From NCBI GenBank assembly GCA_023254055.1, contig JALQYN010000041.1, positions 1 to 64,000 on the forward strand: a stretch of DNA of 64,000 nt. The letters are read 5' to 3'. Below, piece by piece: positions 1 through 64,000 of this stretch. Position 1 is the stretch's first letter; each line of letters opens with the position of its first letter. The notes under the pieces are model-generated. The model had not been told where the DNA came from. It was given only the letters and a program-made list of their open reading frames with translations, and searched no databases. The position numbers and the translations under genes are program-made. Source of the stretch: Polaribacter sp. (GTDB lineage: Bacteria; Bacteroidota; Bacteroidia; Flavobacteriales; Flavobacteriaceae).

Positions 1-69
1 CGATGTCTTTTTTGAAGTTTTAATCAAGGAATTGAAAAACAGTTTGTAGGTTTTAAGAAAAGAATAATT

Positions 70-1005
70 ATGAAAAAATATACAGATTTAGAAGATATAG
101 ATAACATTTCAGGGATTGTTGAGGAGGCTATTCAAATTAAAAAGAGTCCTTTTCAATTTTCAGGACTTGGTAAAAATAAGACTTTGGTCATGTTGTTTTT
201 CAATGCGAGTCTTCGTACGCGTTTGAGCACCGAAAAGGCAGCACGAAATTTAGGTATGGAGGTCATAGTTATGAATGTCAATGCTGCATGGGAATTAGAA
301 TTTGAAGAAGGAGCTGTAATGAATTTAGCAGCCTCTGAGCATGTAAAAGAGGCTGCACAAGTGATCTCTCAATATGCAGATTGTATTGCAATCAGAGCAT
401 TTGCATCCTTAACAGATAAAGAAAAAGACCTACAAGAAATGGTTTTAGCAAGTTTCCAAAAGTATGCAACCGTTCCGATTGTAAACATGGAGAGTGCTAC
501 AGCGCACCCTTTGCAAGCTTTGGCCGATGCCATTACCTTAAAAGAGTTTGCAACTAAGAAAAAGCCCAAAGTAGTCTTGTCTTGGGCCCCACATCCAAGG
601 GCTTTACCCCATGCAGTCGCCAATTCATTTGTACAAATGATGCAACGACTAGATGTTGAGTTTTGCATTTCACACCCGAAAGGCTATGATCTTAACCCGA
701 ATATAGTGAAGGATTCGACTGTGATTTATGATCAGGAAGAAGCACTTAAAGATGCTGATTTTGTCTATGTTAAAAATTGGAGTAGTTTTCAATCTTATGG
801 AGAGATTTTATCGAAAGACCCAGGATGGATGATGACGCAAGAAAAATTAAAAACAGCGAAGTTTATGCATTGCTTGCCGGTAAGAAGGAATGTAGTGGTA
901 GAAGACGCTGTATTGGACGGGCCAGATTCATTGGTCATCGAACAGGCAAATAATAGAACCTATGCAGCGCAAGTTGTACTAAAGAAGCTTTTAGAACAAA
1001 TATAA
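70..1005 (+). CDS. argF': N-succinylornithine/N-acetylornithine carbamoyltransferase (ArgF'-type)
   Basis: 311-aa ORF; transcarbamylase motifs (SLRTRLSTEKAARNLG, WAPHPRALPHAVANSF, FMHCLPVRRNVVV); overlaps argB; arginine gene cluster context. Confidence 0.9.
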   Translation: MKKYTDLEDIDNISGIVEEAIQIKKSPFQFSGLGKNKTLVMLFFNASLRTRLSTEKAARNLGMEVIVMNVNAAWELEFEEGAVMNLAASEHVKEAAQVISQYADCIAIRAFASLTDKEKDLQEMVLASFQKYATVPIVNMESATAHPLQALADAITLKEFATKKKPKVVLSWAPHPRALPHAVANSFVQMMQRLDVEFCISHPKGYDLNPNIVKDSTVIYDQEEALKDADFVYVKNWSSFQSYGEILSKDPGWMMTQEKLKTAKFMHCLPVRRNVVVEDAVLDGPDSLVIEQANNRTYAAQVVLKKLLEQI

Positions 1006-1784
1006 TGGATACCTTAAAAATAATAAAAATAGGAGGCAATATCATTGATAATGAGGATGCTCTGGATTCATTTTTAACAAAATTTTCTATGCTAAAAGAG
1101 CCAAAAATTTTGGTGCATGGTGGTGGAAAATTAGCGAGTAAATTATCCGTTCAAATGGGTGTTGAAGTTCAAATGGTTGAAGGTAGAAGAATTACAGATT
1201 TGTCTACCTTAGAGATCATTACCATGGTTTATGCAGGGCAGATAAATAAGACAATTGTTGCTAAATTACAGGCGAATGAATGCAATGCTGTGGGTTTTTC
1301 TGGCGCTGACGGAAATACGATTGTGGCAGAGAAAAGACCTGTAAAAAAGATAGATTACGGCTATGTTGGAGATGTTAAAAAAGTTGATATCCAAGTACCT
1401 GAATTGTTGTTGGAAAGTGGAATTATACCTGTTTTTTGTGCTATTTCTCACGATCAAAAGGGACAATTACTAAACACCAATGCAGATACTATTGCATCTG
1501 AATTGGCAATAGCTTTCTCCAAAAAATATAAAACAGCTTTATATTATTGTTTTGAAAAAAAGGGGGTCCTAAAAAATGTAGAGGATGAAAATTCAGTCAT
1601 AGAAAAAATAACACCGAGTCAATATAAAGAATTGATAGATGCAGGCATTATTATGGAGGGTATGATTCCTAAAATAGAAAATTGTTTTTATGCATTAGAA
1701 AATGGCGTTGAAAAAATTGGCATTGGTTTACCATCTATGATTTTTGAACCAAATAGCTTACATACAATATTAAAAAATTCATGA
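1005..1784 (+). CDS. argB: acetylglutamate kinase family (N-acyl-glutamate kinase)
   Basis: 259-aa ORF; amino-acid kinase motifs KIGGNIID, VHGGGK, EGRRITD, NTNADTIASELA; arg cluster. Confidence 0.92.
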   Translation: MDTLKIIKIGGNIIDNEDALDSFLTKFSMLKEPKILVHGGGKLASKLSVQMGVEVQMVEGRRITDLSTLEIITMVYAGQINKTIVAKLQANECNAVGFSGADGNTIVAEKRPVKKIDYGYVGDVKKVDIQVPELLLESGIIPVFCAISHDQKGQLLNTNADTIASELAIAFSKKYKTALYYCFEKKGVLKNVEDENSVIEKITPSQYKELIDAGIIMEGMIPKIENCFYALENGVEKIGIGLPSMIFEPNSLHTILKNS

Positions 1785-2851
1785 GTACAGAACAGAACAC
1801 AAAAGAAGCAATACAATTGTTAAAAGAGTTGATTGAAACCCCTTCTTTTTCATCTGAAGAAGGAGAAACAGCTCTTTTAATTGAACAATGGTTTCAAAGA
1901 AATAAAATTGAATACACCAGAACCAAAAATAATGTTTGGGCTGTAAATAAATATTTTGACAATCAAAAACCAACTTTGTTACTCAATTCGCATCATGATA
2001 CAGTAAAACCTAACAATGGATATACAAAAGACCCTTTTAAAGCAATTGTAGAAGACGGAAAACTGTATGGTCTCGGTAGTAATGATGCAGGAGGTTGTCT
2101 GGTTTCCTTATTAGCTACTTTTGCTCATTTTTATGGACAAAAGAAGCTTCGTTATAATCTAGTAATAGTTGCTTCTGCTGAAGAAGAAAGTAGTGGACCA
2201 GATGGTTTGAATAGTATGTTGTCTGTGATTCCTAAGGTTGATGTTGCCATTGTTGGTGAACCAACTCTAATGAATTTAGCTATTGCAGAAAAAGGCTTAG
2301 TCGTTTTTGATGCTGTTATAAAAGGAACACCAAGTCATGCTGCCCATCCTAATTTAGACAATGCTATTTACAAATGCATACCCGTGTTAGACTGGTTCCA
2401 AAATTATCATTTTGAAAAAACATCTAAGGTTTTAGGACCTGTTAAAATGACTGTAACACAAATACAAGCAGGAAAACAGCACAACGCTGTGCCTGCAGAT
2501 GTAAAACTAGTAATTGATGTTCGGGTTAATGATGCGTATACCAATGAAGAGATAGTAAAAATCTTACAAGATTCAGCTCCTTGTGATAGCATTATTCCGA
2601 GAGGTACAAATTTAAATTCATCTTCTATTCCAATATCACATGAATTAGTAAAAGCAGGGGCTTCTTTAGGGAGATCTACCTACGGTTCACCTACTTTATC
2701 AGATCAATCAGTGTTGTCTTGTCCATCATTAAAATTAGGACCAGGAGACAGTACCAGATCACATTCGGCAGATGAATTTATCTATTTAAATGAGATTGAA
2801 GAAGGGATTCAGATTTATATCGATTTGTTGAATCGGGTTATCGTACATTAG
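1781..2851 (+). CDS. M20 family metallohydrolase, ArgE-type N-acyl-citrulline/ornithine deacylase
   Basis: 356-aa ORF; M20 motifs LLNSHHDTVKP, GLGSNDAGG, SAEEESSGPDGL; overlaps argB by 4 nt. Confidence 0.88.
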   Translation: MSTEQNTKEAIQLLKELIETPSFSSEEGETALLIEQWFQRNKIEYTRTKNNVWAVNKYFDNQKPTLLLNSHHDTVKPNNGYTKDPFKAIVEDGKLYGLGSNDAGGCLVSLLATFAHFYGQKKLRYNLVIVASAEEESSGPDGLNSMLSVIPKVDVAIVGEPTLMNLAIAEKGLVVFDAVIKGTPSHAAHPNLDNAIYKCIPVLDWFQNYHFEKTSKVLGPVKMTVTQIQAGKQHNAVPADVKLVIDVRVNDAYTNEEIVKILQDSAPCDSIIPRGTNLNSSSIPISHELVKAGASLGRSTYGSPTLSDQSVLSCPSLKLGPGDSTRSHSADEFIYLNEIEEGIQIYIDLLNRVIVH

Positions 2852-2853
2852 AT

Positions 2854-2945
2854 GTTATTCCGCACTTGCTGCGAATTTATAAAGAATAAATTAATAATAA
2901 ACAAATTCCCATTCCTATCAGCCAGTAGACAGGAATGAGAATGAC
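2854..2945. repeat. degenerate copy of paired-hairpin intergenic repeat (GTTATTCCGCACTTGCTGCGAAT ... ATTCCTATC...GACAGGAAT...AATGAC)
   Basis: Same two-hairpin architecture as the intact copy at 27286-27360; lies between argE-like gene and argH. Confidence 0.6.
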
Positions 2946-2959
2946 AAAACACAAGAAGA

Positions 2960-4234
2960 ATGAAACTTTGGGACAAAGGAATATCAATCGACAAGAAAAT
3001 TGAAAAATTCACCATTGGCAATGATCGTGAAATTGACATTCATATTGCTAAATATGATGTCCAAGCCTCTTTGGCTCATGCAAAAATGCTTCAAAAAGTG
3101 GGTCTAATTTCTGAGAATGAATTGAAGTCTGCTACAGAAGGGTTGACATTCTTAAGTAATCAAATAGAAGCAAGAACGTTTGTTATAGAGCCTCATTTTG
3201 AGGATGTACATTCAAAGATAGAATATGAATTGACTAAAAGCTATGGAGAAGTTGGCAAAAAAATTCATACTGCTCGATCTAGAAATGACCAGGTTTTAGT
3301 AGCCTTGCACTTATACTATAAAGATCATTTACATATCATTAAAGGACAAACACTAACGTTCTTTGAAACCTTATTAGGTTTGGCAGAAAAGCATCAAGAA
3401 AAATTATTACCCGGATATACGCATTTGCAAGTAGCCATGCCTTCTTCTTTTGGTTTATGGTTTTCTGCCTATGCAGAGCTTTTAATTGACGATGTGTATT
3501 TGTTAAATGCTGCCTTGCAAACTGTAGATCAAAACCCTTTGGGTTCTGCAGCAGGATATGGGAGTTCGTTTCCAATAGACAGAGACTTTACGACTCAAGA
3601 ACTTGGTTTTTCTACTTTAAAATACAATGTGGTTGCTGCTCAAATGAGCAGAGGAAAGAGTGAAAGAACTGTTGCTGCTGCTTTGGGAAGTTTGGGTAAT
3701 ACTCTAGCCAGATTTGCTATGGATATTTGCTTATACATGAGCCAGAATTTTGGGTTTATTTCTTTTCCAGATGCCCTGACAACTGGAAGCAGTATTATGC
3801 CACATAAAAAGAATCCAGATGTCTTTGAGTTGATTCGTGGGAAGTCGAATAAAATTCAAGCTTTGCAAACTGAAATGATTTTAATTACCAATAATCTACC
3901 TAGTGGTTATCACAGAGATTATCAATTGTTAAAGGAGCATATGATTTCTGCTATAGAAGAAGTAAAAGAACTCTTAGATATTTTTAATTTTGCCATTCAA
4001 CAAGTTATTGTTAAAGAAGTAAATCCTTTAGACGAGAAGTATAAGTACTTATTTACAGTTGACAACATCAATAACTTAATGTTAAGTGGGATGCCTTTTC
4101 GAGATGCCTATAAAGCAATTGGAGCAAAAGTAGAAGCGGGTACTTATGAGCCAGACACTTCTAAAAAACACAGTCACATTGGAAGCATCCATAATTTGTA
4201 TTTACGTCAGATTAAAGACAAGTTTCCAAATTAA
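2960..4234 (+). CDS. argH: argininosuccinate lyase
   Basis: 424-aa ORF; motifs HTARSRNDQV, GYTHLQVAMP, GSSIMPHKKNPD. Confidence 0.95.
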   Translation: MKLWDKGISIDKKIEKFTIGNDREIDIHIAKYDVQASLAHAKMLQKVGLISENELKSATEGLTFLSNQIEARTFVIEPHFEDVHSKIEYELTKSYGEVGKKIHTARSRNDQVLVALHLYYKDHLHIIKGQTLTFFETLLGLAEKHQEKLLPGYTHLQVAMPSSFGLWFSAYAELLIDDVYLLNAALQTVDQNPLGSAAGYGSSFPIDRDFTTQELGFSTLKYNVVAAQMSRGKSERTVAAALGSLGNTLARFAMDICLYMSQNFGFISFPDALTTGSSIMPHKKNPDVFELIRGKSNKIQALQTEMILITNNLPSGYHRDYQLLKEHMISAIEEVKELLDIFNFAIQQVIVKEVNPLDEKYKYLFTVDNINNLMLSGMPFRDAYKAIGAKVEAGTYEPDTSKKHSHIGSIHNLYLRQIKDKFPN

Positions 4235-4236
4235 AA

Positions 4237-4267
4237 AAAGAGTGCCACCTCATGGATAGCACTCTTT
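4237..4267. terminator. bidirectional intrinsic terminator between argH and leuB
   Basis: Stem AAAGAGTGC/GCACTCTTT with flanking A/T tracts between convergent genes. Confidence 0.75.
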
Positions 4268-4289
4268 GTTCAATTGATTTAAGGAGTCG

Positions 4290-5405
4290 TTATATAATAG
4301 TACTTTGTCCCATATGAATATTGATAAAATTCATATTGCTTTCTTGTTGATGCTCAATATAATCAACAATAAAATCACCTACTTTGGAAGTTGTAAAAGC
4401 GTTTTCTGTGTTGATATCCTCTGTACTAATTCCTAGTTCTAATGATTTTTCTACTGCTTTTTCTATGGCTTCCGCTTCCTTAAATAGTCCTAAGTGTTGT
4501 AATAACATAGCAGCCGATAAAATAGAGGCAAGTGGATTTGCACTGTTTTTACCAGTTGCTTGAGGAAAAGAACCATGAATAGGCTCAAACAATGCGTTTT
4601 CTTTACCAATAGAGGCAGATGCTAGCAAACCAATAGATCCGCCAATTACACTCGCTTCATCACTAATTATATCTCCAAATAAATTTTCGGTTAATACTAC
4701 ATCAAACTGTTTCGGGTTTAAAATTAATTGCATTGCTGCATTGTCAACAAACAAAAAATCGAGTGCAACATCTGGATATTGACTTGCTAAATTTGTAACC
4801 GTTTTTCTCCATAAACGTGAAGTTTCTAACACATTCGCTTTATCAACTAGTGTTAGCTTTTTACGTCTCTTTTGTGCTTCGATAAAAGCTAAATGTGCAA
4901 TGCGTTCTATTTCCTCAACAGAATAAGAACAACCATCAAAGGCAATTTTTCCATCCTCACTTAACTCCTTAATTCCAAAGTAAATTCCTCCTGTTAACTC
5001 TCTATATATAGAAATATCAGTTCCTTTAATAACCTCTTTTTTTAAAGGTGAATTCTCAATTAATTGATCGTAAGCTTTTACGGGTCTAACATTACAAAAC
5101 AAGCCTAATTCTTTACGCAATTTAAGCAAACCTTGTTCTGGTCTAACTTTGGCAGAAGGATCATTATCATATTTTGGGTGACCAATTGCACCAAATAAAA
5201 TTGCATCAGATTTTTTACAGACTGCTAAAGTTTCATTTGGTAACGGGTTTCCTGTTTTATCAATTGCACAGGCACCCATCAATACTTCTTTATAGATAAA
5301 TGTGTGATCATAAACACCAGCGATTGCATTTAAAGCTTTTTTTGCTTGTGCTGTAACTTCGGGTCCAATTCCATCTCCAGGAATTACTGCAATATTGTAT
5401 TTCAT
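4290..5405 (-). CDS. leuB: 3-isopropylmalate dehydrogenase
   Basis: Motifs AVIPGDGIGPEV, LLKLRKELGLFCNVRP, LTENLFGDIISDEAS; start trimmed to internal MKYNIAVIPG (ORF track start 5432 overlaps leuD). Confidence 0.95.
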   Translation of the reverse strand: MKYNIAVIPGDGIGPEVTAQAKKALNAIAGVYDHTFIYKEVLMGACAIDKTGNPLPNETLAVCKKSDAILFGAIGHPKYDNDPSAKVRPEQGLLKLRKELGLFCNVRPVKAYDQLIENSPLKKEVIKGTDISIYRELTGGIYFGIKELSEDGKIAFDGCSYSVEEIERIAHLAFIEAQKRRKKLTLVDKANVLETSRLWRKTVTNLASQYPDVALDFLFVDNAAMQLILNPKQFDVVLTENLFGDIISDEASVIGGSIGLLASASIGKENALFEPIHGSFPQATGKNSANPLASILSAAMLLQHLGLFKEAEAIEKAVEKSLELGISTEDINTENAFTTSKVGDFIVDYIEHQQESNMNFINIHMGQSTII

Positions 5406-5409
5406 ACTA

Positions 5410-5988
5410 TTAAAATGTTGCCTCGAAGGCATTGATTTGTTGTTTTTTACTGATTAAATAATCGATGTCATCATATCCATTTAGCAAGCAAGTTTTTTTA
5501 TAAGCATCAATTTCAAAAGAAGCATTTCCTATTTCAGATTCAATAGTTTGTTCTTCTAAATTCACTATAACTTCAGATGTAGGATTTTCCTCTAGATGCA
5601 CAATTAATTTTTTCAAATAATCTTCGGTAACCTGTACGGGTAATAATCCGTTATTCAATGCATTTCCTTTAAAGATATCGGCAAAAAAACTACTTACAAT
5701 TACTTTAAATCCATAGCCAACCAAAGCCCAAGCAGCATGTTCTCTACTAGAACCACAACCAAAATTATCTCCTGCTACTAAAATACTTCCGCTATATTTT
5801 GAGTTGTTTAAAGGAAACTCTTTATTGATGGTTCCGTCTTTATGAAAACGCCAATCTTTAAAAACTTGTTCGCCAAAACCTAATTTATCCGTTGCCTTTA
5901 AAAATCGTGCTGGGATGATTTGATCCGTATCGATATTTTCAGAAGCTAAAGGAATTGCTGTAGATTTTAAAAGTGTAAATTTTTCCAT
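5410..5988 (-). CDS. leuD: 3-isopropylmalate dehydratase small subunit
   Basis: 192-aa [34 protein letters not shown]. Confidence 0.95.
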
Positions 5989-6001
5989 ATAATTTATTAA
6001 T

Positions 6002-7393
6002 CTATAATACAGGTTCTAGAACCTTTGTAACGTCTATTATTTTTCCTTCAATGGCAGCTGCAGCTGCTACAAGTGGACTTGCTAAAATAGTTCTAGCACC
6101 TTGTCCTTGTCGCCCTTCAAAGTTTCTGTTGGAAGTAGATACACAATATTCTCCAGAAGGAATTTTATCATCATTCATTGCCAAACAAGCAGAACATCCA
6201 GGTTGTCTTAACGTAAAACCGGCGGCTTCAAAAGTGGCTTTCAAACCTTCTTCGGTAATTTGTTTTGCAACTCGTTGCGATCCAGGAACCAACCAAGCTG
6301 TTACATTTTCGGCTTTTTGTTTTCCTTTTATATAGTTGGCTGCAACTCTAAAATCTTCAATTCTAGAATTGGTACAACTTCCAATAAACACATAATTAAT
6401 TGGTGTATCAATCAAGGATTTCCCTTTTTCAAAATCCATATAGGTCAATGATTTTTCAAAAGAACTTTCGTTTTTGTATGGAATCTTTTCAGAAATTTTA
6501 ATTCCCATTCCTGGATTTGTTCCAAAAGTGATCATTGGTTCAATATCTGAGGCATCTATTTCATATTCTTTATCAAATTCAGCTCCCACATCTGTAGCTA
6601 AGGTTTTCCACTTTGCTACTTTTTCATCAAAATCAGTTCCTTTTGGAGCAAATTCTTTTCCTTTGATATAGTTAAATGTTGTCTGATCTGGGGCAATCAT
6701 TCCGCCTCTAGCACCCATCTCAATACTCATATTGCAAACGGTCATTCTGCCTTCCATGCTCATGTTTTCAAAAACATCACCAGCATATTCGCAAAAATAA
6801 CCGGTACCTGAATTGGTTCCTAACTTAGCAATGATATATAAAATAACATCTTTAGGAAGTACACCCTTTTTCAATTCCCCATTAACGAGTACCCTCATTT
6901 TTTTTGGTTTTTCTAAAAGCAAGCATTGGCTCGCAAAAACTTGTGCTACTTGACTTGTTCCAATACCAAAAGCAATGGTTCCGAATGCACCATGGGTTGA
7001 CGTATGAGAATCTCCACAAACCATGGTCATTCCAGGTTGAGTAATGCCCAATTCAGGGGCTATTACATGTACAATACCATTGTTTTCATGTCCCAAACCA
7101 TACAGAGAAATATTGTTCTTAAGACAATTTTTAGTCAGTTTTTCTAACTGGTTTCTAGAAAGCGCATCTTTTATGGGTAAATGTTGATTGATTGTGGGTG
7201 TATTGTGATCTGCTGTAGCTACAATTTTATCGGGTCTCGCAATGGGAATCCCTCTTTTTTCAAGTTCTTCAAAAGCTTGTGGACTTGTTACCTCATGAAT
7301 TAAATGTGTATCTATATATAATATCTGTGGGCCATTTTCTATTACATCAACTACATGGGCATCCCAAACTTTATCAAAGAGTGTTTTTCTCAT
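6002..7393 (-). CDS. leuC: 3-isopropylmalate dehydratase large subunit
   Basis: 463-aa [41 protein letters not shown]. Confidence 0.96.
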
Positions 7394-8568
7394 GATGCAA
7401 TGGCTATTTTTGAAAACTTATTAACGTTTTTCATGATAGAATGTAAGTCTGTATCGTGAATTTCTTTTTGAATATCTGCTATTTGTAAGAAGTAATTATA
7501 GGCTTTGTCTAATTGAATTTTTGTTAATTCGTAACCAATTTTTTTAGCCCTATAGGCCAAGGCAGCTCTTCCGCTTCTAGCAGTTAATACAATTGCGCTT
7601 TCAGTAACACCAACATCTTCTGGATTCATAATTTCATAGGTTTCTCTATTTTTAATGACACCATCTTGATGTATTCCAGAGCTATGCGCAAAAGCATTGG
7701 CTCCAACAATAGCTTTGTTCGGTTGTACAGGCATTCCCATTTTTTCTCTAACCATCATACTTGTATCATAAAGCAATTGGGTATTGATGTTGGTTTCTAA
7801 ATTTAAAGTTGGATGTTGTTTTAAAATCATTACAACTTCTTCCAAAGCAGTATTCCCAGCACGTTCTCCGATACCATTTATGGTACATTCAATTTGCCTA
7901 GCACCATTGATAGCTCCTGCAATAGAGTTTGCTGTTGCCATGCCCAAATCATTATGACAATGACAAGAAATAGTTACTTTTTCGATCCCTTTTACATGTT
8001 CTTTTAGGTATTTTATTTTGGCTCCGTACTCTTCAGGTAAACAATAGCCGGTGGTATCCGGTATGTTCAATACGGTTGCTCCAGCTTTGATTACTTCTTC
8101 ACAAATCTGAGCCAGGAAAGCATTATCAGTTCTCCCTGCATCTTCGGCATAAAACTCTACATCTTCTACAAATGATTTTGCATAACGAACCGCAAGTACA
8201 GCTCTTGTTACTACTTCTTCTCTACTTGAATTAAATTTATATTTTATATGAGAATCACTGGTGCCAATACCTGTATGAATTCTAGGTTTTTTGGCGTATA
8301 TAAGGGCAGCAGCTGCCACTTCGATATCTTTCTCTACAGCTCTAGTTAAACCACAAACAGTAGCATTTTTTACAATTTTAGCAACTTCACTTACAGAATT
8401 AAAATCACCTGGACTCGAAACAGGAAAACCTGCTTCAATAACATCTACCCCCATAAAATCCAGTCGCTCTGCAATTACTAATTTCTGTTTAGTGTCTAGT
8501 TTACAACCAGGAACTTGTTCACCATCACGAAGCGTTGTGTCAAAAATTTGCATTTTATTATCTTGCAT
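7390..8568 (-). CDS. leuA: 2-isopropylmalate synthase
   Basis: 392-aa [44 protein letters not shown]. Confidence 0.94.
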
Positions 8569-8698
8569 GTGTACTTCTTAATTTTTTAATCAAATTCAAA
8601 TTTATATATTGACTTTTCTAAGAGAGAAAATTATCATAGCCCCTTTACGATGTTTAAAAGAGCTGTTTATAAAATAAAACTCTGATAATAAGAATATT

Positions 8699-10261
8699 AT
8701 GGGTAAATCATTTACGTTAGCCAATAATCAAAACGATGCATTGTTTGAGTTGATTAAATCGTTGTCAAAATCAGAAAAAAGACAATTTAATTTGTATGTT
8801 GGAAGATTAGGTGGAAATACAGATGCAAAGTTTTTTTCTTTATTTAAATTTTTAGAAAAGTTAAAAACCTACGATGAACGACAAATTTTAGAGAATGGAA
8901 TTGTTACCAAACAACAATTGTCAAATTTAAAAGCACATTTATACCGTCAAATCTTAATTAGTTTACGTTTAAATCCAGCTCATCAAAATATTAGAATTCA
9001 AATCAGAGAGCAATTAGATTTCGCAACCGTTTTATATCAAAAAGGCTTGTACAAACAAAGCTTAAAATTGTTAGATAAAGCGAAATCAATGGCAATTGAA
9101 AACGAAGAGAAAAATATTGCTTACGAAATTGTTGAACTTGAAAAAGTAATTGAAACACAATACATCACAAGAAGTATTAGTTCGAGAGCAGACGTACTTT
9201 CTGAACAAGCAAAGATGTTAAGCCAGCAAAATGTAATAACTAGTAAATTGTCTAATTTATCATTACAATTATACAGTATATTACTAAAAACTGGACCTGC
9301 TCGAAACGATGAAGAGTTTGCAAAAGTTACGACATACTTTGATGCTAGAATGCCAGAATTTGATTTTAGTACACTCGGTTTTAGAGAGAAACTTTGGTTG
9401 TTTAAAGCTCACGTATGGAAGAGTTTTTTACTGCAAGATTTTTTAATGTGTTATAAATATTCGCATAAATGGATGCAGTTGTTTAGAGGGAATACAAAGC
9501 TAATCTCATTACACCCTGTGTTTTATTTAAAAGGGAAAAACTATTTACTTGAATCTCTTTTTTTTCTAAAACACTTTTCGAAATTTAAGGAAGAACTTGA
9601 TTTTTTTAAAGCGGAAATTAAAAATCAAGAAATTCCGTTAAACAGCAACACCGAGCTGTTGATTTTTCAATACTATACGGCAAATCAATTGCATTTACAC
9701 TTTTTAGAAGGCACATTTAAAGAAGGGGAGTTTTTGGTAAAAGAAATAGAGCAAAAGATAAAGAAATATGCTTCTAGGTTAGATAATCATCATATTGTAA
9801 TCTTGTATTATAAAATTGCATGTTTGTATTTTGGGATGGGTGAAAATAGAAAATGTATTGCTTTTTTGGCAAAGATTATTGATTCTAAAAATTTACAAGC
9901 AGCAGAAGATCTGCAATGTTTTGCAAGGGTTTTAAATTTGATTGCTCATTATGAATGTGGAATGGATTATCATTTAGAAAGACAATTTAAAGAGACTTAT
10001 AAATTCTTACTTAAAATGAAGAATTTACAAGCAGTTCAAAAAGAATTTATTATTTCGATTAAAGCTTTAAGTGATGTATATCCACATCAAATAAAAAACG
10101 AATTCAAAAAAATTCACACTAGATTGCAAAAGTTTGAAAATCATCCCTACGAAAAACGCGCATTTCTTTATTTAGACATTTTGTCTTGGTTAGAAAGTAA
10201 AATTGAAAATAGACCAATCCGAGAAATTATTCGAAAAAAAGCAACAAGATTAAGTCGTTAA
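8699..10261 (+). CDS. hypothetical protein, helical/TPR-like
   Basis: 520-aa intact ORF; no catalytic motif recognised; start [21 protein letters not shown]. Confidence 0.75.
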
Positions 10262-12312
10262 CTTATTTGTCCGCCATTTTTAATTTTTTCTGCAGGTTCT
10301 ACAAAAGCTAATTTTCCATCAGGTGTATCGGTCATTAAAATCATACCTTGACTTTCAACTCCACGCAAAGTTCTCGGTGCTAAATTGCACAAGACAGTAA
10401 CTTGCTGCCCAATAATATCTTCTGGGCTAAAACTTTCTGCAATTCCAGAAACAATTGTTCTTATATCGATACCAACATCTACTTTTAGCTGCAATAATTT
10501 TTTAGTTTTCGGAACTTTAATGGCTTCTAAAATAGTTCCAACTCTGATGTCTAATTTGGTAAAATCATCAAACTCTATGGTCTCTTTTTGAGGCTCAACT
10601 GTTTTTGCAGCATTTTGGTTCGCTGTTTTTGTTGCTTGTAATTTTTCTAACTGTGCTTCAATTTCGCTGTCTTCAATTTTTGCAAACAACAACTCAGCTT
10701 TATTAATTTGATGATTAGCTGTTAAGAGTATTTTTTTTGTTGAGATATCGTTCCAACTTAAAGACTCATTAATGTTTAAAATATTTTTTAATTTAACCGA
10801 TGTAAAGGGCAAAAAAGGCTCCGATAAAACGGCTAAACCAGCCGCAATTTGCAAGGCAACATGCATAATGGTTTTTACGCGATCTTCATCTACTTTAATC
10901 ACTTTCCAAGGTTCTTCATCCGCCAAATATTTATTTCCTAAACGAGCTAAATTCATTAATTCTTGACTCGCTTCTCTAAAGCGATAACGTTCAATAGATC
11001 TAGAAATCGTAGTTGGAAATTCTTTTAAAGCAGCCAATGTTTCTTCATCAACGTCACTTAAATCTCCTGAAGCAGGCACCTGCCCATTGTAATACTTATT
11101 GGTTAATACAACTACACGATTGATGAAGTTTCCAAAGATGGCAACCAATTCGTTGTTATTTCTGGCTTGAAAATCTTTCCAAGTAAAATCGTTGTCTTTC
11201 GTTTCTGGAGCAGTTGCAGTTAATGCGTAACGCAACACATCTTGTTTTTCTGGAAAATCAACTAAATATTCGTGTAACCAAACCGCCCAGTTTTTAGACG
11301 TTGATAATTTGTTTCCTTCTAAATTTAAAAATTCATTAGCAGGGACATTTTCTGGAAGGATATAATTTCCATGTGCTTTTAACATTGCAGGAAAAATAAT
11401 ACAGTGAAAAACAATATTGTCTTTTCCAATAAAATGAACCAGCTTCGTATCATCATTTTTCCAATAAGGTTCCCAATCTTTTTTGTGCTGTTCTGCCCAT
11501 TCTTTAGTTGCAGAAATATATCCAATAGGTGCATCAAACCAAACATATAATACTTTTCCTTCAGCACCTTCAATAGGAACAGGAATTCCCCAATCTAAAT
11601 CACGTGTTACTGCTCTTGGTCGTAAACCATCATCAATCCAAGATTTTACTTGCCCCAACACATTGGGTTTCCAATCATTTTTATGCCCTTCTAAAATCCA
11701 TTCTTTTAAAAAAGTTTCGTGTTTGTCAAGAGGTAAAAACCAGTGTTTAGTTTCTTTCAACGTAGGAACATTTCCGGTTATTGATGATTTTGGATTGATT
11801 AAATCTGTAGCATTATGGCTTGTTCCACAGCTTTCACATTGATCTCCATAACTTTCTTCGTTTCCGCATTTCGGACACGTTCCAACAACAAATCTATCTG
11901 CTAAATATTGGTCTGCTTCGGCATCATACAATTGCTCTGTAACTTCTTCAATAAACTCTCCATCATTGTACAACTTTAAGAAAAAATCTGATGCTGTTTT
12001 ATGATGAATTTTTGCGGATGTTCTTGAATAATTATCAAAAGAAATTCCAAAATCTGCAAAAGAAGTTTTAATAATTTTGTGGTATTTATCAACTACTTGT
12101 TGCGGTGTAATTCCTTCTTTTTTAGCTTTGATTGTAATAGGTACTCCATGCTCATCTGATCCACAAACAAAAACCACATCTTCTCCTTTTAAACGTAAAT
12201 AACGTGCGTAAATATCTGCAGGAACATAAACGCCAGCCAAATGCCCGATATGAACAGGGCCATTTGTGTAAGGTAATGCAGCGGTAATTGTATATCTTTT
12301 TGGAGTATTCAT
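10258..12312 (-). CDS. metG: methionyl-tRNA synthetase
   Basis: 684-aa [19 protein letters not shown], zinc motif [30 protein letters not shown]-terminal tRNA-binding domain [11 protein letters not shown]. Confidence 0.97.
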
Positions 12313-12439
12313 TTCTATCGTATCATTTTCGTTTAAAATTTGTTTTGAACAAATTTTTGAAAAGCAAAAGTACGGAAAACCAACGAAAACTCATTTTTTT
12401 AAGCCGTCAAAAATAGATACATTTACAAAAATCATTTTT

Positions 12440-13447
12440 ATGAAAGTAACAAAACTCTTTTTGATTGCATTTTTGTCATTAATTATTTCAAACAATCAAA
12501 CGCAAGCTCAAGAAAACACAAAATCTGAGTTAATTACACCACCTTATTTACAAAAAGGAGACACCATTGCCATAGTTGCTCCAGCAGGCATCTTAACTGA
12601 CAGAAAAGATGTAATAGATCAAGCTAAAGAATTGGCAGAAAGTTGGGGCCTACATGTTGTATATGGTAAACATTTATTTGACACAGCAGGTCATTTTTCT
12701 GCAACAGATGAAGAAAGAGCAGAAGATTTTCAAAAAGCAATGGACAATCCAAATATTAAAGCAATTTGGGCTGGACGTGGAGGTTACGGAACGGTAAGAA
12801 TTTTAGACAGGTTAGATTACTCAAAGTTTATAGAGAGTCCAAAATGGGTAATTGGGTATTCAGATATTACTGCGTTGCATTCTCATTTAAATACATTGGG
12901 TTATGAAACTATACACGGAATGATGGGGACAAGTATGGGAGATGATGCTGAGAAAATTGTAGAAACGCTAAAATCATTTAAAAAGTCACTTTTTGGAGAA
13001 AAACTGAGCTATAGTTTAGTCTCTGTTAAAGAGAATAGAAAAGGAACGGCAAAAGGTAAATTAATTGGTGGGAACCTTTCTTTGTTAGCATCAATGTTAG
13101 GCTCTAAAAGTCAAATGAATGCCGATGATAAAATTTTATTTATTGAAGAAGTTGGTGAATATAAATATAGCATGGATAGAATGTTGCAAAGTTTAAAACG
13201 TGCTGGTTTTTTCGAAAAATGTAAAGGGATTATTGTAGGAGACATCTCTAAAATAAAAAGCAACACAACCAAATGGGGTAGCTCTATGGAACAACTAATT
13301 TTAGATGTAATTGCCGAATATGATTTCCCTGTTTTATTTAATTTTCCGGCTGGTCATGAGCCAGATAACAGATCGTTAATCTTTGGAAGAACTATTGAAA
13401 TGAATGTAACTAAAGTAGGAATCTCTACTGTAGTTTTTAATGAGTAA
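12440..13447 (+). CDS. S66 family LD-carboxypeptidase with signal peptide
   Basis: 335-aa ORF; PPYLQKGDTIAIVAPAG, WAGRGGYGTVRILD, IGYSDITALH, LIGGNLSLLA. Confidence 0.9.
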   Translation: MKVTKLFLIAFLSLIISNNQTQAQENTKSELITPPYLQKGDTIAIVAPAGILTDRKDVIDQAKELAESWGLHVVYGKHLFDTAGHFSATDEERAEDFQKAMDNPNIKAIWAGRGGYGTVRILDRLDYSKFIESPKWVIGYSDITALHSHLNTLGYETIHGMMGTSMGDDAEKIVETLKSFKKSLFGEKLSYSLVSVKENRKGTAKGKLIGGNLSLLASMLGSKSQMNADDKILFIEEVGEYKYSMDRMLQSLKRAGFFEKCKGIIVGDISKIKSNTTKWGSSMEQLILDVIAEYDFPVLFNFPAGHEPDNRSLIFGRTIEMNVTKVGISTVVFNE

Positions 13448-13449
13448 AA

Positions 13450-13809
13450 ATGGCCCAGCACAATGAACTTGGTAAAAAAGGCGAGCAGTTAGCAGTAGAT
13501 TTTTTATTGCAAAATAACTATAAAATTATTGCTCGTAATTATCGATTTTTAAAAGCTGAAATTGATATTATAGCTCGGAAAAAAGATGTTTTAGTTGCTA
13601 TTGAGGTAAAAACACGTTCTTCTATAGATTATGGAAATCCACAAGACTTTATCAATCCTAAAAAAATAAAATTATTGGTTTCTGCGATGGATAATTTTGT
13701 TGTAGAAAATGATTTAGAAGTAGAAGTTCGGTTTGATATTATTGCCATTGTAAAACAAAAAAACGCCTTCGAAATAGAACATTTAGAAGACGCCTTTTTA
13801 CATTTTTAA
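13450..13809 (+). CDS. YraN family (UPF0102) endonuclease-like protein
   Basis: 119-aa ORF; LGKKGEQLAVDFLLQNNYKIIARNYR, AEIDIIARKKDVLVAIEVKTR. Confidence 0.9.
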   Translation: MAQHNELGKKGEQLAVDFLLQNNYKIIARNYRFLKAEIDIIARKKDVLVAIEVKTRSSIDYGNPQDFINPKKIKLLVSAMDNFVVENDLEVEVRFDIIAIVKQKNAFEIEHLEDAFLHF

Positions 13810-13813
13810 AATA

Positions 13814-15145
13814 TTATTCTAAGTATTTAATAATTTTTTTAAGTTCATCTAATGTTTCTGGCTTAGCAATTATTTTTTTATTTTTATCTAACACAATATA
13901 GGTTGGTGTAGAATAAATTTGATAGGTTCTTGCTGTCGGATTTTCCCATTTTTTCAATCCAAGGGCATGATGCCAACCACTATATTTTGAAGTTAGGTTT
14001 TTCCATTCTTTATCGTCAGTTTCCATTCCAAATGCAATTACTTTTGAGTTTTTCATGTCTTTTGTAAACTCATACAATTGTGGAATTTCTCTTAAACAAT
14101 GACCGCAACCTGTACTCCAAAAAACCAACACGTAATTATTGGCATCGTTAATTGTTGAAAGTTTATACTCTTTTTCATTTGTGCTCCAGGTAATTTCTGG
14201 TGCAATTCTACCTATAGATACAACTGTTTTTTCTAGGTAACTATCTACAAATTCACTGTTTTGTATTGTTACAGGTAATTTTATATAAAAAGAATTTAAT
14301 AGATAATCTGCAAAATCTACATTGCTAGCATTTACAAACTGTGTGATTAAAAACTCTATAATGTCTTTTTTAAAAGTAGGTGTTTTTGCTTTTTCTAAAA
14401 CCCTTTTTACAGCTTTGTCATGTAATTCTTTTTGTTTTGTTGGATCTTCAGAATAGTTCATGTAAAAAACATAATCAGTAATTCTATCCACCAAAAAAGT
14501 AGAATTATACAATGTTTGATTGTTGAAGTCTATGGTGTCAAAAAAATGTTCATTGATCGATTTTAAATATGACTGAGGATCTTTTGCAATCACAGGATTA
14601 TTATATCTATTGGTTGCTTTGATGAAATGATACACCATTTTTCCTTTAGATTTTGACAAATATTGCTTTTGTAAACTTTCAATTTTTGTTAATTGAGTTC
14701 CGTATAAACTAGCTGTTTTTGCTACTGGGTTTTTTAAATAAGCAATTTGTAAAGAATCTGTTTTATATTGTTGAATAGACACCGTATTAATGTACTCTTG
14801 GTATAATTTATTTTCAGTAGATTTAGAAAACTGAATGGTTTGTTCTGCTTGTTCTGGATTGAAAGTAAAAGCAACATCTTCTTTGTTAAATAAGAAATCT
14901 GCAAAACCACTTCCTTCGGTTTTATAGCTTACTCGATAGGCACCAGATTTAGTGTTTGCGGGCATGTCAAAAGAAAATTTCCCTTTTTCAATTTTTCCGC
15001 TTTTTACAAATACTTGTCTTGCACCTTCTATTTTATACAAAATAACCCAAGTATAATTTCCGGGCGGATTCATTTCTCCATTAACTTTATATTGTGCTTG
15101 TAAACTGAAAGAAATCAGTAAGAGTAGTAATAATAATTTTTTCAT
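13814..15145 (-). CDS. TlpA-like thioredoxin-fold protein with N-terminal DUF4369-like region
   Basis: CGHC active site in VFWSTGCGHCLREIPQLYEF; signal peptide MKKLLLLLLLISFSLQAQ; start trimmed from 15190. Confidence 0.85.
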   Translation of the reverse strand: MKKLLLLLLLISFSLQAQYKVNGEMNPPGNYTWVILYKIEGARQVFVKSGKIEKGKFSFDMPANTKSGAYRVSYKTEGSGFADFLFNKEDVAFTFNPEQAEQTIQFSKSTENKLYQEYINTVSIQQYKTDSLQIAYLKNPVAKTASLYGTQLTKIESLQKQYLSKSKGKMVYHFIKATNRYNNPVIAKDPQSYLKSINEHFFDTIDFNNQTLYNSTFLVDRITDYVFYMNYSEDPTKQKELHDKAVKRVLEKAKTPTFKKDIIEFLITQFVNASNVDFADYLLNSFYIKLPVTIQNSEFVDSYLEKTVVSIGRIAPEITWSTNEKEYKLSTINDANNYVLVFWSTGCGHCLREIPQLYEFTKDMKNSKVIAFGMETDDKEWKNLTSKYSGWHHALGLKKWENPTARTYQIYSTPTYIVLDKNKKIIAKPETLDELKKIIKYLE

Positions 15146-15239
15146 TAATTGCGATTTATCTTCCAAAAAAAAGTTCAAGAAGTGTACCAAAATTACTATT
15201 TATAACTTAAAATAATTACATTGCTTTAAAATAATTAAC

Positions 15240-16034
15240 ATGAATTTCACAAATAAAGTGATTTGGATTACTGGTGCATCTTCCGGAATTGGAAAAGCAT
15301 TGGCAATACACCTCTCTACATTAAATGCAAAGTTGATTTTATCGGCAAGGAATGAAGAAAAATTAGAACAGGTAAAACAAGCTTGTGAATATTCTGAAGC
15401 GATTAAAATTTTACCTTTAGATTTAGAAGATTACACTAATTTTAATGCTAAAGTTATAGAAGCAGTCAATTGGTGTGGCAGGGTAGATATTTTGATAAAT
15501 AATGGTGGAATTAGTCAAAGATCTTTAGCTAGTAAAACTTCAATTGAGGTAGATAAACGCATTATGGATATCAATTATTTAGGAACGATTGCTTTAACAA
15601 AAGCATTATTACCCTATTTTATTGAAAACAAATGTGGGCAATTTGTAGTTACTACAAGTATTGTTGGTAAAATAGGAACTCCTTTACGATCTAGTTATGC
15701 AGCTTCTAAACACGCGTTGCATGGTTTTTTTGATAGTTTGCGCGCAGAAAACCATAAAAACAATATCGCTGTAACTTTGGTATGCCCTGGATTTGTAAAA
15801 ACCAATGTTTCTATAAATGCGTTAACTGGAGACGGGACTGCACAAAATAAAATGGATGTTGCTACTCAGAACGGGATTGAGCCAAATCGTTTTGCCAAAA
15901 TTATGGCAAAGGCTATCTATGCTAAAAAAGAAGAGGTTTATATAGCTGGGTTTAAAGAAAAATTAGGAGTGTATGTTAAACGGTTTTTTCCTAAATTGTT
16001 ATCAGTGATGATTCGAAAATTGAGAGTTACTTAA
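15240..16034 (+). CDS. SDR family oxidoreductase
   Basis: 264-aa ORF; WITGASSGIGKALA, NNGGIS, YAASKHAL. Confidence 0.92.
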   Translation: MNFTNKVIWITGASSGIGKALAIHLSTLNAKLILSARNEEKLEQVKQACEYSEAIKILPLDLEDYTNFNAKVIEAVNWCGRVDILINNGGISQRSLASKTSIEVDKRIMDINYLGTIALTKALLPYFIENKCGQFVVTTSIVGKIGTPLRSSYAASKHALHGFFDSLRAENHKNNIAVTLVCPGFVKTNVSINALTGDGTAQNKMDVATQNGIEPNRFAKIMAKAIYAKKEEVYIAGFKEKLGVYVKRFFPKLLSVMIRKLRVT

Positions 16035-16383
16035 TAAACTCTAAGGCTTCAAAATAAGAAATGATTGCTTCTTTCATCAAAACAGATTGTTCACCTGGTT
16101 TTAAATTTGGTAATTGATTGATGGTTTTGTAATGTGGCCATCCATCATCGTCAAAAAATTCAAATTCGTAATAACCATAAGGCTCTAATAACTTACAAAT
16201 AGCAATGTGCATTAAATTTACTTTTTCGTCCTTCTTAAATTTTCTGTGACCTTGACCTAATTCTTGAATCCCAATTAAATAAATAATGGCATCAATATTT
16301 AAGGCATCACCATCTGCAAATTGCGTTGATAACTGACCAACTAATAAATCCCATTTTTCTTTTAAAGAAGTAATCTTTGTCAT
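16027..16383 (-). CDS. hypothetical protein
   Basis: 118-aa ORF, convergent 8-bp tail overlap with SDR gene. Confidence 0.75.
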   Translation of the reverse strand: MTKITSLKEKWDLLVGQLSTQFADGDALNIDAIIYLIGIQELGQGHRKFKKDEKVNLMHIAICKLLEPYGYYEFEFFDDDGWPHYKTINQLPNLKPGEQSVLMKEAIISYFEALEFIK

Positions 16384-16472
16384 AAACCTAAACTAAGCCA
16401 CAAAGATACATACTATCTGTAATATTTTCGTTCTTTTTTAGTAAGTTAGCACAGAAAACAAAATAGATATTT

Positions 16473-17003
16473 ATGAATGTTTTTGATGTTGTAATTACCG
16501 TATTCTTATTATTTGGTTTTATAAGAGGTTTAATGAAAGGACTTTTTATAGAAGTTGCGTCTTTAGTTGCTTTAATTGGAGGTGTTTGGGGTTCTATTCA
16601 TTTTTCTTATTTTATTGGAGATTTTCTAAAAGAAAGTGTCTCTTGGTCTGAAAAAAAAATCGCTTTAGCCGCATTTGCAATTACTTTTGTTTTGATCATA
16701 ATAGTTGTTAGTTTATTAGGCAGATTTTTAACAAAACTAGCCGATTTAGCAGCTTTAGGAATGGTCAATAAAATTCTTGGTGGCCTTTTTGGTTTGTTAA
16801 AAATAGGACTGGTATTGAGTATTGTTTTTATCTTTTTTGATAGAATGAATTCTACGATTTCTTTTATTGACAAAAAAACTTTAGATGAATCTATTTTATA
16901 CAGCCCGGTAAAAAGTATTGCCCCAACAATTTTTCCATCAATCATAAAAGAAGATGGGCTAGAAGAAGATGTAATTGATGATATTATAAAAGAAGTAGAA
17001 TAA
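16473..17003 (+). CDS. CvpA family membrane protein
   Basis: 176-aa ORF; NVFDVVITVFLLFGFIRGLMKGLFIEVASLVALIGG and 4 hydrophobic helices. Confidence 0.88.
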   Translation: MNVFDVVITVFLLFGFIRGLMKGLFIEVASLVALIGGVWGSIHFSYFIGDFLKESVSWSEKKIALAAFAITFVLIIIVVSLLGRFLTKLADLAALGMVNKILGGLFGLLKIGLVLSIVFIFFDRMNSTISFIDKKTLDESILYSPVKSIAPTIFPSIIKEDGLEEDVIDDIIKEVE

Positions 17004-17010
17004 AAAAAGA

Positions 17011-17046
17011 CTTGCAATACTGAAACAAGTTCAGCATCAATGCAAG
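17011..17046. terminator. probable bidirectional terminator
   Basis: CTTGCA...TGCAAG enclosing CTGAA...TTCAG between convergent genes with A/T tracts. Confidence 0.5.
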
Positions 17047-17069
17047 CCTTTTAAGTTGTATAAAAAAAG

Positions 17070-17705
17070 TTATAGCATGGTAACTTTTCCGCTACTAATG
17101 TGGTAAACACCACCAACTATTTTTATTTCACCATTTTTTTCCATTTCATTTAGAATTGGACTTTTCTCTCTAATTCTGTCAATTGTCAATCGAACATTAT
17201 TTTCAATTGTTTTATCAACAAAATCGTTGTTAGAAGAATTGTATTTCCCCTTAACTTGAGTTTCAGAAAGTTTTACAGCAGGCTGAATGTTTTCTAACAA
17301 TGCAGTAATATTTCCAAGTTCTACATGGTCGCAAGCTGCTTTTACAGCCCCGCAACTTTCATGTCCAAGTACAAAGATTAATTTACTTCCAGCCACTTTA
17401 CATGAATATTCCATGCTTCCTAAAATGTCTATATTTTCAAAATTACCTGCAACTCTGGCAACAAAAACATCTCCAATTGTTTGATCAAAAATTAATTCTA
17501 CAGGAACTCTAGAATCAATACATGAAAGTACAATTGCTTTTGGGTGTTGACCATCCGTTGTTTGAGAAATTAACGCCTTATGGTCTATAGAGTGTACTTC
17601 ATCTCTAATAAAACGCGCATTTCCTTCTATAAAATCTTGTAACACCTTCATTGGCGTTAAACTATCTTGTTGTTCTTTTGTGATTGCTTTATTTCTATGT
17701 GGCAT
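17070..17705 (-). CDS. beta-carbonic anhydrase
   Basis: 211-aa ORF; VLSCIDSRVPVE, FVLGHESCGAVKAA. Confidence 0.94.
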   Translation of the reverse strand: MPHRNKAITKEQQDSLTPMKVLQDFIEGNARFIRDEVHSIDHKALISQTTDGQHPKAIVLSCIDSRVPVELIFDQTIGDVFVARVAGNFENIDILGSMEYSCKVAGSKLIFVLGHESCGAVKAACDHVELGNITALLENIQPAVKLSETQVKGKYNSSNNDFVDKTIENNVRLTIDRIREKSPILNEMEKNGEIKIVGGVYHISSGKVTML

Positions 17706-17708
17706 AAT

Positions 17709-19562
17709 TTATTTTTTTAATTGTTGTGTTTTAATCCATTTGATACTCTCTGAAAAAGATTTAAAAATATCTTCTTGTGGAATCAAATCAGGAATGATAT
17801 CAATTCTTTCCATCATATATCTTGGTTGTTGCAACAAGTTTACGAATAATACTTGAACTTTCTTTTTTCTTAACTCTTGAAGTACATCTTCCATGGCATA
17901 CAAACCAGATTGATCCATGTATTGCATACGTCCTAAACGAATGATTACAGTAGTTGCTGTCTCTGGAATTTGCTGCGCTAAACTATGAAAGTCACTTGTT
18001 GTACCAAAAAATAAAGGACCTTTTATGTGTTTTATAAAAACAGATTCTTTTAATTCTTCTGGGAAATCACCTTCATCTGCCCAATTTTTTTCTTTCTTTA
18101 AAGATTTTACATCAGAACGTTCTGCAGATAAATCTCCAATTTTTTTCATAAACATTAACGAAGCAATGACTAATCCAATTCCTACTGCGTATACTAAATT
18201 CCAGAAGGTTGATAAAATCAATACTATCATCATGATAACTACTTCTGAACTTAATTTTATTGGTCCAAATTTGATATCTTTTGGTAAACTCGGTATTGCT
18301 TTTAATCCTTTGTAATCCATTACACCAATACCAACTGTTATTAAGATACCCGCTAATACGGCAGCTGGAATTTTAGATGCAATCGGACCTAGACCTAGAA
18401 GAATTATTAATAACATAAGTCCGGCAATCATTCCAGATAATTTTGTTTTTCCTCCAGAATTAATATTTACTACGGTTCTAATTGTTGCTCCAGCTCCTGG
18501 TAAACCACCAAAGATAGCACCAATACTATTTCCAATTCCTTGTCCAATTAGTTCTTTATTTGGTTTGTGTTTAGTTTTGGTCATATTATCAGCAACAACA
18601 CTTGTTAGTAAAGAATCAATAGCCCCTAATAAAGCTAAAGTCAATGCTGTAAAGATGTATGGTGCGACACTTCCTAAACTAAACTCAGTAAACATTGATA
18701 AGTTCGGAATTGGAAAACCACCAGGTATTGTTTCAATAGATCTATAATCTAAGCCAAACCCAACAGCAATTCCAGACATGACCAGTAATGCCACTAGTGT
18801 GCTCGGAACCTTTGTTGTTATTCGTTTAAAACCATATATAATAATTATAGTTCCTATTGCGAGCAATAATTCTAATATATTTATATTTTTTAAAGCGTTT
18901 GGTAATACTTTAATTGCGCCTAATACTCCAGAAGCCTCTTTAGAAGCTAACGTTTGAGATTCTTTTAAAATATCACTTTCAGTAATTAATTCTGCTCGCT
19001 TAATGGTTTCTTTAAAATCTTCTAAAACAAGAATACCTTCTCCGGCTTCTTTCTTTAAAATATTTTCTAAAATGATTTCTTCAGCTTGAGGTTTGTATTG
19101 ATTTACATAACTTAAATCCTCTTTTGGATAATATCCTAGTGAAGGTAAAATTTGAGTAATTAAAATTATAACTCCAATAGCAGTCATGAAACCAGAAACC
19201 ACAGGGTAAGGGATATATCGAATGTATTTTCCGATACCTAAAGCTCCTAAACCTATCTGCATTAATCCCGCTAATAAGAAAACCGTTAAAATTGTTGGTA
19301 GTGCTTTTGACACATCTCCGTCATTGGAAGCAATTATACCTGCAATAATAACCATACTTACAGCTGTCATAGGCGCTGTTGGTCCAGAAATTTGTGTGTT
19401 TGTTCCGCCAAAAAGAGCGGCAAAAAAACTTAAAAATATAGCTCCGTATAATCCTGCACTTGGTCCAAGTCCAGAACTAACTCCGAATGCTAATGCTAAT
19501 GGTAATGCAACAATTCCAGCAGTAATACCACCAAAAAGATCGCCTCTAATATTTTTGAACAT
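17709..19562 (-). CDS. SulP family inorganic anion transporter with STAS domain
   Basis: 617-aa ORF; GLYGAIFLSFFAALFGGTNTQISGPTAPMT, C-terminal STAS (IIRLGRMQYMDQSGLYAMEDVL). Confidence 0.93.
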   Translation of the reverse strand: MFKNIRGDLFGGITAGIVALPLALAFGVSSGLGPSAGLYGAIFLSFFAALFGGTNTQISGPTAPMTAVSMVIIAGIIASNDGDVSKALPTILTVFLLAGLMQIGLGALGIGKYIRYIPYPVVSGFMTAIGVIILITQILPSLGYYPKEDLSYVNQYKPQAEEIILENILKKEAGEGILVLEDFKETIKRAELITESDILKESQTLASKEASGVLGAIKVLPNALKNINILELLLAIGTIIIIYGFKRITTKVPSTLVALLVMSGIAVGFGLDYRSIETIPGGFPIPNLSMFTEFSLGSVAPYIFTALTLALLGAIDSLLTSVVADNMTKTKHKPNKELIGQGIGNSIGAIFGGLPGAGATIRTVVNINSGGKTKLSGMIAGLMLLIILLGLGPIASKIPAAVLAGILITVGIGVMDYKGLKAIPSLPKDIKFGPIKLSSEVVIMMIVLILSTFWNLVYAVGIGLVIASLMFMKKIGDLSAERSDVKSLKKEKNWADEGDFPEELKESVFIKHIKGPLFFGTTSDFHSLAQQIPETATTVIIRLGRMQYMDQSGLYAMEDVLQELRKKKVQVLFVNLLQQPRYMMERIDIIPDLIPQEDIFKSFSESIKWIKTQQLKK

Positions 19563-19660
19563 ATTGTATATTTTTTTAACCTCAATTAAATGTTTAAGGT
19601 TATTAATAAAAAATGAATGATTGATTTTTTCTCTAATAAGAGAAACACTTTAAGTTAAAA

Positions 19661-19954
19661 TTAAAGATGTTCAGGAGGTGGGAAAACAGTATTTAAATAC
19701 GGTTTTGTATAATTTTTGTCTGTGTGTATAGCAGTGCTAATTTTTTCTGTAGAAGAAAAAACAAATTCACTAATTTTTAAAGGAGATAAAATAATTTTTA
19801 TTTTTTCTGCTTGTTTACTACTAGATTCTTCTTCTGAATTTGAATATATAAATGAAATATCAACAGAACTATCTACCACTGTTATTACAGTGGGAGCTAT
19901 AATAAATGTTAGAAACACTATTGAGAAAAAAACAGCTATTTTGTTTTTATACAT
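19661..19954 (-). CDS. small exported/membrane hypothetical protein
   Basis: 97-aa ORF with N-terminal hydrophobic segment. Confidence 0.55.
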   Translation of the reverse strand: MYKNKIAVFFSIVFLTFIIAPTVITVVDSSVDISFIYSNSEEESSSKQAEKIKIILSPLKISEFVFSSTEKISTAIHTDKNYTKPYLNTVFPPPEHL

Positions 19955-20009
19955 TCTTTATTCGTAAAATTCTTGCGAAGATAAGTTTTTTTAGAAAATT
20001 AAAATGTTA

Positions 20010-20771
20010 TTAATCTGTTAACATTTTAATACTTACTGTTGAAATCCAACCTATTTTACCGTCAGCTAATTTAATTTTTTTCCAATCATCTAGAGCATCC
20101 AAAACTTGTACTTTTGTGCCTTCATGCAGTTCAAAAACTTCATCAGAATTTGAGGTAGGTGCATTATTTACAGATATTTTAGGCGAAAATACAATGGCAT
20201 ATTTAGTGTTCTTTGCTTTTTGATATTGATGATAGGTTATAAATATTGAAAAAATCAATAAGAAGAAAGAAACAATACTTGTTAAGAAGTAAACTCTCTT
20301 TTTGTTAGAAATTGTAGAGAAGTAAAAAAGCAAAAACAGTATAGCTGCCAAAAAAGAAAACACAACGGCTAATAGAGCCCATTCATTATATGAAAGCTTT
20401 TGTAAATAATTAATTTCTAACCGTTGTAAAAAAGTTTTTGGAAGTTCTTCAATATTATCAATAGTCATTCTTTTTGCAAACTCTAAATTATTAGCTGCAT
20501 CACTATTTAAAGGATTTAACAATAATGCTTTTTCATAATTATAAATGGTGTTTGCAACATTATTTAGTTTGTAATACGAATTACCTAAATTGTAATACAG
20601 AGTAGAAGAAACAGAATCTTTTGCTTCGATTTGTTTATAGAGCTTAATAGCTTCTTCAAACTTACCTTCTTTGTATAAAAGATTCGCATTCTCGAATAAT
20701 TTTCTAGCACTTGTTTGTGCAACAAAAATTGTAGAAGACAGCAGACATAAAAAGAAAAATATTTTTTTCAT
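20010..20771 (-). CDS. batE: BatE-like TPR plus SH3 domain protein
   Basis: 253-aa ORF; TPR-like YYNLGNSYYKLNNVANTIYNYEKALLLNP and C-terminal SH3-like EVFELHEGTKVQVLDALDDWKKIKLADGKIGWI; bat operon context. Confidence 0.82.
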   Translation of the reverse strand: MKKIFFFLCLLSSTIFVAQTSARKLFENANLLYKEGKFEEAIKLYKQIEAKDSVSSTLYYNLGNSYYKLNNVANTIYNYEKALLLNPLNSDAANNLEFAKRMTIDNIEELPKTFLQRLEINYLQKLSYNEWALLAVVFSFLAAILFLLFYFSTISNKKRVYFLTSIVSFFLLIFSIFITYHQYQKAKNTKYAIVFSPKISVNNAPTSNSDEVFELHEGTKVQVLDALDDWKKIKLADGKIGWISTVSIKMLTD

Positions 20772-20774
20772 TGT

Positions 20775-22532
20775 TTATAATTGTTTGTCTAATGCGGTTA
20801 TTATTTCTTTTGATTTTTCATATACAACATTCATCATTACTTCTGTAATAGGAGTATAACGAGCAAAATCACAATCATTTAATACATCAATAAAAACAGT
20901 AATTGTATCTTCATTTACATTTTTAGAAAGTAAAAGTTCTTTAATATTGTCTCTACTAATATCAGAAGTTTCTATTTGTAGCTTTGCTTTTAAATAATTA
21001 TGTAATGCTTTTTCTAAGGCAATATAAAATTCTTCTTTATTTCCTAGTTGTTTTTTTGCTTCAGAAAGGTACTTTCTAGCCAACCTATCTGCTTTACGTT
21101 GTTTTACGCCAACAATATCACTATTTCTTTTTGCCGAAATATTGTATAAAATAATTCCAAACGGAATTGCAACCAAAGGCAATAAAAGCAAAAAGTAAAA
21201 TAGATTTGATTTAAAGAAGTTTTCTTTTTGGGTTGTTACAAAAGTACTCTTGGTTTGAATATATCTAAAATTAGCACCAGTAACATCTACATCTTTTTTA
21301 ACTATATTATTTGTGGTAGTTACAATTTCTTTTCCTTCTAAAACATTTACAAATAAGTCTTCTGTGGTAATGGTTTTATATTTTTTTTCTGAAGGATTAA
21401 AATAAGAGAATGAGACTTTTGGTATTTTATATTTCCCTTTAAACTGAGGCACTACGGTATATAAATCGTAAACAGAACCTTGAATTCCGTTTAACGTTGT
21501 TCTAATAGCCTCTTTATGCTCAGGAGTATATATTTCTAATTCTTTTGGCGTTTCAATTTTTGGAATTTCAAATAATTTTAAATTTCCATTACCAGTCACC
21601 CCAACTTTTATTTGTGAAGATTCATTTGCTTTTAAATCATTTTTACTAGAAGTAATGCTAAAATCAAATTCTCCAACGGCACCGTTAAAATTTTCTGGTT
21701 TATTTTCTAATGGTAGTTGTTTAACATTAATGTTTTTATTGGCTGATGAAAAAACCATAGAAAGGTTTCTTGTAATAGGATTTCCAAAAAAATCTCCTCT
21801 CCCTGTTGGAACTCCAATTAAGATGTCCATTTTCATGGGTTCAATCAATAATTTTCCAGATTTAGTTGGAATTAATAGCGCTTTTTTTAAGACAACATAT
21901 CTGTAATTTTCGCCATTATAAACACCATTTTTAATTTGTAAATTATTAATATTTATATCTTGATTCCAAAAACCATTGTATTGTGGAGTTTCTGTTACAG
22001 AAAAATCTTTAACACTAATGTTTTCACTTACATACAATTTGTACTCTACATAAATACCCTCGCCAACATACGGTTGTGTTTTAGAAACTTCTGCTACTAA
22101 ATGTACATTTTGTTTTGCTATATAATTTGGATCATTTGGGTTAGGTGGAATATCTACAGCCTTTAGGATATTCATTTTTACCGAGTTAGACGTCAGTGTT
22201 TTGCCGTTTAATAAAATTGTTGCACCAGAAATTGAATACGTTCCGATGGCTTTTGGCTCAATCACATAAGTATAAGATTGAGAAAAAGTTACTTTGCCAT
22301 TTATCCAAGATTGATTTACAGATTGACTAGGGCCAGCAACAACTTTAAAATTCTCAAAACTCGGAGGTGTAAAATTATCTGCTCCTTGTTTGTTGATAGA
22401 AAAAACAATTCTAAAACGTTCATTTACACCTAATTTACTCTTACTCACGGTAGTTTTAAACTCTGCTTGAGCAAAAATAGATTGAGTTAAAAAACTCAAA
22501 AATAGTAGTATGTAAATACTGTTTCTTTTCAT
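20775..22532 (-). CDS. batD: BatD family protein
   Basis: 585-aa ORF; N-terminal FKTTVSKSKLGVNERFRIVFSI, C-terminal TM; operon context. Confidence 0.88.
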   Translation of the reverse strand: MKRNSIYILLFLSFLTQSIFAQAEFKTTVSKSKLGVNERFRIVFSINKQGADNFTPPSFENFKVVAGPSQSVNQSWINGKVTFSQSYTYVIEPKAIGTYSISGATILLNGKTLTSNSVKMNILKAVDIPPNPNDPNYIAKQNVHLVAEVSKTQPYVGEGIYVEYKLYVSENISVKDFSVTETPQYNGFWNQDININNLQIKNGVYNGENYRYVVLKKALLIPTKSGKLLIEPMKMDILIGVPTGRGDFFGNPITRNLSMVFSSANKNINVKQLPLENKPENFNGAVGEFDFSITSSKNDLKANESSQIKVGVTGNGNLKLFEIPKIETPKELEIYTPEHKEAIRTTLNGIQGSVYDLYTVVPQFKGKYKIPKVSFSYFNPSEKKYKTITTEDLFVNVLEGKEIVTTTNNIVKKDVDVTGANFRYIQTKSTFVTTQKENFFKSNLFYFLLLLPLVAIPFGIILYNISAKRNSDIVGVKQRKADRLARKYLSEAKKQLGNKEEFYIALEKALHNYLKAKLQIETSDISRDNIKELLLSKNVNEDTITVFIDVLNDCDFARYTPITEVMMNVVYEKSKEIITALDKQL

Positions 22533-22582
22533 TTTTAAATCGTTAAAAATAATAACTTTTTTAGAAAATTAATACACAAGAA

Positions 22583-23425
22583 TTACCAATCTTTTTCTTG
22601 CTTAACCTTAGCTCCTTTAGATTTTTTAACATTCATTTTCTTTTGAGTTTTCTTTTCCTCATTGTTTAAACTTTCTAACAATTGTTTAATCTGCTGAGGT
22701 GTCATATTACCCTTTTTAGGCTTTGGTTTTTGCGGATTGTTCTTTTGATCGTTTGGATTTTTCTTTTGCTTCTGATCGTTGTCTTTATCTCCGTCTTTTT
22801 TATCGTTCTTTTTGTCGTCTTTCTTGTCGTCTTTCTTTTTATCGTCTCCTTTATCGTCGTTTTTATCTTTGTCGCCTTTTTTATCTTTGTTCTCTTTTTT
22901 ATCTTTATTGTCTTTTTTCTTGTCGTCTTTTTTATCCTTATTGTCTTTCTTCTCTTTTTCCTTTTCTTTCTTCAATAATTCTTTAGCAACGGCTAAATTG
23001 TATCGAGTTTCGTCATCATTTGGATTGTTACGCAACGAGTTTTTATAAGCATCCACAGCTTGCTGATATTGTTTTTGTTCCATTGCAGCATTTCCAATAT
23101 TATGAAAAGACTCTGCTTTTGTAAATTTATCTTCAGTTCCTTTTGCAGAAACTTCGTATTGTGGAACAGCTTCTTTGAAGTTTTTCTGCTGATATAAAGC
23201 GTTTCCTAAATTATAACTTGCTTTTTTATAGGTTGAACTTTTTTCTAATGCTTTTTTAAACAACACACTTGCATCGGTATATTTTTCTTGCTGATACAAT
23301 TCGTTTCCTTCTCTTAATAAACTTCTTGCTTCTCTTTTTAAAGCAACAGAATCTTTTACTTCTTGAGCGTTTGAAAATGCTGTTAAAAACAATAGTAATA
23401 GTAAAAATGAATGTTGTGTTTTCAT
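22583..23425 (-). CDS. batC: BatC-like TPR protein with Lys/Asp-rich low-complexity tail
   Basis: 280-aa ORF; TPR YNLGNALYQQKNFKEAVPQYEVSAKG followed by KKDNKDKKDDKKKDNKDKK... region. Confidence 0.85.
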   Translation of the reverse strand: MKTQHSFLLLLLFLTAFSNAQEVKDSVALKREARSLLREGNELYQQEKYTDASVLFKKALEKSSTYKKASYNLGNALYQQKNFKEAVPQYEVSAKGTEDKFTKAESFHNIGNAAMEQKQYQQAVDAYKNSLRNNPNDDETRYNLAVAKELLKKEKEKEKKDNKDKKDDKKKDNKDKKENKDKKGDKDKNDDKGDDKKKDDKKDDKKNDKKDGDKDNDQKQKKNPNDQKNNPQKPKPKKGNMTPQQIKQLLESLNNEEKKTQKKMNVKKSKGAKVKQEKDW

Positions 23426-23435
23426 AATGTTGTAT

Positions 23436-24467
23436 TTATTGCTCGTTAAATAAATCGATTTTCTTAATCCATTTTGTTTTCTTGTCTAAAAAGAAAACAT
23501 CTATCAATAAAAAGAAAATCCCCAATCCAATAAACCATTGAAATTGATCTTTATAATCTGAAAATTGCTTGGTTTCGAACTCACTTTTTTGAGCATTCGC
23601 AATCAATTCTTCAATAAAATCTACAGGCTTTTCTGTTTTATTTCCATCAATATATCTTCCGCTTGCAGCATTTGCAATGGCTTCTAAGACATCCCCTTTT
23701 CTTTTGGTGATTACCGTTTCTCCTTTGTATTTTTTATAACCGATTAGTGAGCCACTTACTTTCATAGGAATCGGTGCTCCTTTTTCTGTACCAACACCAA
23801 TTGTATACACCTTTATGCCTTCTTTTGACATGTTTTGTGCTACTTGTTTTGTATCTTCTTGATGATCTTCTCCGTCAGAAATAATAATTAAAAAACGGTT
23901 GGTTTGTTCATCATTATTGTAATAGGTTTTTGCCAAATCCAACGCTTCATTTATGGCTGTTCCTTGACTTGAAACCATGTCTGGATTTGCATTTTGTAAA
24001 AACATTTTTGCCGCTGCATGATCTGTTGTAATAGGCAACAATGGATACGAATTACCAGCGTAAATAATAATTCCAACTCTATCACTTCCTAATTTATCTA
24101 TAATTTTAGAAATGATTTGTTTGGCTTTTTCCAATCTATTTGGGGCGATATCTTCTGCCAACATACTTTTAGAAACATCTAGTGCAAACACAACATCTAC
24201 ACCTTCACGTTTTACCGTTTTTAACTTGGTTCCCATCTTAGGATTCACCAAAGAAATGACTAAAAAACCAATACCGATTGCTAAAAATATCAATTTTAAA
24301 ACCGATTTAAAAGTGGATGCATTTGGGGCTAATTTTTCTAATAAAAGTGCATCTGTAAATCGTTTTTGAGCTCTCTTTTTCCACCAAAAAGTCAATAGAA
24401 ATACTACAATTATTGTTGGGATAATTGCTAAGTAATAAAAATATGTCGGTTCTTCTATTTGATACAT
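23436..24467 (-). CDS. batB: VWA domain protein (BatB)
   Basis: 343-aa ORF; MIDAS DVSKSMLAEDIAPNRL, GTAINEALDLA, IISDGEDH. Confidence 0.9.
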   Translation of the reverse strand: MYQIEEPTYFYYLAIIPTIIVVFLLTFWWKKRAQKRFTDALLLEKLAPNASTFKSVLKLIFLAIGIGFLVISLVNPKMGTKLKTVKREGVDVVFALDVSKSMLAEDIAPNRLEKAKQIISKIIDKLGSDRVGIIIYAGNSYPLLPITTDHAAAKMFLQNANPDMVSSQGTAINEALDLAKTYYNNDEQTNRFLIIISDGEDHQEDTKQVAQNMSKEGIKVYTIGVGTEKGAPIPMKVSGSLIGYKKYKGETVITKRKGDVLEAIANAASGRYIDGNKTEKPVDFIEELIANAQKSEFETKQFSDYKDQFQWFIGLGIFFLLIDVFFLDKKTKWIKKIDLFNEQ

Positions 24468-24469
24468 TC

Positions 24470-25477
24470 TTAAATAAAACTTTTAAAAAGTGTGTTCTTT
24501 AATAGATATTCTAATACTAATAAACCCAATGCTAATAGCACCAAACTTCTATACAGTTCTTGATAATTATAGTATTTAAATTCTTCTATTTTTGTTTTTT
24601 CTAACTTGTTGATTTCGTCGTAAATTGCTTTTAATTCTGTATTGTCGGTTGCTCTAAAATATTGCCCTTCAGTTTCTTTTGCAATATGTTTTAGCAGTTC
24701 TTCATCAATTTCTACTTGTTGTTTTCTAAATTGCAATTGACCTGTCCTAGGGTCTTTAAAAGCCGGGAAATCTGCCATTCCGTTAGTTCCAATTCCAATG
24801 GTATATACTTTTATTAAAAGCTCTTTTGCTAATTCTGTGGCTGTTTTTGGATCGATAAATCCAGAATTGTTTACACCGTCTGTCAATAGAATAATGACTT
24901 TACTTTTGGCTTTGCTTTCTTTCAATCTGTTTACTGCAGAGCCCAATCCCATACCAATGGCGGTTCCGCCTTCCAACTGACCCCATTTTATTTGTGAAAT
25001 GGTTCTTTTTACAATTCCTTTATCACTAGTAATTGGAGTTTGCGTAAAACTTTCACCTGCATACAATACAATTCCGATTCTGTCATTAGGTCTTTGATTA
25101 ACAAAATCTGTTGCAACAACCTTTAAGGCTTCTAATCGGTTTGGTTTTAAATCTCTTGCCAACATACTTGCAGAAACATCAATTGCCATTACAATATCAA
25201 TACCTCTGTTTGTTTTTGTTTTTTTGCTAACCGCAACATTTCTTGGTCTTGCCAATGCTAGAATCAAAACACACAAAGCACTAATTCTTAACACAAAAAG
25301 TAGAGGTTTTAGTTTAGAAACAATAGATTGTTCCCCCTTAAATCCCTTTACACTAGGTATGGTTAATGTAGCAGCGCTTCTTTTACGAACGATAATTCGC
25401 CAAAAAATCACTAAAGGAATTAGTGCAAACAACCAGAAAAATTCTGGACTATGAAACTCAAAATTACTCCAGTTCAT
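24470..25477 (-). CDS. batA: VWA domain protein (BatA)
   Basis: 335-aa ORF; MIDAS AIDVSASMLARDLKPNRL, LLTDGVNNSGFIDP. Confidence 0.9.
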   Translation of the reverse strand: MNWSNFEFHSPEFFWLFALIPLVIFWRIIVRKRSAATLTIPSVKGFKGEQSIVSKLKPLLFVLRISALCVLILALARPRNVAVSKKTKTNRGIDIVMAIDVSASMLARDLKPNRLEALKVVATDFVNQRPNDRIGIVLYAGESFTQTPITSDKGIVKRTISQIKWGQLEGGTAIGMGLGSAVNRLKESKAKSKVIILLTDGVNNSGFIDPKTATELAKELLIKVYTIGIGTNGMADFPAFKDPRTGQLQFRKQQVEIDEELLKHIAKETEGQYFRATDNTELKAIYDEINKLEKTKIEEFKYYNYQELYRSLVLLALGLLVLEYLLKNTLFKSFI

Positions 25478-26399
25478 CTGCTTCAGTTTTAATTTCAGGA
25501 GATTTGATTGTTTTTGGTTTTAATTCAGTTACAACCTCTTCTGCTTCCTTTCTATTGGCTTCAATTTGTTCTGAGATTGGTTTCGATTTTGCAAACTTTA
25601 CTAAATCTGCTTCTCTTAATAAATCTCTTAATTTTTTTATTGTCTCTTTTGTTGTTGAGATTGCTTTTGAATCGTTAAAATCAGTTAAGATATCAATCAA
25701 TTCATCAGTAGTCGATTCTAAAGCAGGCACTTTTAATTCACGCTCAATAAATCCTCTAACAATTTCTGTTAATTCGCTGTAATATTCTTTTATTTGATTG
25801 TTTTGCCACAATAATTTTTCATCCAACTCATGTAGTTTCTGAATTGCTTCTTCAAAAGGCGGAAGGGCAGGAACGACAACCTCTTCTTCTACTTCTTTCT
25901 TTTTTCGTAGTGCAAAATATAGTATCAAACCAATAATTATCAATGCGATGAGAGCATACCATAAATAAGGCTTAAAGTCATCAAACTGATACGGTTCACT
26001 TTGAATCGCTTTGATAGGAAACATTTTTTGTTTTGTAGTATCAACCTTAACCGATGCCACTTTTATCAATAAAGAATCTGTTAAATGCAATCGTTGGCGG
26101 ATAAAAATTTGTTGCTGCGGAATGTAATACGCTCCGCTATCAAAACCAGTTAAAATGTATTTTTTTATCAATTGGTTTTTTAAGGTATCAATTTTTTTGT
26201 CTTCTATAATTTCTAAACCCGTTAATTTTTCTAGTTTAGGAATGATCACATTCGCAGTATCGTTAACTGTTATTTTAAACTCAAATTGTTCGCCAATTCT
26301 AATATTAGTCGTGTCAATTTCTGCTTTTACAACAGGAGTATTCTGTGCAAATGCAACAAAAGAGAATAGTAATAATAGGGATACAAAATACTTCTTCAT
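25464..26399 (-). CDS. bat-operon membrane protein, BatD-like N-terminus (hypothetical)
   Basis: 311-aa ORF; signal peptide, single TM YALIALIIIGLILYFALRKKK; overlaps batA by 14 nt. Confidence 0.8.
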   Translation of the reverse strand: MKKYFVSLLLLFSFVAFAQNTPVVKAEIDTTNIRIGEQFEFKITVNDTANVIIPKLEKLTGLEIIEDKKIDTLKNQLIKKYILTGFDSGAYYIPQQQIFIRQRLHLTDSLLIKVASVKVDTTKQKMFPIKAIQSEPYQFDDFKPYLWYALIALIIIGLILYFALRKKKEVEEEVVVPALPPFEEAIQKLHELDEKLLWQNNQIKEYYSELTEIVRGFIERELKVPALESTTDELIDILTDFNDSKAISTTKETIKKLRDLLREADLVKFAKSKPISEQIEANRKEAEEVVTELKPKTIKSPEIKTEADELE

Positions 26400-26404
26400 T
26401 TCTT

Positions 26405-27274
26405 CTAACTTCCTTTGTGTTTAAAATATCCTAATAATTTTTTCACGTAATTTTCATCCACACGTGTGCTAATTGTCCCTGCTCCAGATCTGCTAAATGT
26501 TTTTGTATAATAGTCATCTAAGCGCAAAGCATTTGCTTTGTAATTATTTCTAATACTTTTAGAACTCGTATTTATCAATTGTACGGTGCCGGTTTCTGCA
26601 TCTTGCATCGGAACAATTCCTAAATTCGGAATTTCCTCATCGTGTTTGTCAAAAACTTTTATTCCTGTAACATCGTGTTTTCTTCCAGCAATTTTTAAGG
26701 TTTGCTCGTAATCATCATCCATAAAATCAGACAACAGAAAAACAATCGCTTTCTTTTTCATCACGTTGGATAAAAATTTCAATGCCTCATTGATATTCGT
26801 TTGTTTGCTTTTTGGAGAAAACTCAATCAATTCACGAATAATTCTTAATACATGACTTTTTCCCTTTTTAGGCGGAATGTATAATTCTACCTGGTCAGAA
26901 AACAAAATCAAGCCAACTTTATCGTTGTTTTGGATTGCAGAAAAAGCCAATGTTGCAGCAATTTCTGTAGCAGTGTCTCTTTTAAATTGTTGATTTGTGC
27001 CAAAGAATTCAGAACCAGAAATATCTACCATTAACATCATGGTTAACTCACGTTCTTCTTCAAAAACTTTCACATAAGGTTCGTTGTAACGCGCAGTAAC
27101 ATTCCAATCTATCGCTCTAATATCATCACCATATTGGTATTGACGTACTTCAGAAAAAGTCATACCTCTACCTTTAAAGGTCGAATGATATTCACCACCA
27201 AAAATATGATCAGACAAACGTCGTGTCTTGATCTCAATTTTTCGTACTTTTTTAAGTATTTCTTTAGTCTCCAT
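26405..27274 (-). CDS. DUF58 domain-containing protein
   Basis: 289-aa ORF; GRGMTFSEVRQYQYGDDIRAIDWNVTAR. Confidence 0.92.
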   Translation of the reverse strand: METKEILKKVRKIEIKTRRLSDHIFGGEYHSTFKGRGMTFSEVRQYQYGDDIRAIDWNVTARYNEPYVKVFEEERELTMMLMVDISGSEFFGTNQQFKRDTATEIAATLAFSAIQNNDKVGLILFSDQVELYIPPKKGKSHVLRIIRELIEFSPKSKQTNINEALKFLSNVMKKKAIVFLLSDFMDDDYEQTLKIAGRKHDVTGIKVFDKHDEEIPNLGIVPMQDAETGTVQLINTSSKSIRNNYKANALRLDDYYTKTFSRSGAGTISTRVDENYVKKLLGYFKHKGS

Positions 27275-27285
27275 TTCTTTTAATT

Positions 27286-27360
27286 GTCATTCCGCACTTG
27301 ATGCGGAATCTAATAATTATTAGTTTCTGTTAATGAGATTCCTGCTTTCGCAGGAATGAC
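27286..27360. repeat. intergenic paired-hairpin repeat GTCATTCCGCACTTGATGCGGAAT...GAGATTCCTGCTTTCGCAGGAATGAC
   Basis: Two perfect stems (ATTCCGCA/TGCGGAAT, ATTCCTGC/GCAGGAAT) bounded by inverted GTCATTCC/GGAATGAC. Confidence 0.85.
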
Positions 27361-27368
27361 AGGAAAGA

Positions 27369-28373
27369 TTATGGTACTTCAACTTCGTTAATGATGCTGT
27401 TTATAATGTCTTCTGAAGTTACATTTTCTGCTTCAGCTTCGTAGGTAATTCCAATTCTATGCCTTAAAACATCGTGAACAACAGCCCTCACATCTTCAGG
27501 AATTACATAACCTCTTCGTTTGATAAAAGCATAACATTTTGCTGCTTTAGCTAAATTGATACTTCCACGAGGAGAAGCTCCAAAACTGATTAATGCATTT
27601 AAGTTTGATAAGTTGTATTTGTCAGGATAACGGGTTGCAAAAATGATGTCTAAAATGTATTTTTCAATCTTTTCATCCATGTATACTTCATTTACCACTT
27701 CACGAGCTTTTAAAATTTGCTCTACAGAAATTACTGGATTGATAGTGGTAAATTCGCTATTTAAATTCTGACGCATAATGGTTTGTTCATCAGAAATTTT
27801 TGGATAATCAATAACCACTTTTAGCATAAAACGGTCAACTTGCGCTTCTGGTAATGGATAAGTTCCTTCTTGTTCTACCGGATTTTGAGTTGCCATTACC
27901 AAGAAAGGTTCCTCTAACTTAAATGTAGTGTCGCCAATTGTAATCTGACGTTCTTGCATAGCTTCTAACAAAGCAGACTGTACTTTTGCTGGCGCTCTGT
28001 TAATCTCATCTGCCAACACAAAGTTTGCGAATATTGGACCTTTTTTTATCGAAAAATCATTTTCTTTAATATTGTAAATCATGGTACCAACAACATCTGC
28101 AGGTAATAAATCTGGAGTAAACTGAATTCTACTAAAGCTAGCTTGCACTGCTTTTGACAAGGTGTTAATGGCTAATGTTTTTGCTAAACCCGGAACACCT
28201 TCCAATAAAATGTGTCCGTTTCCTAAAAGCCCAATCAACAATCTTTCTATCATGTCTTTTTGCCCGACAATAACCTTGTTCATTTCTAAGGTTAAAATGT
28301 CTATAAAGGCACTTTCTCTTTCAATCTTTTCATTGATTGCTCTTACATCTACATTCATTTGTTGTTCTATCAT
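27369..28373 (-). CDS. MoxR family AAA ATPase
   Basis: 334-aa ORF; GNGHILLEGVPGLAKT, ADEINRAPAKVQSALLEAMQE, ATQNPVEQEGTYPLPEAQ. Confidence 0.94.
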   Translation of the reverse strand: MIEQQMNVDVRAINEKIERESAFIDILTLEMNKVIVGQKDMIERLLIGLLGNGHILLEGVPGLAKTLAINTLSKAVQASFSRIQFTPDLLPADVVGTMIYNIKENDFSIKKGPIFANFVLADEINRAPAKVQSALLEAMQERQITIGDTTFKLEEPFLVMATQNPVEQEGTYPLPEAQVDRFMLKVVIDYPKISDEQTIMRQNLNSEFTTINPVISVEQILKAREVVNEVYMDEKIEKYILDIIFATRYPDKYNLSNLNALISFGASPRGSINLAKAAKCYAFIKRRGYVIPEDVRAVVHDVLRHRIGITYEAEAENVTSEDIINSIINEVEVP

Positions 28374-28554
28374 TTTAGTAATTTATGGGTGATAAAAATT
28401 AATTGGAAACAAAGCTACAATAATAGCATTTTTTTTCTTGTTAAAAGAATGCTAAAGGTTTGGTTAAAGTATTGTGAAATATAGTTATTTAGAAAGACTT
28501 TGGTGTATGTAAAAACCAATTTTATGGAACAGCAATAAAATAAATTTTAGTTTA

Positions 28555-31230
28555 TTATAAATTGTATGCAATACTAAACATTATAATTCTTGGTAATATA
28601 TAGTTTTTAGTGTCTGAAATTAAATAATCAGAAAAACGATTGCTTTGTTTAAACGTGGTGTTAAAGAGGTTGGTAGCCTGTATTTTATAGCTCCAAGCGC
28701 TATCATCATTTTTATAAGACAATGCTGCGTTTGCTAATTCGTAGGTGTTTATTTGATTTAAATTTTTATTTTGATAATTAGAACGAGCATAGTCAAAATT
28801 AAAAATAAACCCTTTTAAGAAACTATAATCTATATTTAGATAAGGTTCTGAATGTATAAATTCTGACTTAGAATTACCAGAAGAATAATTACCAATAGTT
28901 CTTTTATATCCAATTTCTATGGCTGGAAAATTATCAAATAGTGTTTCTATGCCAACATCAACAGTATAACTATTACTTTTATTAGTTTGGTTTTTATTGT
29001 TAATATTCTGCAGGTATTTAGATACATTAGCGTTTCCTTGTAAACTGTATTTTAGTTTTTTTATAGTTTTATTAATTAAACCACTAAACATCCAGTTTTC
29101 TGAGGGATTGCTAATTAATTGAGTTGTTAAAAATCGGTTTGCTCTTTGTGTTGGATCTAGATTTGTTTCATCAAACATGACTATGTTATTAAACCCTTTA
29201 ATTTTTTTAGTGTAATTTATACTTGCATTCATCATTAAGCCTCTATACAAACTAAACCTACTATAGTAGATGTTTGCATTGTGATACAATTCATTTTCTA
29301 GATTTTCATTTCCTTTAAAAACCGAATTGTACGATTGTAAATAAAACTGATTTGCTAGTTTTGATGCATCAGAAAAATTGGTTTTTAAGTTATATCGAAT
29401 TTGTATATTTTTAGATTTATTGAATTCAATTTTTGCTAAAAAATCTGGTAAAGCAATCCATTTAGATTTCGAAAAATGGATTTGCTGATCTACATTCCAA
29501 TTGAAATTGTGTACCGCTACTCCTTGTTTTACTGTGAAAATGCCAGTTCTAAATTTATAATGCAATCCTAGAAAGAAATCGTTCAAGATAAAACTAACAT
29601 TGTTTCCAAATCCGTTAGATGAAAAATCGTTATAAGAGCCATTGTCTAATTCTTGCTTGTCTGTTGTTAAGAAATGTTCATTTGACAAACTATTACCAAC
29701 AGTTGTGTAAATATGATTGTGATTGTTGATTACCCAAAAATGTTTAAATATAGAGTTAAAGCGTTGTTGTTCTATTTCTTTATTTTGATGTAAACGATAT
29801 GCGTTTTGCGAATTATCAACAGGAATTAGTCCTTGTAAAATTTGATTGGTTGTTTGCCAATAATTGGTCGGGTTATTTTTATCAAAGGTGTAATCTGCAA
29901 TAAAAGAAAAGGTGTGTTTATTGCTTTGTCGTTGATGCCATTCAATATTCTGAGTAATAGAAATTGCATCTGTTTTTCTATTGGTATCAAAGCTATTTTG
30001 TGTGCTATTTATGGTAGACAAAATATCGATCTTATTTTTGTTTTGTGTCTTTTTAACTTGCGTTCTTGCGTACCATTGAGATTTATTATTTGGTGCGTAT
30101 TCTACATTTAATTTTCCGATACCAAATACATTTTCTGCATTTGTTCTATTCTCTTTTTGTTCTGTTATGCTTGTAAATTGATTGTTGCTTTCTTGAAAAC
30201 TGTTGGTATTGGTTTTTGATACAATTGCAAAACCAGAGATGTCTAATTTACTTGAGGCTGCATTTGTAATATGTAAAGCGCCAAACTTATTTTCACTTTT
30301 TAAAATATCGTTACTATTTAAAAATTGCGCAAAATCATCTCTTCCCCATTTAAAGTTTCCGTTAAATACAGCATTGATACCACCTTGAAAATTCATGTAA
30401 TCTCTAAACGTGAAGGTTTTTTCGCCTGTGTTATTTAGGTTTCCAATAAAATTGACATTTGTTTTTGGACTGTAGTAAAACAGATTGGCATTTGTTCTAT
30501 AATAGTTCTGATGTCCTTTACCTGCTTCAACATCGCCAAACATAAAATTCTTTTTGTCTTTTTTTAGTTTGATGTTCATTGCCATTTCATCAGAGTCTGA
30601 AATGTTTTTTAAAAAAGCAACTTCGTTGTAATTGTCTAAAACTTCTACTTTATTTACTGCATTTGCAGGAATATTATCTATGGCTAATTTTGTACCACCT
30701 CCAAAGAATTTTTTTCCTTCAACGAGCATTTGGGTTACTTTTTTCCCATTTACAATAACGTCACCATTTTTATCAATTGCTACACCAGGCAGTTTTTTTA
30801 ATACGTTTTTTAGTTTTCGTTCTGTTCCATTTACAAAATGTTTTGTATTGTATATTGTAGTATCTTGTTTTACTACGATTGGCATTTCAATAACTACTTC
30901 ATCCAATTGGTTTTTTGCTTCTTTTAAGATAAAGTTTTTAATGGTGGTTTTAGTTGCTCTAAACAGGTGATTTATTGGCTCAAAACCCATATAACTTATA
31001 CTTATGGTGTATTCTTCTCCTTTTGTTAATTCTAACCGATACAAACCATCATTATCTGTAATTGCAAATTGTAAATTTTTGGTTTTATCTTTAGGCTTGG
31101 CAATAACATTGGCAAAAGTTAGAGAGTTTTGCAAACTATCTTTTACGCTCCCTTTTAGAGTAATAGTTTGTGCGTTAGTAATAATTGTATAACCAAACAA
31201 TAAAATTGCAGCAATGATTTTTTTTAGCAT
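28555..31230 (-). CDS. outer membrane beta-barrel receptor-like protein with CarboxypepD_reg-like N-terminus
   Basis: 891-aa ORF; signal peptide; ITLKGSVKDSLQNSLTFANVIAKPKDK, plug-like KKLPGVAIDKNGDVIVNGKKVTQMLVEGKKFFGG; adjacent to GLPGLI gene. Confidence 0.85.
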   Translation of the reverse strand: MLKKIIAAILLFGYTIITNAQTITLKGSVKDSLQNSLTFANVIAKPKDKTKNLQFAITDNDGLYRLELTKGEEYTISISYMGFEPINHLFRATKTTIKNFILKEAKNQLDEVVIEMPIVVKQDTTIYNTKHFVNGTERKLKNVLKKLPGVAIDKNGDVIVNGKKVTQMLVEGKKFFGGGTKLAIDNIPANAVNKVEVLDNYNEVAFLKNISDSDEMAMNIKLKKDKKNFMFGDVEAGKGHQNYYRTNANLFYYSPKTNVNFIGNLNNTGEKTFTFRDYMNFQGGINAVFNGNFKWGRDDFAQFLNSNDILKSENKFGALHITNAASSKLDISGFAIVSKTNTNSFQESNNQFTSITEQKENRTNAENVFGIGKLNVEYAPNNKSQWYARTQVKKTQNKNKIDILSTINSTQNSFDTNRKTDAISITQNIEWHQRQSNKHTFSFIADYTFDKNNPTNYWQTTNQILQGLIPVDNSQNAYRLHQNKEIEQQRFNSIFKHFWVINNHNHIYTTVGNSLSNEHFLTTDKQELDNGSYNDFSSNGFGNNVSFILNDFFLGLHYKFRTGIFTVKQGVAVHNFNWNVDQQIHFSKSKWIALPDFLAKIEFNKSKNIQIRYNLKTNFSDASKLANQFYLQSYNSVFKGNENLENELYHNANIYYSRFSLYRGLMMNASINYTKKIKGFNNIVMFDETNLDPTQRANRFLTTQLISNPSENWMFSGLINKTIKKLKYSLQGNANVSKYLQNINNKNQTNKSNSYTVDVGIETLFDNFPAIEIGYKRTIGNYSSGNSKSEFIHSEPYLNIDYSFLKGFIFNFDYARSNYQNKNLNQINTYELANAALSYKNDDSAWSYKIQATNLFNTTFKQSNRFSDYLISDTKNYILPRIIMFSIAYNL

Positions 31231-31235
31231 TAAAC

Positions 31236-31976
31236 TTAATTTCTTTTAAAACGATTTTTATTAAAGTGAACTATTAGGCTGTCTAATTTTTTTTGTGAGA
31301 TATACTTATTTTTCTCTTTGAATTCAAAATTAAATTTTTCATTAATGTTCATCTTTATTTCTTTTGCAAAAAATGTTATTCTATTTTCTGTAAGCTCAAG
31401 AATGAGTCCTGGTAACCCGCCATACCCCTTTGGTCCAAACCCAAAAGGAATACTTGGGCAATACCATGCTTCAATTATTAACCCTTTTTTAAAAATAGAT
31501 TTTGTTATTGCTTTATAACACCTATATCCTCCAATTGTTTTCTCTTCTTGGGTTAATTCCCATTTTACTGAATCTAAATTTGTTTTAACATTAAATTCTT
31601 CTCCTAGAGTTTTGATCTTTTTTAAAGTAATCCTGTTTTTTAAATCTGTATAAATTATATCTTTTGCTTTTATTATAGCCATAACAAAAATCATTTGTTT
31701 GTCAAAATCTAAATTTAACATTTTATTCATTGAAAAAATAGATTCAAACTTGTTGAACGTTAAATTAAAAGACATTTTATTTTGATAGTTTATTATACTG
31801 TTATTAATTAATTCAAGGTTGCCTTTTAACCCGTTCTTTTTTTCTTTTTCAATTAGATCCTTACTTATAAAATCATTTTTTACCTTATAGACATACTGAA
31901 CTTTATTAATGTTTTCTTGACAAAAATTAAGATTAGAAAACCCTAAGAATAGTACAATTATTAATATTCTTTTCAT
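31236..31976 (-). CDS. GLPGLI family protein (copy B)
   Basis: 246-aa ORF; YRCYKAITKS...IEAWYCPSIPFGFGPKGYGGLPGLILEL. Confidence 0.92.
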   Translation of the reverse strand: MKRILIIVLFLGFSNLNFCQENINKVQYVYKVKNDFISKDLIEKEKKNGLKGNLELINNSIINYQNKMSFNLTFNKFESIFSMNKMLNLDFDKQMIFVMAIIKAKDIIYTDLKNRITLKKIKTLGEEFNVKTNLDSVKWELTQEEKTIGGYRCYKAITKSIFKKGLIIEAWYCPSIPFGFGPKGYGGLPGLILELTENRITFFAKEIKMNINEKFNFEFKEKNKYISQKKLDSLIVHFNKNRFKRN

Positions 31977-32035
31977 ATTAAAATTTATTTATAAAATTTG
32001 AGACTAACCTAAAGAAGTTAGTCTCAATTATTTAT

Positions 32036-32266
32036 TTAATTATAATAACCTGGAATTGCATCAACATTTTCCTCACAGATATTAAAAACTCCTTCAGCAG
32101 TATTAGATGCCAATTGAACATCTCCAGTAAACGCGACCATAAATTCATATGCATCCAACATTTGTTCAAAACAATAATCATTATTAATTTTATTAATAGT
32201 TGAATTTGCATTTATTATTGTACTTGTAGTACATATAAAAACGATGCTTAATAGTATTTTTTTCAT
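32036..32266 (-). CDS. small exported two-Cys protein (copy B)
   Basis: 76-aa ORF; signal peptide MKKILLSIVFICTTSTIINAN; NNDYCF-X30-CE shared with 33369-33677. Confidence 0.75.
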   Translation of the reverse strand: MKKILLSIVFICTTSTIINANSTINKINNDYCFEQMLDAYEFMVAFTGDVQLASNTAEGVFNICEENVDAIPGYYN

Positions 32267-32564
32267 TTCATAACAATTTTTATTGAGTGGTTCACACTCG
32301 TTATTTTTTTATTCTGAGTTTATTATGAATAAACAAGTATAAAACTCTTAAAACTTGTAAGAAAGATCTACTTTTGTAACTCTTTTCTTGTGTGTTAATT
32401 ATAGCTAATTCATAACCAGTTATTTAAGTTAAACATTTATGTAAGGTATTTTAGTTCTTAAAATTATAACCTCAGAAGATTTTTTTATTGCAATTTTAAA
32501 TAAGGTTTTTTATTTTGAGTTTTGAATTTTTATCTCCCAACTAAATATTTTATTTTCTAAGTAT
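32267..32564 (-). promoter_or_regulatory. conserved leader/promoter region of module copy B
   Basis: Manually alignable to 33691-33980; includes GAGTG-N5-CACTC inverted repeat at 32285-32299, 18 nt upstream of the ATG. Confidence 0.65.
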
Positions 32565-33326
32565 TTATTTATTGTTCTTGAAAAATTTCGGAAACATCGC
32601 TCTTGCTTTCTTTTCTGTAAATTCCTCAAATTCTTTCTCGGTTAATTTAATCCCTTTTTTTAGAGGTTTTAAAGCATGGTTTTTCGTTTTCAAAAAATCA
32701 ATTTTTGTCGCTCGTAAGTTCATTTTACCATTGTCTAATTCTAAAATTAATCCAGGTAAACCAAAAAATTTAGCGGGGCCAAAAAAACTAGGCAATTCTG
32801 GACAAAACCAAGCAATAACTTTTGACTTGAAAATTCCTTTATGATTAGAAACCGTATCTTCTGTAGTTGCTTTATAACATTTAAAATCACTAATGAATTT
32901 GAATTCATTAGTGATTTTCCATTTTTTTGCCTCTATTTTAATTAGAAAATCATCACCCATAAAATTAAATTGATTAAGGTAAACACCTTCTTTTTTATTT
33001 ACGTAAAATTTACCACTTGTTCCTCCAATAGAACCCGCTACCTCTTTAAAATTAATGTTTGGGTTGTTCATTTTAAATTCATTGATACTAAATAATGAGT
33101 GTTGGTTTTCTATGGTTAACTGGTAAGATATTTCTTTTGAGTATTTTGCCAATAATGAATTTATAGCCCCGATTTCATTTTTAAAAGATTTGGTAATAGA
33201 AGTATCAAGTTTTGAACGATACTCTTTAACGTATGTAATGTTCAAAAACACATCTTTTTGAGAAAAAACATTTTCAGAGTTACTTATAAACGTTACTAAT
33301 AAAATATAGGATAAAATTTTTTTCAT
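32565..33326 (-). CDS. GLPGLI family protein (copy A)
   Basis: 253-aa ORF; FKCYKATTED...VIAWFCPELPSFFGPAKFFGLPGLILEL; signal peptide. Confidence 0.92.
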   Translation of the reverse strand: MKKILSYILLVTFISNSENVFSQKDVFLNITYVKEYRSKLDTSITKSFKNEIGAINSLLAKYSKEISYQLTIENQHSLFSINEFKMNNPNINFKEVAGSIGGTSGKFYVNKKEGVYLNQFNFMGDDFLIKIEAKKWKITNEFKFISDFKCYKATTEDTVSNHKGIFKSKVIAWFCPELPSFFGPAKFFGLPGLILELDNGKMNLRATKIDFLKTKNHALKPLKKGIKLTEKEFEEFTEKKARAMFPKFFKNNK

Positions 33327-33368
33327 ACTACTGCAAATTAATTAAAATAAATAAATTCAATTGTTTAT

Positions 33369-33677
33369 CTAATTTGTATTTATTAAAAGCCCTATAAGTA
33401 TTAATGCTTCGCAAGATTTTTTCATTTGATAGAATAAAGTCAAAGAAGTTTGAAATGATTCTCCACTTTTTTGCGAGACAATAAAGACTTCTGCTGCAAA
33501 ATCAAAACATAAATTGTTGATTAAGATAGTTGAATTTTCTAATGCTAAATGATTATCACTATTTATATCTAATTTGTTTTCTAATAAAGGTTTGGTATTA
33601 GTTATTATAGTGTTTGAAGTGTTTCCAATAGTTGATATTCCTAGAATAAAAACTAAACTTAAAATTATCTTTTTCAT
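33369..33677 (-). CDS. small exported two-Cys protein (copy A)
   Basis: Start trimmed to MKKIILSLVFILGISTIGNT; NNLCF-X30-CE spacing identical to copy B. Confidence 0.72.
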   Translation of the reverse strand: MKKIILSLVFILGISTIGNTSNTIITNTKPLLENKLDINSDNHLALENSTILINNLCFDFAAEVFIVSQKSGESFQTSLTLFYQMKKSCEALILIGLLINTN

Positions 33678-33690
33678 AGTTATTTTTTTT

Positions 33691-33980
33691 GAGTGTATCA
33701 CACTAGTTATTTTTTAATTATTGAGTTTTAATGAATAAACAAGTCTATAACTCTAAAAACTTGCAAGAAAATTTACTTCTAAAGGTTTTTTCTTTTATTG
33801 TTAAGTATAGCTAAGTCATTCCTTGTTGGTTTTAAGTGAAATAATTAAATAAAATGTTTTTCTTTTATAAAGTTAACCCCAGAAGACTTTCATTTTCATA
33901 GCAATCTCTATTAAGGTTTTTCTTTTTCGCTTTGTAAAGTTTATAATAGGTTTTTTAATTTCCAAATATTTTAATTCCCT
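33691..33980 (-). promoter_or_regulatory. conserved leader/promoter region of module copy A
   Basis: Homologous to 32285-32564; AGTGT-ATC-ACACT inverted repeat at 33692-33704; shared ATGAATAAACAAGT, TATAGCTAA.TCAT and CAGAAGA blocks. Confidence 0.65.
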
Positions 33981-34041
33981 TTTTGGAATAATATTTTTTA
34001 TTGTAAAGAAATTCCTCCACAGCGCTATTCCAAAATGGAAT
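33974..34041. promoter_or_regulatory. two ATTCC-N5/6-GGAAT inverted repeats, candidate operator upstream of XRE gene
   Basis: ATTCC-CTTTTT-GGAAT (33974-33989) and ATTCC-AAAAT-GGAAT (34027-34041); centre spacing 52.5 bp. Confidence 0.45.
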
Positions 34042-34071
34042 GTTTCTTTTTCATTTTATTTAGTAATTTTG

Positions 34072-34320
34072 ATGAAAAAAGCTATTAATGATATGGAAAA
34101 AGAAAAACCTCAAGCGAAAGCTGCTAAAATTTTACAGCGAATAATTAAGAAAAGACTAGAGTTAGGAATTACACAAAAGGAATTAGCGATTGAGTTGTAT
34201 TTGTCTTCAAACGGGTATTTTAAAATTGAAAAAGGATATACGAGTTTAAGTGTACTACGTTTGCTAGAAATAGCGAAAGCTCTTAAAGTAAACCCCTGTG
34301 ATTTCTTTGAAGACTTGTAG
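34072..34320 (+). CDS. XRE-family helix-turn-helix regulator
   Basis: RLELGITQKELAIELYLSSNGYFKIEKGYTSLSVLRLLEIAKALKVNPCDFFE; first ATG at 34072 (ORF track uses TTG at 34069), alternative ATG 34093. Confidence 0.9.
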   Translation: MKKAINDMEKEKPQAKAAKILQRIIKKRLELGITQKELAIELYLSSNGYFKIEKGYTSLSVLRLLEIAKALKVNPCDFFEDL

Positions 34321-34324
34321 AAGG

Positions 34325-34371
34325 CTTCTCGATACAATTTTCTCATAAAATCGAAAATCACTCGAAATGAC
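34325..34371. repeat. intergenic CTTCTCGATACAATTTTCTCATAAAATCGAAAATCACTCGAAATGACA repeat-like element
   Basis: ATTTT-CTCAT-AAAAT core with CTCGAT/ATCACTCGA flanks; resembles REP-like intergenic sequences familiar from Flavobacteriaceae (recalled, unsearched). Confidence 0.5.
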
Positions 34372-34399
34372 AGTTCAGTGTTTTAAAAAAAATTGAGAG

Positions 34400-35161
34400 T
34401 TATTTGTACTTCTTTAGTAGAAGTTGATTGTTCTCAAAAACACCATAAGTAAAATGACCAATCCAATCTCCTAAATTGACATAGGTGCTATTTTCTTGTA
34501 ATTGAATCTCTAAGGGTAAATGTCTATGTCCAAACACAAAATAATCGTAGTGTTTGGTTTCTAATTTACGCTTGCAATATTGCACTAACCATTCATTCTC
34601 TTCCCCTAAAAACTTAGCGTCTTCTTCTCCAGAAATGAGTTTGTTTTTGACAGACATGTATTGCCCTAAGCGCATTCCTACATCTGGATGTAACCATTTA
34701 AACAGCCATTTAAAAAAAGGAAATGTAAACACTTTTTTCATGCGTTTGTAGCCTTTGTCTCCAGGGCCTAAACCATCTCCATGACCAATAAATAAAGAAG
34801 TGTTGTTAAATGTAAATTCCTGTGGTTTGTGATAAACGGGAATATTGAGTTCCTTTTCAAAGTAATCTTTCATCCATAAATCATGGTTGCCCACAAAGAA
34901 GTAAATCGGAATTCCGCTGTCTTTAACTTCGGCTAATTTTCCTAAAACTCTTACAAATCCTTTCGGAACAACCGTATTGTATTCGAACCAAAAATCAAAT
35001 AAATCTCCCAATAAAAAAATAGCAGCAGCATCTTCTTTGATTTCGTTTAACCAAGCCACAAATTTTTGTTCTCGAGGAAAACTTGCTTCTGCGGTTGGGG
35101 CTCCTAAATGCTGATCGGAAGCAAAATAGATTTTTTTAGTGTTTGGGATATTCATTGTCAC
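34400..35161 (-). CDS. lpxH: UDP-2,3-diacylglucosamine diphosphatase family
   Basis: 253-aa ORF; FASDQHLGAPT, LLGDLFDFWFEY, FVGNHDLWM, FGHRHLPLE. Confidence 0.87.
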   Translation of the reverse strand: MTMNIPNTKKIYFASDQHLGAPTAEASFPREQKFVAWLNEIKEDAAAIFLLGDLFDFWFEYNTVVPKGFVRVLGKLAEVKDSGIPIYFFVGNHDLWMKDYFEKELNIPVYHKPQEFTFNNTSLFIGHGDGLGPGDKGYKRMKKVFTFPFFKWLFKWLHPDVGMRLGQYMSVKNKLISGEEDAKFLGEENEWLVQYCKRKLETKHYDYFVFGHRHLPLEIQLQENSTYVNLGDWIGHFTYGVFENNQLLLKKYK

Positions 35162-35173
35162 AAAGTAACGGCA

Positions 35174-36775
35174 TTAATTGTTACTTTCCAACTCCAATAC
35201 TTTTTGCAACATTTTGTCATCAGATTGGATTATTCTATAAAAACCATCATCCCCATATATTTGGCTAGCAATGGTTGCTTTTAAATAGTGTTTGATTGTT
35301 TTTTCTACTTTGCCTGAGGGCTGAAATTCTTTTGCATAACGCCTTCTAGAGTCTTTTAAGGTTGTATTTATGCTTTTTAAATAGGCATCATATGCATCAT
35401 CTATATTGTAATTCTTGATAAAATTGTCTAAAGAATTTGAAGAGAATTTTTTTCTGTTTACATCAACCAAATCAAACGCAAAATTCTGAATGGTATTGAA
35501 ATAGAAATTGTTTAAATAAGAGGTTGTGTCAATTGCAACAAAAACGTCTGGAACAATACCGCCACCGCCATAAACTAATTTGCCTTTTGGAGTGGTAAAC
35601 TTTAATGAGTCTACTACTTTGATGCTGTCTTTGTTGAGTAATTCTCCATTTTCAATTCTGTTATTGATATCTCTAGAATAACGTTTTCCTTTTCCTTTTT
35701 CGTATGGTTTCTGAATAGATCTGCCAGTTGGAGTATAATAACGTGCAATGGTTAAACGAACAGCAGAGCCATCTCCTAAATCTTTCTCTTCTTGCACCAA
35801 TCCTTTTCCGAAAGAACGTCTTCCAATTGTTGTTCCTCGGTCATTATCTTGTAATGCACCCGCAACAATTTCTGAAGCAGAAGCAGAGTTTTGATCTATT
35901 AAAATATACAATCCACCTTCTTCAAAAGTACCACGATTTGTTGCATACGATTTGTCTACATTTCCTTTATTGTCTTTTGTGAAAACAATTAATTTTCCGT
36001 CTTCTAAAAATTCATCAACAATTTTGTTTGCAATATCTACATATCCGCCGCCATTACCCCTAAGGTCTAACACCAAATCTGTCATGCCTTTTTCTTGCAA
36101 TTTTGTTAAGGCAGATTTAAATTCTCTATAGGTTGTTCTTGCAAAACGTTCTAGTTTAATATATCCAATAGAATCATTGATCATATAAGAAACATCCACA
36201 CTTTTAATAGCTACTTCTCCTCTTTTAATAGAAACTGTAAATGTAGAATCGTTTGTTTTTCTATATACCTGTAAATCTACATTTGTGTTTGGCTCTCCTT
36301 TTAAAAATTTAGGAATGGTATTGCTATTGTATTTTTTACCATACAAGGTGTCTGTATTTGCCATTAAAATTCGGTCTCCAGCTTTAATTCCGGCTTTTAT
36401 ACTCGGGCCGCCTTTTATAGTTTGAATTACGGTGATAGAATCTTTTATCATTCTAAACTGCACGCCAATTCCCACAAAATTTCCTTGCATATTTTCTGTA
36501 ATCTCTTGCAAATTTTCTTTTGGGATGTATACAGAATGCGGATCTAATTTTCCTAAAATTTGAGTAATTGCGCCATCTAATAAATTTTCTGTATCCACAC
36601 TATCTACATAATCTCTTTGGATGTAATCTATCAAGCGTTTTATTTTTACTTCATTTGAAGATTTTTTTGCAAAGAAGTTGTTATTAGTGTTTCCTCCATT
36701 GAAAAAACTTCCTATTAAAACGCCAAATACAATTGCAAAAGCAAAATATAATGGTAAATAATTTTTATTCTTCAT
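35174..36775 (-). CDS. S41 family C-terminal processing peptidase with PDZ domain
   Basis: 533-aa ORF; GGPSIKAGIKAGDRIL, DLRGNGGGYVDIA, DQNSASASEIVAGALQDNDR. Confidence 0.93.
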   Translation of the reverse strand: MKNKNYLPLYFAFAIVFGVLIGSFFNGGNTNNNFFAKKSSNEVKIKRLIDYIQRDYVDSVDTENLLDGAITQILGKLDPHSVYIPKENLQEITENMQGNFVGIGVQFRMIKDSITVIQTIKGGPSIKAGIKAGDRILMANTDTLYGKKYNSNTIPKFLKGEPNTNVDLQVYRKTNDSTFTVSIKRGEVAIKSVDVSYMINDSIGYIKLERFARTTYREFKSALTKLQEKGMTDLVLDLRGNGGGYVDIANKIVDEFLEDGKLIVFTKDNKGNVDKSYATNRGTFEEGGLYILIDQNSASASEIVAGALQDNDRGTTIGRRSFGKGLVQEEKDLGDGSAVRLTIARYYTPTGRSIQKPYEKGKGKRYSRDINNRIENGELLNKDSIKVVDSLKFTTPKGKLVYGGGGIVPDVFVAIDTTSYLNNFYFNTIQNFAFDLVDVNRKKFSSNSLDNFIKNYNIDDAYDAYLKSINTTLKDSRRRYAKEFQPSGKVEKTIKHYLKATIASQIYGDDGFYRIIQSDDKMLQKVLELESNN

Positions 36776-37190
36776 TTGTTAAATACATTAATTCTACGCC
36801 TGCTTTTTTTAAGAATCTCAACCCTGCATCATCCTTGTAAGCATTTGCATATACAACTCTTTTTATACCCGCTTGATGTATTAATTTGCTACACTCTTTA
36901 CATGGAGACATGGTAATATACAATGTTGCATTTTTACATGATTGTGTTGATGAAGCTACTTTTAAAATGGCATTAGCTTCAGCATGTAGCACATACCATT
37001 TGGTGTAATTTTCTTCATCTTCGCAAAAATTTTCAAAACCTGTAGGGGTGCCATTAAATCCGTCAGAAATAATCATGCGGTCTTTTACAATTAAAGCACC
37101 AACTTTTCTGCGTTCGCAGTGTGATAGTTTTGCCCATTCTTGAGCCATTTTTATATAAGCAGTATCGTATTTAAGTTGCTTTTTATTCAT
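36765..37190 (-). CDS. dCMP deaminase family protein
   Basis: 141-aa ORF; HAEANAILKVA, TMSPCKECSKLI. Confidence 0.92.
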   Translation of the reverse strand: MNKKQLKYDTAYIKMAQEWAKLSHCERRKVGALIVKDRMIISDGFNGTPTGFENFCEDEENYTKWYVLHAEANAILKVASSTQSCKNATLYITMSPCKECSKLIHQAGIKRVVYANAYKDDAGLRFLKKAGVELMYLTNEE

Positions 37191-37233
37191 GTAGCTAAAG
37201 TAGTTTGTTTTCTAAAGTTGAAGCGTTAATTTT

Positions 37234-37815
37234 TTACCAAAAAACGCGTTCAATCATCATTGGGATCACAAAACCAATTACAATAGATGAGGTAACCATG
37301 ACCCAATCTCTTTTACTAACTTTAAAAATAGACTGCATTAAAGAACCAATAATTAAGATACCTAAGACAATAATTACTTGCGAAATTTCAATTCCTAAAG
37401 CAAATTCTATCAACGGCATTAACTTGTCTTCTTCGCGTCCAATCATCATTCTAAAATAATTAGAGAATCCTAAACCGTGTATCAATCCAAAAAATAACGC
37501 AAATATTAAATTGATGTTGTCTTTATTACTTGTTTTTCTTCCTAGGTTAAAAATGTTTACAACCCCAGTGATAAAAATGGTAACCGGAATTAAAAATTCT
37601 ACAATCTTTACATCAACTTTTAAAACGCCATATGCAGACAAGGCTAAGGTTAAACTATGACCAATGGTAAACAACGTAATTAACCACAACACTTTTTTTA
37701 GTTGATGAAATTCAAAGATAACAGCCAACACAATTAAAAAAAGGATATGGTCATAGGCTGTAAAATCCAACACGTGATTTAGTCCCATTTTTATATATAA
37801 AAGAAATTCGTCCAT
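37234..37815 (-). CDS. HupE/UreJ family membrane protein
   Basis: 193-aa ORF; GLNHVLDFTAYDHILFLI, FGLIHGLGFSNYF; multiple TMs. Confidence 0.88.
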   Translation of the reverse strand: MDEFLLYIKMGLNHVLDFTAYDHILFLIVLAVIFEFHQLKKVLWLITLFTIGHSLTLALSAYGVLKVDVKIVEFLIPVTIFITGVVNIFNLGRKTSNKDNINLIFALFFGLIHGLGFSNYFRMMIGREEDKLMPLIEFALGIEISQVIIVLGILIIGSLMQSIFKVSKRDWVMVTSSIVIGFVIPMMIERVFW

Positions 37816-37939
37816 TAAAAAAGTTTTTAGAAAACCAAATATATAAAAAAGTTATGCTCAGTATTCTTTATCCTAAAATAATATTTCTACATTTGAAATG
37901 AAACAAAAATAAATCAACTAATAAATTAATAGAACTAAC

Positions 37940-39298
37940 ATGAGCTCAAGAAGAGATTTTATAAAAAAATCAGCCATTATAGGAACCGGAATCGCAATGT
38001 CGCCAAGTTTATCTTTTGGTGCAAATGATCCGTATAAAGACAAAAAAATAAAAGTAGGTTTGATTGGAGTTGGTCTAAGAGGTACCAATCACTTAAATAA
38101 TGTATTGTTAAGAGATGATGTTTTGGTTACTGCTATTTGTGATGTTGATTCAAGAAGAATTGCAATTGCTTTAGATAGAATTGAAAAAGCAGGAGAAAAG
38201 AAACCTAAAGTTTTTGGTAAAAACGAGCTTGATTATAAAAATTTATTAGAAGAAGATGATGTTGAAGCAGTAATTATTGCAACACCATGGCTGTGGCATA
38301 CACGTATGGCAAAAGATGCTATGTTAGCTGATGTATATGCCGGATTGGAAGTATCTGCGGCAAATACCATGGAAGAATGTTGGGATTTGGTAAATACACA
38401 TGAAGAAACAGGAACGCATATGATGATTCTTGAAAATGTAAATTACCGTAGAGATGTATTGGCTGTTTTAAATATGGTAAAACAAAATGTGTTTGGAGAG
38501 CTGTTGCATTTTAGATGTGGATATCAGCACGATTTGCGTTTTGTAAAATTTAATGACGGAAAAACGGCTTACGGAAAAGGTGTGGAGTTTGGAGAAAAAG
38601 GAATTTCTGAATCTGCATGGAGAACAGAACATTCGTTGTTAAGAAATGCAGATGTATATCCTACACACGGAGTTGGACCTGTTGCAACGATGTGTAATGT
38701 AAATAGAGGAAACAGATTTATGTCTTTAACTTCTCATGCAACAAAAGCAAGAGGTTTGCACAAATACATTGTTGATAATGGAGGTGAAGAGCATCCAAAT
38801 GCTAAATTAAAATGGAAACAAGGAGATATTATTACATCAACTATTGAAACAACAAATGGAGAAACCATTATTGTTACACATGATTGTAATTCGCCAAGAC
38901 CTTATTCTTTAGGTTTTAGAGTACAAGGAACAGAAGGCCTTTGGGAAAAAGACGGGGACAGAATGTATATTGAAGGAAAATCAAAACCACATCGTTGGGA
39001 TCCTTCTAAAGAATGGTTAGACAAATATGACCATCCACTTTGGAAAAAATATGGAGAACACGCACAAGGTGCTGGTCATGGCGGAATGGATTTCTTTGTA
39101 ATCAATGCTTTTATAGAATCTGCAAAGCGAAATATTGCTCCGCCTTTAGATGCTTATGATGCTGCTGCTTGGAGCGCTATTACACCGCTTTCTGAAGCCT
39201 CAATAGCAAACAATGGAGAACCACAAGATTTTCCGGATTTTACAAGAGGAATGTGGTTAAAACGCAAACCGTATCATTGGATGAAAGACACGTATTAA
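37940..39298 (+). CDS. Gfo/Idh/MocA oxidoreductase, GH109 (alpha-N-acetylgalactosaminidase)-like, Tat signal
   Basis: 452-aa ORF; SSRRDFIKKSAIIGTGIAMSP Tat-like leader; VGLIGVGLRGTNHLNNVL, VIIATPWLWHTRMAKDAM. Confidence 0.85.
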   Translation: MSSRRDFIKKSAIIGTGIAMSPSLSFGANDPYKDKKIKVGLIGVGLRGTNHLNNVLLRDDVLVTAICDVDSRRIAIALDRIEKAGEKKPKVFGKNELDYKNLLEEDDVEAVIIATPWLWHTRMAKDAMLADVYAGLEVSAANTMEECWDLVNTHEETGTHMMILENVNYRRDVLAVLNMVKQNVFGELLHFRCGYQHDLRFVKFNDGKTAYGKGVEFGEKGISESAWRTEHSLLRNADVYPTHGVGPVATMCNVNRGNRFMSLTSHATKARGLHKYIVDNGGEEHPNAKLKWKQGDIITSTIETTNGETIIVTHDCNSPRPYSLGFRVQGTEGLWEKDGDRMYIEGKSKPHRWDPSKEWLDKYDHPLWKKYGEHAQGAGHGGMDFFVINAFIESAKRNIAPPLDAYDAAAWSAITPLSEASIANNGEPQDFPDFTRGMWLKRKPYHWMKDTY

Positions 39299-39303
39299 AA
39301 ACA

Positions 39304-39330
39304 AAAACCTCAACAAATCGTTGAGGTTTT
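39304..39330. terminator. bidirectional terminator
   Basis: AAAACCTCAAC-AAATC-GTTGAGGTTTT plus T tract. Confidence 0.85.
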
Positions 39331-39334
39331 TTTA

Positions 39335-40510
39335 TTAAATTTTATCTAAACTTTGTGCCAAATCAGCAATGAGATCTTCTGCAGCTTCCAGTCCAACAGA
39401 AATTCTCATATCGCCGAGACTAATTCCCAACCCTTCAAACTGTGCTGCGTTGAGTTCTTTTAAATAACTAATTGCAGGAGCATAAATCAAACTTTCATGT
39501 CCACCCCAACTTACACCAATTTGAAACAATTCTAATCCGTTGAAAAAGGTTTTTACCTTTTCTAATTCGGTTGTTTTTAGCTGAAAACTCATCAAACCGG
39601 TAGTTCCAGACATTTGTTGTTTCGCTAATTCGTATTGTGGAAAAGATTTCAATCCAGGAAAGTTAACTTTTGCAATTTTTGGATGCTTTTCTAAAAAATC
39701 AGCTACTGCTAAGCCGCTTTTTTGATGCTGGTCCATTCTAATTTTTAGCGTTCTCAAACTTCGGAGCAACAACCATGCTTCAAAAGGAGCAATTTTAGCC
39801 CCAAAGAGTTCAAACTCTTTTGTAAACAAAATTTCCATATCTGATTTAGCACCAACAACAAGTCCGGCAACCACATCACTATGACCACCAATGTATTTTG
39901 AACAAGAATGAATTTCAAAATCAATTCCGAGTTTTAAAGGTTGTTGAAATAACGGAGACGCCCAAGTATTATCTATTGCTGTTTTTATGTTGTGCTTTTT
40001 TGCTAAGGTTGCAACCGCTTTTAAATCTTGTAAACTTAAAATAACAGAAGACGGACTTTCTAAATAAATGAGCGTAGTATTTGGTTGAATGGCTTTTTCA
40101 AATTCTGAAATATCTGTTCCAGAGATATAAGTAATTTCAATGCCAAATTTGGGTTTGAAATAGGATTGTAAAATGTTGTTTGCCGGACCATAAATGTTTT
40201 TTATGGTAACCACATGACTTCCTTTTTCTATACAAGAAAGCATCACTGCGCTCACTGCACCCATTCCAGAAGCAAATAGTTTTGCAGTATCTCCACCACA
40301 GATCATTGCTAATTTTTCTTCAACAATTTTTGCAGACGGATTGTTTCCTCTAGAGTAAATGTAATTGTTCGTTCTGTCGTCAAATGCCTTGTCAATATCA
40401 TCCCAATCTTTCATCGTGAATAATGAGTTTTGATAAATGGGAGGAACTACTGCTCCTTTGCTATGTGCTTTTTTTCCGTCGTGAGACAAAAAGGTTTCTA
40501 TATTTTTCAC
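39335..40510 (-). CDS. PLP-dependent Cys/Met metabolism (trans-sulfuration) enzyme
   Basis: 391-aa ORF; NYIYSRGNNPSAKIVEEKLA, TAIDNTWASPLFQQPL, HSCSKYIGGHSDVVAG. Confidence 0.9.
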   Translation of the reverse strand: MKNIETFLSHDGKKAHSKGAVVPPIYQNSLFTMKDWDDIDKAFDDRTNNYIYSRGNNPSAKIVEEKLAMICGGDTAKLFASGMGAVSAVMLSCIEKGSHVVTIKNIYGPANNILQSYFKPKFGIEITYISGTDISEFEKAIQPNTTLIYLESPSSVILSLQDLKAVATLAKKHNIKTAIDNTWASPLFQQPLKLGIDFEIHSCSKYIGGHSDVVAGLVVGAKSDMEILFTKEFELFGAKIAPFEAWLLLRSLRTLKIRMDQHQKSGLAVADFLEKHPKIAKVNFPGLKSFPQYELAKQQMSGTTGLMSFQLKTTELEKVKTFFNGLELFQIGVSWGGHESLIYAPAISYLKELNAAQFEGLGISLGDMRISVGLEAAEDLIADLAQSLDKI

Positions 40511-40519
40511 GTGTCTTAT

Positions 40520-41944
40520 TTATTTTTTCTTTTTATAAAAACATCCAATACCAGTTATAGCTAATAAAGGAGCAATAATTAAATTAATGATTGTGAGTAA
40601 TTGCCAATGCCAATAATCTGCAAAAGACACCCCTAATGTAGCAACTACATATAAACTTGATGCATGCCAAGGAATTAAGGTTTCTATCATGGTTCCATAA
40701 TCTTCTATGGATCTTGAAAGCACTTTTCTAGAGACTTTTAATTTATCATAAGCAGGTTTAAAAGCATCACCAATAATAAAACTTGTGGCACTTTGATTTG
40801 ATGTAAATGCATTTGTAAATGCAGTAGCCACTAAAGATGATAAAATTAATGTCCAACGTTTTCTAACCCTTTTAAATACAATATTTACAATGGTTGGCAT
40901 TGCTTTAACCATGTCTAAAATTCCGATAAAAATAAAGACCATGAATGTGAAAAAGATAGCTTCGTTTAATGCGTATAATCCACCTCGATTAAATAAAACG
41001 GTTACATTTTCTGGCACTACAGAAACCCAAGTTGCCATATCAACTTGAAACCCTTTTAATAAGGTTTGCACTAAATCTTGGAGTGAATACTCTTGAATGA
41101 ACAAGGCCAAAACACAAGCAGAAAAAGCGGAGAGTAACATTACAGGTACCGTTGGTTTTCTTTTTAAGGAACCCACTAACACAATTATTGGTGGAATAAT
41201 TAATAGGATATTAAAATCAAATAAACTTTGAATTGCAGTTAAGGTTTCTTCGGTTGCAAGCGCACTATTAACTTCTGCTGATACAGGGTATATAAAAGAC
41301 AAACTAAAAAATAGTATGGCTGCGATAATTGCAGAAGGAAAGGTAGTGTACATCATAGACTGAATATGATCATACAACGGAACATCTGTTGCTGCTGAAG
41401 CTAAATTGGTAGTATCGGAAAGTGGAGACATTTTATCGCCAAAATAGGCACCACCAACAATGGCACCAGCGGTAATCCCTAAGTCAACTCCAGCGATAGA
41501 AGCAATTCCAATAATTACAACACCAATGGTGCCAATTGAACCCCAAGAAGTTCCGGTTAATAAAGAGAATATGATGGGTACTACAAACCCTATTAAATAA
41601 ATATATTCTGGATTGATGAGTTTTATTCCGTAGTAAACTAACATCGGAATTGTGCCAGAAATAATCCAGCTTCCTATTAAAAGTCCAATAGAGAAAAAGA
41701 TAAGTATTACAGGAAAACCTTGTGCTATTTTTTTAACTACTGCATTTTGAATATCGTTCCATTTATACCCTAAAATCAATAACTCTGTTGCCGAAAAAAC
41801 GGCAGCTAGCAAAAAGATAATTTCTAACGGAAAAGGCTTCATTCCAAAATTATTTGGACCGATGACCAAACCAAATGATATAAGAATAAATAAAAACAAT
41901 AAGGGTATTAAAAGCTGGTATGTTTTAAGTGTTGTTGATTTCAA
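40520..41944 (-). CDS. nhaC: Na+/H+ antiporter NhaC family
   Basis: 474-aa polytopic ORF; GTSWGSIGTIGVVIIGIA, GAIVGGAYFGDKMSPLSDTTNLA. Confidence 0.92.
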   Translation of the reverse strand: MKSTTLKTYQLLIPLLFLFILISFGLVIGPNNFGMKPFPLEIIFLLAAVFSATELLILGYKWNDIQNAVVKKIAQGFPVILIFFSIGLLIGSWIISGTIPMLVYYGIKLINPEYIYLIGFVVPIIFSLLTGTSWGSIGTIGVVIIGIASIAGVDLGITAGAIVGGAYFGDKMSPLSDTTNLASAATDVPLYDHIQSMMYTTFPSAIIAAILFFSLSFIYPVSAEVNSALATEETLTAIQSLFDFNILLIIPPIIVLVGSLKRKPTVPVMLLSAFSACVLALFIQEYSLQDLVQTLLKGFQVDMATWVSVVPENVTVLFNRGGLYALNEAIFFTFMVFIFIGILDMVKAMPTIVNIVFKRVRKRWTLILSSLVATAFTNAFTSNQSATSFIIGDAFKPAYDKLKVSRKVLSRSIEDYGTMIETLIPWHASSLYVVATLGVSFADYWHWQLLTIINLIIAPLLAITGIGCFYKKKK

Positions 41945-41981
41945 AAGTTTAATTCCTTTAGGATTAAGGAAGTAAATATAA

Positions 41982-42014
41982 TTGAAATAATTTTCTGAGA
42001 ATGAATTACATTTG
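41982..42014 (+). promoter_or_regulatory. candidate Bacteroidota-type promoter (TTG-N22-TACATTTG) for galK
   Basis: Matches -33 TTG / -7 TAnnTTTG consensus 29 nt upstream of ATG. Confidence 0.5.
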
Positions 42015-42042
42015 TTTAATTCTTAAAATGAAGATTTCTTGA

Positions 42043-43197
42043 ATGAAAAACAAACAGTTAATAGAAAAAGTAGTTGCTGCTTTTTGTAATACACATCAAA
42101 AGAAACCAATTGTAATTTATTCTCCGGGTAGAATTAATTTGATAGGCGAGCATACAGATTATAATAATGGTTTTGTGTTTCCTGCTGCAATAAATAAAGG
42201 CATTGTTTCTGGAATTGAAAAAAGTAATTCAGAAAAATGTACAGTCTTTGCGATGGATGCGAACGAGTTACTTGAGTTTTCATTAGATAACATCAATCCC
42301 ATAAAAAATGGAGGTTGGAAAAATTATGTGTTAGGTGTTGTTGCAGAAATTCTTAAAACACATACTATTGAGCGTAATTTTAACATCGTTTTTTCTGGTA
42401 ATATTCCTGTTGGTGCAGGATTGTCTTCGTCAGCTGCATTAGAAAATAGTATTGTATTTGGTCTAAACACATTGTTTAATTTAGGATTGACAAAAGAAGA
42501 AATGATTTTTATTTCACAAAGAGCAGAGCATACTTTTGCGAATGTAAAATGCGGAATCATGGATCAATATGCAAGTATGTTTGGGCAAGAAAATGCGGCT
42601 ATCTTCTTAGATTGTAAAACATTAGAATCTACAATTTATCCGATTGATTTTAAAGACTATGAAATCTTATTGATCAACACAAATGTAAAGCACAGTTTAG
42701 ACGATAGTGCGTATAATAAGAGAAGGGCTGTTTGTGAAAAGATAGCTTTAATGCTCAATGTTTCATCATTAAGAGAAGTTACAGAAGCACAATTAGATCA
42801 GATTAAAAGTCAAGTTTCATCAGCAGATTTTGAAAAGGCATTGTATGTGATTCAGGAAAACAATAGAGTTTTAGAGGCTTCAAAAGCTTTACAAAAAAAC
42901 GAACTTAATGTTTTTGGTAATTTGTTATACGAATCTCATAGTGGATTGCAACACCAATACAAAGTGAGCTGTGAAGAATTGGATTTTTTAGTAGAAAAGG
43001 CAAAAGAAAACCCAAATGTTATCGGAGCAAGAATGATGGGTGGCGGTTTTGGTGGCTGTACCATTAACATTGTTAAAAAGAATGAATTAGTTGAATTTAG
43101 AAAGTCGATTACATTCGCATATTACAAGCAGTTTTTTCAACAATGTTCATTTTATAGCTTGAGGCTTTCTAAAGGAACTTGTGAGGTAAAAATCTAA
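42043..43197 (+). CDS. galK: galactokinase
   Basis: 384-aa ORF; SPGRINLIGEHTDYNNGFVFPAAI, GNIPVGAGLSSSAALE, GARMMGGGFGGCTINIV. Confidence 0.95.
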   Translation: MKNKQLIEKVVAAFCNTHQKKPIVIYSPGRINLIGEHTDYNNGFVFPAAINKGIVSGIEKSNSEKCTVFAMDANELLEFSLDNINPIKNGGWKNYVLGVVAEILKTHTIERNFNIVFSGNIPVGAGLSSSAALENSIVFGLNTLFNLGLTKEEMIFISQRAEHTFANVKCGIMDQYASMFGQENAAIFLDCKTLESTIYPIDFKDYEILLINTNVKHSLDDSAYNKRRAVCEKIALMLNVSSLREVTEAQLDQIKSQVSSADFEKALYVIQENNRVLEASKALQKNELNVFGNLLYESHSGLQHQYKVSCEELDFLVEKAKENPNVIGARMMGGGFGGCTINIVKKNELVEFRKSITFAYYKQFFQQCSFYSLRLSKGTCEVKI

Positions 43198-43206
43198 AAT
43201 AATAAA

Positions 43207-43236
43207 AAAAAGCTAAGATAAAAATCTTAGCTTTTT
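43207..43236. terminator. shared bidirectional terminator galK / tRNA-Leu
   Basis: Perfect AAAAAGCTAAGAT-AAAA-ATCTTAGCTTTTT. Confidence 0.88.
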
Positions 43237-43237
43237 G

Positions 43238-43319
43238 TACTCGAGGTGGGAATCGAACCCACACTCCCGAAAGAACTGGATTTTGAATCCAGCGCGTCTA
43301 CCAATTCCGCCACTCGAGC
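43238..43319 (-). tRNA. tRNA-Leu (anticodon CAA)
   Basis: Reverse strand GCTCGAGTGGCGGAATTGGTAGACGCGCTGGATTCAAAATCCAG...GGTTCGATTCCCACCTCGAGTA; 7-bp acceptor (G-U first pair), loop TTCAAAA, class II variable arm; no encoded CCA. Confidence 0.95.
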
Positions 43320-43522
43320 ATTATAGAATCATGCAAAGAACGTAACTTTTCTTTAACGAGACTAAAATTGCCTTTTAAGTAACGACTTGTATAAGTAATA
43401 CTTAATTGGACTGCAAATTTAAAAAATAAATTTAGGATTAAAGCATAAAAAGCAACACAACTAACTAATTATTTTTATTTTTGTACCAAACAACACACTA
43501 ACAATTAACAAAACCCATCTAA

Positions 43523-44464
43523 ATGCCTTCAAGTCAATTAAGTCCAAAGATTTTTGCATGTTCTCAAAGCTTAGAGTTAGCAGAAAAAATAGCCAAAGAA
43601 TATGGTGTAGAATTAGGTAAAGTAACCACAACTCATTTTAGTGATGGCGAATTTCAGCCAGCATTTGAAGAATCGATTCGTGGAAGAAGAATCTTTATCA
43701 TTGGTTCTACATTTCCTACGGCAGACAATTTAATGGAAATGCTATTAATGATTGACGCTGCAAAAAGAGCATCAGCTAGACACGTAACAGCTGTAATGCC
43801 TTATTTTGGCTGGGCAAGGCAAGACAGAAAAGACAAACCAAGAGTAGCAATTGGCGCGAAATTAGTAGCAAAACTACTTGAGGCTGCTGGAGCAACCAGA
43901 ATAATGACGATGGATTTACATGCAGATCAAATTCAAGGCTTTTTTGAAAAGCCAGTAGATCATTTATTTGCCTCAACCATCTTTTTACCTTACGTAAAAT
44001 CATTAGGCCTAGAAGATTTAACCATAGCTTCTCCAGACATGGGAGGTTCTAAAAGAGCTTATGCCTATTCTAAATATTTAGATTCTGATGTGGTTATTTG
44101 TTATAAACAGCGTAAAAAAGCCAATGTTATTTCTCATATGGAGTTGATTGGTGAAGTAACAGATAAGCATGTTATTTTAGTAGATGACATGATAGATACT
44201 GGAGGAACACTAGCAAAAGCAGCAGATTTAATGATGGAAAGAGGAGCAAAAAGTGTAAGGGCTATTTGTACACATCCTATACTTTCTGGATCCGCAGTAG
44301 AACGTATAGAAAATTCTAGTTTAATAGAGTTAATTGTGTCAGATACAATTCCTTTAAAAAGAGCAAGTTCTAAAATAAAAGTTGTATCTTGCGCCCCTTT
44401 ATTCGCAGATGTTATGCATAAAGTTCAAGACAATACTAGCATCAGCGGACAATTTTTAATGTAA
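43523..44464 (+). CDS. prs: ribose-phosphate pyrophosphokinase
   Basis: 313-aa ORF; HFSDGEFQPAFEESIRG, MPYFGWARQDRKDKPR, VILVDDMIDTGGTLAKAADLM. Confidence 0.96.
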   Translation: MPSSQLSPKIFACSQSLELAEKIAKEYGVELGKVTTTHFSDGEFQPAFEESIRGRRIFIIGSTFPTADNLMEMLLMIDAAKRASARHVTAVMPYFGWARQDRKDKPRVAIGAKLVAKLLEAAGATRIMTMDLHADQIQGFFEKPVDHLFASTIFLPYVKSLGLEDLTIASPDMGGSKRAYAYSKYLDSDVVICYKQRKKANVISHMELIGEVTDKHVILVDDMIDTGGTLAKAADLMMERGAKSVRAICTHPILSGSAVERIENSSLIELIVSDTIPLKRASSKIKVVSCAPLFADVMHKVQDNTSISGQFLM

Positions 44465-44488
44465 ATCAATAATAATTAAATAAAAGTA

Positions 44489-45112
44489 ATGAAATCAATT
44501 ACAATCAAAGGATCTCAAAGAGAAAGCGTGGGTAAAGTAGCAACTAAAGCCTTACGTAATGCTGGTCAGGTTCCTTGCGTTATATACGGAGGAGACAAAC
44601 CATTGCATTTTTCAGCACCAGAAATTGCATTTAAAAATCTTGTGTATACTCCAAACGTTTATACTGCAACGATTGAATTAGACGGACAAAAAATAGCCGC
44701 TATTTTACAAGACATTCAGTTTCATCCAGTAACAGATAAAATCTTACACATCGATTTTTATCAATTATTTGATGATAAAGAAATTACAATGGAAATTCCT
44801 GTACATTTAGTAGGAAAAGCTCCAGGTGTTTTAAATGGTGGGTCTTTACGTTTTCCAAAACGTAAATTAAGAGTAAAAGCGTTGCCTGGTAATTTACCAG
44901 ACTTTTTTAATGCTGATATTTCTAAATTAAAAATTGGAAGTAAATTATTTGTAACAGATATTGATAGCAATAACTGTACTTTTTTACATCCAGACAACAC
45001 AGTTGTAGCACAAGTAAGAATGTCTCGTAACGCAACTGCTGAAATAGAAGATGAAGAAGAAGAAACTGAAGAAATAGCAGCAGAAGCAGAAGCTCCAGCA
45101 GCTACAGAATAA
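44489..45112 (+). CDS. rplY: 50S ribosomal protein L25/general stress protein Ctc
   Basis: 207-aa [44 protein letters not shown]; acidic Glu/Ala-rich C-terminus. Confidence 0.95.
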
Positions 45113-45134
45113 ATATTTACTATTCTAATAGTAT

Positions 45135-45163
45135 AAAAAGCGTTACTTATTGTAACGCTTTTT
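45135..45163 (+). terminator. intrinsic terminator after rplY
   Basis: AAAAAGCGTTAC-TTATT-GTAACGCTTTTT. Confidence 0.85.
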
Positions 45164-45178
45164 TTATTTTTGTGCATT

Positions 45179-45745
45179 ATGAAGAAATTTTTAATCGTTG
45201 GCTTAGGAAATATTGGCGAGAAATACGACAATACACGTCATAATATTGGATTCAAAATAGTGGATGCTTTGGCAAAAGACCATGAAGCAACTTTTGAAAC
45301 TGATAAGTTAGGTGATGTTGCTAGTTTTCGTTTTAAAGGAAGAACTTTCGTTTTATTAAAACCAAGTACATATATGAACTTGAGTGGTAAAGCAGTTAAG
45401 TATTGGATGGATAAAGAAAAAATTTCAATAGACAATACTCTAATCGTTACAGACGATTTAAATATTGATTTTGGAACTATTAGATTGAAAGGAAAAGGAA
45501 GTTCTGGCGGACATAATGGATTGAAAGATATTGAAGAAAAATTGAACACCGCAACCTATCCGAGATTTAGATTTGGTGTTGGTGCTAGCTATTCTAAAGG
45601 GCGACAAGTAGACTTTGTGTTAAGTAATTGGTCTAAAGAAGAAGAAAGTCAGTTAATAGAACGCATCCCAGTTTCTTGTAATGTAATTATTTCTTTTGGT
45701 ACAGCCGGAATGACAAATACCATGAATGCATTTAATGGAAAATAA
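45179..45745 (+). CDS. pth: peptidyl-tRNA hydrolase
   Basis: KKFLIVGLGNIGEKYDNTRHNIGFKIVD, KPSTYMNLSGKAV, GGHNGLKDI; start moved from TTG 45170 to ATG 45179. Confidence 0.95.
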   Translation: MKKFLIVGLGNIGEKYDNTRHNIGFKIVDALAKDHEATFETDKLGDVASFRFKGRTFVLLKPSTYMNLSGKAVKYWMDKEKISIDNTLIVTDDLNIDFGTIRLKGKGSSGGHNGLKDIEEKLNTATYPRFRFGVGASYSKGRQVDFVLSNWSKEEESQLIERIPVSCNVIISFGTAGMTNTMNAFNGK

Positions 45746-45749
45746 AGTT

Positions 45750-45773
45750 GTCAGTTCGAGCGAAGTCGAGAAC
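45750..45773. repeat. REP-like GTCAGTTCGAGCGAAGTCGAGAAC element
   Basis: Short dispersed-type intergenic sequence between convergent pth and queD; single copy in window. Confidence 0.45.
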
Positions 45774-46222
45774 TAATTATCACTCGCAAACCATTCTGCA
45801 AAACTCGTTTCCGTTTCTTGCAAACGCAACGAAAACAAACCAATGTTTTCTGGCAATCGTTTTTTGATTTTTGAAGCAAAATCAATCACCATCATTTCAC
45901 TAGTTGGTTGATAATCTACCAGAATTACATGATGATCTCTAGCTTTTAATTCGTTTGCCAATTCAATATGAGGTGTGTTTTTATTAAATACTGTTGCATG
46001 ATCAAACACATCTACCACTTCTTCTTTTACAATCTTTTTTAAATCAGAAAAATCAATTACCATTCCGTATTTTACTTTAGAATTGTCTGTAATAGGCTTT
46101 CCAATAACAGTTACAGAAAGTTTGTAAGAATGTCCGTGTACATTTTTACATTTTCCATCATACCCATACAACGCATGACCGGTTTCAAAATTGAATTGTT
46201 TGGTAATTCTTATTGTACTCAT
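45773..46222 (-). CDS. queD: 6-carboxytetrahydropterin synthase family
   Basis: 149-aa ORF; FNFETGHALYGYDGKCKNVHGHSYKLSV, GMVIDFSDLK, ETSFAEW. Confidence 0.9.
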   Translation of the reverse strand: MSTIRITKQFNFETGHALYGYDGKCKNVHGHSYKLSVTVIGKPITDNSKVKYGMVIDFSDLKKIVKEEVVDVFDHATVFNKNTPHIELANELKARDHHVILVDYQPTSEMMVIDFASKIKKRLPENIGLFSLRLQETETSFAEWFASDN

Positions 46223-46223
46223 C

Positions 46224-46319
46224 TTATTTTCTTCTGTTTTTGTTTGCTTTAAGCTTGTTGTAAAAGTACATGACTGCTAACAATACGGCCAATCCTAAAA
46301 ATAAATAATCTCCTCCCAT
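46224..46319 (-). CDS. 31-aa single-pass membrane micro-ORF (MGGDYLFLGLAVLLAVMYFYNKLKANKNRRK)
   Basis: Hand translation of the gap between echA-like gene and queD; hydrophobic helix plus basic tail; stop 1 nt before queD ATG. Confidence 0.55.
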   Translation of the reverse strand: MGGDYLFLGLAVLLAVMYFYNKLKANKNRRK

Positions 46320-46343
46320 AATACTATGTTTATTGTAGTTTAA

Positions 46344-47111
46344 CTACTTTTTAAATTTTGATAATGCTTTTTTTGTAAAATCAGACAACACCAATTTGCC
46401 AGTAATTTCTGCTCTTTCTAATAATAAAGAATTCCAATTATCTGTTCCTACCCAAAATACTTTTTTCATTTCTGTAAGTGCTTCCGGATTGTAAGAGGCT
46501 AATTTTTCAGCTAAATACTCAGTTTCTTTTGTAAGTTCTTTTGATGTTTCAAAGACTTTTGAATACAAACCTTTTTTCTCAGCCCAATAGGCATTTTTCC
46601 ATTCGGTAGCAGCCATTGTTAATTCAGCCAACCCAGATACACCAATTTTACGCTCTATGGCTGGTGCAATTACAAACGGACCAATCCCTATACTAATTTC
46701 TGATAGTTTTATAGAAGCAGCTTCTGTTGCGAGTACATAATCACAAGCAGCAATTAAGCCAACGCCACCACCTACAGCTTTTCCTTGCACAGAAGCAATA
46801 ATTAATTTAGAACAAGTTCTCATGGCATTGATCAAATTGGCAAATCCAGAAAAGAATTTTTTTCCATCTTCCAAGTTGTCAATAGCAACCAATTCATCAA
46901 ATGAAGCACCAGCACAAAAGGCTTTTTCTCCTTCAGATTTTAAAATCACCACACTCACTTCTTCAATAGTAGAAATTCGGTGTAGCTCTTTTGTCAATCT
47001 ATCTAATAATGAACTCGGAAATGAATTACTTGCTGGATGACCAAATTCTATGGTTGCAATTCCATTTACAATACTAGTATATAAACTTCCTTCTGTACGT
47101 TGCGTTGTCAT
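46344..47111 (-). CDS. enoyl-CoA hydratase/isomerase family protein
   Basis: 255-aa ORF; SEGEKAFCAGASFDEL, IASVQGKAVGGGVGLIAACDYVLA. Confidence 0.92.
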   Translation of the reverse strand: MTTQRTEGSLYTSIVNGIATIEFGHPASNSFPSSLLDRLTKELHRISTIEEVSVVILKSEGEKAFCAGASFDELVAIDNLEDGKKFFSGFANLINAMRTCSKLIIASVQGKAVGGGVGLIAACDYVLATEAASIKLSEISIGIGPFVIAPAIERKIGVSGLAELTMAATEWKNAYWAEKKGLYSKVFETSKELTKETEYLAEKLASYNPEALTEMKKVFWVGTDNWNSLLLERAEITGKLVLSDFTKKALSKFKK

Positions 47112-47135
47112 ATAATTGAGTATAAGTATTCAAAT

Positions 47136-48470
47136 TTACTGCTTTTGTGCTAGTGGAGAAAACTTTCTTTTAAATTTAAAAAATAAAAAGATCCCTCGAA
47201 AAAACATCCAAACGGTAAAAGCAATCCAAATAGCATAGAGATTAAAATCTAAATGATCAAATAGCATAAGGGTAGGAATAAATCCAATTAGCGTTGCAAA
47301 AATCAATACATTACGTAAGTATTTCATTTCTCCTAAACCCTTAAAGGTTCCGTCAAAAATAAAGGTCATCGCACACAAAGGTTGCATCGCTAAAATTATC
47401 CAAAACACTAAATAAAATTGTTCTAAAACGGCTGTTTCTTTGGTAAATAATGTTCCGATTGATTTATAAAAAACCAATCCAAAAATGATAAAAACAATCC
47501 CTAAAACGAAAGCGTATTTTAGTAGTTTTTTATTCAAAGCAATTAGCATTTTATACTCTTTTTGACCCAATAATTTACCAGATAAAATATTTCCTACACT
47601 AGCATATCCGTCTATCATAAATGCACCTAACAACCACAGATTTAAACCAATAGTATACGCAGCAATGTATTCTTTGCCATATGAAGTTGCATAGGCTGTT
47701 CCGAAATACAACGCCAAATTTAAAGCTAATGTTCTGATAAATAAATTTAAAATCATTCCCAATAATCGTTTGATTTCTGGATGGACAGGCAAAACGATCT
47801 TTAACCGAATGGATGTTTTTTTATATAATAATATTGCGGCTATCAAAGCCATTGTTATTTGCGCAATAACACTTGCATAGGCTGCACCTTTAATATACAT
47901 AGCCGGAATTACATCAGCATAACCATACACAAAAAGATAGTCTAAAATGATGTTTAATACGGCTCCTGTAATGGCAATTATCATTGGGTAATACGTATTC
48001 TGTAAGCCTCTAAAAACTCCGAAAACAGCAAAAGTGAAAAGGGTAAACGGAAAGCCAAATATTCTAATATTAAAATAATCTACACAATACATTAAAATGA
48101 TTCCTGAAGCATTGTAGAACCTAAAAATAATTTCTGAAAAAGGATAAGAAATGGCAATAACGAATAAACTTAAAACAACAACAATTGTAATTGCTTGAGT
48201 TGGTAAGGATTTTATTTCTTCTAATTTGTTAGCTCCCAGATATTGAGAAATAATAGAAGAAATAGCACTTCTAATTTGACCAAAAACCCAAACTAACATA
48301 GAAATAAAAGCACCTACAATTCCAACCGCAGCTAAAGATTCTGTAGCGTTGTTTTCTATATTACCAATGATTGCAGTATCTGTAATAGAAAGTAGTGGTT
48401 CTGCAATTCCGGCGACTAATGCTGGAATGGCGAGTTTGTTAATTTTTTTAAAGCTGATATCTGTTTTCAA
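47136..48470 (-). CDS. MATE family efflux transporter
   Basis: 444-aa polytopic ORF; AEPLLSITDTAIIGNIENNATESLAAVGI. Confidence 0.92.
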   Translation of the reverse strand: MKTDISFKKINKLAIPALVAGIAEPLLSITDTAIIGNIENNATESLAAVGIVGAFISMLVWVFGQIRSAISSIISQYLGANKLEEIKSLPTQAITIVVVLSLFVIAISYPFSEIIFRFYNASGIILMYCVDYFNIRIFGFPFTLFTFAVFGVFRGLQNTYYPMIIAITGAVLNIILDYLFVYGYADVIPAMYIKGAAYASVIAQITMALIAAILLYKKTSIRLKIVLPVHPEIKRLLGMILNLFIRTLALNLALYFGTAYATSYGKEYIAAYTIGLNLWLLGAFMIDGYASVGNILSGKLLGQKEYKMLIALNKKLLKYAFVLGIVFIIFGLVFYKSIGTLFTKETAVLEQFYLVFWIILAMQPLCAMTFIFDGTFKGLGEMKYLRNVLIFATLIGFIPTLMLFDHLDFNLYAIWIAFTVWMFFRGIFLFFKFKRKFSPLAQKQ

Positions 48471-48533
48471 ATCGCTTCAAAAATACTATTATTATTGTTC
48501 ATAGAATTGAATATAAGATAGATTTAAAAAGTG

Positions 48534-48541
48534 TATTTTTG
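48534..48541 (+). promoter_or_regulatory. candidate -7 element TATTTTTG upstream of universal stress gene
   Basis: Matches TAnnTTTG; an upstream TTG lies at 24-nt spacing, slightly long. Confidence 0.4.
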
Positions 48542-48587
48542 CAGTTCATTTATTTTATGTAATTTTCTCTAAAAATAAAAACATCAC

Positions 48588-49382
48588 ATGAAAAACATAC
48601 TTGTTCCGATCGGGTCTTCAGAAAATTCAGTAAACACGTTGCAATATGCTATTGATTTTGCTTGCGAAATTGATGCCAATGTTTTTGTGCTTAGAGCTTA
48701 CAATGTGCAACCAAAAGCAGGGACAATTATAAATGTAGATGGAATTCTAGAGCGCGAATCTAACTTGTATTTGCGTTCAGTAATTAATGCTGCCAATAGA
48801 AAAGGGAAAAATATCCAATTGATAACTGCAAAAGGAAATGTATTGGATTCTATTGATTTAGTTGAAAAAGAAATTGGAATCGATTTGATTGTAATGGGAC
48901 CAAAAAGTAACTCTATAAAAGAAGAAGTTTTTTTAGGAAGCACTTCTGGTAGTGTTGTTAAACAATCTGAAATACCTGTGTTAATTGTTCCAGAATCGTA
49001 TGTTTTTAAACCGTTTAAAGCTGTTTTAACAGCTTTTAGAACCGGAATTGTAAACAAGAAAAATGTTTTAGGTCCATTGAAATTTATAAAAAATAAATTC
49101 AATCCTGTTATCAATTTATTATTGGTTAAAACACCAAAATATGTAGATGAAGATTTGATTTTAAACGAGCAATTAGAAAGCTTAAAGTCGTCATTAACCA
49201 TCACAGAAAATGCAACTACATTTCAGGGAGTTTTAGAGCATTTTCAATCTCATCAACCAGATATGTTGTGCGTTTTTAGACGTAAAAGAGGGTTCTTTAA
49301 CAAGCTTTGGGAAAAGAATACTATTCTTAAAAAAGAGTTTCACTGTAACATTCCATTATTGGTTTTAGGAGGGAAGCAATAA
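48588..49382 (+). CDS. universal stress protein (UspA-like)
   Basis: 264-aa ORF; NILVPIGSSENSVNTLQYAIDFA, IVMGPKSNSIKEEVFLGSTSGSVVKQSEIPVLIVP. Confidence 0.9.
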   Translation: MKNILVPIGSSENSVNTLQYAIDFACEIDANVFVLRAYNVQPKAGTIINVDGILERESNLYLRSVINAANRKGKNIQLITAKGNVLDSIDLVEKEIGIDLIVMGPKSNSIKEEVFLGSTSGSVVKQSEIPVLIVPESYVFKPFKAVLTAFRTGIVNKKNVLGPLKFIKNKFNPVINLLLVKTPKYVDEDLILNEQLESLKSSLTITENATTFQGVLEHFQSHQPDMLCVFRRKRGFFNKLWEKNTILKKEFHCNIPLLVLGGKQ

Positions 49383-52121
49383 TTACACATTGTGTTTTTC
49401 GTGTACCTTTTCTGTAAACGGGATTGAAACATCAAAAATTTCTTTGATCAATTCTTTAATTGCATCTATAAATTCGTCTATTCTTTCCTGAGTGATTTCA
49501 TAGTCATTTTTACCAAAATCTACTTTTAAGAAACCGCTTTTAAGGTTTTTAAAAGAGATAATTCCGCTTTCTATCTTGGTCGTTATAGACTTATTTTTAG
49601 AATACATATAGCCATACAATAAAACTTGAATAGCTTTGCTGTATTTTTCTTCTGCAATAGAAGAAATAGCAGTAACTTTTAGATTAGAAGATTCTACTTT
49701 GCCTGTTTTGTAATCTATAATTCTAGTTACACCATTTAACTCGTCAATTCTATCAACTTGACCTTTAATTGTAATAGGAAAATCAAACCCATCAATTTCT
49801 ATGGTGGTTTTTAAATTTTCTTCGGTAGCAATAATTTTTAATTCATTTTTTTCAGAAATCAATTGTTGTTCAGATTCTAAAAATCGGATAATATAATCTT
49901 TAGAGACTTCAAAAGTCAATCTATTTTTCCCTGTAAAAATATCCGAATTATGAAAGTGTTTTTTAAAGTAAAAAGAAACCAAATCATCTACTTTTAACAA
50001 CATCTCTTTAATGTTTTTTACGCTAAGAAAGCTGCCAATATAAGGCTGGTACAATGCGTCTAAAGTGTCATGAATAATAGTTCCCATTGTATTTGACGCA
50101 ACAGTTTCTTCAACTTCATTATACTCAGATAATCTTAAAACCTTTTGCGTATAAAATTGATATGGATTGTATAAATAACTAGTCAATGCAGAAGGAGAAA
50201 ACCCTTTTTTTGCAACTTCACTTAAAGAAACAATTATTTCAGGTGTTTTATCAATCTCTTTAAATTCTGCCTTTTCTGTAATTACATTCGGACTTACTTG
50301 CAGTTCCGAAATTCCGTTTTTAAGATGCAACAATTGGGCAATGAACCTGCTTTTTTCTCCACCTCCAAAAGTATCACTTTCAGAATTGTATACTAAATAA
50401 ATATTTTTTGCACGTTGCAATAGTCTAAAGAAATGATACGAGAAAATAGCATCTTTTTCTCTATAGGTAGGCAGTCCAAAATCGAGTTTTACATCAAAAG
50501 GAATAAATGTATTTTGAGTGCTGTTTTTTGGCAGTATATTTTCGTTTACAGAGGTTATAATTAGGTTTTCAAAATCTAAGACACGTGTTTCTAGCATTCC
50601 CATTAATTGCAATCCCTGTAAAGGCTCGCCTTTAAAAGAAATAGATTCGGTATGTAACAATTGATTAAATAATTGATACACTGTTTTAAATGTTTTTAGA
50701 AAATGATATTCATTTTGAAAGGTTTGCAATTGAGAAAATACAGTATGATATCTAAATAAATATTCTTTTTCCAAGGGGGTTGCTTTCTCTTTTAAAACAG
50801 CAATTAAATTTAAAATTCGGTTGATAAAATCTTGAAGATGTTCAATCGGATTAAAAATGTTACTTATAGATTCTTTAATCGATTTTTCTAAAGGGAATAC
50901 AAAAGAGGCAATTTGAGTTCTACTGATAAAAGCATCGTTGTCTTCTGCAATTTTGATGGTAATTTTATCCAACAGATTCGTTCTATCATCAATTAATAAA
51001 GGTTGTATAGAAGCATGCTTAAAAAACTGCACTACATCTTTATAGTAAAATTGTTCTGATTGAGTTTTTCCAAGTTTCTCTTGCGTTAAAAACAACTGAA
51101 AAATAGAAGTAAAAAGAGAAGTCGTAGGAATGTCTTTTAACGGATAACCCATAGTGATATTTACAGCTTCTACTTTTTTAGGTAAAGAGTTTAAAGTGAT
51201 TGGCAACAAACTTTCATCTGCTAAAACATAAGCTGTATTTTTATAATTAGATAGCTTATTTAATAACTCACCAGCATATTTTATTTGTGTAGTATTTTTT
51301 GATGCGCCTATCACTTTGATGTTTTTCTCTAATTCAAAATTAGATGAAATAGTAAGCATTGGGTTTGTTAAGTAATATTTCCATTCAGCTTTATATTTTC
51401 TGATAAATGTACCGGCTTGATGATTGTTTTTTAAAAACGAACTGTCAATATCCCAATAAACATCGGTTTTTCCTGCAGATAGTAACTGTTGAAACAAAAA
51501 CTCTTCTGCTTTATTTAGTGCGTTAAAACCCATGAAAACATAATTCTTATGCTTGTTTTTATGGATGTATGCTTCAATTTTTTTTGTGGCTTCCCTATAA
51601 ATTAACCCTTGATAGCCAATTTTTTTTTCTTCTAAGAATGTATAAAAATGACTATAATAAGTTTCTAATTTTTCTAAAAAAGAAAAATGATTTTTAACCA
51701 TTTTTGTTTCTTCAAAGGGTTTTTTAACTGACCAATTTTTTAAACGTTGAATGTCTCTTAGATAAGGGAAAATTTCTTTAGGGTTGATTAAATGTTGATC
51801 TATTTCATTAAAATCTTGTACCACTGTAAAAGCCCAAGAAATAAAATCTTCAAATTCTTCAGGTTCTGATTCTACATTCTTGTAAACTGCATAAAAATGA
51901 AATAATAACTGAATGGAATCTATTTTGTGCAATCCAGAAACTTCTTCAATAAATTGTTCTATATTGAATATTGTTGGTAAAAAACCAACATCAATCGTTT
52001 CTTTTAACGCTTGTTTTACAAAAACTCCAGCTCTCTGAGAAGGCAATACAAAAACAGTGTTTTCAAACGAGTTTTGTTTCGTCAAAATTGTTTGTAAAGT
52101 TTCTGTAATAAAAGTCTGCAT
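49383..52121 (-). CDS. PD-(D/E)XK nuclease family protein (AddB/RecB-nuclease-like)
   Basis: C-terminal GQVDRIDELNGVTRIIDYKTGK and KAIQVLLYGYMY; N-terminal inactive-helicase-like VFVLPSQRAGVFVKQAL; start trimmed from 52133. Confidence 0.88.
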   Translation of the reverse strand: MQTFITETLQTILTKQNSFENTVFVLPSQRAGVFVKQALKETIDVGFLPTIFNIEQFIEEVSGLHKIDSIQLLFHFYAVYKNVESEPEEFEDFISWAFTVVQDFNEIDQHLINPKEIFPYLRDIQRLKNWSVKKPFEETKMVKNHFSFLEKLETYYSHFYTFLEEKKIGYQGLIYREATKKIEAYIHKNKHKNYVFMGFNALNKAEEFLFQQLLSAGKTDVYWDIDSSFLKNNHQAGTFIRKYKAEWKYYLTNPMLTISSNFELEKNIKVIGASKNTTQIKYAGELLNKLSNYKNTAYVLADESLLPITLNSLPKKVEAVNITMGYPLKDIPTTSLFTSIFQLFLTQEKLGKTQSEQFYYKDVVQFFKHASIQPLLIDDRTNLLDKITIKIAEDNDAFISRTQIASFVFPLEKSIKESISNIFNPIEHLQDFINRILNLIAVLKEKATPLEKEYLFRYHTVFSQLQTFQNEYHFLKTFKTVYQLFNQLLHTESISFKGEPLQGLQLMGMLETRVLDFENLIITSVNENILPKNSTQNTFIPFDVKLDFGLPTYREKDAIFSYHFFRLLQRAKNIYLVYNSESDTFGGGEKSRFIAQLLHLKNGISELQVSPNVITEKAEFKEIDKTPEIIVSLSEVAKKGFSPSALTSYLYNPYQFYTQKVLRLSEYNEVEETVASNTMGTIIHDTLDALYQPYIGSFLSVKNIKEMLLKVDDLVSFYFKKHFHNSDIFTGKNRLTFEVSKDYIIRFLESEQQLISEKNELKIIATEENLKTTIEIDGFDFPITIKGQVDRIDELNGVTRIIDYKTGKVESSNLKVTAISSIAEEKYSKAIQVLLYGYMYSKNKSITTKIESGIISFKNLKSGFLKVDFGKNDYEITQERIDEFIDAIKELIKEIFDVSIPFTEKVHEKHNV

Positions 52122-52199
52122 TAAGAAAGTCAATTTTTAGAACAAACAATGTACAAAAAGAAGCTATTTATTTTATAATATTGTTTAAAAATTATTTTT

Positions 52200-52976
52200 A
52201 TGCAAACCGATTTACAAATAGCCATTATTCAGAAAGATTTAGTTTGGGAAAACGCCAATGAGAACAAGGAAAAACTAGATGTATTATTGGAAGAAATTCA
52301 GAATGTTGATCTGATTGTTTTACCTGAAATGTTTACAACAGGTTTTTCAATGACACCAAAACCATTTGCAGAGCAAATGAATGGAAAAACGGTAGATTGG
52401 TTGCAACAAAAAGCAGCTTATTTCGATGCTGCAATTATGGGTAGTATTATTGTAAAAGAAGAAAACAACTATTTTAACAGAATGTTATTTGTGAATCCAA
52501 ATGGGGCAATTGAACACTATGATAAACGGCATACTTTTACATTGGCAGGAGAACATAAAGAATATACCTCTGGACAGTCTAAACTTATTGTTACTTATAA
52601 AGATTGGAGAATTTGTCCTTTAATTTGTTATGATTTGCGTTTCCCAGTTTGGTCTCGAAATGTAGATGATTACGATTTGTTGATTTATTCGGCAAACTGG
52701 CCAAAACCAAGAATTAACGCATGGAAAACACTTTTAAAAGCACGTGCTATAGAAAACATGTCGTATTGTATTGGTGTTAATAGAGTTGGAGTAGATGCAA
52801 ATGGTTATGAATATACCGGTAATTCTATTGCTATTGATTTTTTAGGTAATGAACTCACAGAGGTTGAAGAAAACACAGAAAAAATTATCTATGCCACGTT
52901 GAGTAAAAACGAATTGATAGCTATTAGAGAAAAATTACCATTCCTAGAAGATAAAGATCAATTTGAAATTCAATAA
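52200..52976 (+). CDS. carbon-nitrogen hydrolase / omega-amidase-like nitrilase
   Basis: 258-aa ORF; VLPEMFTTGFSM, DKRHTFTLAGEH, PLICYDLRFPVWSRN. Confidence 0.93.
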   Translation: MQTDLQIAIIQKDLVWENANENKEKLDVLLEEIQNVDLIVLPEMFTTGFSMTPKPFAEQMNGKTVDWLQQKAAYFDAAIMGSIIVKEENNYFNRMLFVNPNGAIEHYDKRHTFTLAGEHKEYTSGQSKLIVTYKDWRICPLICYDLRFPVWSRNVDDYDLLIYSANWPKPRINAWKTLLKARAIENMSYCIGVNRVGVDANGYEYTGNSIAIDFLGNELTEVEENTEKIIYATLSKNELIAIREKLPFLEDKDQFEIQ

Positions 52977-52980
52977 CACA

Positions 52981-53007
52981 AAAAAGAGCCTTAGAAAGGC
53001 TCTTTTT
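52981..53007. terminator. bidirectional terminator
   Basis: AAAAAGAGCC-TTAGAAA-GGCTCTTTTT. Confidence 0.87.
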
Positions 53008-53008
53008 T

Positions 53009-53992
53009 TTATACTACTGGATTCATCCATTTAAAGTTGTATTTTGTATCAGGAACTACAATGCGTTCTGTAATTCTATACATTCTTTCAGGTAATTTCA
53101 TCAACCAATCTCTTGCTTTTTCTGCTTCTGGTGTTAGGCCTGTTATTTTGTCAATTTCCCAGATAGTATTTAGTTTCTTTAAAATATTAACATAATCAAA
53201 ACCTGTGTATACACCAACCCTTTGAGCTACTGTTGAGAATTGATCAAACATACTACCTTTTGCGCCAAAAGACTCTCTTAAATGCATCGCAGGCATCACA
53301 ATTTTATGTTTCATCATGTGTTGAAAAGCCAACATCATTTCACTAGGATCAACTTTAAAGATTTCTTTTACAAATTCTGAATAGGCAATATGATGACGCA
53401 TTTCATCACCAGCAATAATTTTAGACATTTTAGCCAATGCTTTGTGTCCTTTTTTTCGTGCTATTTTAGCAACATTATTATGCGATATATAGGTTGCTAA
53501 TTCTTGAAAACTGGTGTATACAAAATTCTTATATGGGTCTGTTGCAGTACCAATATCAAATCCGTCTGCAATTAAATGTTGGGTGGTAATTTCTACTTCT
53601 CTCATGTTTACCCTGCCCGATAAGTACAAGTATTTATTTAATACATCTCCGTGTCTATTTTCTTCTGCAGTCCAGGCTCTTACCCATTTTGCCCAACCAT
53701 TATCTGGTTGTTGAGAGACTCCATCTAGATCTAGCAACCAAGATTCATAGGTAGGTAATGCTTCCTCGGTAATGGTGTCTCCAACTAACACTACCCAAAA
53801 ATCATCATCTAATTCTTTAGATATTTCTTGAATTTCTTTTACTTCATCTATAAAAGTTTCTTTTTGAGAATTCGGTAAAAAATCTGTTGGTTGCCAAATT
53901 TTTTCTGGGGTAATTAAAAATTTATCTACAAAGGTATCAATGCTTTTTTCTAGAGTTAGCATTACTTCTCTTCTAATATTATGTATCGACAT
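53009..53992 (-). CDS. acyl-ACP desaturase (ferritin-like diiron)
   Basis: 327-aa ORF; WTAEENRHGDVLNKYLYLSGRV, IIAGDEMRHHIAYSEFV. Confidence 0.92.
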   Translation of the reverse strand: MSIHNIRREVMLTLEKSIDTFVDKFLITPEKIWQPTDFLPNSQKETFIDEVKEIQEISKELDDDFWVVLVGDTITEEALPTYESWLLDLDGVSQQPDNGWAKWVRAWTAEENRHGDVLNKYLYLSGRVNMREVEITTQHLIADGFDIGTATDPYKNFVYTSFQELATYISHNNVAKIARKKGHKALAKMSKIIAGDEMRHHIAYSEFVKEIFKVDPSEMMLAFQHMMKHKIVMPAMHLRESFGAKGSMFDQFSTVAQRVGVYTGFDYVNILKKLNTIWEIDKITGLTPEAEKARDWLMKLPERMYRITERIVVPDTKYNFKWMNPVV

Positions 53993-53998
53993 AAGGGG

Positions 53999-54727
53999 TT
54001 ATTTTATCTGTGAAATTATTTGTGATTCTGTTTCTTTTATCAAATCCTTAAAAGGTAAAGAATCAATTTTTATAGGTTTATGTGTGGTAAAAGTGATGGG
54101 GCTTCCGATTCCAAATGGGTACTTTCCGTATTTAAAAACCTTCCATGAATTGTTAACTGTAACAGGAACAATATAGCCATCTTGATTGTATTTTGTAATC
54201 ATTTTTAAGCCATTTACAGAAAAAGGTTTTGGTTGTCCGTTTCTACTTCTTGTGCCTTCTGGAAAAATAACAGCGCTCCATCTGTTTTTGTTTATTTTTT
54301 TCGCAAATGATGCTAATTCTGTAAGTGCTTGTCTTGAGTCTTTTCTGTCTATTAATGCAGCACCTCCATGACGTAAATTAAAAGAGACACTAGGAATTCC
54401 TTTTCCCAATTCTATTTTTGACACAAATTTTGGGTGAAATTTTCTTAAGTGAAATCCTAATGATGGAATATCAAAAAGACTTTGATGATTTGCAACAAAT
54501 ATTATGGAAGCATCTTTAGGAATTTCAAAATTATTTTTAAAATGGACAATAATTCCCAAAAACAATAATGATTTTTCTATAGAGAAAACCATTAGATCAA
54601 CAATAAATTTATGCCCTTTGTATCCAAATAGCTTTAAACCAATCCATTGTAATGGGTGGAAAATCATCAATAATGAAAAAAACACTATTGCAAAAATTGG
54701 AGATAAAAGGTAACTAAGTAACTTCAT
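53999..54727 (-). CDS. 1-acyl-sn-glycerol-3-phosphate acyltransferase
   Basis: 242-aa ORF; FVANHQSLFDIPSL (HX4D-type), IFPEGTRSRNGQPKPF. Confidence 0.93.
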   Translation of the reverse strand: MKLLSYLLSPIFAIVFFSLLMIFHPLQWIGLKLFGYKGHKFIVDLMVFSIEKSLLFLGIIVHFKNNFEIPKDASIIFVANHQSLFDIPSLGFHLRKFHPKFVSKIELGKGIPSVSFNLRHGGAALIDRKDSRQALTELASFAKKINKNRWSAVIFPEGTRSRNGQPKPFSVNGLKMITKYNQDGYIVPVTVNNSWKVFKYGKYPFGIGSPITFTTHKPIKIDSLPFKDLIKETESQIISQIK

Positions 54728-54744
54728 GTATTTGTTTAAAAAAA

Positions 54745-54764
54745 ATCCTAAGTAAACTTAGGAT
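54745..54764 (-). terminator. intrinsic terminator hairpin
   Basis: ATCCTAAGT-AA-ACTTAGGAT with A tract on the + strand to its left. Confidence 0.65.
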
Positions 54765-54773
54765 GTTTTGTTT

Positions 54774-55205
54774 TTAAAATTGAAACCACTGGTTCCAAGG
54801 AATTCTAGATAAGATAAATAGCAATGCGAGTCCGTAGAAGAGTGCAAATGTTTTGAATTTTGCAGCATCTTCTGTTTTCTTTTTGTGCTTAGACCACCCA
54901 ATTGTAATTAAAACAATAGCAATAAGCATCATTAAAGGATGTTCTACAGCTAATAATCTAGAAGCAGAATTTCCCATTACTTCAGCGCTATTTGTTTTTA
55001 ATGCTTTGTAAGCTGGACTCATAAAATACCAACCCAAACCGATTAGTAATTGTATATGAGAAACAATTAAAGTAAACAATCCGATGCGAACATCTTTATC
55101 GGTAAAATCTCTTTTCTTAGCAAGTCCCATAATTGCATTAAAAACCGCAAAAAGGAGCATTAAAACAACTAAATATGCCCAATACGAATGAATTTCTTTC
55201 ATCAT
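54774..55205 (-). CDS. four-TM membrane protein, cytochrome-b-like annotation family
   Basis: 143-aa ORF with conserved-looking His in HSYWAYL, SHIQLLIGLGWY, VEHPLMM. Confidence 0.7.
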   Translation of the reverse strand: MMKEIHSYWAYLVVLMLLFAVFNAIMGLAKKRDFTDKDVRIGLFTLIVSHIQLLIGLGWYFMSPAYKALKTNSAEVMGNSASRLLAVEHPLMMLIAIVLITIGWSKHKKKTEDAAKFKTFALFYGLALLFILSRIPWNQWFQF

Positions 55206-55297
55206 GTCTTTTCTATTTTTAGGGTATAATGAAATCTAAAATTACATCATACATTGTTAGTTTTTAGTTTGTGTAAATGTACTAATTATAATCAAAA

Positions 55298-55324
55298 AAA
55301 AACCACCTCATAGAGGTGGTTTTT
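55298..55324 (-). terminator. intrinsic terminator of TonB-dependent receptor
   Basis: AAAAACCACCTC-ATA-GAGGTGGTTTTT. Confidence 0.88.
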
Positions 55325-55343
55325 AAAAAAGTGTTTTGATTTC

Positions 55344-58010
55344 TTAGAAAGAAAACTTCATTGAAGCATTCCATGTTCTTCCAGCACCAAAGTATACATT
55401 ATTTCTTACATCAATACCTTTGTATGTTGCAGTTGTACTACCATCTACATGTCTGTTAGAATTTCCATCAGAAATATATACAGTATCAAACAAGTTGTTT
55501 ACGTTTAATCTAAATCTAGCATTTATTTTTTCACTTACATTAAATTTGTAAGTAACACCAGCATTCGTTAAAGCATAACCAGGTAATTGTAAAGAACCTC
55601 TACTTCCAGCAGCTTGTGTTGTAAAAGAGTTAGCAGAAATTCTTGGGTATAAATTATCTACATAATCTTGACTTACATCAAACTTTAAGTTTTCACTAGA
55701 TCTATACTCTAATCCTAAACGACCAGTAGTTTGAGCTGCATCACCAACTTTTACACCATCTAAGTAAAATGTAGTTCCAGCAGCACCAACAACATTATTG
55801 TTTTGGTCATACTCTGTACCAGTAACATTTCCTTCGTACACAAAGTTTCCAATAGAAGACATTCCAGTAAGAGTTAAGTTTCCAAATCTTAAAGTACCTT
55901 CTAATTCAATTCCAGTATGCACTTGAGTAATACCAGAGAAATCTACAAAATTACCAGGTGTGTTACTTCCACTTCTTTGAAATCTATCTTTCCAAGAAGT
56001 TCTATAAAGATTTGCCTTTAAATTGAAGTTTTCACCTCTATAACCATATCCTAATTCTAATCCTAAGATTTTTTCATTTGTTAAACCTACGTTAACAGTA
56101 TTAGTGTTAAAGCTTGGGTATACAGCATTAAAGAAAGGTTGTTTAGAATAGTAACCTGCATTACCAAAAACGTTATGAGACTCATTAATGTTGTAGTTCA
56201 TACCCCCTTTAATGTTTCCACCCATTATGTTTTCAAAACCTGATTTTTGACTACCTACTAATAAGTTAAAATAATCAACTCTTTGAAACCCTTGTTGTGA
56301 AATACCTGCTTGTAAAAATGCAGAAATTTTGTCGTTTTTGTATTCTACTTGACCAAAAGCTCCTAACCAACGAACATTACCATCATTATAATATTCAATT
56401 TTTTGTTGATTCGTGATGTTTTGCCATGGATTCCAGCTTGGAGTTGGATCTACAAATGCAGTAATGCTTCTATTTGGGTTGTTTTTGTCTCTGTTATCTG
56501 TATAACCTGAAGCTCCTAATAAATCAGAAACAACTCTGTAGTGAATCCCTTGGTAAGTTCTTAAATCTACACCTAAATCCCAAGTAAAGTTTTCACTAGC
56601 ATCTTTATGGAAGTTAGCAATTACACCATACCAGTTATGAGAGTTCATAGAAGATCTACGAGTCAATCCATTACTTCTGTCGTTAATAGTACTTATTCTG
56701 TCTGCTCCAAAATCAGGAACACTTCCTCCAGCATTCCATTTTGCGATATCATCAAAACGAATTCTTCCCTCAGCATCTCTTAATCTAAAGTCATAATCAC
56801 GAATGTTGTTTACATCTCCGATTGGTCCAGATCCACCACCACGTCCCCATGATGCATATAATACTGTAGATAAGTTAGAGTCATCAGAAATTTTCCAGTC
56901 ATAGTTTAATGACATTACAGGTTTGTGATAAAAGTTTCTTCTTAAAGAAAATTCTTCACCTTTATAATATCCATAAGCAGGATTGAATTTGATATTTGGC
57001 TCTCCACCTGAACCAAATCGCTGATAGGTAGCAATTGTTTCAGCAAAACTTCTTTGGTGGTGCCATTGTGGTGCTCCAGTAAATGTAAATTCTACTGAAT
57101 GCTTGTCATTAATTTCATAACCAACACCAATAAAGTAGTTGTGTCCTAAAAATTTAGTACCATCTACATATCCATCTCCTTGAGTTCTACTAAACAAGAA
57201 AGAAGCAGATAATCCATTATCCATTTTTCCTGTAGAGTAAGAACCTAAATATTTCATGTATCCATCGTTACCAAAACTAGCAGTTACATTTGCCCCCTCT
57301 TTTTGTTGAGAAGTTTTTGTAATAACGTTAATTGTACCTCCAACAGAAGAAATTGCTAATTTAGAAGAACCTAATCCTCTTTGTACTTGCATTGCAGAAG
57401 TAACGTCAGATAAACCAGCCCAGTTAGACCAGTATACTCTACCGTTTTCCATGTCGTTTACAGGTACACCATTAATTAAAACAGCAACATTTTCTTGGGC
57501 AAACCCTCTAATGTTAATTCTTGAATCTCCAAAACCACCACCAGATTTAGTAGTGTATACAGATGGAGTTGATCTTAAAATCTCAGGAAATTCTTGAGAT
57601 CCTAATTTTTCTTCAATTTCTGCAAATTTAATTGTAGAAACAGCTACAGGTGTTTCCCTGTCTTTAGCTACATCAATTACACCTTGGATAACAACTTCAT
57701 CAAGTGTGTTAGCATCTTCAGTTAATTGAATAGTTCCTAAATCTTTCTTCGCTGAAGAAAAAGATACTTCTTTACTGTTGTAACCAACAAAAGAAATAAC
57801 TAATACTCCAGAGTTAGAGTTAGCAGTTAAAGTAAATTTCCCGTCAAAATCGGTAGACGTACCGTTTGTTGTTCCTTTTACAATAACACTTGCACCAGGT
57901 AAAGGCTGATTGGCTTCATCAACTACTTTACCAGTTGTTTTGGTTTGACCAAAAACAGCAGCTGTTGCGAAAAACAACGCTACTACTAATAAATTTTTAA
58001 AATTTTTCAT
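55344..58010 (-). CDS. TonB-dependent receptor with carboxypeptidase-like N-terminal domain
   Basis: 888-aa ORF; signal peptide, GKVVDEANQPLPGASVIVKGTTNGTSTDFDGKFTL, plug INIRGFAQENVAVLINGVPVNDMENGRVYWSNW, C-terminal aromatic end MKFSF. Confidence 0.93.
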   Translation of the reverse strand: MKNFKNLLVVALFFATAAVFGQTKTTGKVVDEANQPLPGASVIVKGTTNGTSTDFDGKFTLTANSNSGVLVISFVGYNSKEVSFSSAKKDLGTIQLTEDANTLDEVVIQGVIDVAKDRETPVAVSTIKFAEIEEKLGSQEFPEILRSTPSVYTTKSGGGFGDSRINIRGFAQENVAVLINGVPVNDMENGRVYWSNWAGLSDVTSAMQVQRGLGSSKLAISSVGGTINVITKTSQQKEGANVTASFGNDGYMKYLGSYSTGKMDNGLSASFLFSRTQGDGYVDGTKFLGHNYFIGVGYEINDKHSVEFTFTGAPQWHHQRSFAETIATYQRFGSGGEPNIKFNPAYGYYKGEEFSLRRNFYHKPVMSLNYDWKISDDSNLSTVLYASWGRGGGSGPIGDVNNIRDYDFRLRDAEGRIRFDDIAKWNAGGSVPDFGADRISTINDRSNGLTRRSSMNSHNWYGVIANFHKDASENFTWDLGVDLRTYQGIHYRVVSDLLGASGYTDNRDKNNPNRSITAFVDPTPSWNPWQNITNQQKIEYYNDGNVRWLGAFGQVEYKNDKISAFLQAGISQQGFQRVDYFNLLVGSQKSGFENIMGGNIKGGMNYNINESHNVFGNAGYYSKQPFFNAVYPSFNTNTVNVGLTNEKILGLELGYGYRGENFNLKANLYRTSWKDRFQRSGSNTPGNFVDFSGITQVHTGIELEGTLRFGNLTLTGMSSIGNFVYEGNVTGTEYDQNNNVVGAAGTTFYLDGVKVGDAAQTTGRLGLEYRSSENLKFDVSQDYVDNLYPRISANSFTTQAAGSRGSLQLPGYALTNAGVTYKFNVSEKINARFRLNVNNLFDTVYISDGNSNRHVDGSTTATYKGIDVRNNVYFGAGRTWNASMKFSF

Positions 58011-58227
58011 TTTGAAATTTTAAGTTATTAAATGTTCTGCAAAAATCCTCATTTTTTACAGTTGTAATGTTAATTTAATGTTAAGTATTAACAAAACTTT
58101 ATGATAGTCAAAAATAGTAATTTATTGTATTGTTGTCTGAAAAACAGTTTGTTAAATATCAACAAGGTTGTTAACAAAAAAAGAATAAATGTTAAAGTTT
58201 TAGAAATAGCTATTTTGAAAAAGAAAA

Positions 58228-59799
58228 TTACGTCTTCTTTAGGTGTTTGTTGGCTAATTCTTTACCTAATTCTACACCAAATTGATCAAAACTAAAGATG
58301 TTCCAAATTACTCCCTGCACAAAAATTTTATGTTCGTACATGGATATTAATTTTCCTAAAGTATCTGGAGTTAATTGGTCGATTAAAATACTTGTACTTG
58401 GTTTGTTACCTTCAAAAACCTTAAAGGGAAGAAGTGTTGCTAATTCTTCATTTTGGTTATTAAATTTTAAATCTAAATGAACTTCTTCTGCTGTTTTGCC
58501 AAAAGCCAATGCTTCTGTTTGCCCATAGAAATTTGCCATTAGTTTTTTATGATGATCTGTTAAACCATATAAAGATTCTTTAAATCCTATAAATTCTGCC
58601 GGAATTAATTTTGTTCCTTGGTGTAATAATTGCATAAATGCGTGTTGCATATTTGTTCCAACATTCCCCCAAATGATTGCCCCAGTTTGGTGCTCTATTT
58701 TATTTCCATTTCTATCTACACTCTTTCCATTACTTTCCATAATGGCTTGTTGTAAATAATCTGATAATTTATGTAGGTACTGAGAGTAGGGTAAAATAGC
58801 TTCAGTTTCACATCCGAAAAAGTTATTATACCAAATACTAATTAATGAGGAAATAACTGGAATGTTTTCTTCAAACGGAGTGTTCTTAAAATGCGTATCC
58901 ATTTTTGATGCACCATCTAGTAAAGATTTAAAGTTCTGGAATCCAACGGACAAACTTATCGATAACCCAACCGCACTCCATAAAGAAAAACGGCCTCCAA
59001 CCCAATTCCACATCGGAAAAATATTCTCGTTGTCAATTCCGAATTCAGTTACATTTTTAATATTAGATGAAACTGCCACAAAATGCTTCGCAATATCATG
59101 TTGAGAAGCAGATTTTAAAAACCATTCTTTAATGGTAGTTGCATTGCTTAAGGTTTCTTGAGTGGTAAATGTTTTAGAAACAATAACAAATAAGGTAGTT
59201 TCTGGATTTAGTCTTTTTATGATTTCAGAAACATGGTCTCCATCAACATTAGATAAAAAATGTGTATTCAGCTGATTCTTATAATATTGCAAAGCTTCTA
59301 CAACCATATTTGGACCTAAATCAGAGCCTCCAATTCCAATATTTACAACATCTGTAATTGACTTTCCAGTATAACCTTTCCAATTGCCAGAGATTATTTT
59401 TTCAGAAAATGCCTCAATTTGATTAAGAGTTGCATTAATTTCTGGTTTTACATTTGTGTTCTCTACAAGTATCTCGTTAGTGGTATTGTCTCTAAGAGCA
59501 GTATGTAAAACCGCTCTTTTCTCTGTTGTATTTATGATGTCTCCAGAAAAATATTTTTGTATTGCATCTTTTAAGTCAACTTCATTTGCTAATTCAATCA
59601 ACAAATCCAACGTTTCTTTGGTGATTCTATTTTTAGAATAATCAACGTAAAAATCATCAAAAGAAAAAGAAAGTTCAGCTTTTCTATTGGCATTGTTTTT
59701 AAAGAATTCTTTTAAATGAGTGTCCTTTATATCCGTAAAATGCGAAGTCAATTTTGCCCATGTACTGGTTTTTGTTGGATTCGTATTTTTTAATGCCAT
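58228..59799 (-). CDS. pgi: glucose-6-phosphate isomerase
   Basis: 523-aa [48 protein letters not shown]. Confidence 0.96.
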
Positions 59800-59817
59800 A
59801 ATATTAACAGTTAGTTT

Positions 59818-61092
59818 TTAAAAAATGATGTCATTATCATTTATTTTTAATTCTAATGAATCAGGTTTTTTAATGTTTTCTAATTGCTCTTTTAAAGGAG
59901 CAATGTAGGATAGGTAAGTTGGTTTTAAGCTCTTTTTTAAAGGAGCTGCAGCGGGTAGTTTTTGTTTAAATGGATCTACTTGTCTGCCATTTTTCCAGAA
60001 ACGGTAACACACATGATTTCCGCTACTACTTCCTGTAGAGCCAACAAAACCAATGATGTCTCCTTGTTTTACAAACTGCCCTCTTTTTACATTTCTACGA
60101 CTCATATGCAAATATTGAGTAGTGTAAGTGTTGTTATGCTTTACCTTTACATAATGCCCGTTTCCTCTTTTTCTGTAAGCCGATTCGGTAACAGTTCCAC
60201 TGGCTGTTGCCATAATTGGGGTTCCATAATTTGCTGCGAAATCAGTTCCTTTATGTGCTTTTACACGACCATATAGAGCAATTTTTCTTTTTAAATTATA
60301 TCTTGATGAAATTCTATATTGAAATTTTATAGGCGATTTTAAAAACTGCCTACGCAACATATTCCCTTCTTCGTCATAATACTCAACGATTCCTTTTTTT
60401 GGATCTGGCACAAAACGATAGGCATATAAATCTTTACCATTGTGGTTAAACAAGGCTGCTTTTACTTCTCCGTAACCAACAAAAGTAGAATCATCAATAA
60501 ATTTTTCTTCATAAATAAACTTAAACGTATCACCTTTTTGAAGCTTAAAAAAATCGAGAGTCCAAGCATAAATATCTGCTACTTTATTGGTTAAATTAGG
60601 ATTTAAATGTAGGCTATCCATAGATTGAGAAAAACTAGAATAAATTTTTCCGTGAGCTTCTTTTTCTATTGTGGTAATTTTTTTTCTATAGGTGTAGCTT
60701 TTAATGATAGAATCATTAAAAGCAATAACTGTAGCTACTGATTTGTTGTTTTTGTAGATAAAAACTTGTGCCTTTTCAGTTGAATCTTTTGCGGCTAAAA
60801 TGGTGTAAGGCTTTCCAGCTCTAACACGCCTAACATCAAAAGTGTCTTTAATTTTTAAAGCAATTTTATTAATGATAGGATAATCTACATGGTGTCTGTC
60901 TAATATTTCACCAAAACTTTCTCCCTTTTTAATGGTGTCATTAATTACTTTATAATCGTCTAGTTTATAGCCAAATTCATAAACTATTTCAGGTTCTAGT
61001 ATTGTTTTAATTTCATCAATACTTTCTTGTTTGTCTTCTTTACAAGAACTAAAGATGCTTATTGTTAATAAAAGGAATACTATTTTTTTCAA
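59818..61092 (-). CDS. M23 family metallopeptidase lipoprotein
   Basis: 424-aa ORF; SSC lipobox-like, HKGTDFAANYGTPIMATASGTV, GNHVCYRFWKNGRQVDP. Confidence 0.92.
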   Translation of the reverse strand: MKKIVFLLLTISIFSSCKEDKQESIDEIKTILEPEIVYEFGYKLDDYKVINDTIKKGESFGEILDRHHVDYPIINKIALKIKDTFDVRRVRAGKPYTILAAKDSTEKAQVFIYKNNKSVATVIAFNDSIIKSYTYRKKITTIEKEAHGKIYSSFSQSMDSLHLNPNLTNKVADIYAWTLDFFKLQKGDTFKFIYEEKFIDDSTFVGYGEVKAALFNHNGKDLYAYRFVPDPKKGIVEYYDEEGNMLRRQFLKSPIKFQYRISSRYNLKRKIALYGRVKAHKGTDFAANYGTPIMATASGTVTESAYRKRGNGHYVKVKHNNTYTTQYLHMSRRNVKRGQFVKQGDIIGFVGSTGSSSGNHVCYRFWKNGRQVDPFKQKLPAAAPLKKSLKPTYLSYIAPLKEQLENIKKPDSLELKINDNDIIF

Positions 61093-61133
61093 AAGGACTT
61101 GTTTTATACGCGATTTAAACGCAAAAATACAAT

Positions 61134-61910
61134 TTAATCGTATACAATTTTAAAAGAATTTGCAAGACCTTTATAGGCATCCAATTCTGCTCTTAAAGAC
61201 CCTACGGCCAACGATGCTTTTAGTTTTATAGGTATTTTATTGTCGTCTGCAGTGATCCATATAGTTACACTTTCGTTCTCTTTAAAAACTCTACCTGCTT
61301 GCACCATTGGTCTAAATTTTAGGCTTTTAACTTTTCCAAATCTAGTTTTTAGCAATTCTTCACCTAAATACACTAATTTAAAGGGATAAATTTCGGAGTC
61401 CATAAACATATCTAAAGCAATTTCATCACCTATGTTTAAGGAACTAACATCTTGGTTTCTTAAATAATAAAAAGCAGACATCATATCTTGCACGTTGTTA
61501 ATGTCTATGGTTTCTGAGGTTTGCAGTTTGAAATCTAATACCGTTGCTTTTTTTGATTCGTAATTAAATTTAATCTCTCTGTTAATGATGTAGCCTCCTT
61601 CGTTAATATTTCTTTTAAAAACATAAGGCTTAATGGTTTTAGTGTCAAAAAAAGATTGATAGGTGTCATCAACATTAAAAAACCATTTTATAATTCCGGA
61701 AGTCCAACCTTTACCAGTTACATGAAAAACTTCTTTGCCTTTAATTGTATCCGTGTCTAAAGATAATGTTGCATTTCCAGCTTTTAAAAAACCACTATAA
61801 CTCATCCTATAACGCAACCATTCTCCTTTTTTAAAAACTACAGTTTTCTCTTGAGAGTAAGAGTTTATAGCAATAATAAAGGCAATAAAAAGAAAAGTAA
61901 TTTTTTTCAT
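61134..61910 (-). CDS. DUF3108 domain-containing exported protein
   Basis: EWLRYRMSYSGFLKAGNATLSLDTD; start trimmed to MKKITFLFIAFIIAIN. Confidence 0.85.
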   Translation of the reverse strand: MKKITFLFIAFIIAINSYSQEKTVVFKKGEWLRYRMSYSGFLKAGNATLSLDTDTIKGKEVFHVTGKGWTSGIIKWFFNVDDTYQSFFDTKTIKPYVFKRNINEGGYIINREIKFNYESKKATVLDFKLQTSETIDINNVQDMMSAFYYLRNQDVSSLNIGDEIALDMFMDSEIYPFKLVYLGEELLKTRFGKVKSLKFRPMVQAGRVFKENESVTIWITADDNKIPIKLKASLAVGSLRAELDAYKGLANSFKIVYD

Positions 61911-61930
61911 ATATTCAAACATATAAAAAA

Positions 61931-61950
61931 GGAATGACAATTTCTATTCC
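61931..61950 (-). terminator. candidate terminator downstream of tryptophan dioxygenase
   Basis: Reverse strand GGAAT-N10-ATTCC followed by TTTTTT. Confidence 0.55.
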
Positions 61951-62007
61951 AAAATTGAATAAGCAGCTCGATTACTCAAAAAGCGTGTGTTAAATTTTTC
62001 ACATTTT

Positions 62008-62928
62008 TTAAAAAGTTCCCCAACTCTTCAATTCTTCTTTGCTCCATAAATAAGGGAAAAATATACGACGTTGGTATTTAGGATGCATGTATTTACGCCA
62101 ATTACTTCCGCCAGTTGCTTCAATGTCTTTATCTCCACCACCTAAATATTTTCCTGCAGCGTCATAGTGCGCTAATACCCATTTTACATTAACAGTATAA
62201 TCGTAATGACGCATTGCTTTGATCAATTCTGGGTTTTTTTGAACATCTTCTGGAAGTTGTTTGAATTTTTTAGACAAATTACATTCGTTGTAATCTTCCA
62301 TAAAATCAATAAAATCTCCCATGTATTTTTTTTCAAACAATTTTATCAAAATAGATTTTTCTCCTGTTTGATGGTTTTTTCCAGCCGCCTGCCAATACAA
62401 ATGTTCAAAAGCATTTCTAAAAGAGGAGTTCCTATCAATGGTATCTCTGTAGCGTGCGTCAATTAGGTTGATTAACTCTGTGGATGCAAATTCGATTTTT
62501 CTGTACTGCGCACTTTGAAATCCACTTGCAGGAGCTAATGTGTTTCTAAACTTAAGATACTGTTCAACATCCATTCCTTCTCCCATCACGCTAAATGAAC
62601 TACAAAGCATGTCAAAATACCTGCTAATTCTCATTAAATGTTTTGAGAATTTTTCTGCAGTAATTGGCTCTTTGGATAACGATATTTGATCAATTTCCCA
62701 CAAAATCATTTTAAACAACAGCTCGTTTACTTGATGATACATGATGAAAACCATTTCATCTTTTTCTGTGGTTCTCGGAATTTGCAATCCTAATAAAGCA
62801 TCAGTTTGAATATAATCCCAATAGGTTATAGGCGTGCTGTGCAATAATCCTTCTAGCATGGTTTCTAGAGGAACACCTAGCTTTTGGTATTTTTCTTCTA
62901 TGGCTTTTAATAATTCTTTTTTATCCAT
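62008..62928 (-). CDS. tryptophan 2,3-dioxygenase family protein
   Basis: 306-aa ORF; FIMYHQVNELLFKMILWEID, SGFQSAQYRKIEF, GGSNWRKYMHPKYQRRIFFP. Confidence 0.9.
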   Translation of the reverse strand: MDKKELLKAIEEKYQKLGVPLETMLEGLLHSTPITYWDYIQTDALLGLQIPRTTEKDEMVFIMYHQVNELLFKMILWEIDQISLSKEPITAEKFSKHLMRISRYFDMLCSSFSVMGEGMDVEQYLKFRNTLAPASGFQSAQYRKIEFASTELINLIDARYRDTIDRNSSFRNAFEHLYWQAAGKNHQTGEKSILIKLFEKKYMGDFIDFMEDYNECNLSKKFKQLPEDVQKNPELIKAMRHYDYTVNVKWVLAHYDAAGKYLGGGDKDIEATGGSNWRKYMHPKYQRRIFFPYLWSKEELKSWGTF

Positions 62929-62934
62929 TGTAAA

Positions 62935-62965
62935 AAAAGAACCAAGAGTTATTCTTGGTTCTTTT
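62935..62965 (-). terminator. intrinsic terminator of HPPD gene
   Basis: AAAAGAACCAAGA-GTTAT-TCTTGGTTCTTTT. Confidence 0.87.
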
Positions 62966-62975
62966 GTGATTTAAG

Positions 62976-64000
62976 TTATAAAGTACCGCGATTTGCTTGT
63001 TCTCTTTCGATAGATTCGAACAATGCTTTGAAATTACCAGCTCCAAAACCACGAGCTCCCATTCTTTGAATGATTTCAAAAAATAACGTTGGTCTGTCTT
63101 CTACAGGTTTTGTAAAGATCTGTAATAAATACCCTTCTTCATCAGCATCAATCATAATCGATAATTTTTGCAATTCGCCAATATCTTCTTTCATCATATC
63201 GCGATGTTCTCCCAATCTATTAGGGATGTCATCATAATAAGCTTGTGGAGGAGGAGGAAGAAATTCTACACCACGTGCTTTTAATTGACTAACAGTTGTA
63301 ATGATATCATCTGTTGCAACTGCAATATGTTGCACCCCAGAGCCTTCATAAAAATCTAAATACTCTTCAATTTGAGATTTTTTTGCTGCTTTTGCAGGTT
63401 CGTTAATTGGAAATTTAATTCTTCCGTTTCCGTTAGACATTACTTTACTCATCAATGCAGAATATTCTGTATGAATTTGTTTGTCATCAAATGATAAAAA
63501 GTTTTCGAATCCCATAACATCTTCATACCATTTTACCCAAACATCCATTTGATTCCAACCAACATTTCCAACCATATGGTCAATATATTTTAAACCAACA
63601 GAAGTTGGATTGTAATCGGATTCCCACTTTCTAAAGCCAGGCATAAATTTACCTTTGTAGTTTTTACGTTCTACAAACATATGAACGGTTTCACCATAAG
63701 TATAGATTCCGGCTTTTACAATTTCTCCATGCTCATCGGTTTCAACAGTAGGTTCTAAATACGATTTTGCTCCACGCTTTGTAGTCTCTTCGTAAGCACT
63801 TCTAGCATCATCTACCCAAAGCGCAATTACTTTAACACCGTCTCCATGTTTTACAATATGATCGTTAATTGGCGATTTGCTATTTAATGGGGTTGTTAAT
63901 ATCAAACGGATTTTGTCTTGTACCAAGACATAACTAACAGAATCTTTTGAACCTGTTTCTAATCCTTTATATGCTAGTGATTGAAAACCAAAAGCGGTTT
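62976..64000 (-). CDS. hppD: 4-hydroxyphenylpyruvate dioxygenase, 5' end truncated by window edge
   Basis: YIDHMVGNV, SGVQHIAVATDDIITTV, EGYLLQIFTKPVEDRPTLFFEIIQR; frame stays open past 63926 (FGFQSLAYKGLETGSKDSVSYVLVQDKIRL). Confidence 0.93.
   Translation of the reverse strand, partial: TAFGFQSLAYKGLETGSKDSVSYVLVQDKIRLILTTPLNSKSPINDHIVKHGDGVKVIALWVDDARSAYEETTKRGAKSYLEPTVETDEHGEIVKAGIYTYGETVHMFVERKNYKGKFMPGFRKWESDYNPTSVGLKYIDHMVGNVGWNQMDVWVKWYEDVMGFENFLSFDDKQIHTEYSALMSKVMSNGNGRIKFPINEPAKAAKKSQIEEYLDFYEGSGVQHIAVATDDIITTVSQLKARGVEFLPPPPQAYYDDIPNRLGEHRDMMKEDIGELQKLSIMIDADEEGYLLQIFTKPVEDRPTLFFEIIQRMGARGFGAGNFKALFESIEREQANRGTL

Follow-up and report, generated by a model that had tools for sequence, protein, structure and literature searches.

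A module that recurs in marine Polaribacter joins a conserved leader and signal peptide to a variable mature peptide and a variable gene of the GLPGLI family; in relatives of the DNA studied, the pattern of base pairing in the leader suggests that a structured RNA some 110 nt long is encoded there, on the strand complementary to the peptide gene. The window, by which we mean the whole stretch of 64,000 nucleotides analysed, comes from a draft Polaribacter assembly (85.5% complete) and contains two such units in tandem. The computed basis of our reading is the recurrence of the module, the conserved leader, the covariation and strand of the RNA in relatives, an invariant pair of cysteines and the co-diversification of peptide and GLPGLI protein. 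The explanation of the whole that we prefer, and to which we give an even chance, is that a constant leader and signal peptide serve variable peptide/GLPGLI cassettes used for recognition or antagonism. The anatomy of the module is well supported; our confidence in the mechanism is moderate.

Two units in tandem

The order that had been predicted for two consecutive minus-strand units, a leader followed by a small exported cysteine-containing protein and then by a GLPGLI gene, was confirmed. The features of the locus are these:

28555-31230, minus strand: TonB-dependent-receptor-like outer-membrane protein, 891 aa (CarbopepD_reg_2 E 5e-11, Plug E 0.11)
31236-31976, minus strand: GLPGLI family protein of unit 2, 246 aa (TIGR01200 E 1.3e-40)
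32036-32266, minus strand: small exported Cys protein of unit 2, 76 aa
32284-32300, minus strand: hairpin immediately upstream of the unit 2 start codon, CGAGTG/CACTCA
32325-32357, minus strand: inverted repeat in the core of leader 2, ACAAGT...ACTTGT
32369-32376: -7-like box TACTTTTG of predicted ncRNA copy 2
32370-32500, plus strand: predicted ncRNA copy 2, divergent from unit 2 (matched by models R2 and R3)
32565-33326, minus strand: GLPGLI family protein of unit 1, 253 aa (TIGR01200 E 2.9e-37)
33369-33677, minus strand: small exported Cys protein of unit 1, 102 aa from ATG, or 110 aa with the GTG at 33701
33692-33704, minus strand: hairpin immediately upstream of the unit 1 start codon, AGTGT/ACACT, with differing but paired equivalents in other leaders
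33731-33763, minus strand: inverted repeat in the core of leader 1, GCAAGTTT...AGACTTGT, with a possible second interleaved stem
33774-33781: -7-like box TACTTCTA of predicted ncRNA copy 1
33775-33908, plus strand: predicted ncRNA copy 1, divergent from unit 1 (matched by R3; stem P1 largely degenerate)
34069-34320, plus strand: Cro/C1 (XRE)-type HTH regulator, divergent from unit 1, 83 aa (Pfam HTH_3 E 5e-11)

The assignment of both GLPGLI genes to TIGR01200 was also upheld, with scores of 139.6 and 128.6 bits for the two proteins against a curated cut-off of 50. The gene downstream of unit 2 scored 42.9 bits with CarbopepD_reg_2 (cut-off 32.2); an N-terminal carboxypeptidase-regulatory-like domain is common in Bacteroidota receptors. 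Its Plug score of 13.4 bits lies under the cut-off of 23.9, and because of this the protein is called only receptor-like. The XRE-type regulator scored 42.9 bits with HTH_3 (cut-off 23).

Conservation of the leader and of the genes behind it

The original prediction held that the leaders of the two units are alike and that the whole unit, not only its coding genes, looked duplicated. The leaders are 81% identical over 99 nt without gaps, and a whole-genome search, which found these two as the only leader copies in the source assembly, aligned 219 nt of them with 76% identity (E 1.9e-34). Their local alignment score was 185, compared with 25.3±3.4 and a maximum of 40 for 1000 dinucleotide shuffles, so that the match is no artefact of AT-richness and this part of the prediction stands. 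The signal peptides of the two small proteins are 63% identical over 24 aa, and the signal peptide alone aligns, no alignment being obtained for the mature peptides; the two GLPGLI proteins are 30% identical. At the DNA level the mature-peptide regions scored 22 (shuffles 20±3) and the GLPGLI genes 27 (shuffles 30), both at chance. With only leader and signal peptide conserved, the duplication of the whole unit is not supported by the comparison.

The leader is therefore much better conserved than the genes behind it, the opposite of a simple recent duplication. Judging by these alignments, the arrangement is an old or shuffled duplication in which the leader was retained, and not a new copy of the unit in full. 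An ordinary recent tandem duplication, in which the leader match would be an AT-rich coincidence or meaningless, might be read from the presence of two tandem copies in one genome, but it is refuted by a leader score far above every shuffle, by coding DNA at chance level and by the recurrence of the leader in 40 genomes (see below); we leave it next to no probability.

Recurrence of the module in Polaribacter

A search of 168 Polaribacter genomes for a motif taken from the leader core gave five occurrences, each at such a locus, and no match to the reversed control motif. In a scan of 85,462 species, true matches were confined to Polaribacter or to Flavobacteriaceae MAG records; eight further matches (L030, L031, L033 and L036-L040) had no such module, most lying in or near unrelated genes, and were discarded. 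A sequence-only model of the leader (R1) found it in 40 of the 168 Polaribacter genomes, with E 1.8e-5 or better in 35; the copies often stand in tandem, up to five within 10 kb.

An open reading frame for a small exported Cys protein, typically 45-70 nt downstream, was assigned automatically after 49 of 60 leader copies, and inspection added three more (L028, L089 and L103), giving at least 52 of the 60. GLPGLI genes were present at 40 of the 42 leader loci, a homologue of the receptor lay downstream at 37 and a divergent XRE homologue was found at 20. The fixed partnership of a small exported Cys protein with GLPGLI that had been proposed is thus borne out, and the small gene beside GLPGLI clearly does recur in other genomes. 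The window's cassette is flanked by the gene of a MoxR-type ATPase and by an LpxH-like gene, and two other genomes carry a cassette at the same chromosomal site: one (L026) with beta-type peptides and a different receptor, the other (L028) with another peptide and two GLPGLI genes.

A predicted RNA on the opposite strand of the leader

The predicted RNA consists of a TAnnTTTG box, a closing stem (P1) and a U-run. P1 is formed by the outer ends of the leader, CCTCYGYTTG pairing with CAARCRGAGG about 80-100 nt away, as recognised by eye and then by script; 98.8% of its cells were paired in 25 sequences. When read on the peptide strand, P1 gave 55 A-C cells, which are wobble pairs on the opposite strand, against 12 G-U cells, and for this reason its pairs are consistent only on the opposite strand. 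A second model (R2) was built without the window sequence and gathered 70 copies, of which 66 were distinct. In these 66, standard pairs made up 97.7% of P1 cells and seven of the ten pairs vary in both partners; double-changed cells numbered 50, compared with 8.5±2.7 after shuffling, in an alignment fitted to the structure, and pairing dropped to 33-53% in slid versions of the stem. RNAalifold recovered P1 independently. It had given no structure for the first nine leaders because their upstream arms were misaligned.

The box before the 5' arm takes the forms TACTTTTG, TATCTTTG, TACCTTTG, TAACTTTG or TACATTTG in most GLPGLI-type copies; TAnnTTTG is the Bacteroidota promoter consensus as quoted in PMC6414381. 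On inspection of the copies, no conserved -33 box was seen at standard spacing before it. The U-run comes after the 3' arm.

The covariation evidence stems from relatives rather than from the copies in the window, where P1 contains mismatches in copy 2 (32370-32500) and little of it is left in copy 1 (33775-33908). Copy 2 was nevertheless matched by R2, a model free of window sequence, at 36.3 bits (E 6e-4 per genome), and by R3, which includes this copy, at 55.5 bits (E 2.9e-9); copy 1, which lies outside R3, was matched by that model at 27.2 bits, with an E value of 0.0037 for the window. Where the RNA lies, no credible match to Rfam 15 was obtained, the hits to MIR, Rp_sR47 (a Rickettsia sRNA) and Histone3 being far under their gathering scores or located elsewhere. 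The Rfp sRNAs of Flavobacterium psychrophilum, a member of the Flavobacteriaceae, are newly described, independent small RNAs, most of them likewise without an Rfam match (PMC9723704).

Several roles for the RNA were considered and set aside. For P1, a single riboswitch in the 5'-UTR of the peptide gene was rejected, since the wobble pairs of this stem work only on the opposite strand. The reading as an attenuator leader of the XRE gene is disfavoured because many copies have neither an XRE gene nor any other gene on the RNA strand past the terminator. Pairing in cis between the RNA and the peptide mRNA gave no signal, with duplex energies of -28.26 for cognate and -28.24 for non-cognate pairs and a mean rank of 0.49 on a scale from 0 to 1.

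Two further elements lie in the leader. Between the RNA and the peptide gene is an inverted repeat (ACAAGT/ACTTGT, ACCAAT/ATTGGT, AGAAGT/ACTTCT), and the hairpin that precedes the start codon occurs in many compensatory forms (AACCT/AGGTT, AACCCA/TGGGTT, CGAGTG/CACTCA). Strand counts were weak or ambiguous (K1, 8 G-U and 3 A-C; K2, 25 G-U and 32 A-C), so these repeats may be either 5'-UTR structures or operators, perhaps for the XRE protein. A candidate H-type pseudoknot was also seen in the core by eye, again with ambiguous strand counts.

The RNA outside Polaribacter

R2 matched 14 of 400 Flavobacteriaceae genomes, belonging to 11 genera. R3, applied to order-wide and phylum-wide samples, gave one weak match outside the family (E 0.0035), at which no peptide context was seen; the family, order and phylum genomes are drawn samples, and absence elsewhere is bounded by this sampling. 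In other genera the RNA is usually divergent from small exported Cys proteins. Genes of the GLPGLI type accompany it at L111, L112, L113, L133, L134 and L136, and small NVEALA-like proteins with a lipoprotein of about 390 aa were recognised by eye at L135, L137, L138, L140, L142 and L144 (those of L138 from a partial view), some of these loci also having a DUF1573-like gene. No clear small Cys ORF was found at L139, L141 and L143. Since the RNA also adjoins small Cys proteins that are not linked to GLPGLI, it seems to be more closely linked with small secreted proteins than with GLPGLI itself.

The resemblance of these other-genus proteins to NVEALA (PF14055) was seen by eye in endings such as LNTANAE; one of them scored 10.4 bits (E 0.56), far under the cut-off of 27. 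NVEALA was not mentioned in the open-access literature searched, and the window peptides gave no match to this family.

The exported peptides

An alignment of 38 peptides shows a signal peptide that hardly varies (MKK-ILSLVFVxATGxxMNA) and two Cys positions that are invariant or almost so, both being invariant in a set of 35; in the unit 2 peptide the pair is Cys32 and Cys64. The mature peptides are hypervariable, with two or four cysteines, the four-Cys form (typically CxxxC...CxxxC or CxxxxC) being found in the mature part of 12 of 51 peptides. They are also acidic in 48 of the 51 (median pI 4.05). The unit 2 peptide, modelled as a monomer from a shallow alignment (pTM 0.50), has helices at 30-47 and 50-66 (pLDDT about 86-93 there) that form a hairpin with Cys32 and Cys64 near its open end. 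The model had no significant structural match in the PDB, and a PDB sequence search gave weak matches only (E 0.13 or worse). A second class of peptides (L026, L027 and part of L090) was judged by eye to have a beta-like stretch from Cys to Cys.

No Pfam or NCBIfam family was found above cut-off for the small proteins and no bacteriocin family for the peptides. A PADLOC scan for anti-phage defence left peptides, GLPGLI proteins and receptor unmatched, with generic HTH matches only. The CxxxC-n-CxxxC pattern of the plant alpha-hairpinins is similar to that of the four-Cys subset, and the two-Cys peptide was modelled as a helical hairpin; no sequence or structure match links the two groups, and the disulfides of our peptides are putative, in a fold that is modelled. 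We take the likeness to be probably convergent.

GLPGLI proteins and their co-diversification with the peptides

GLPGLI proteins, mentioned in only three papers of the open-access literature searched, are present in 136 of 148 sampled genomes of the genus. Both window proteins are clear members of TIGR01200/Porph_ging (PF09697) and contain the GLPGLI motif, of which G189, P191 and G192 (unit 1 numbering) are invariant in 39 sequences. The source genome also has a core GLPGLI pair (C43) that, unlike the window units, has no leader or small exported Cys ORF upstream.

The model of the unit 1 protein (pLDDT 87.7) matches the bowl-like domain at the N-terminus of PNGase F-II (4r4x/4r4z) and PNGase 7zgn (probability 1.00, E 3e-7 to 4e-6), and a profile match to 7zgn was also obtained; weaker structural matches were to ependymin-related protein and RseB. 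Compared with PNGase F-II, the GLPGLI protein is a stand-alone domain that lacks the glycanase part, at about 15% identity. Such a modelled fold would suit GLPGLI as a binder of the peptide or of a hydrophobic ligand. The peptide-adjacent GLPGLI proteins are basic in 44 of 45 cases (median pI 9.6), but so are those without a peptide partner, and the charge match with the peptides is therefore non-specific.

Similarity between mature peptides was correlated with similarity between the adjacent GLPGLI proteins (Mantel r 0.40, p 2e-4), and remained so when signal-peptide similarity was controlled (r 0.37, p 2e-4), a test that removes shared ancestry only in part. Tandem neighbours have signal peptides that are 72% identical, whereas their mature parts (25.5%) and GLPGLI proteins (35%) are both at background; leaders are 89% identical within a genome compared with 78% between genomes. 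This looks like an exchange of the variable halves under a homogenised leader and signal peptide.

Discussion

In the mechanism that we propose, leader and signal peptide would be the constant half of the module, and the mature peptide with the GLPGLI gene behind it the variable half. The opposite strand of the leader would encode a structured RNA, about 110 nt long and ending in a U-run terminator, which might be transcribed from there and regulate some target. The acidic peptide would be exported by Sec and probably closed by a disulfide into a helical hairpin; in the periplasm or on the outer membrane it could bind to the adjacent GLPGLI protein, which is basic and modelled as bowl-shaped, and the TonB-like receptor may move or sense the resulting complex. 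Units would be amplified in tandem and their variable halves swapped under the homogenised leader, as expected for diversifying selection, for example in the recognition of, or antagonism to, neighbouring cells. Swappable pairs of a secreted peptide and its binder, used for recognition or antagonism, are our best guess; a function between cells or at the cell surface is probable, and the export, surface or signalling system originally suggested is plausible.

The strongest alternative, in our view unlikely but a real contender, is that the peptides are carriers that scavenge ligands or metals, or ligand-binding subunits of the receptor, and that their variability reflects nutrients rather than the recognition of cells. 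The receptor downstream at 37 of 42 loci would fit this, as would the bowl-like fold with its weaker similarity to RseB and ependymin-like carriers, and the acidic peptides differ from typical membrane-active bacteriocins, which are cationic. Divergence of tandem neighbours to background level under a near-constant leader and signal peptide would, however, not be expected of nutrient carriers. Somewhat less probable again is that the peptides are pheromones, with GLPGLI and the receptor feeding back to the XRE regulator and the leader. The small proteins are exported, a divergent XRE gene is present at 20 of the 42 loci and the conserved inverted-repeat core could be its operator; yet the other 22 loci have no adjacent XRE gene, and the RNA loci of other genera have different small HTH genes or none nearby.

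Two further readings concern the RNA. That the leader is promoter and operator DNA only, its repeats being protein-binding palindromes with no RNA on the opposite strand, we consider improbable: the core and pre-start repeats are symmetric, their strand preference is weak or absent and their compensatory changes could mark operators of shifting specificity, but P1, with its widely separated arms, strand-specific wobble, U-run and -7 box, speaks against it. A type I toxin-antitoxin pair, with the exported peptide as membrane toxin and the divergent RNA as the antisense antitoxin to it, is less probable still. Pairs such as tisB/istR combine a gene for a small hydrophobic peptide with a divergent small RNA, and the module is like them in its small exported peptide, hydrophobic at the N-terminus, and its divergent RNA. 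The RNA differs in its lack of cognate complementarity, cognate and non-cognate duplex energies being practically equal, and a signal peptide followed by an acidic, Cys-paired mature part would be atypical for a membrane toxin.

The preferred reading, of swapped peptide/GLPGLI cassettes under a constant leader, brings together parts whose logic is familiar, a secreted peptide with a partner and a receptor under RNA-linked control; none of the libraries searched contained either the peptide family or the RNA family. The fixed, co-diversifying peptide partner is a concrete handle on the role of one subset of GLPGLI proteins, and the RNA model is a probe, in 11 sampled genera, for small secreted Cys proteins to which annotation pipelines assign no family. 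More tentatively, at somewhat less than an even chance, a new class of RNA, so far confined to Flavobacteriaceae, would mark and control diversifying loci of secreted Cys-microproteins of several unrelated kinds (GLPGLI/TonB-type and lipoprotein-type). If this is true, a peptide-based interaction system would so far have gone unrecognised, with the RNA as its shared regulatory signature and with peptide/GLPGLI pairs that are swapped at the conserved joint between leader and signal peptide.

Variation in the cassette and its neighbours

In relatives, the place of the small Cys peptide downstream of a few leaders is taken by an exported lipoprotein or another exported protein:
L090, leader 8295 (oriented coordinates)
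L106, leader 847 (oriented coordinates)
L092, leader 6797 (oriented coordinates)

The small ORF at L028:7730-7999, from a MAG, starts with CTG or GTG at the place where relatives have ATG. L041:6489-6719, adjoining the cassette of Polaribacter sp. BM10, codes for a small protein whose leader is of the double-glycine type (LSRAEQKQVFGG), possibly an unrelated exported peptide.

At six loci of other Flavobacteriaceae genera (L135, L137, L138, L140, L142 and L144), RNA of the cassette type precedes small Cys proteins that are NVEALA-like by eye, and these are accompanied by a lipoprotein of around 390 aa; some of the six also have a DUF1573-like gene, and three of them, L137, L142 and L144, carry a gene for a 66-aa HTH protein of the DeoR type upstream.

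Repeats at the RNA terminator and in the XRE genes

Short TGCCTAC/TGCTTAC tandem repeats lie immediately 3' of the RNA terminator in several species:
L077, near 7250 and 9595
L079, near 10820
L080, near 9150

At the start of several divergent XRE genes, the hexanucleotide AGAGAA or AAAGAA is perfectly repeated, in around 7-11 copies:
L077:6683-7036
L080:9465-9737
L083:6205-6546
L085:5988-6326
L092:6220-6549
L094:6041-6310
L102:5681-5956

These hexanucleotide repeats are in frame, encoding (RE)n or (KE)n, and would therefore be expected to vary the length of the regulator rather than to switch it on and off.
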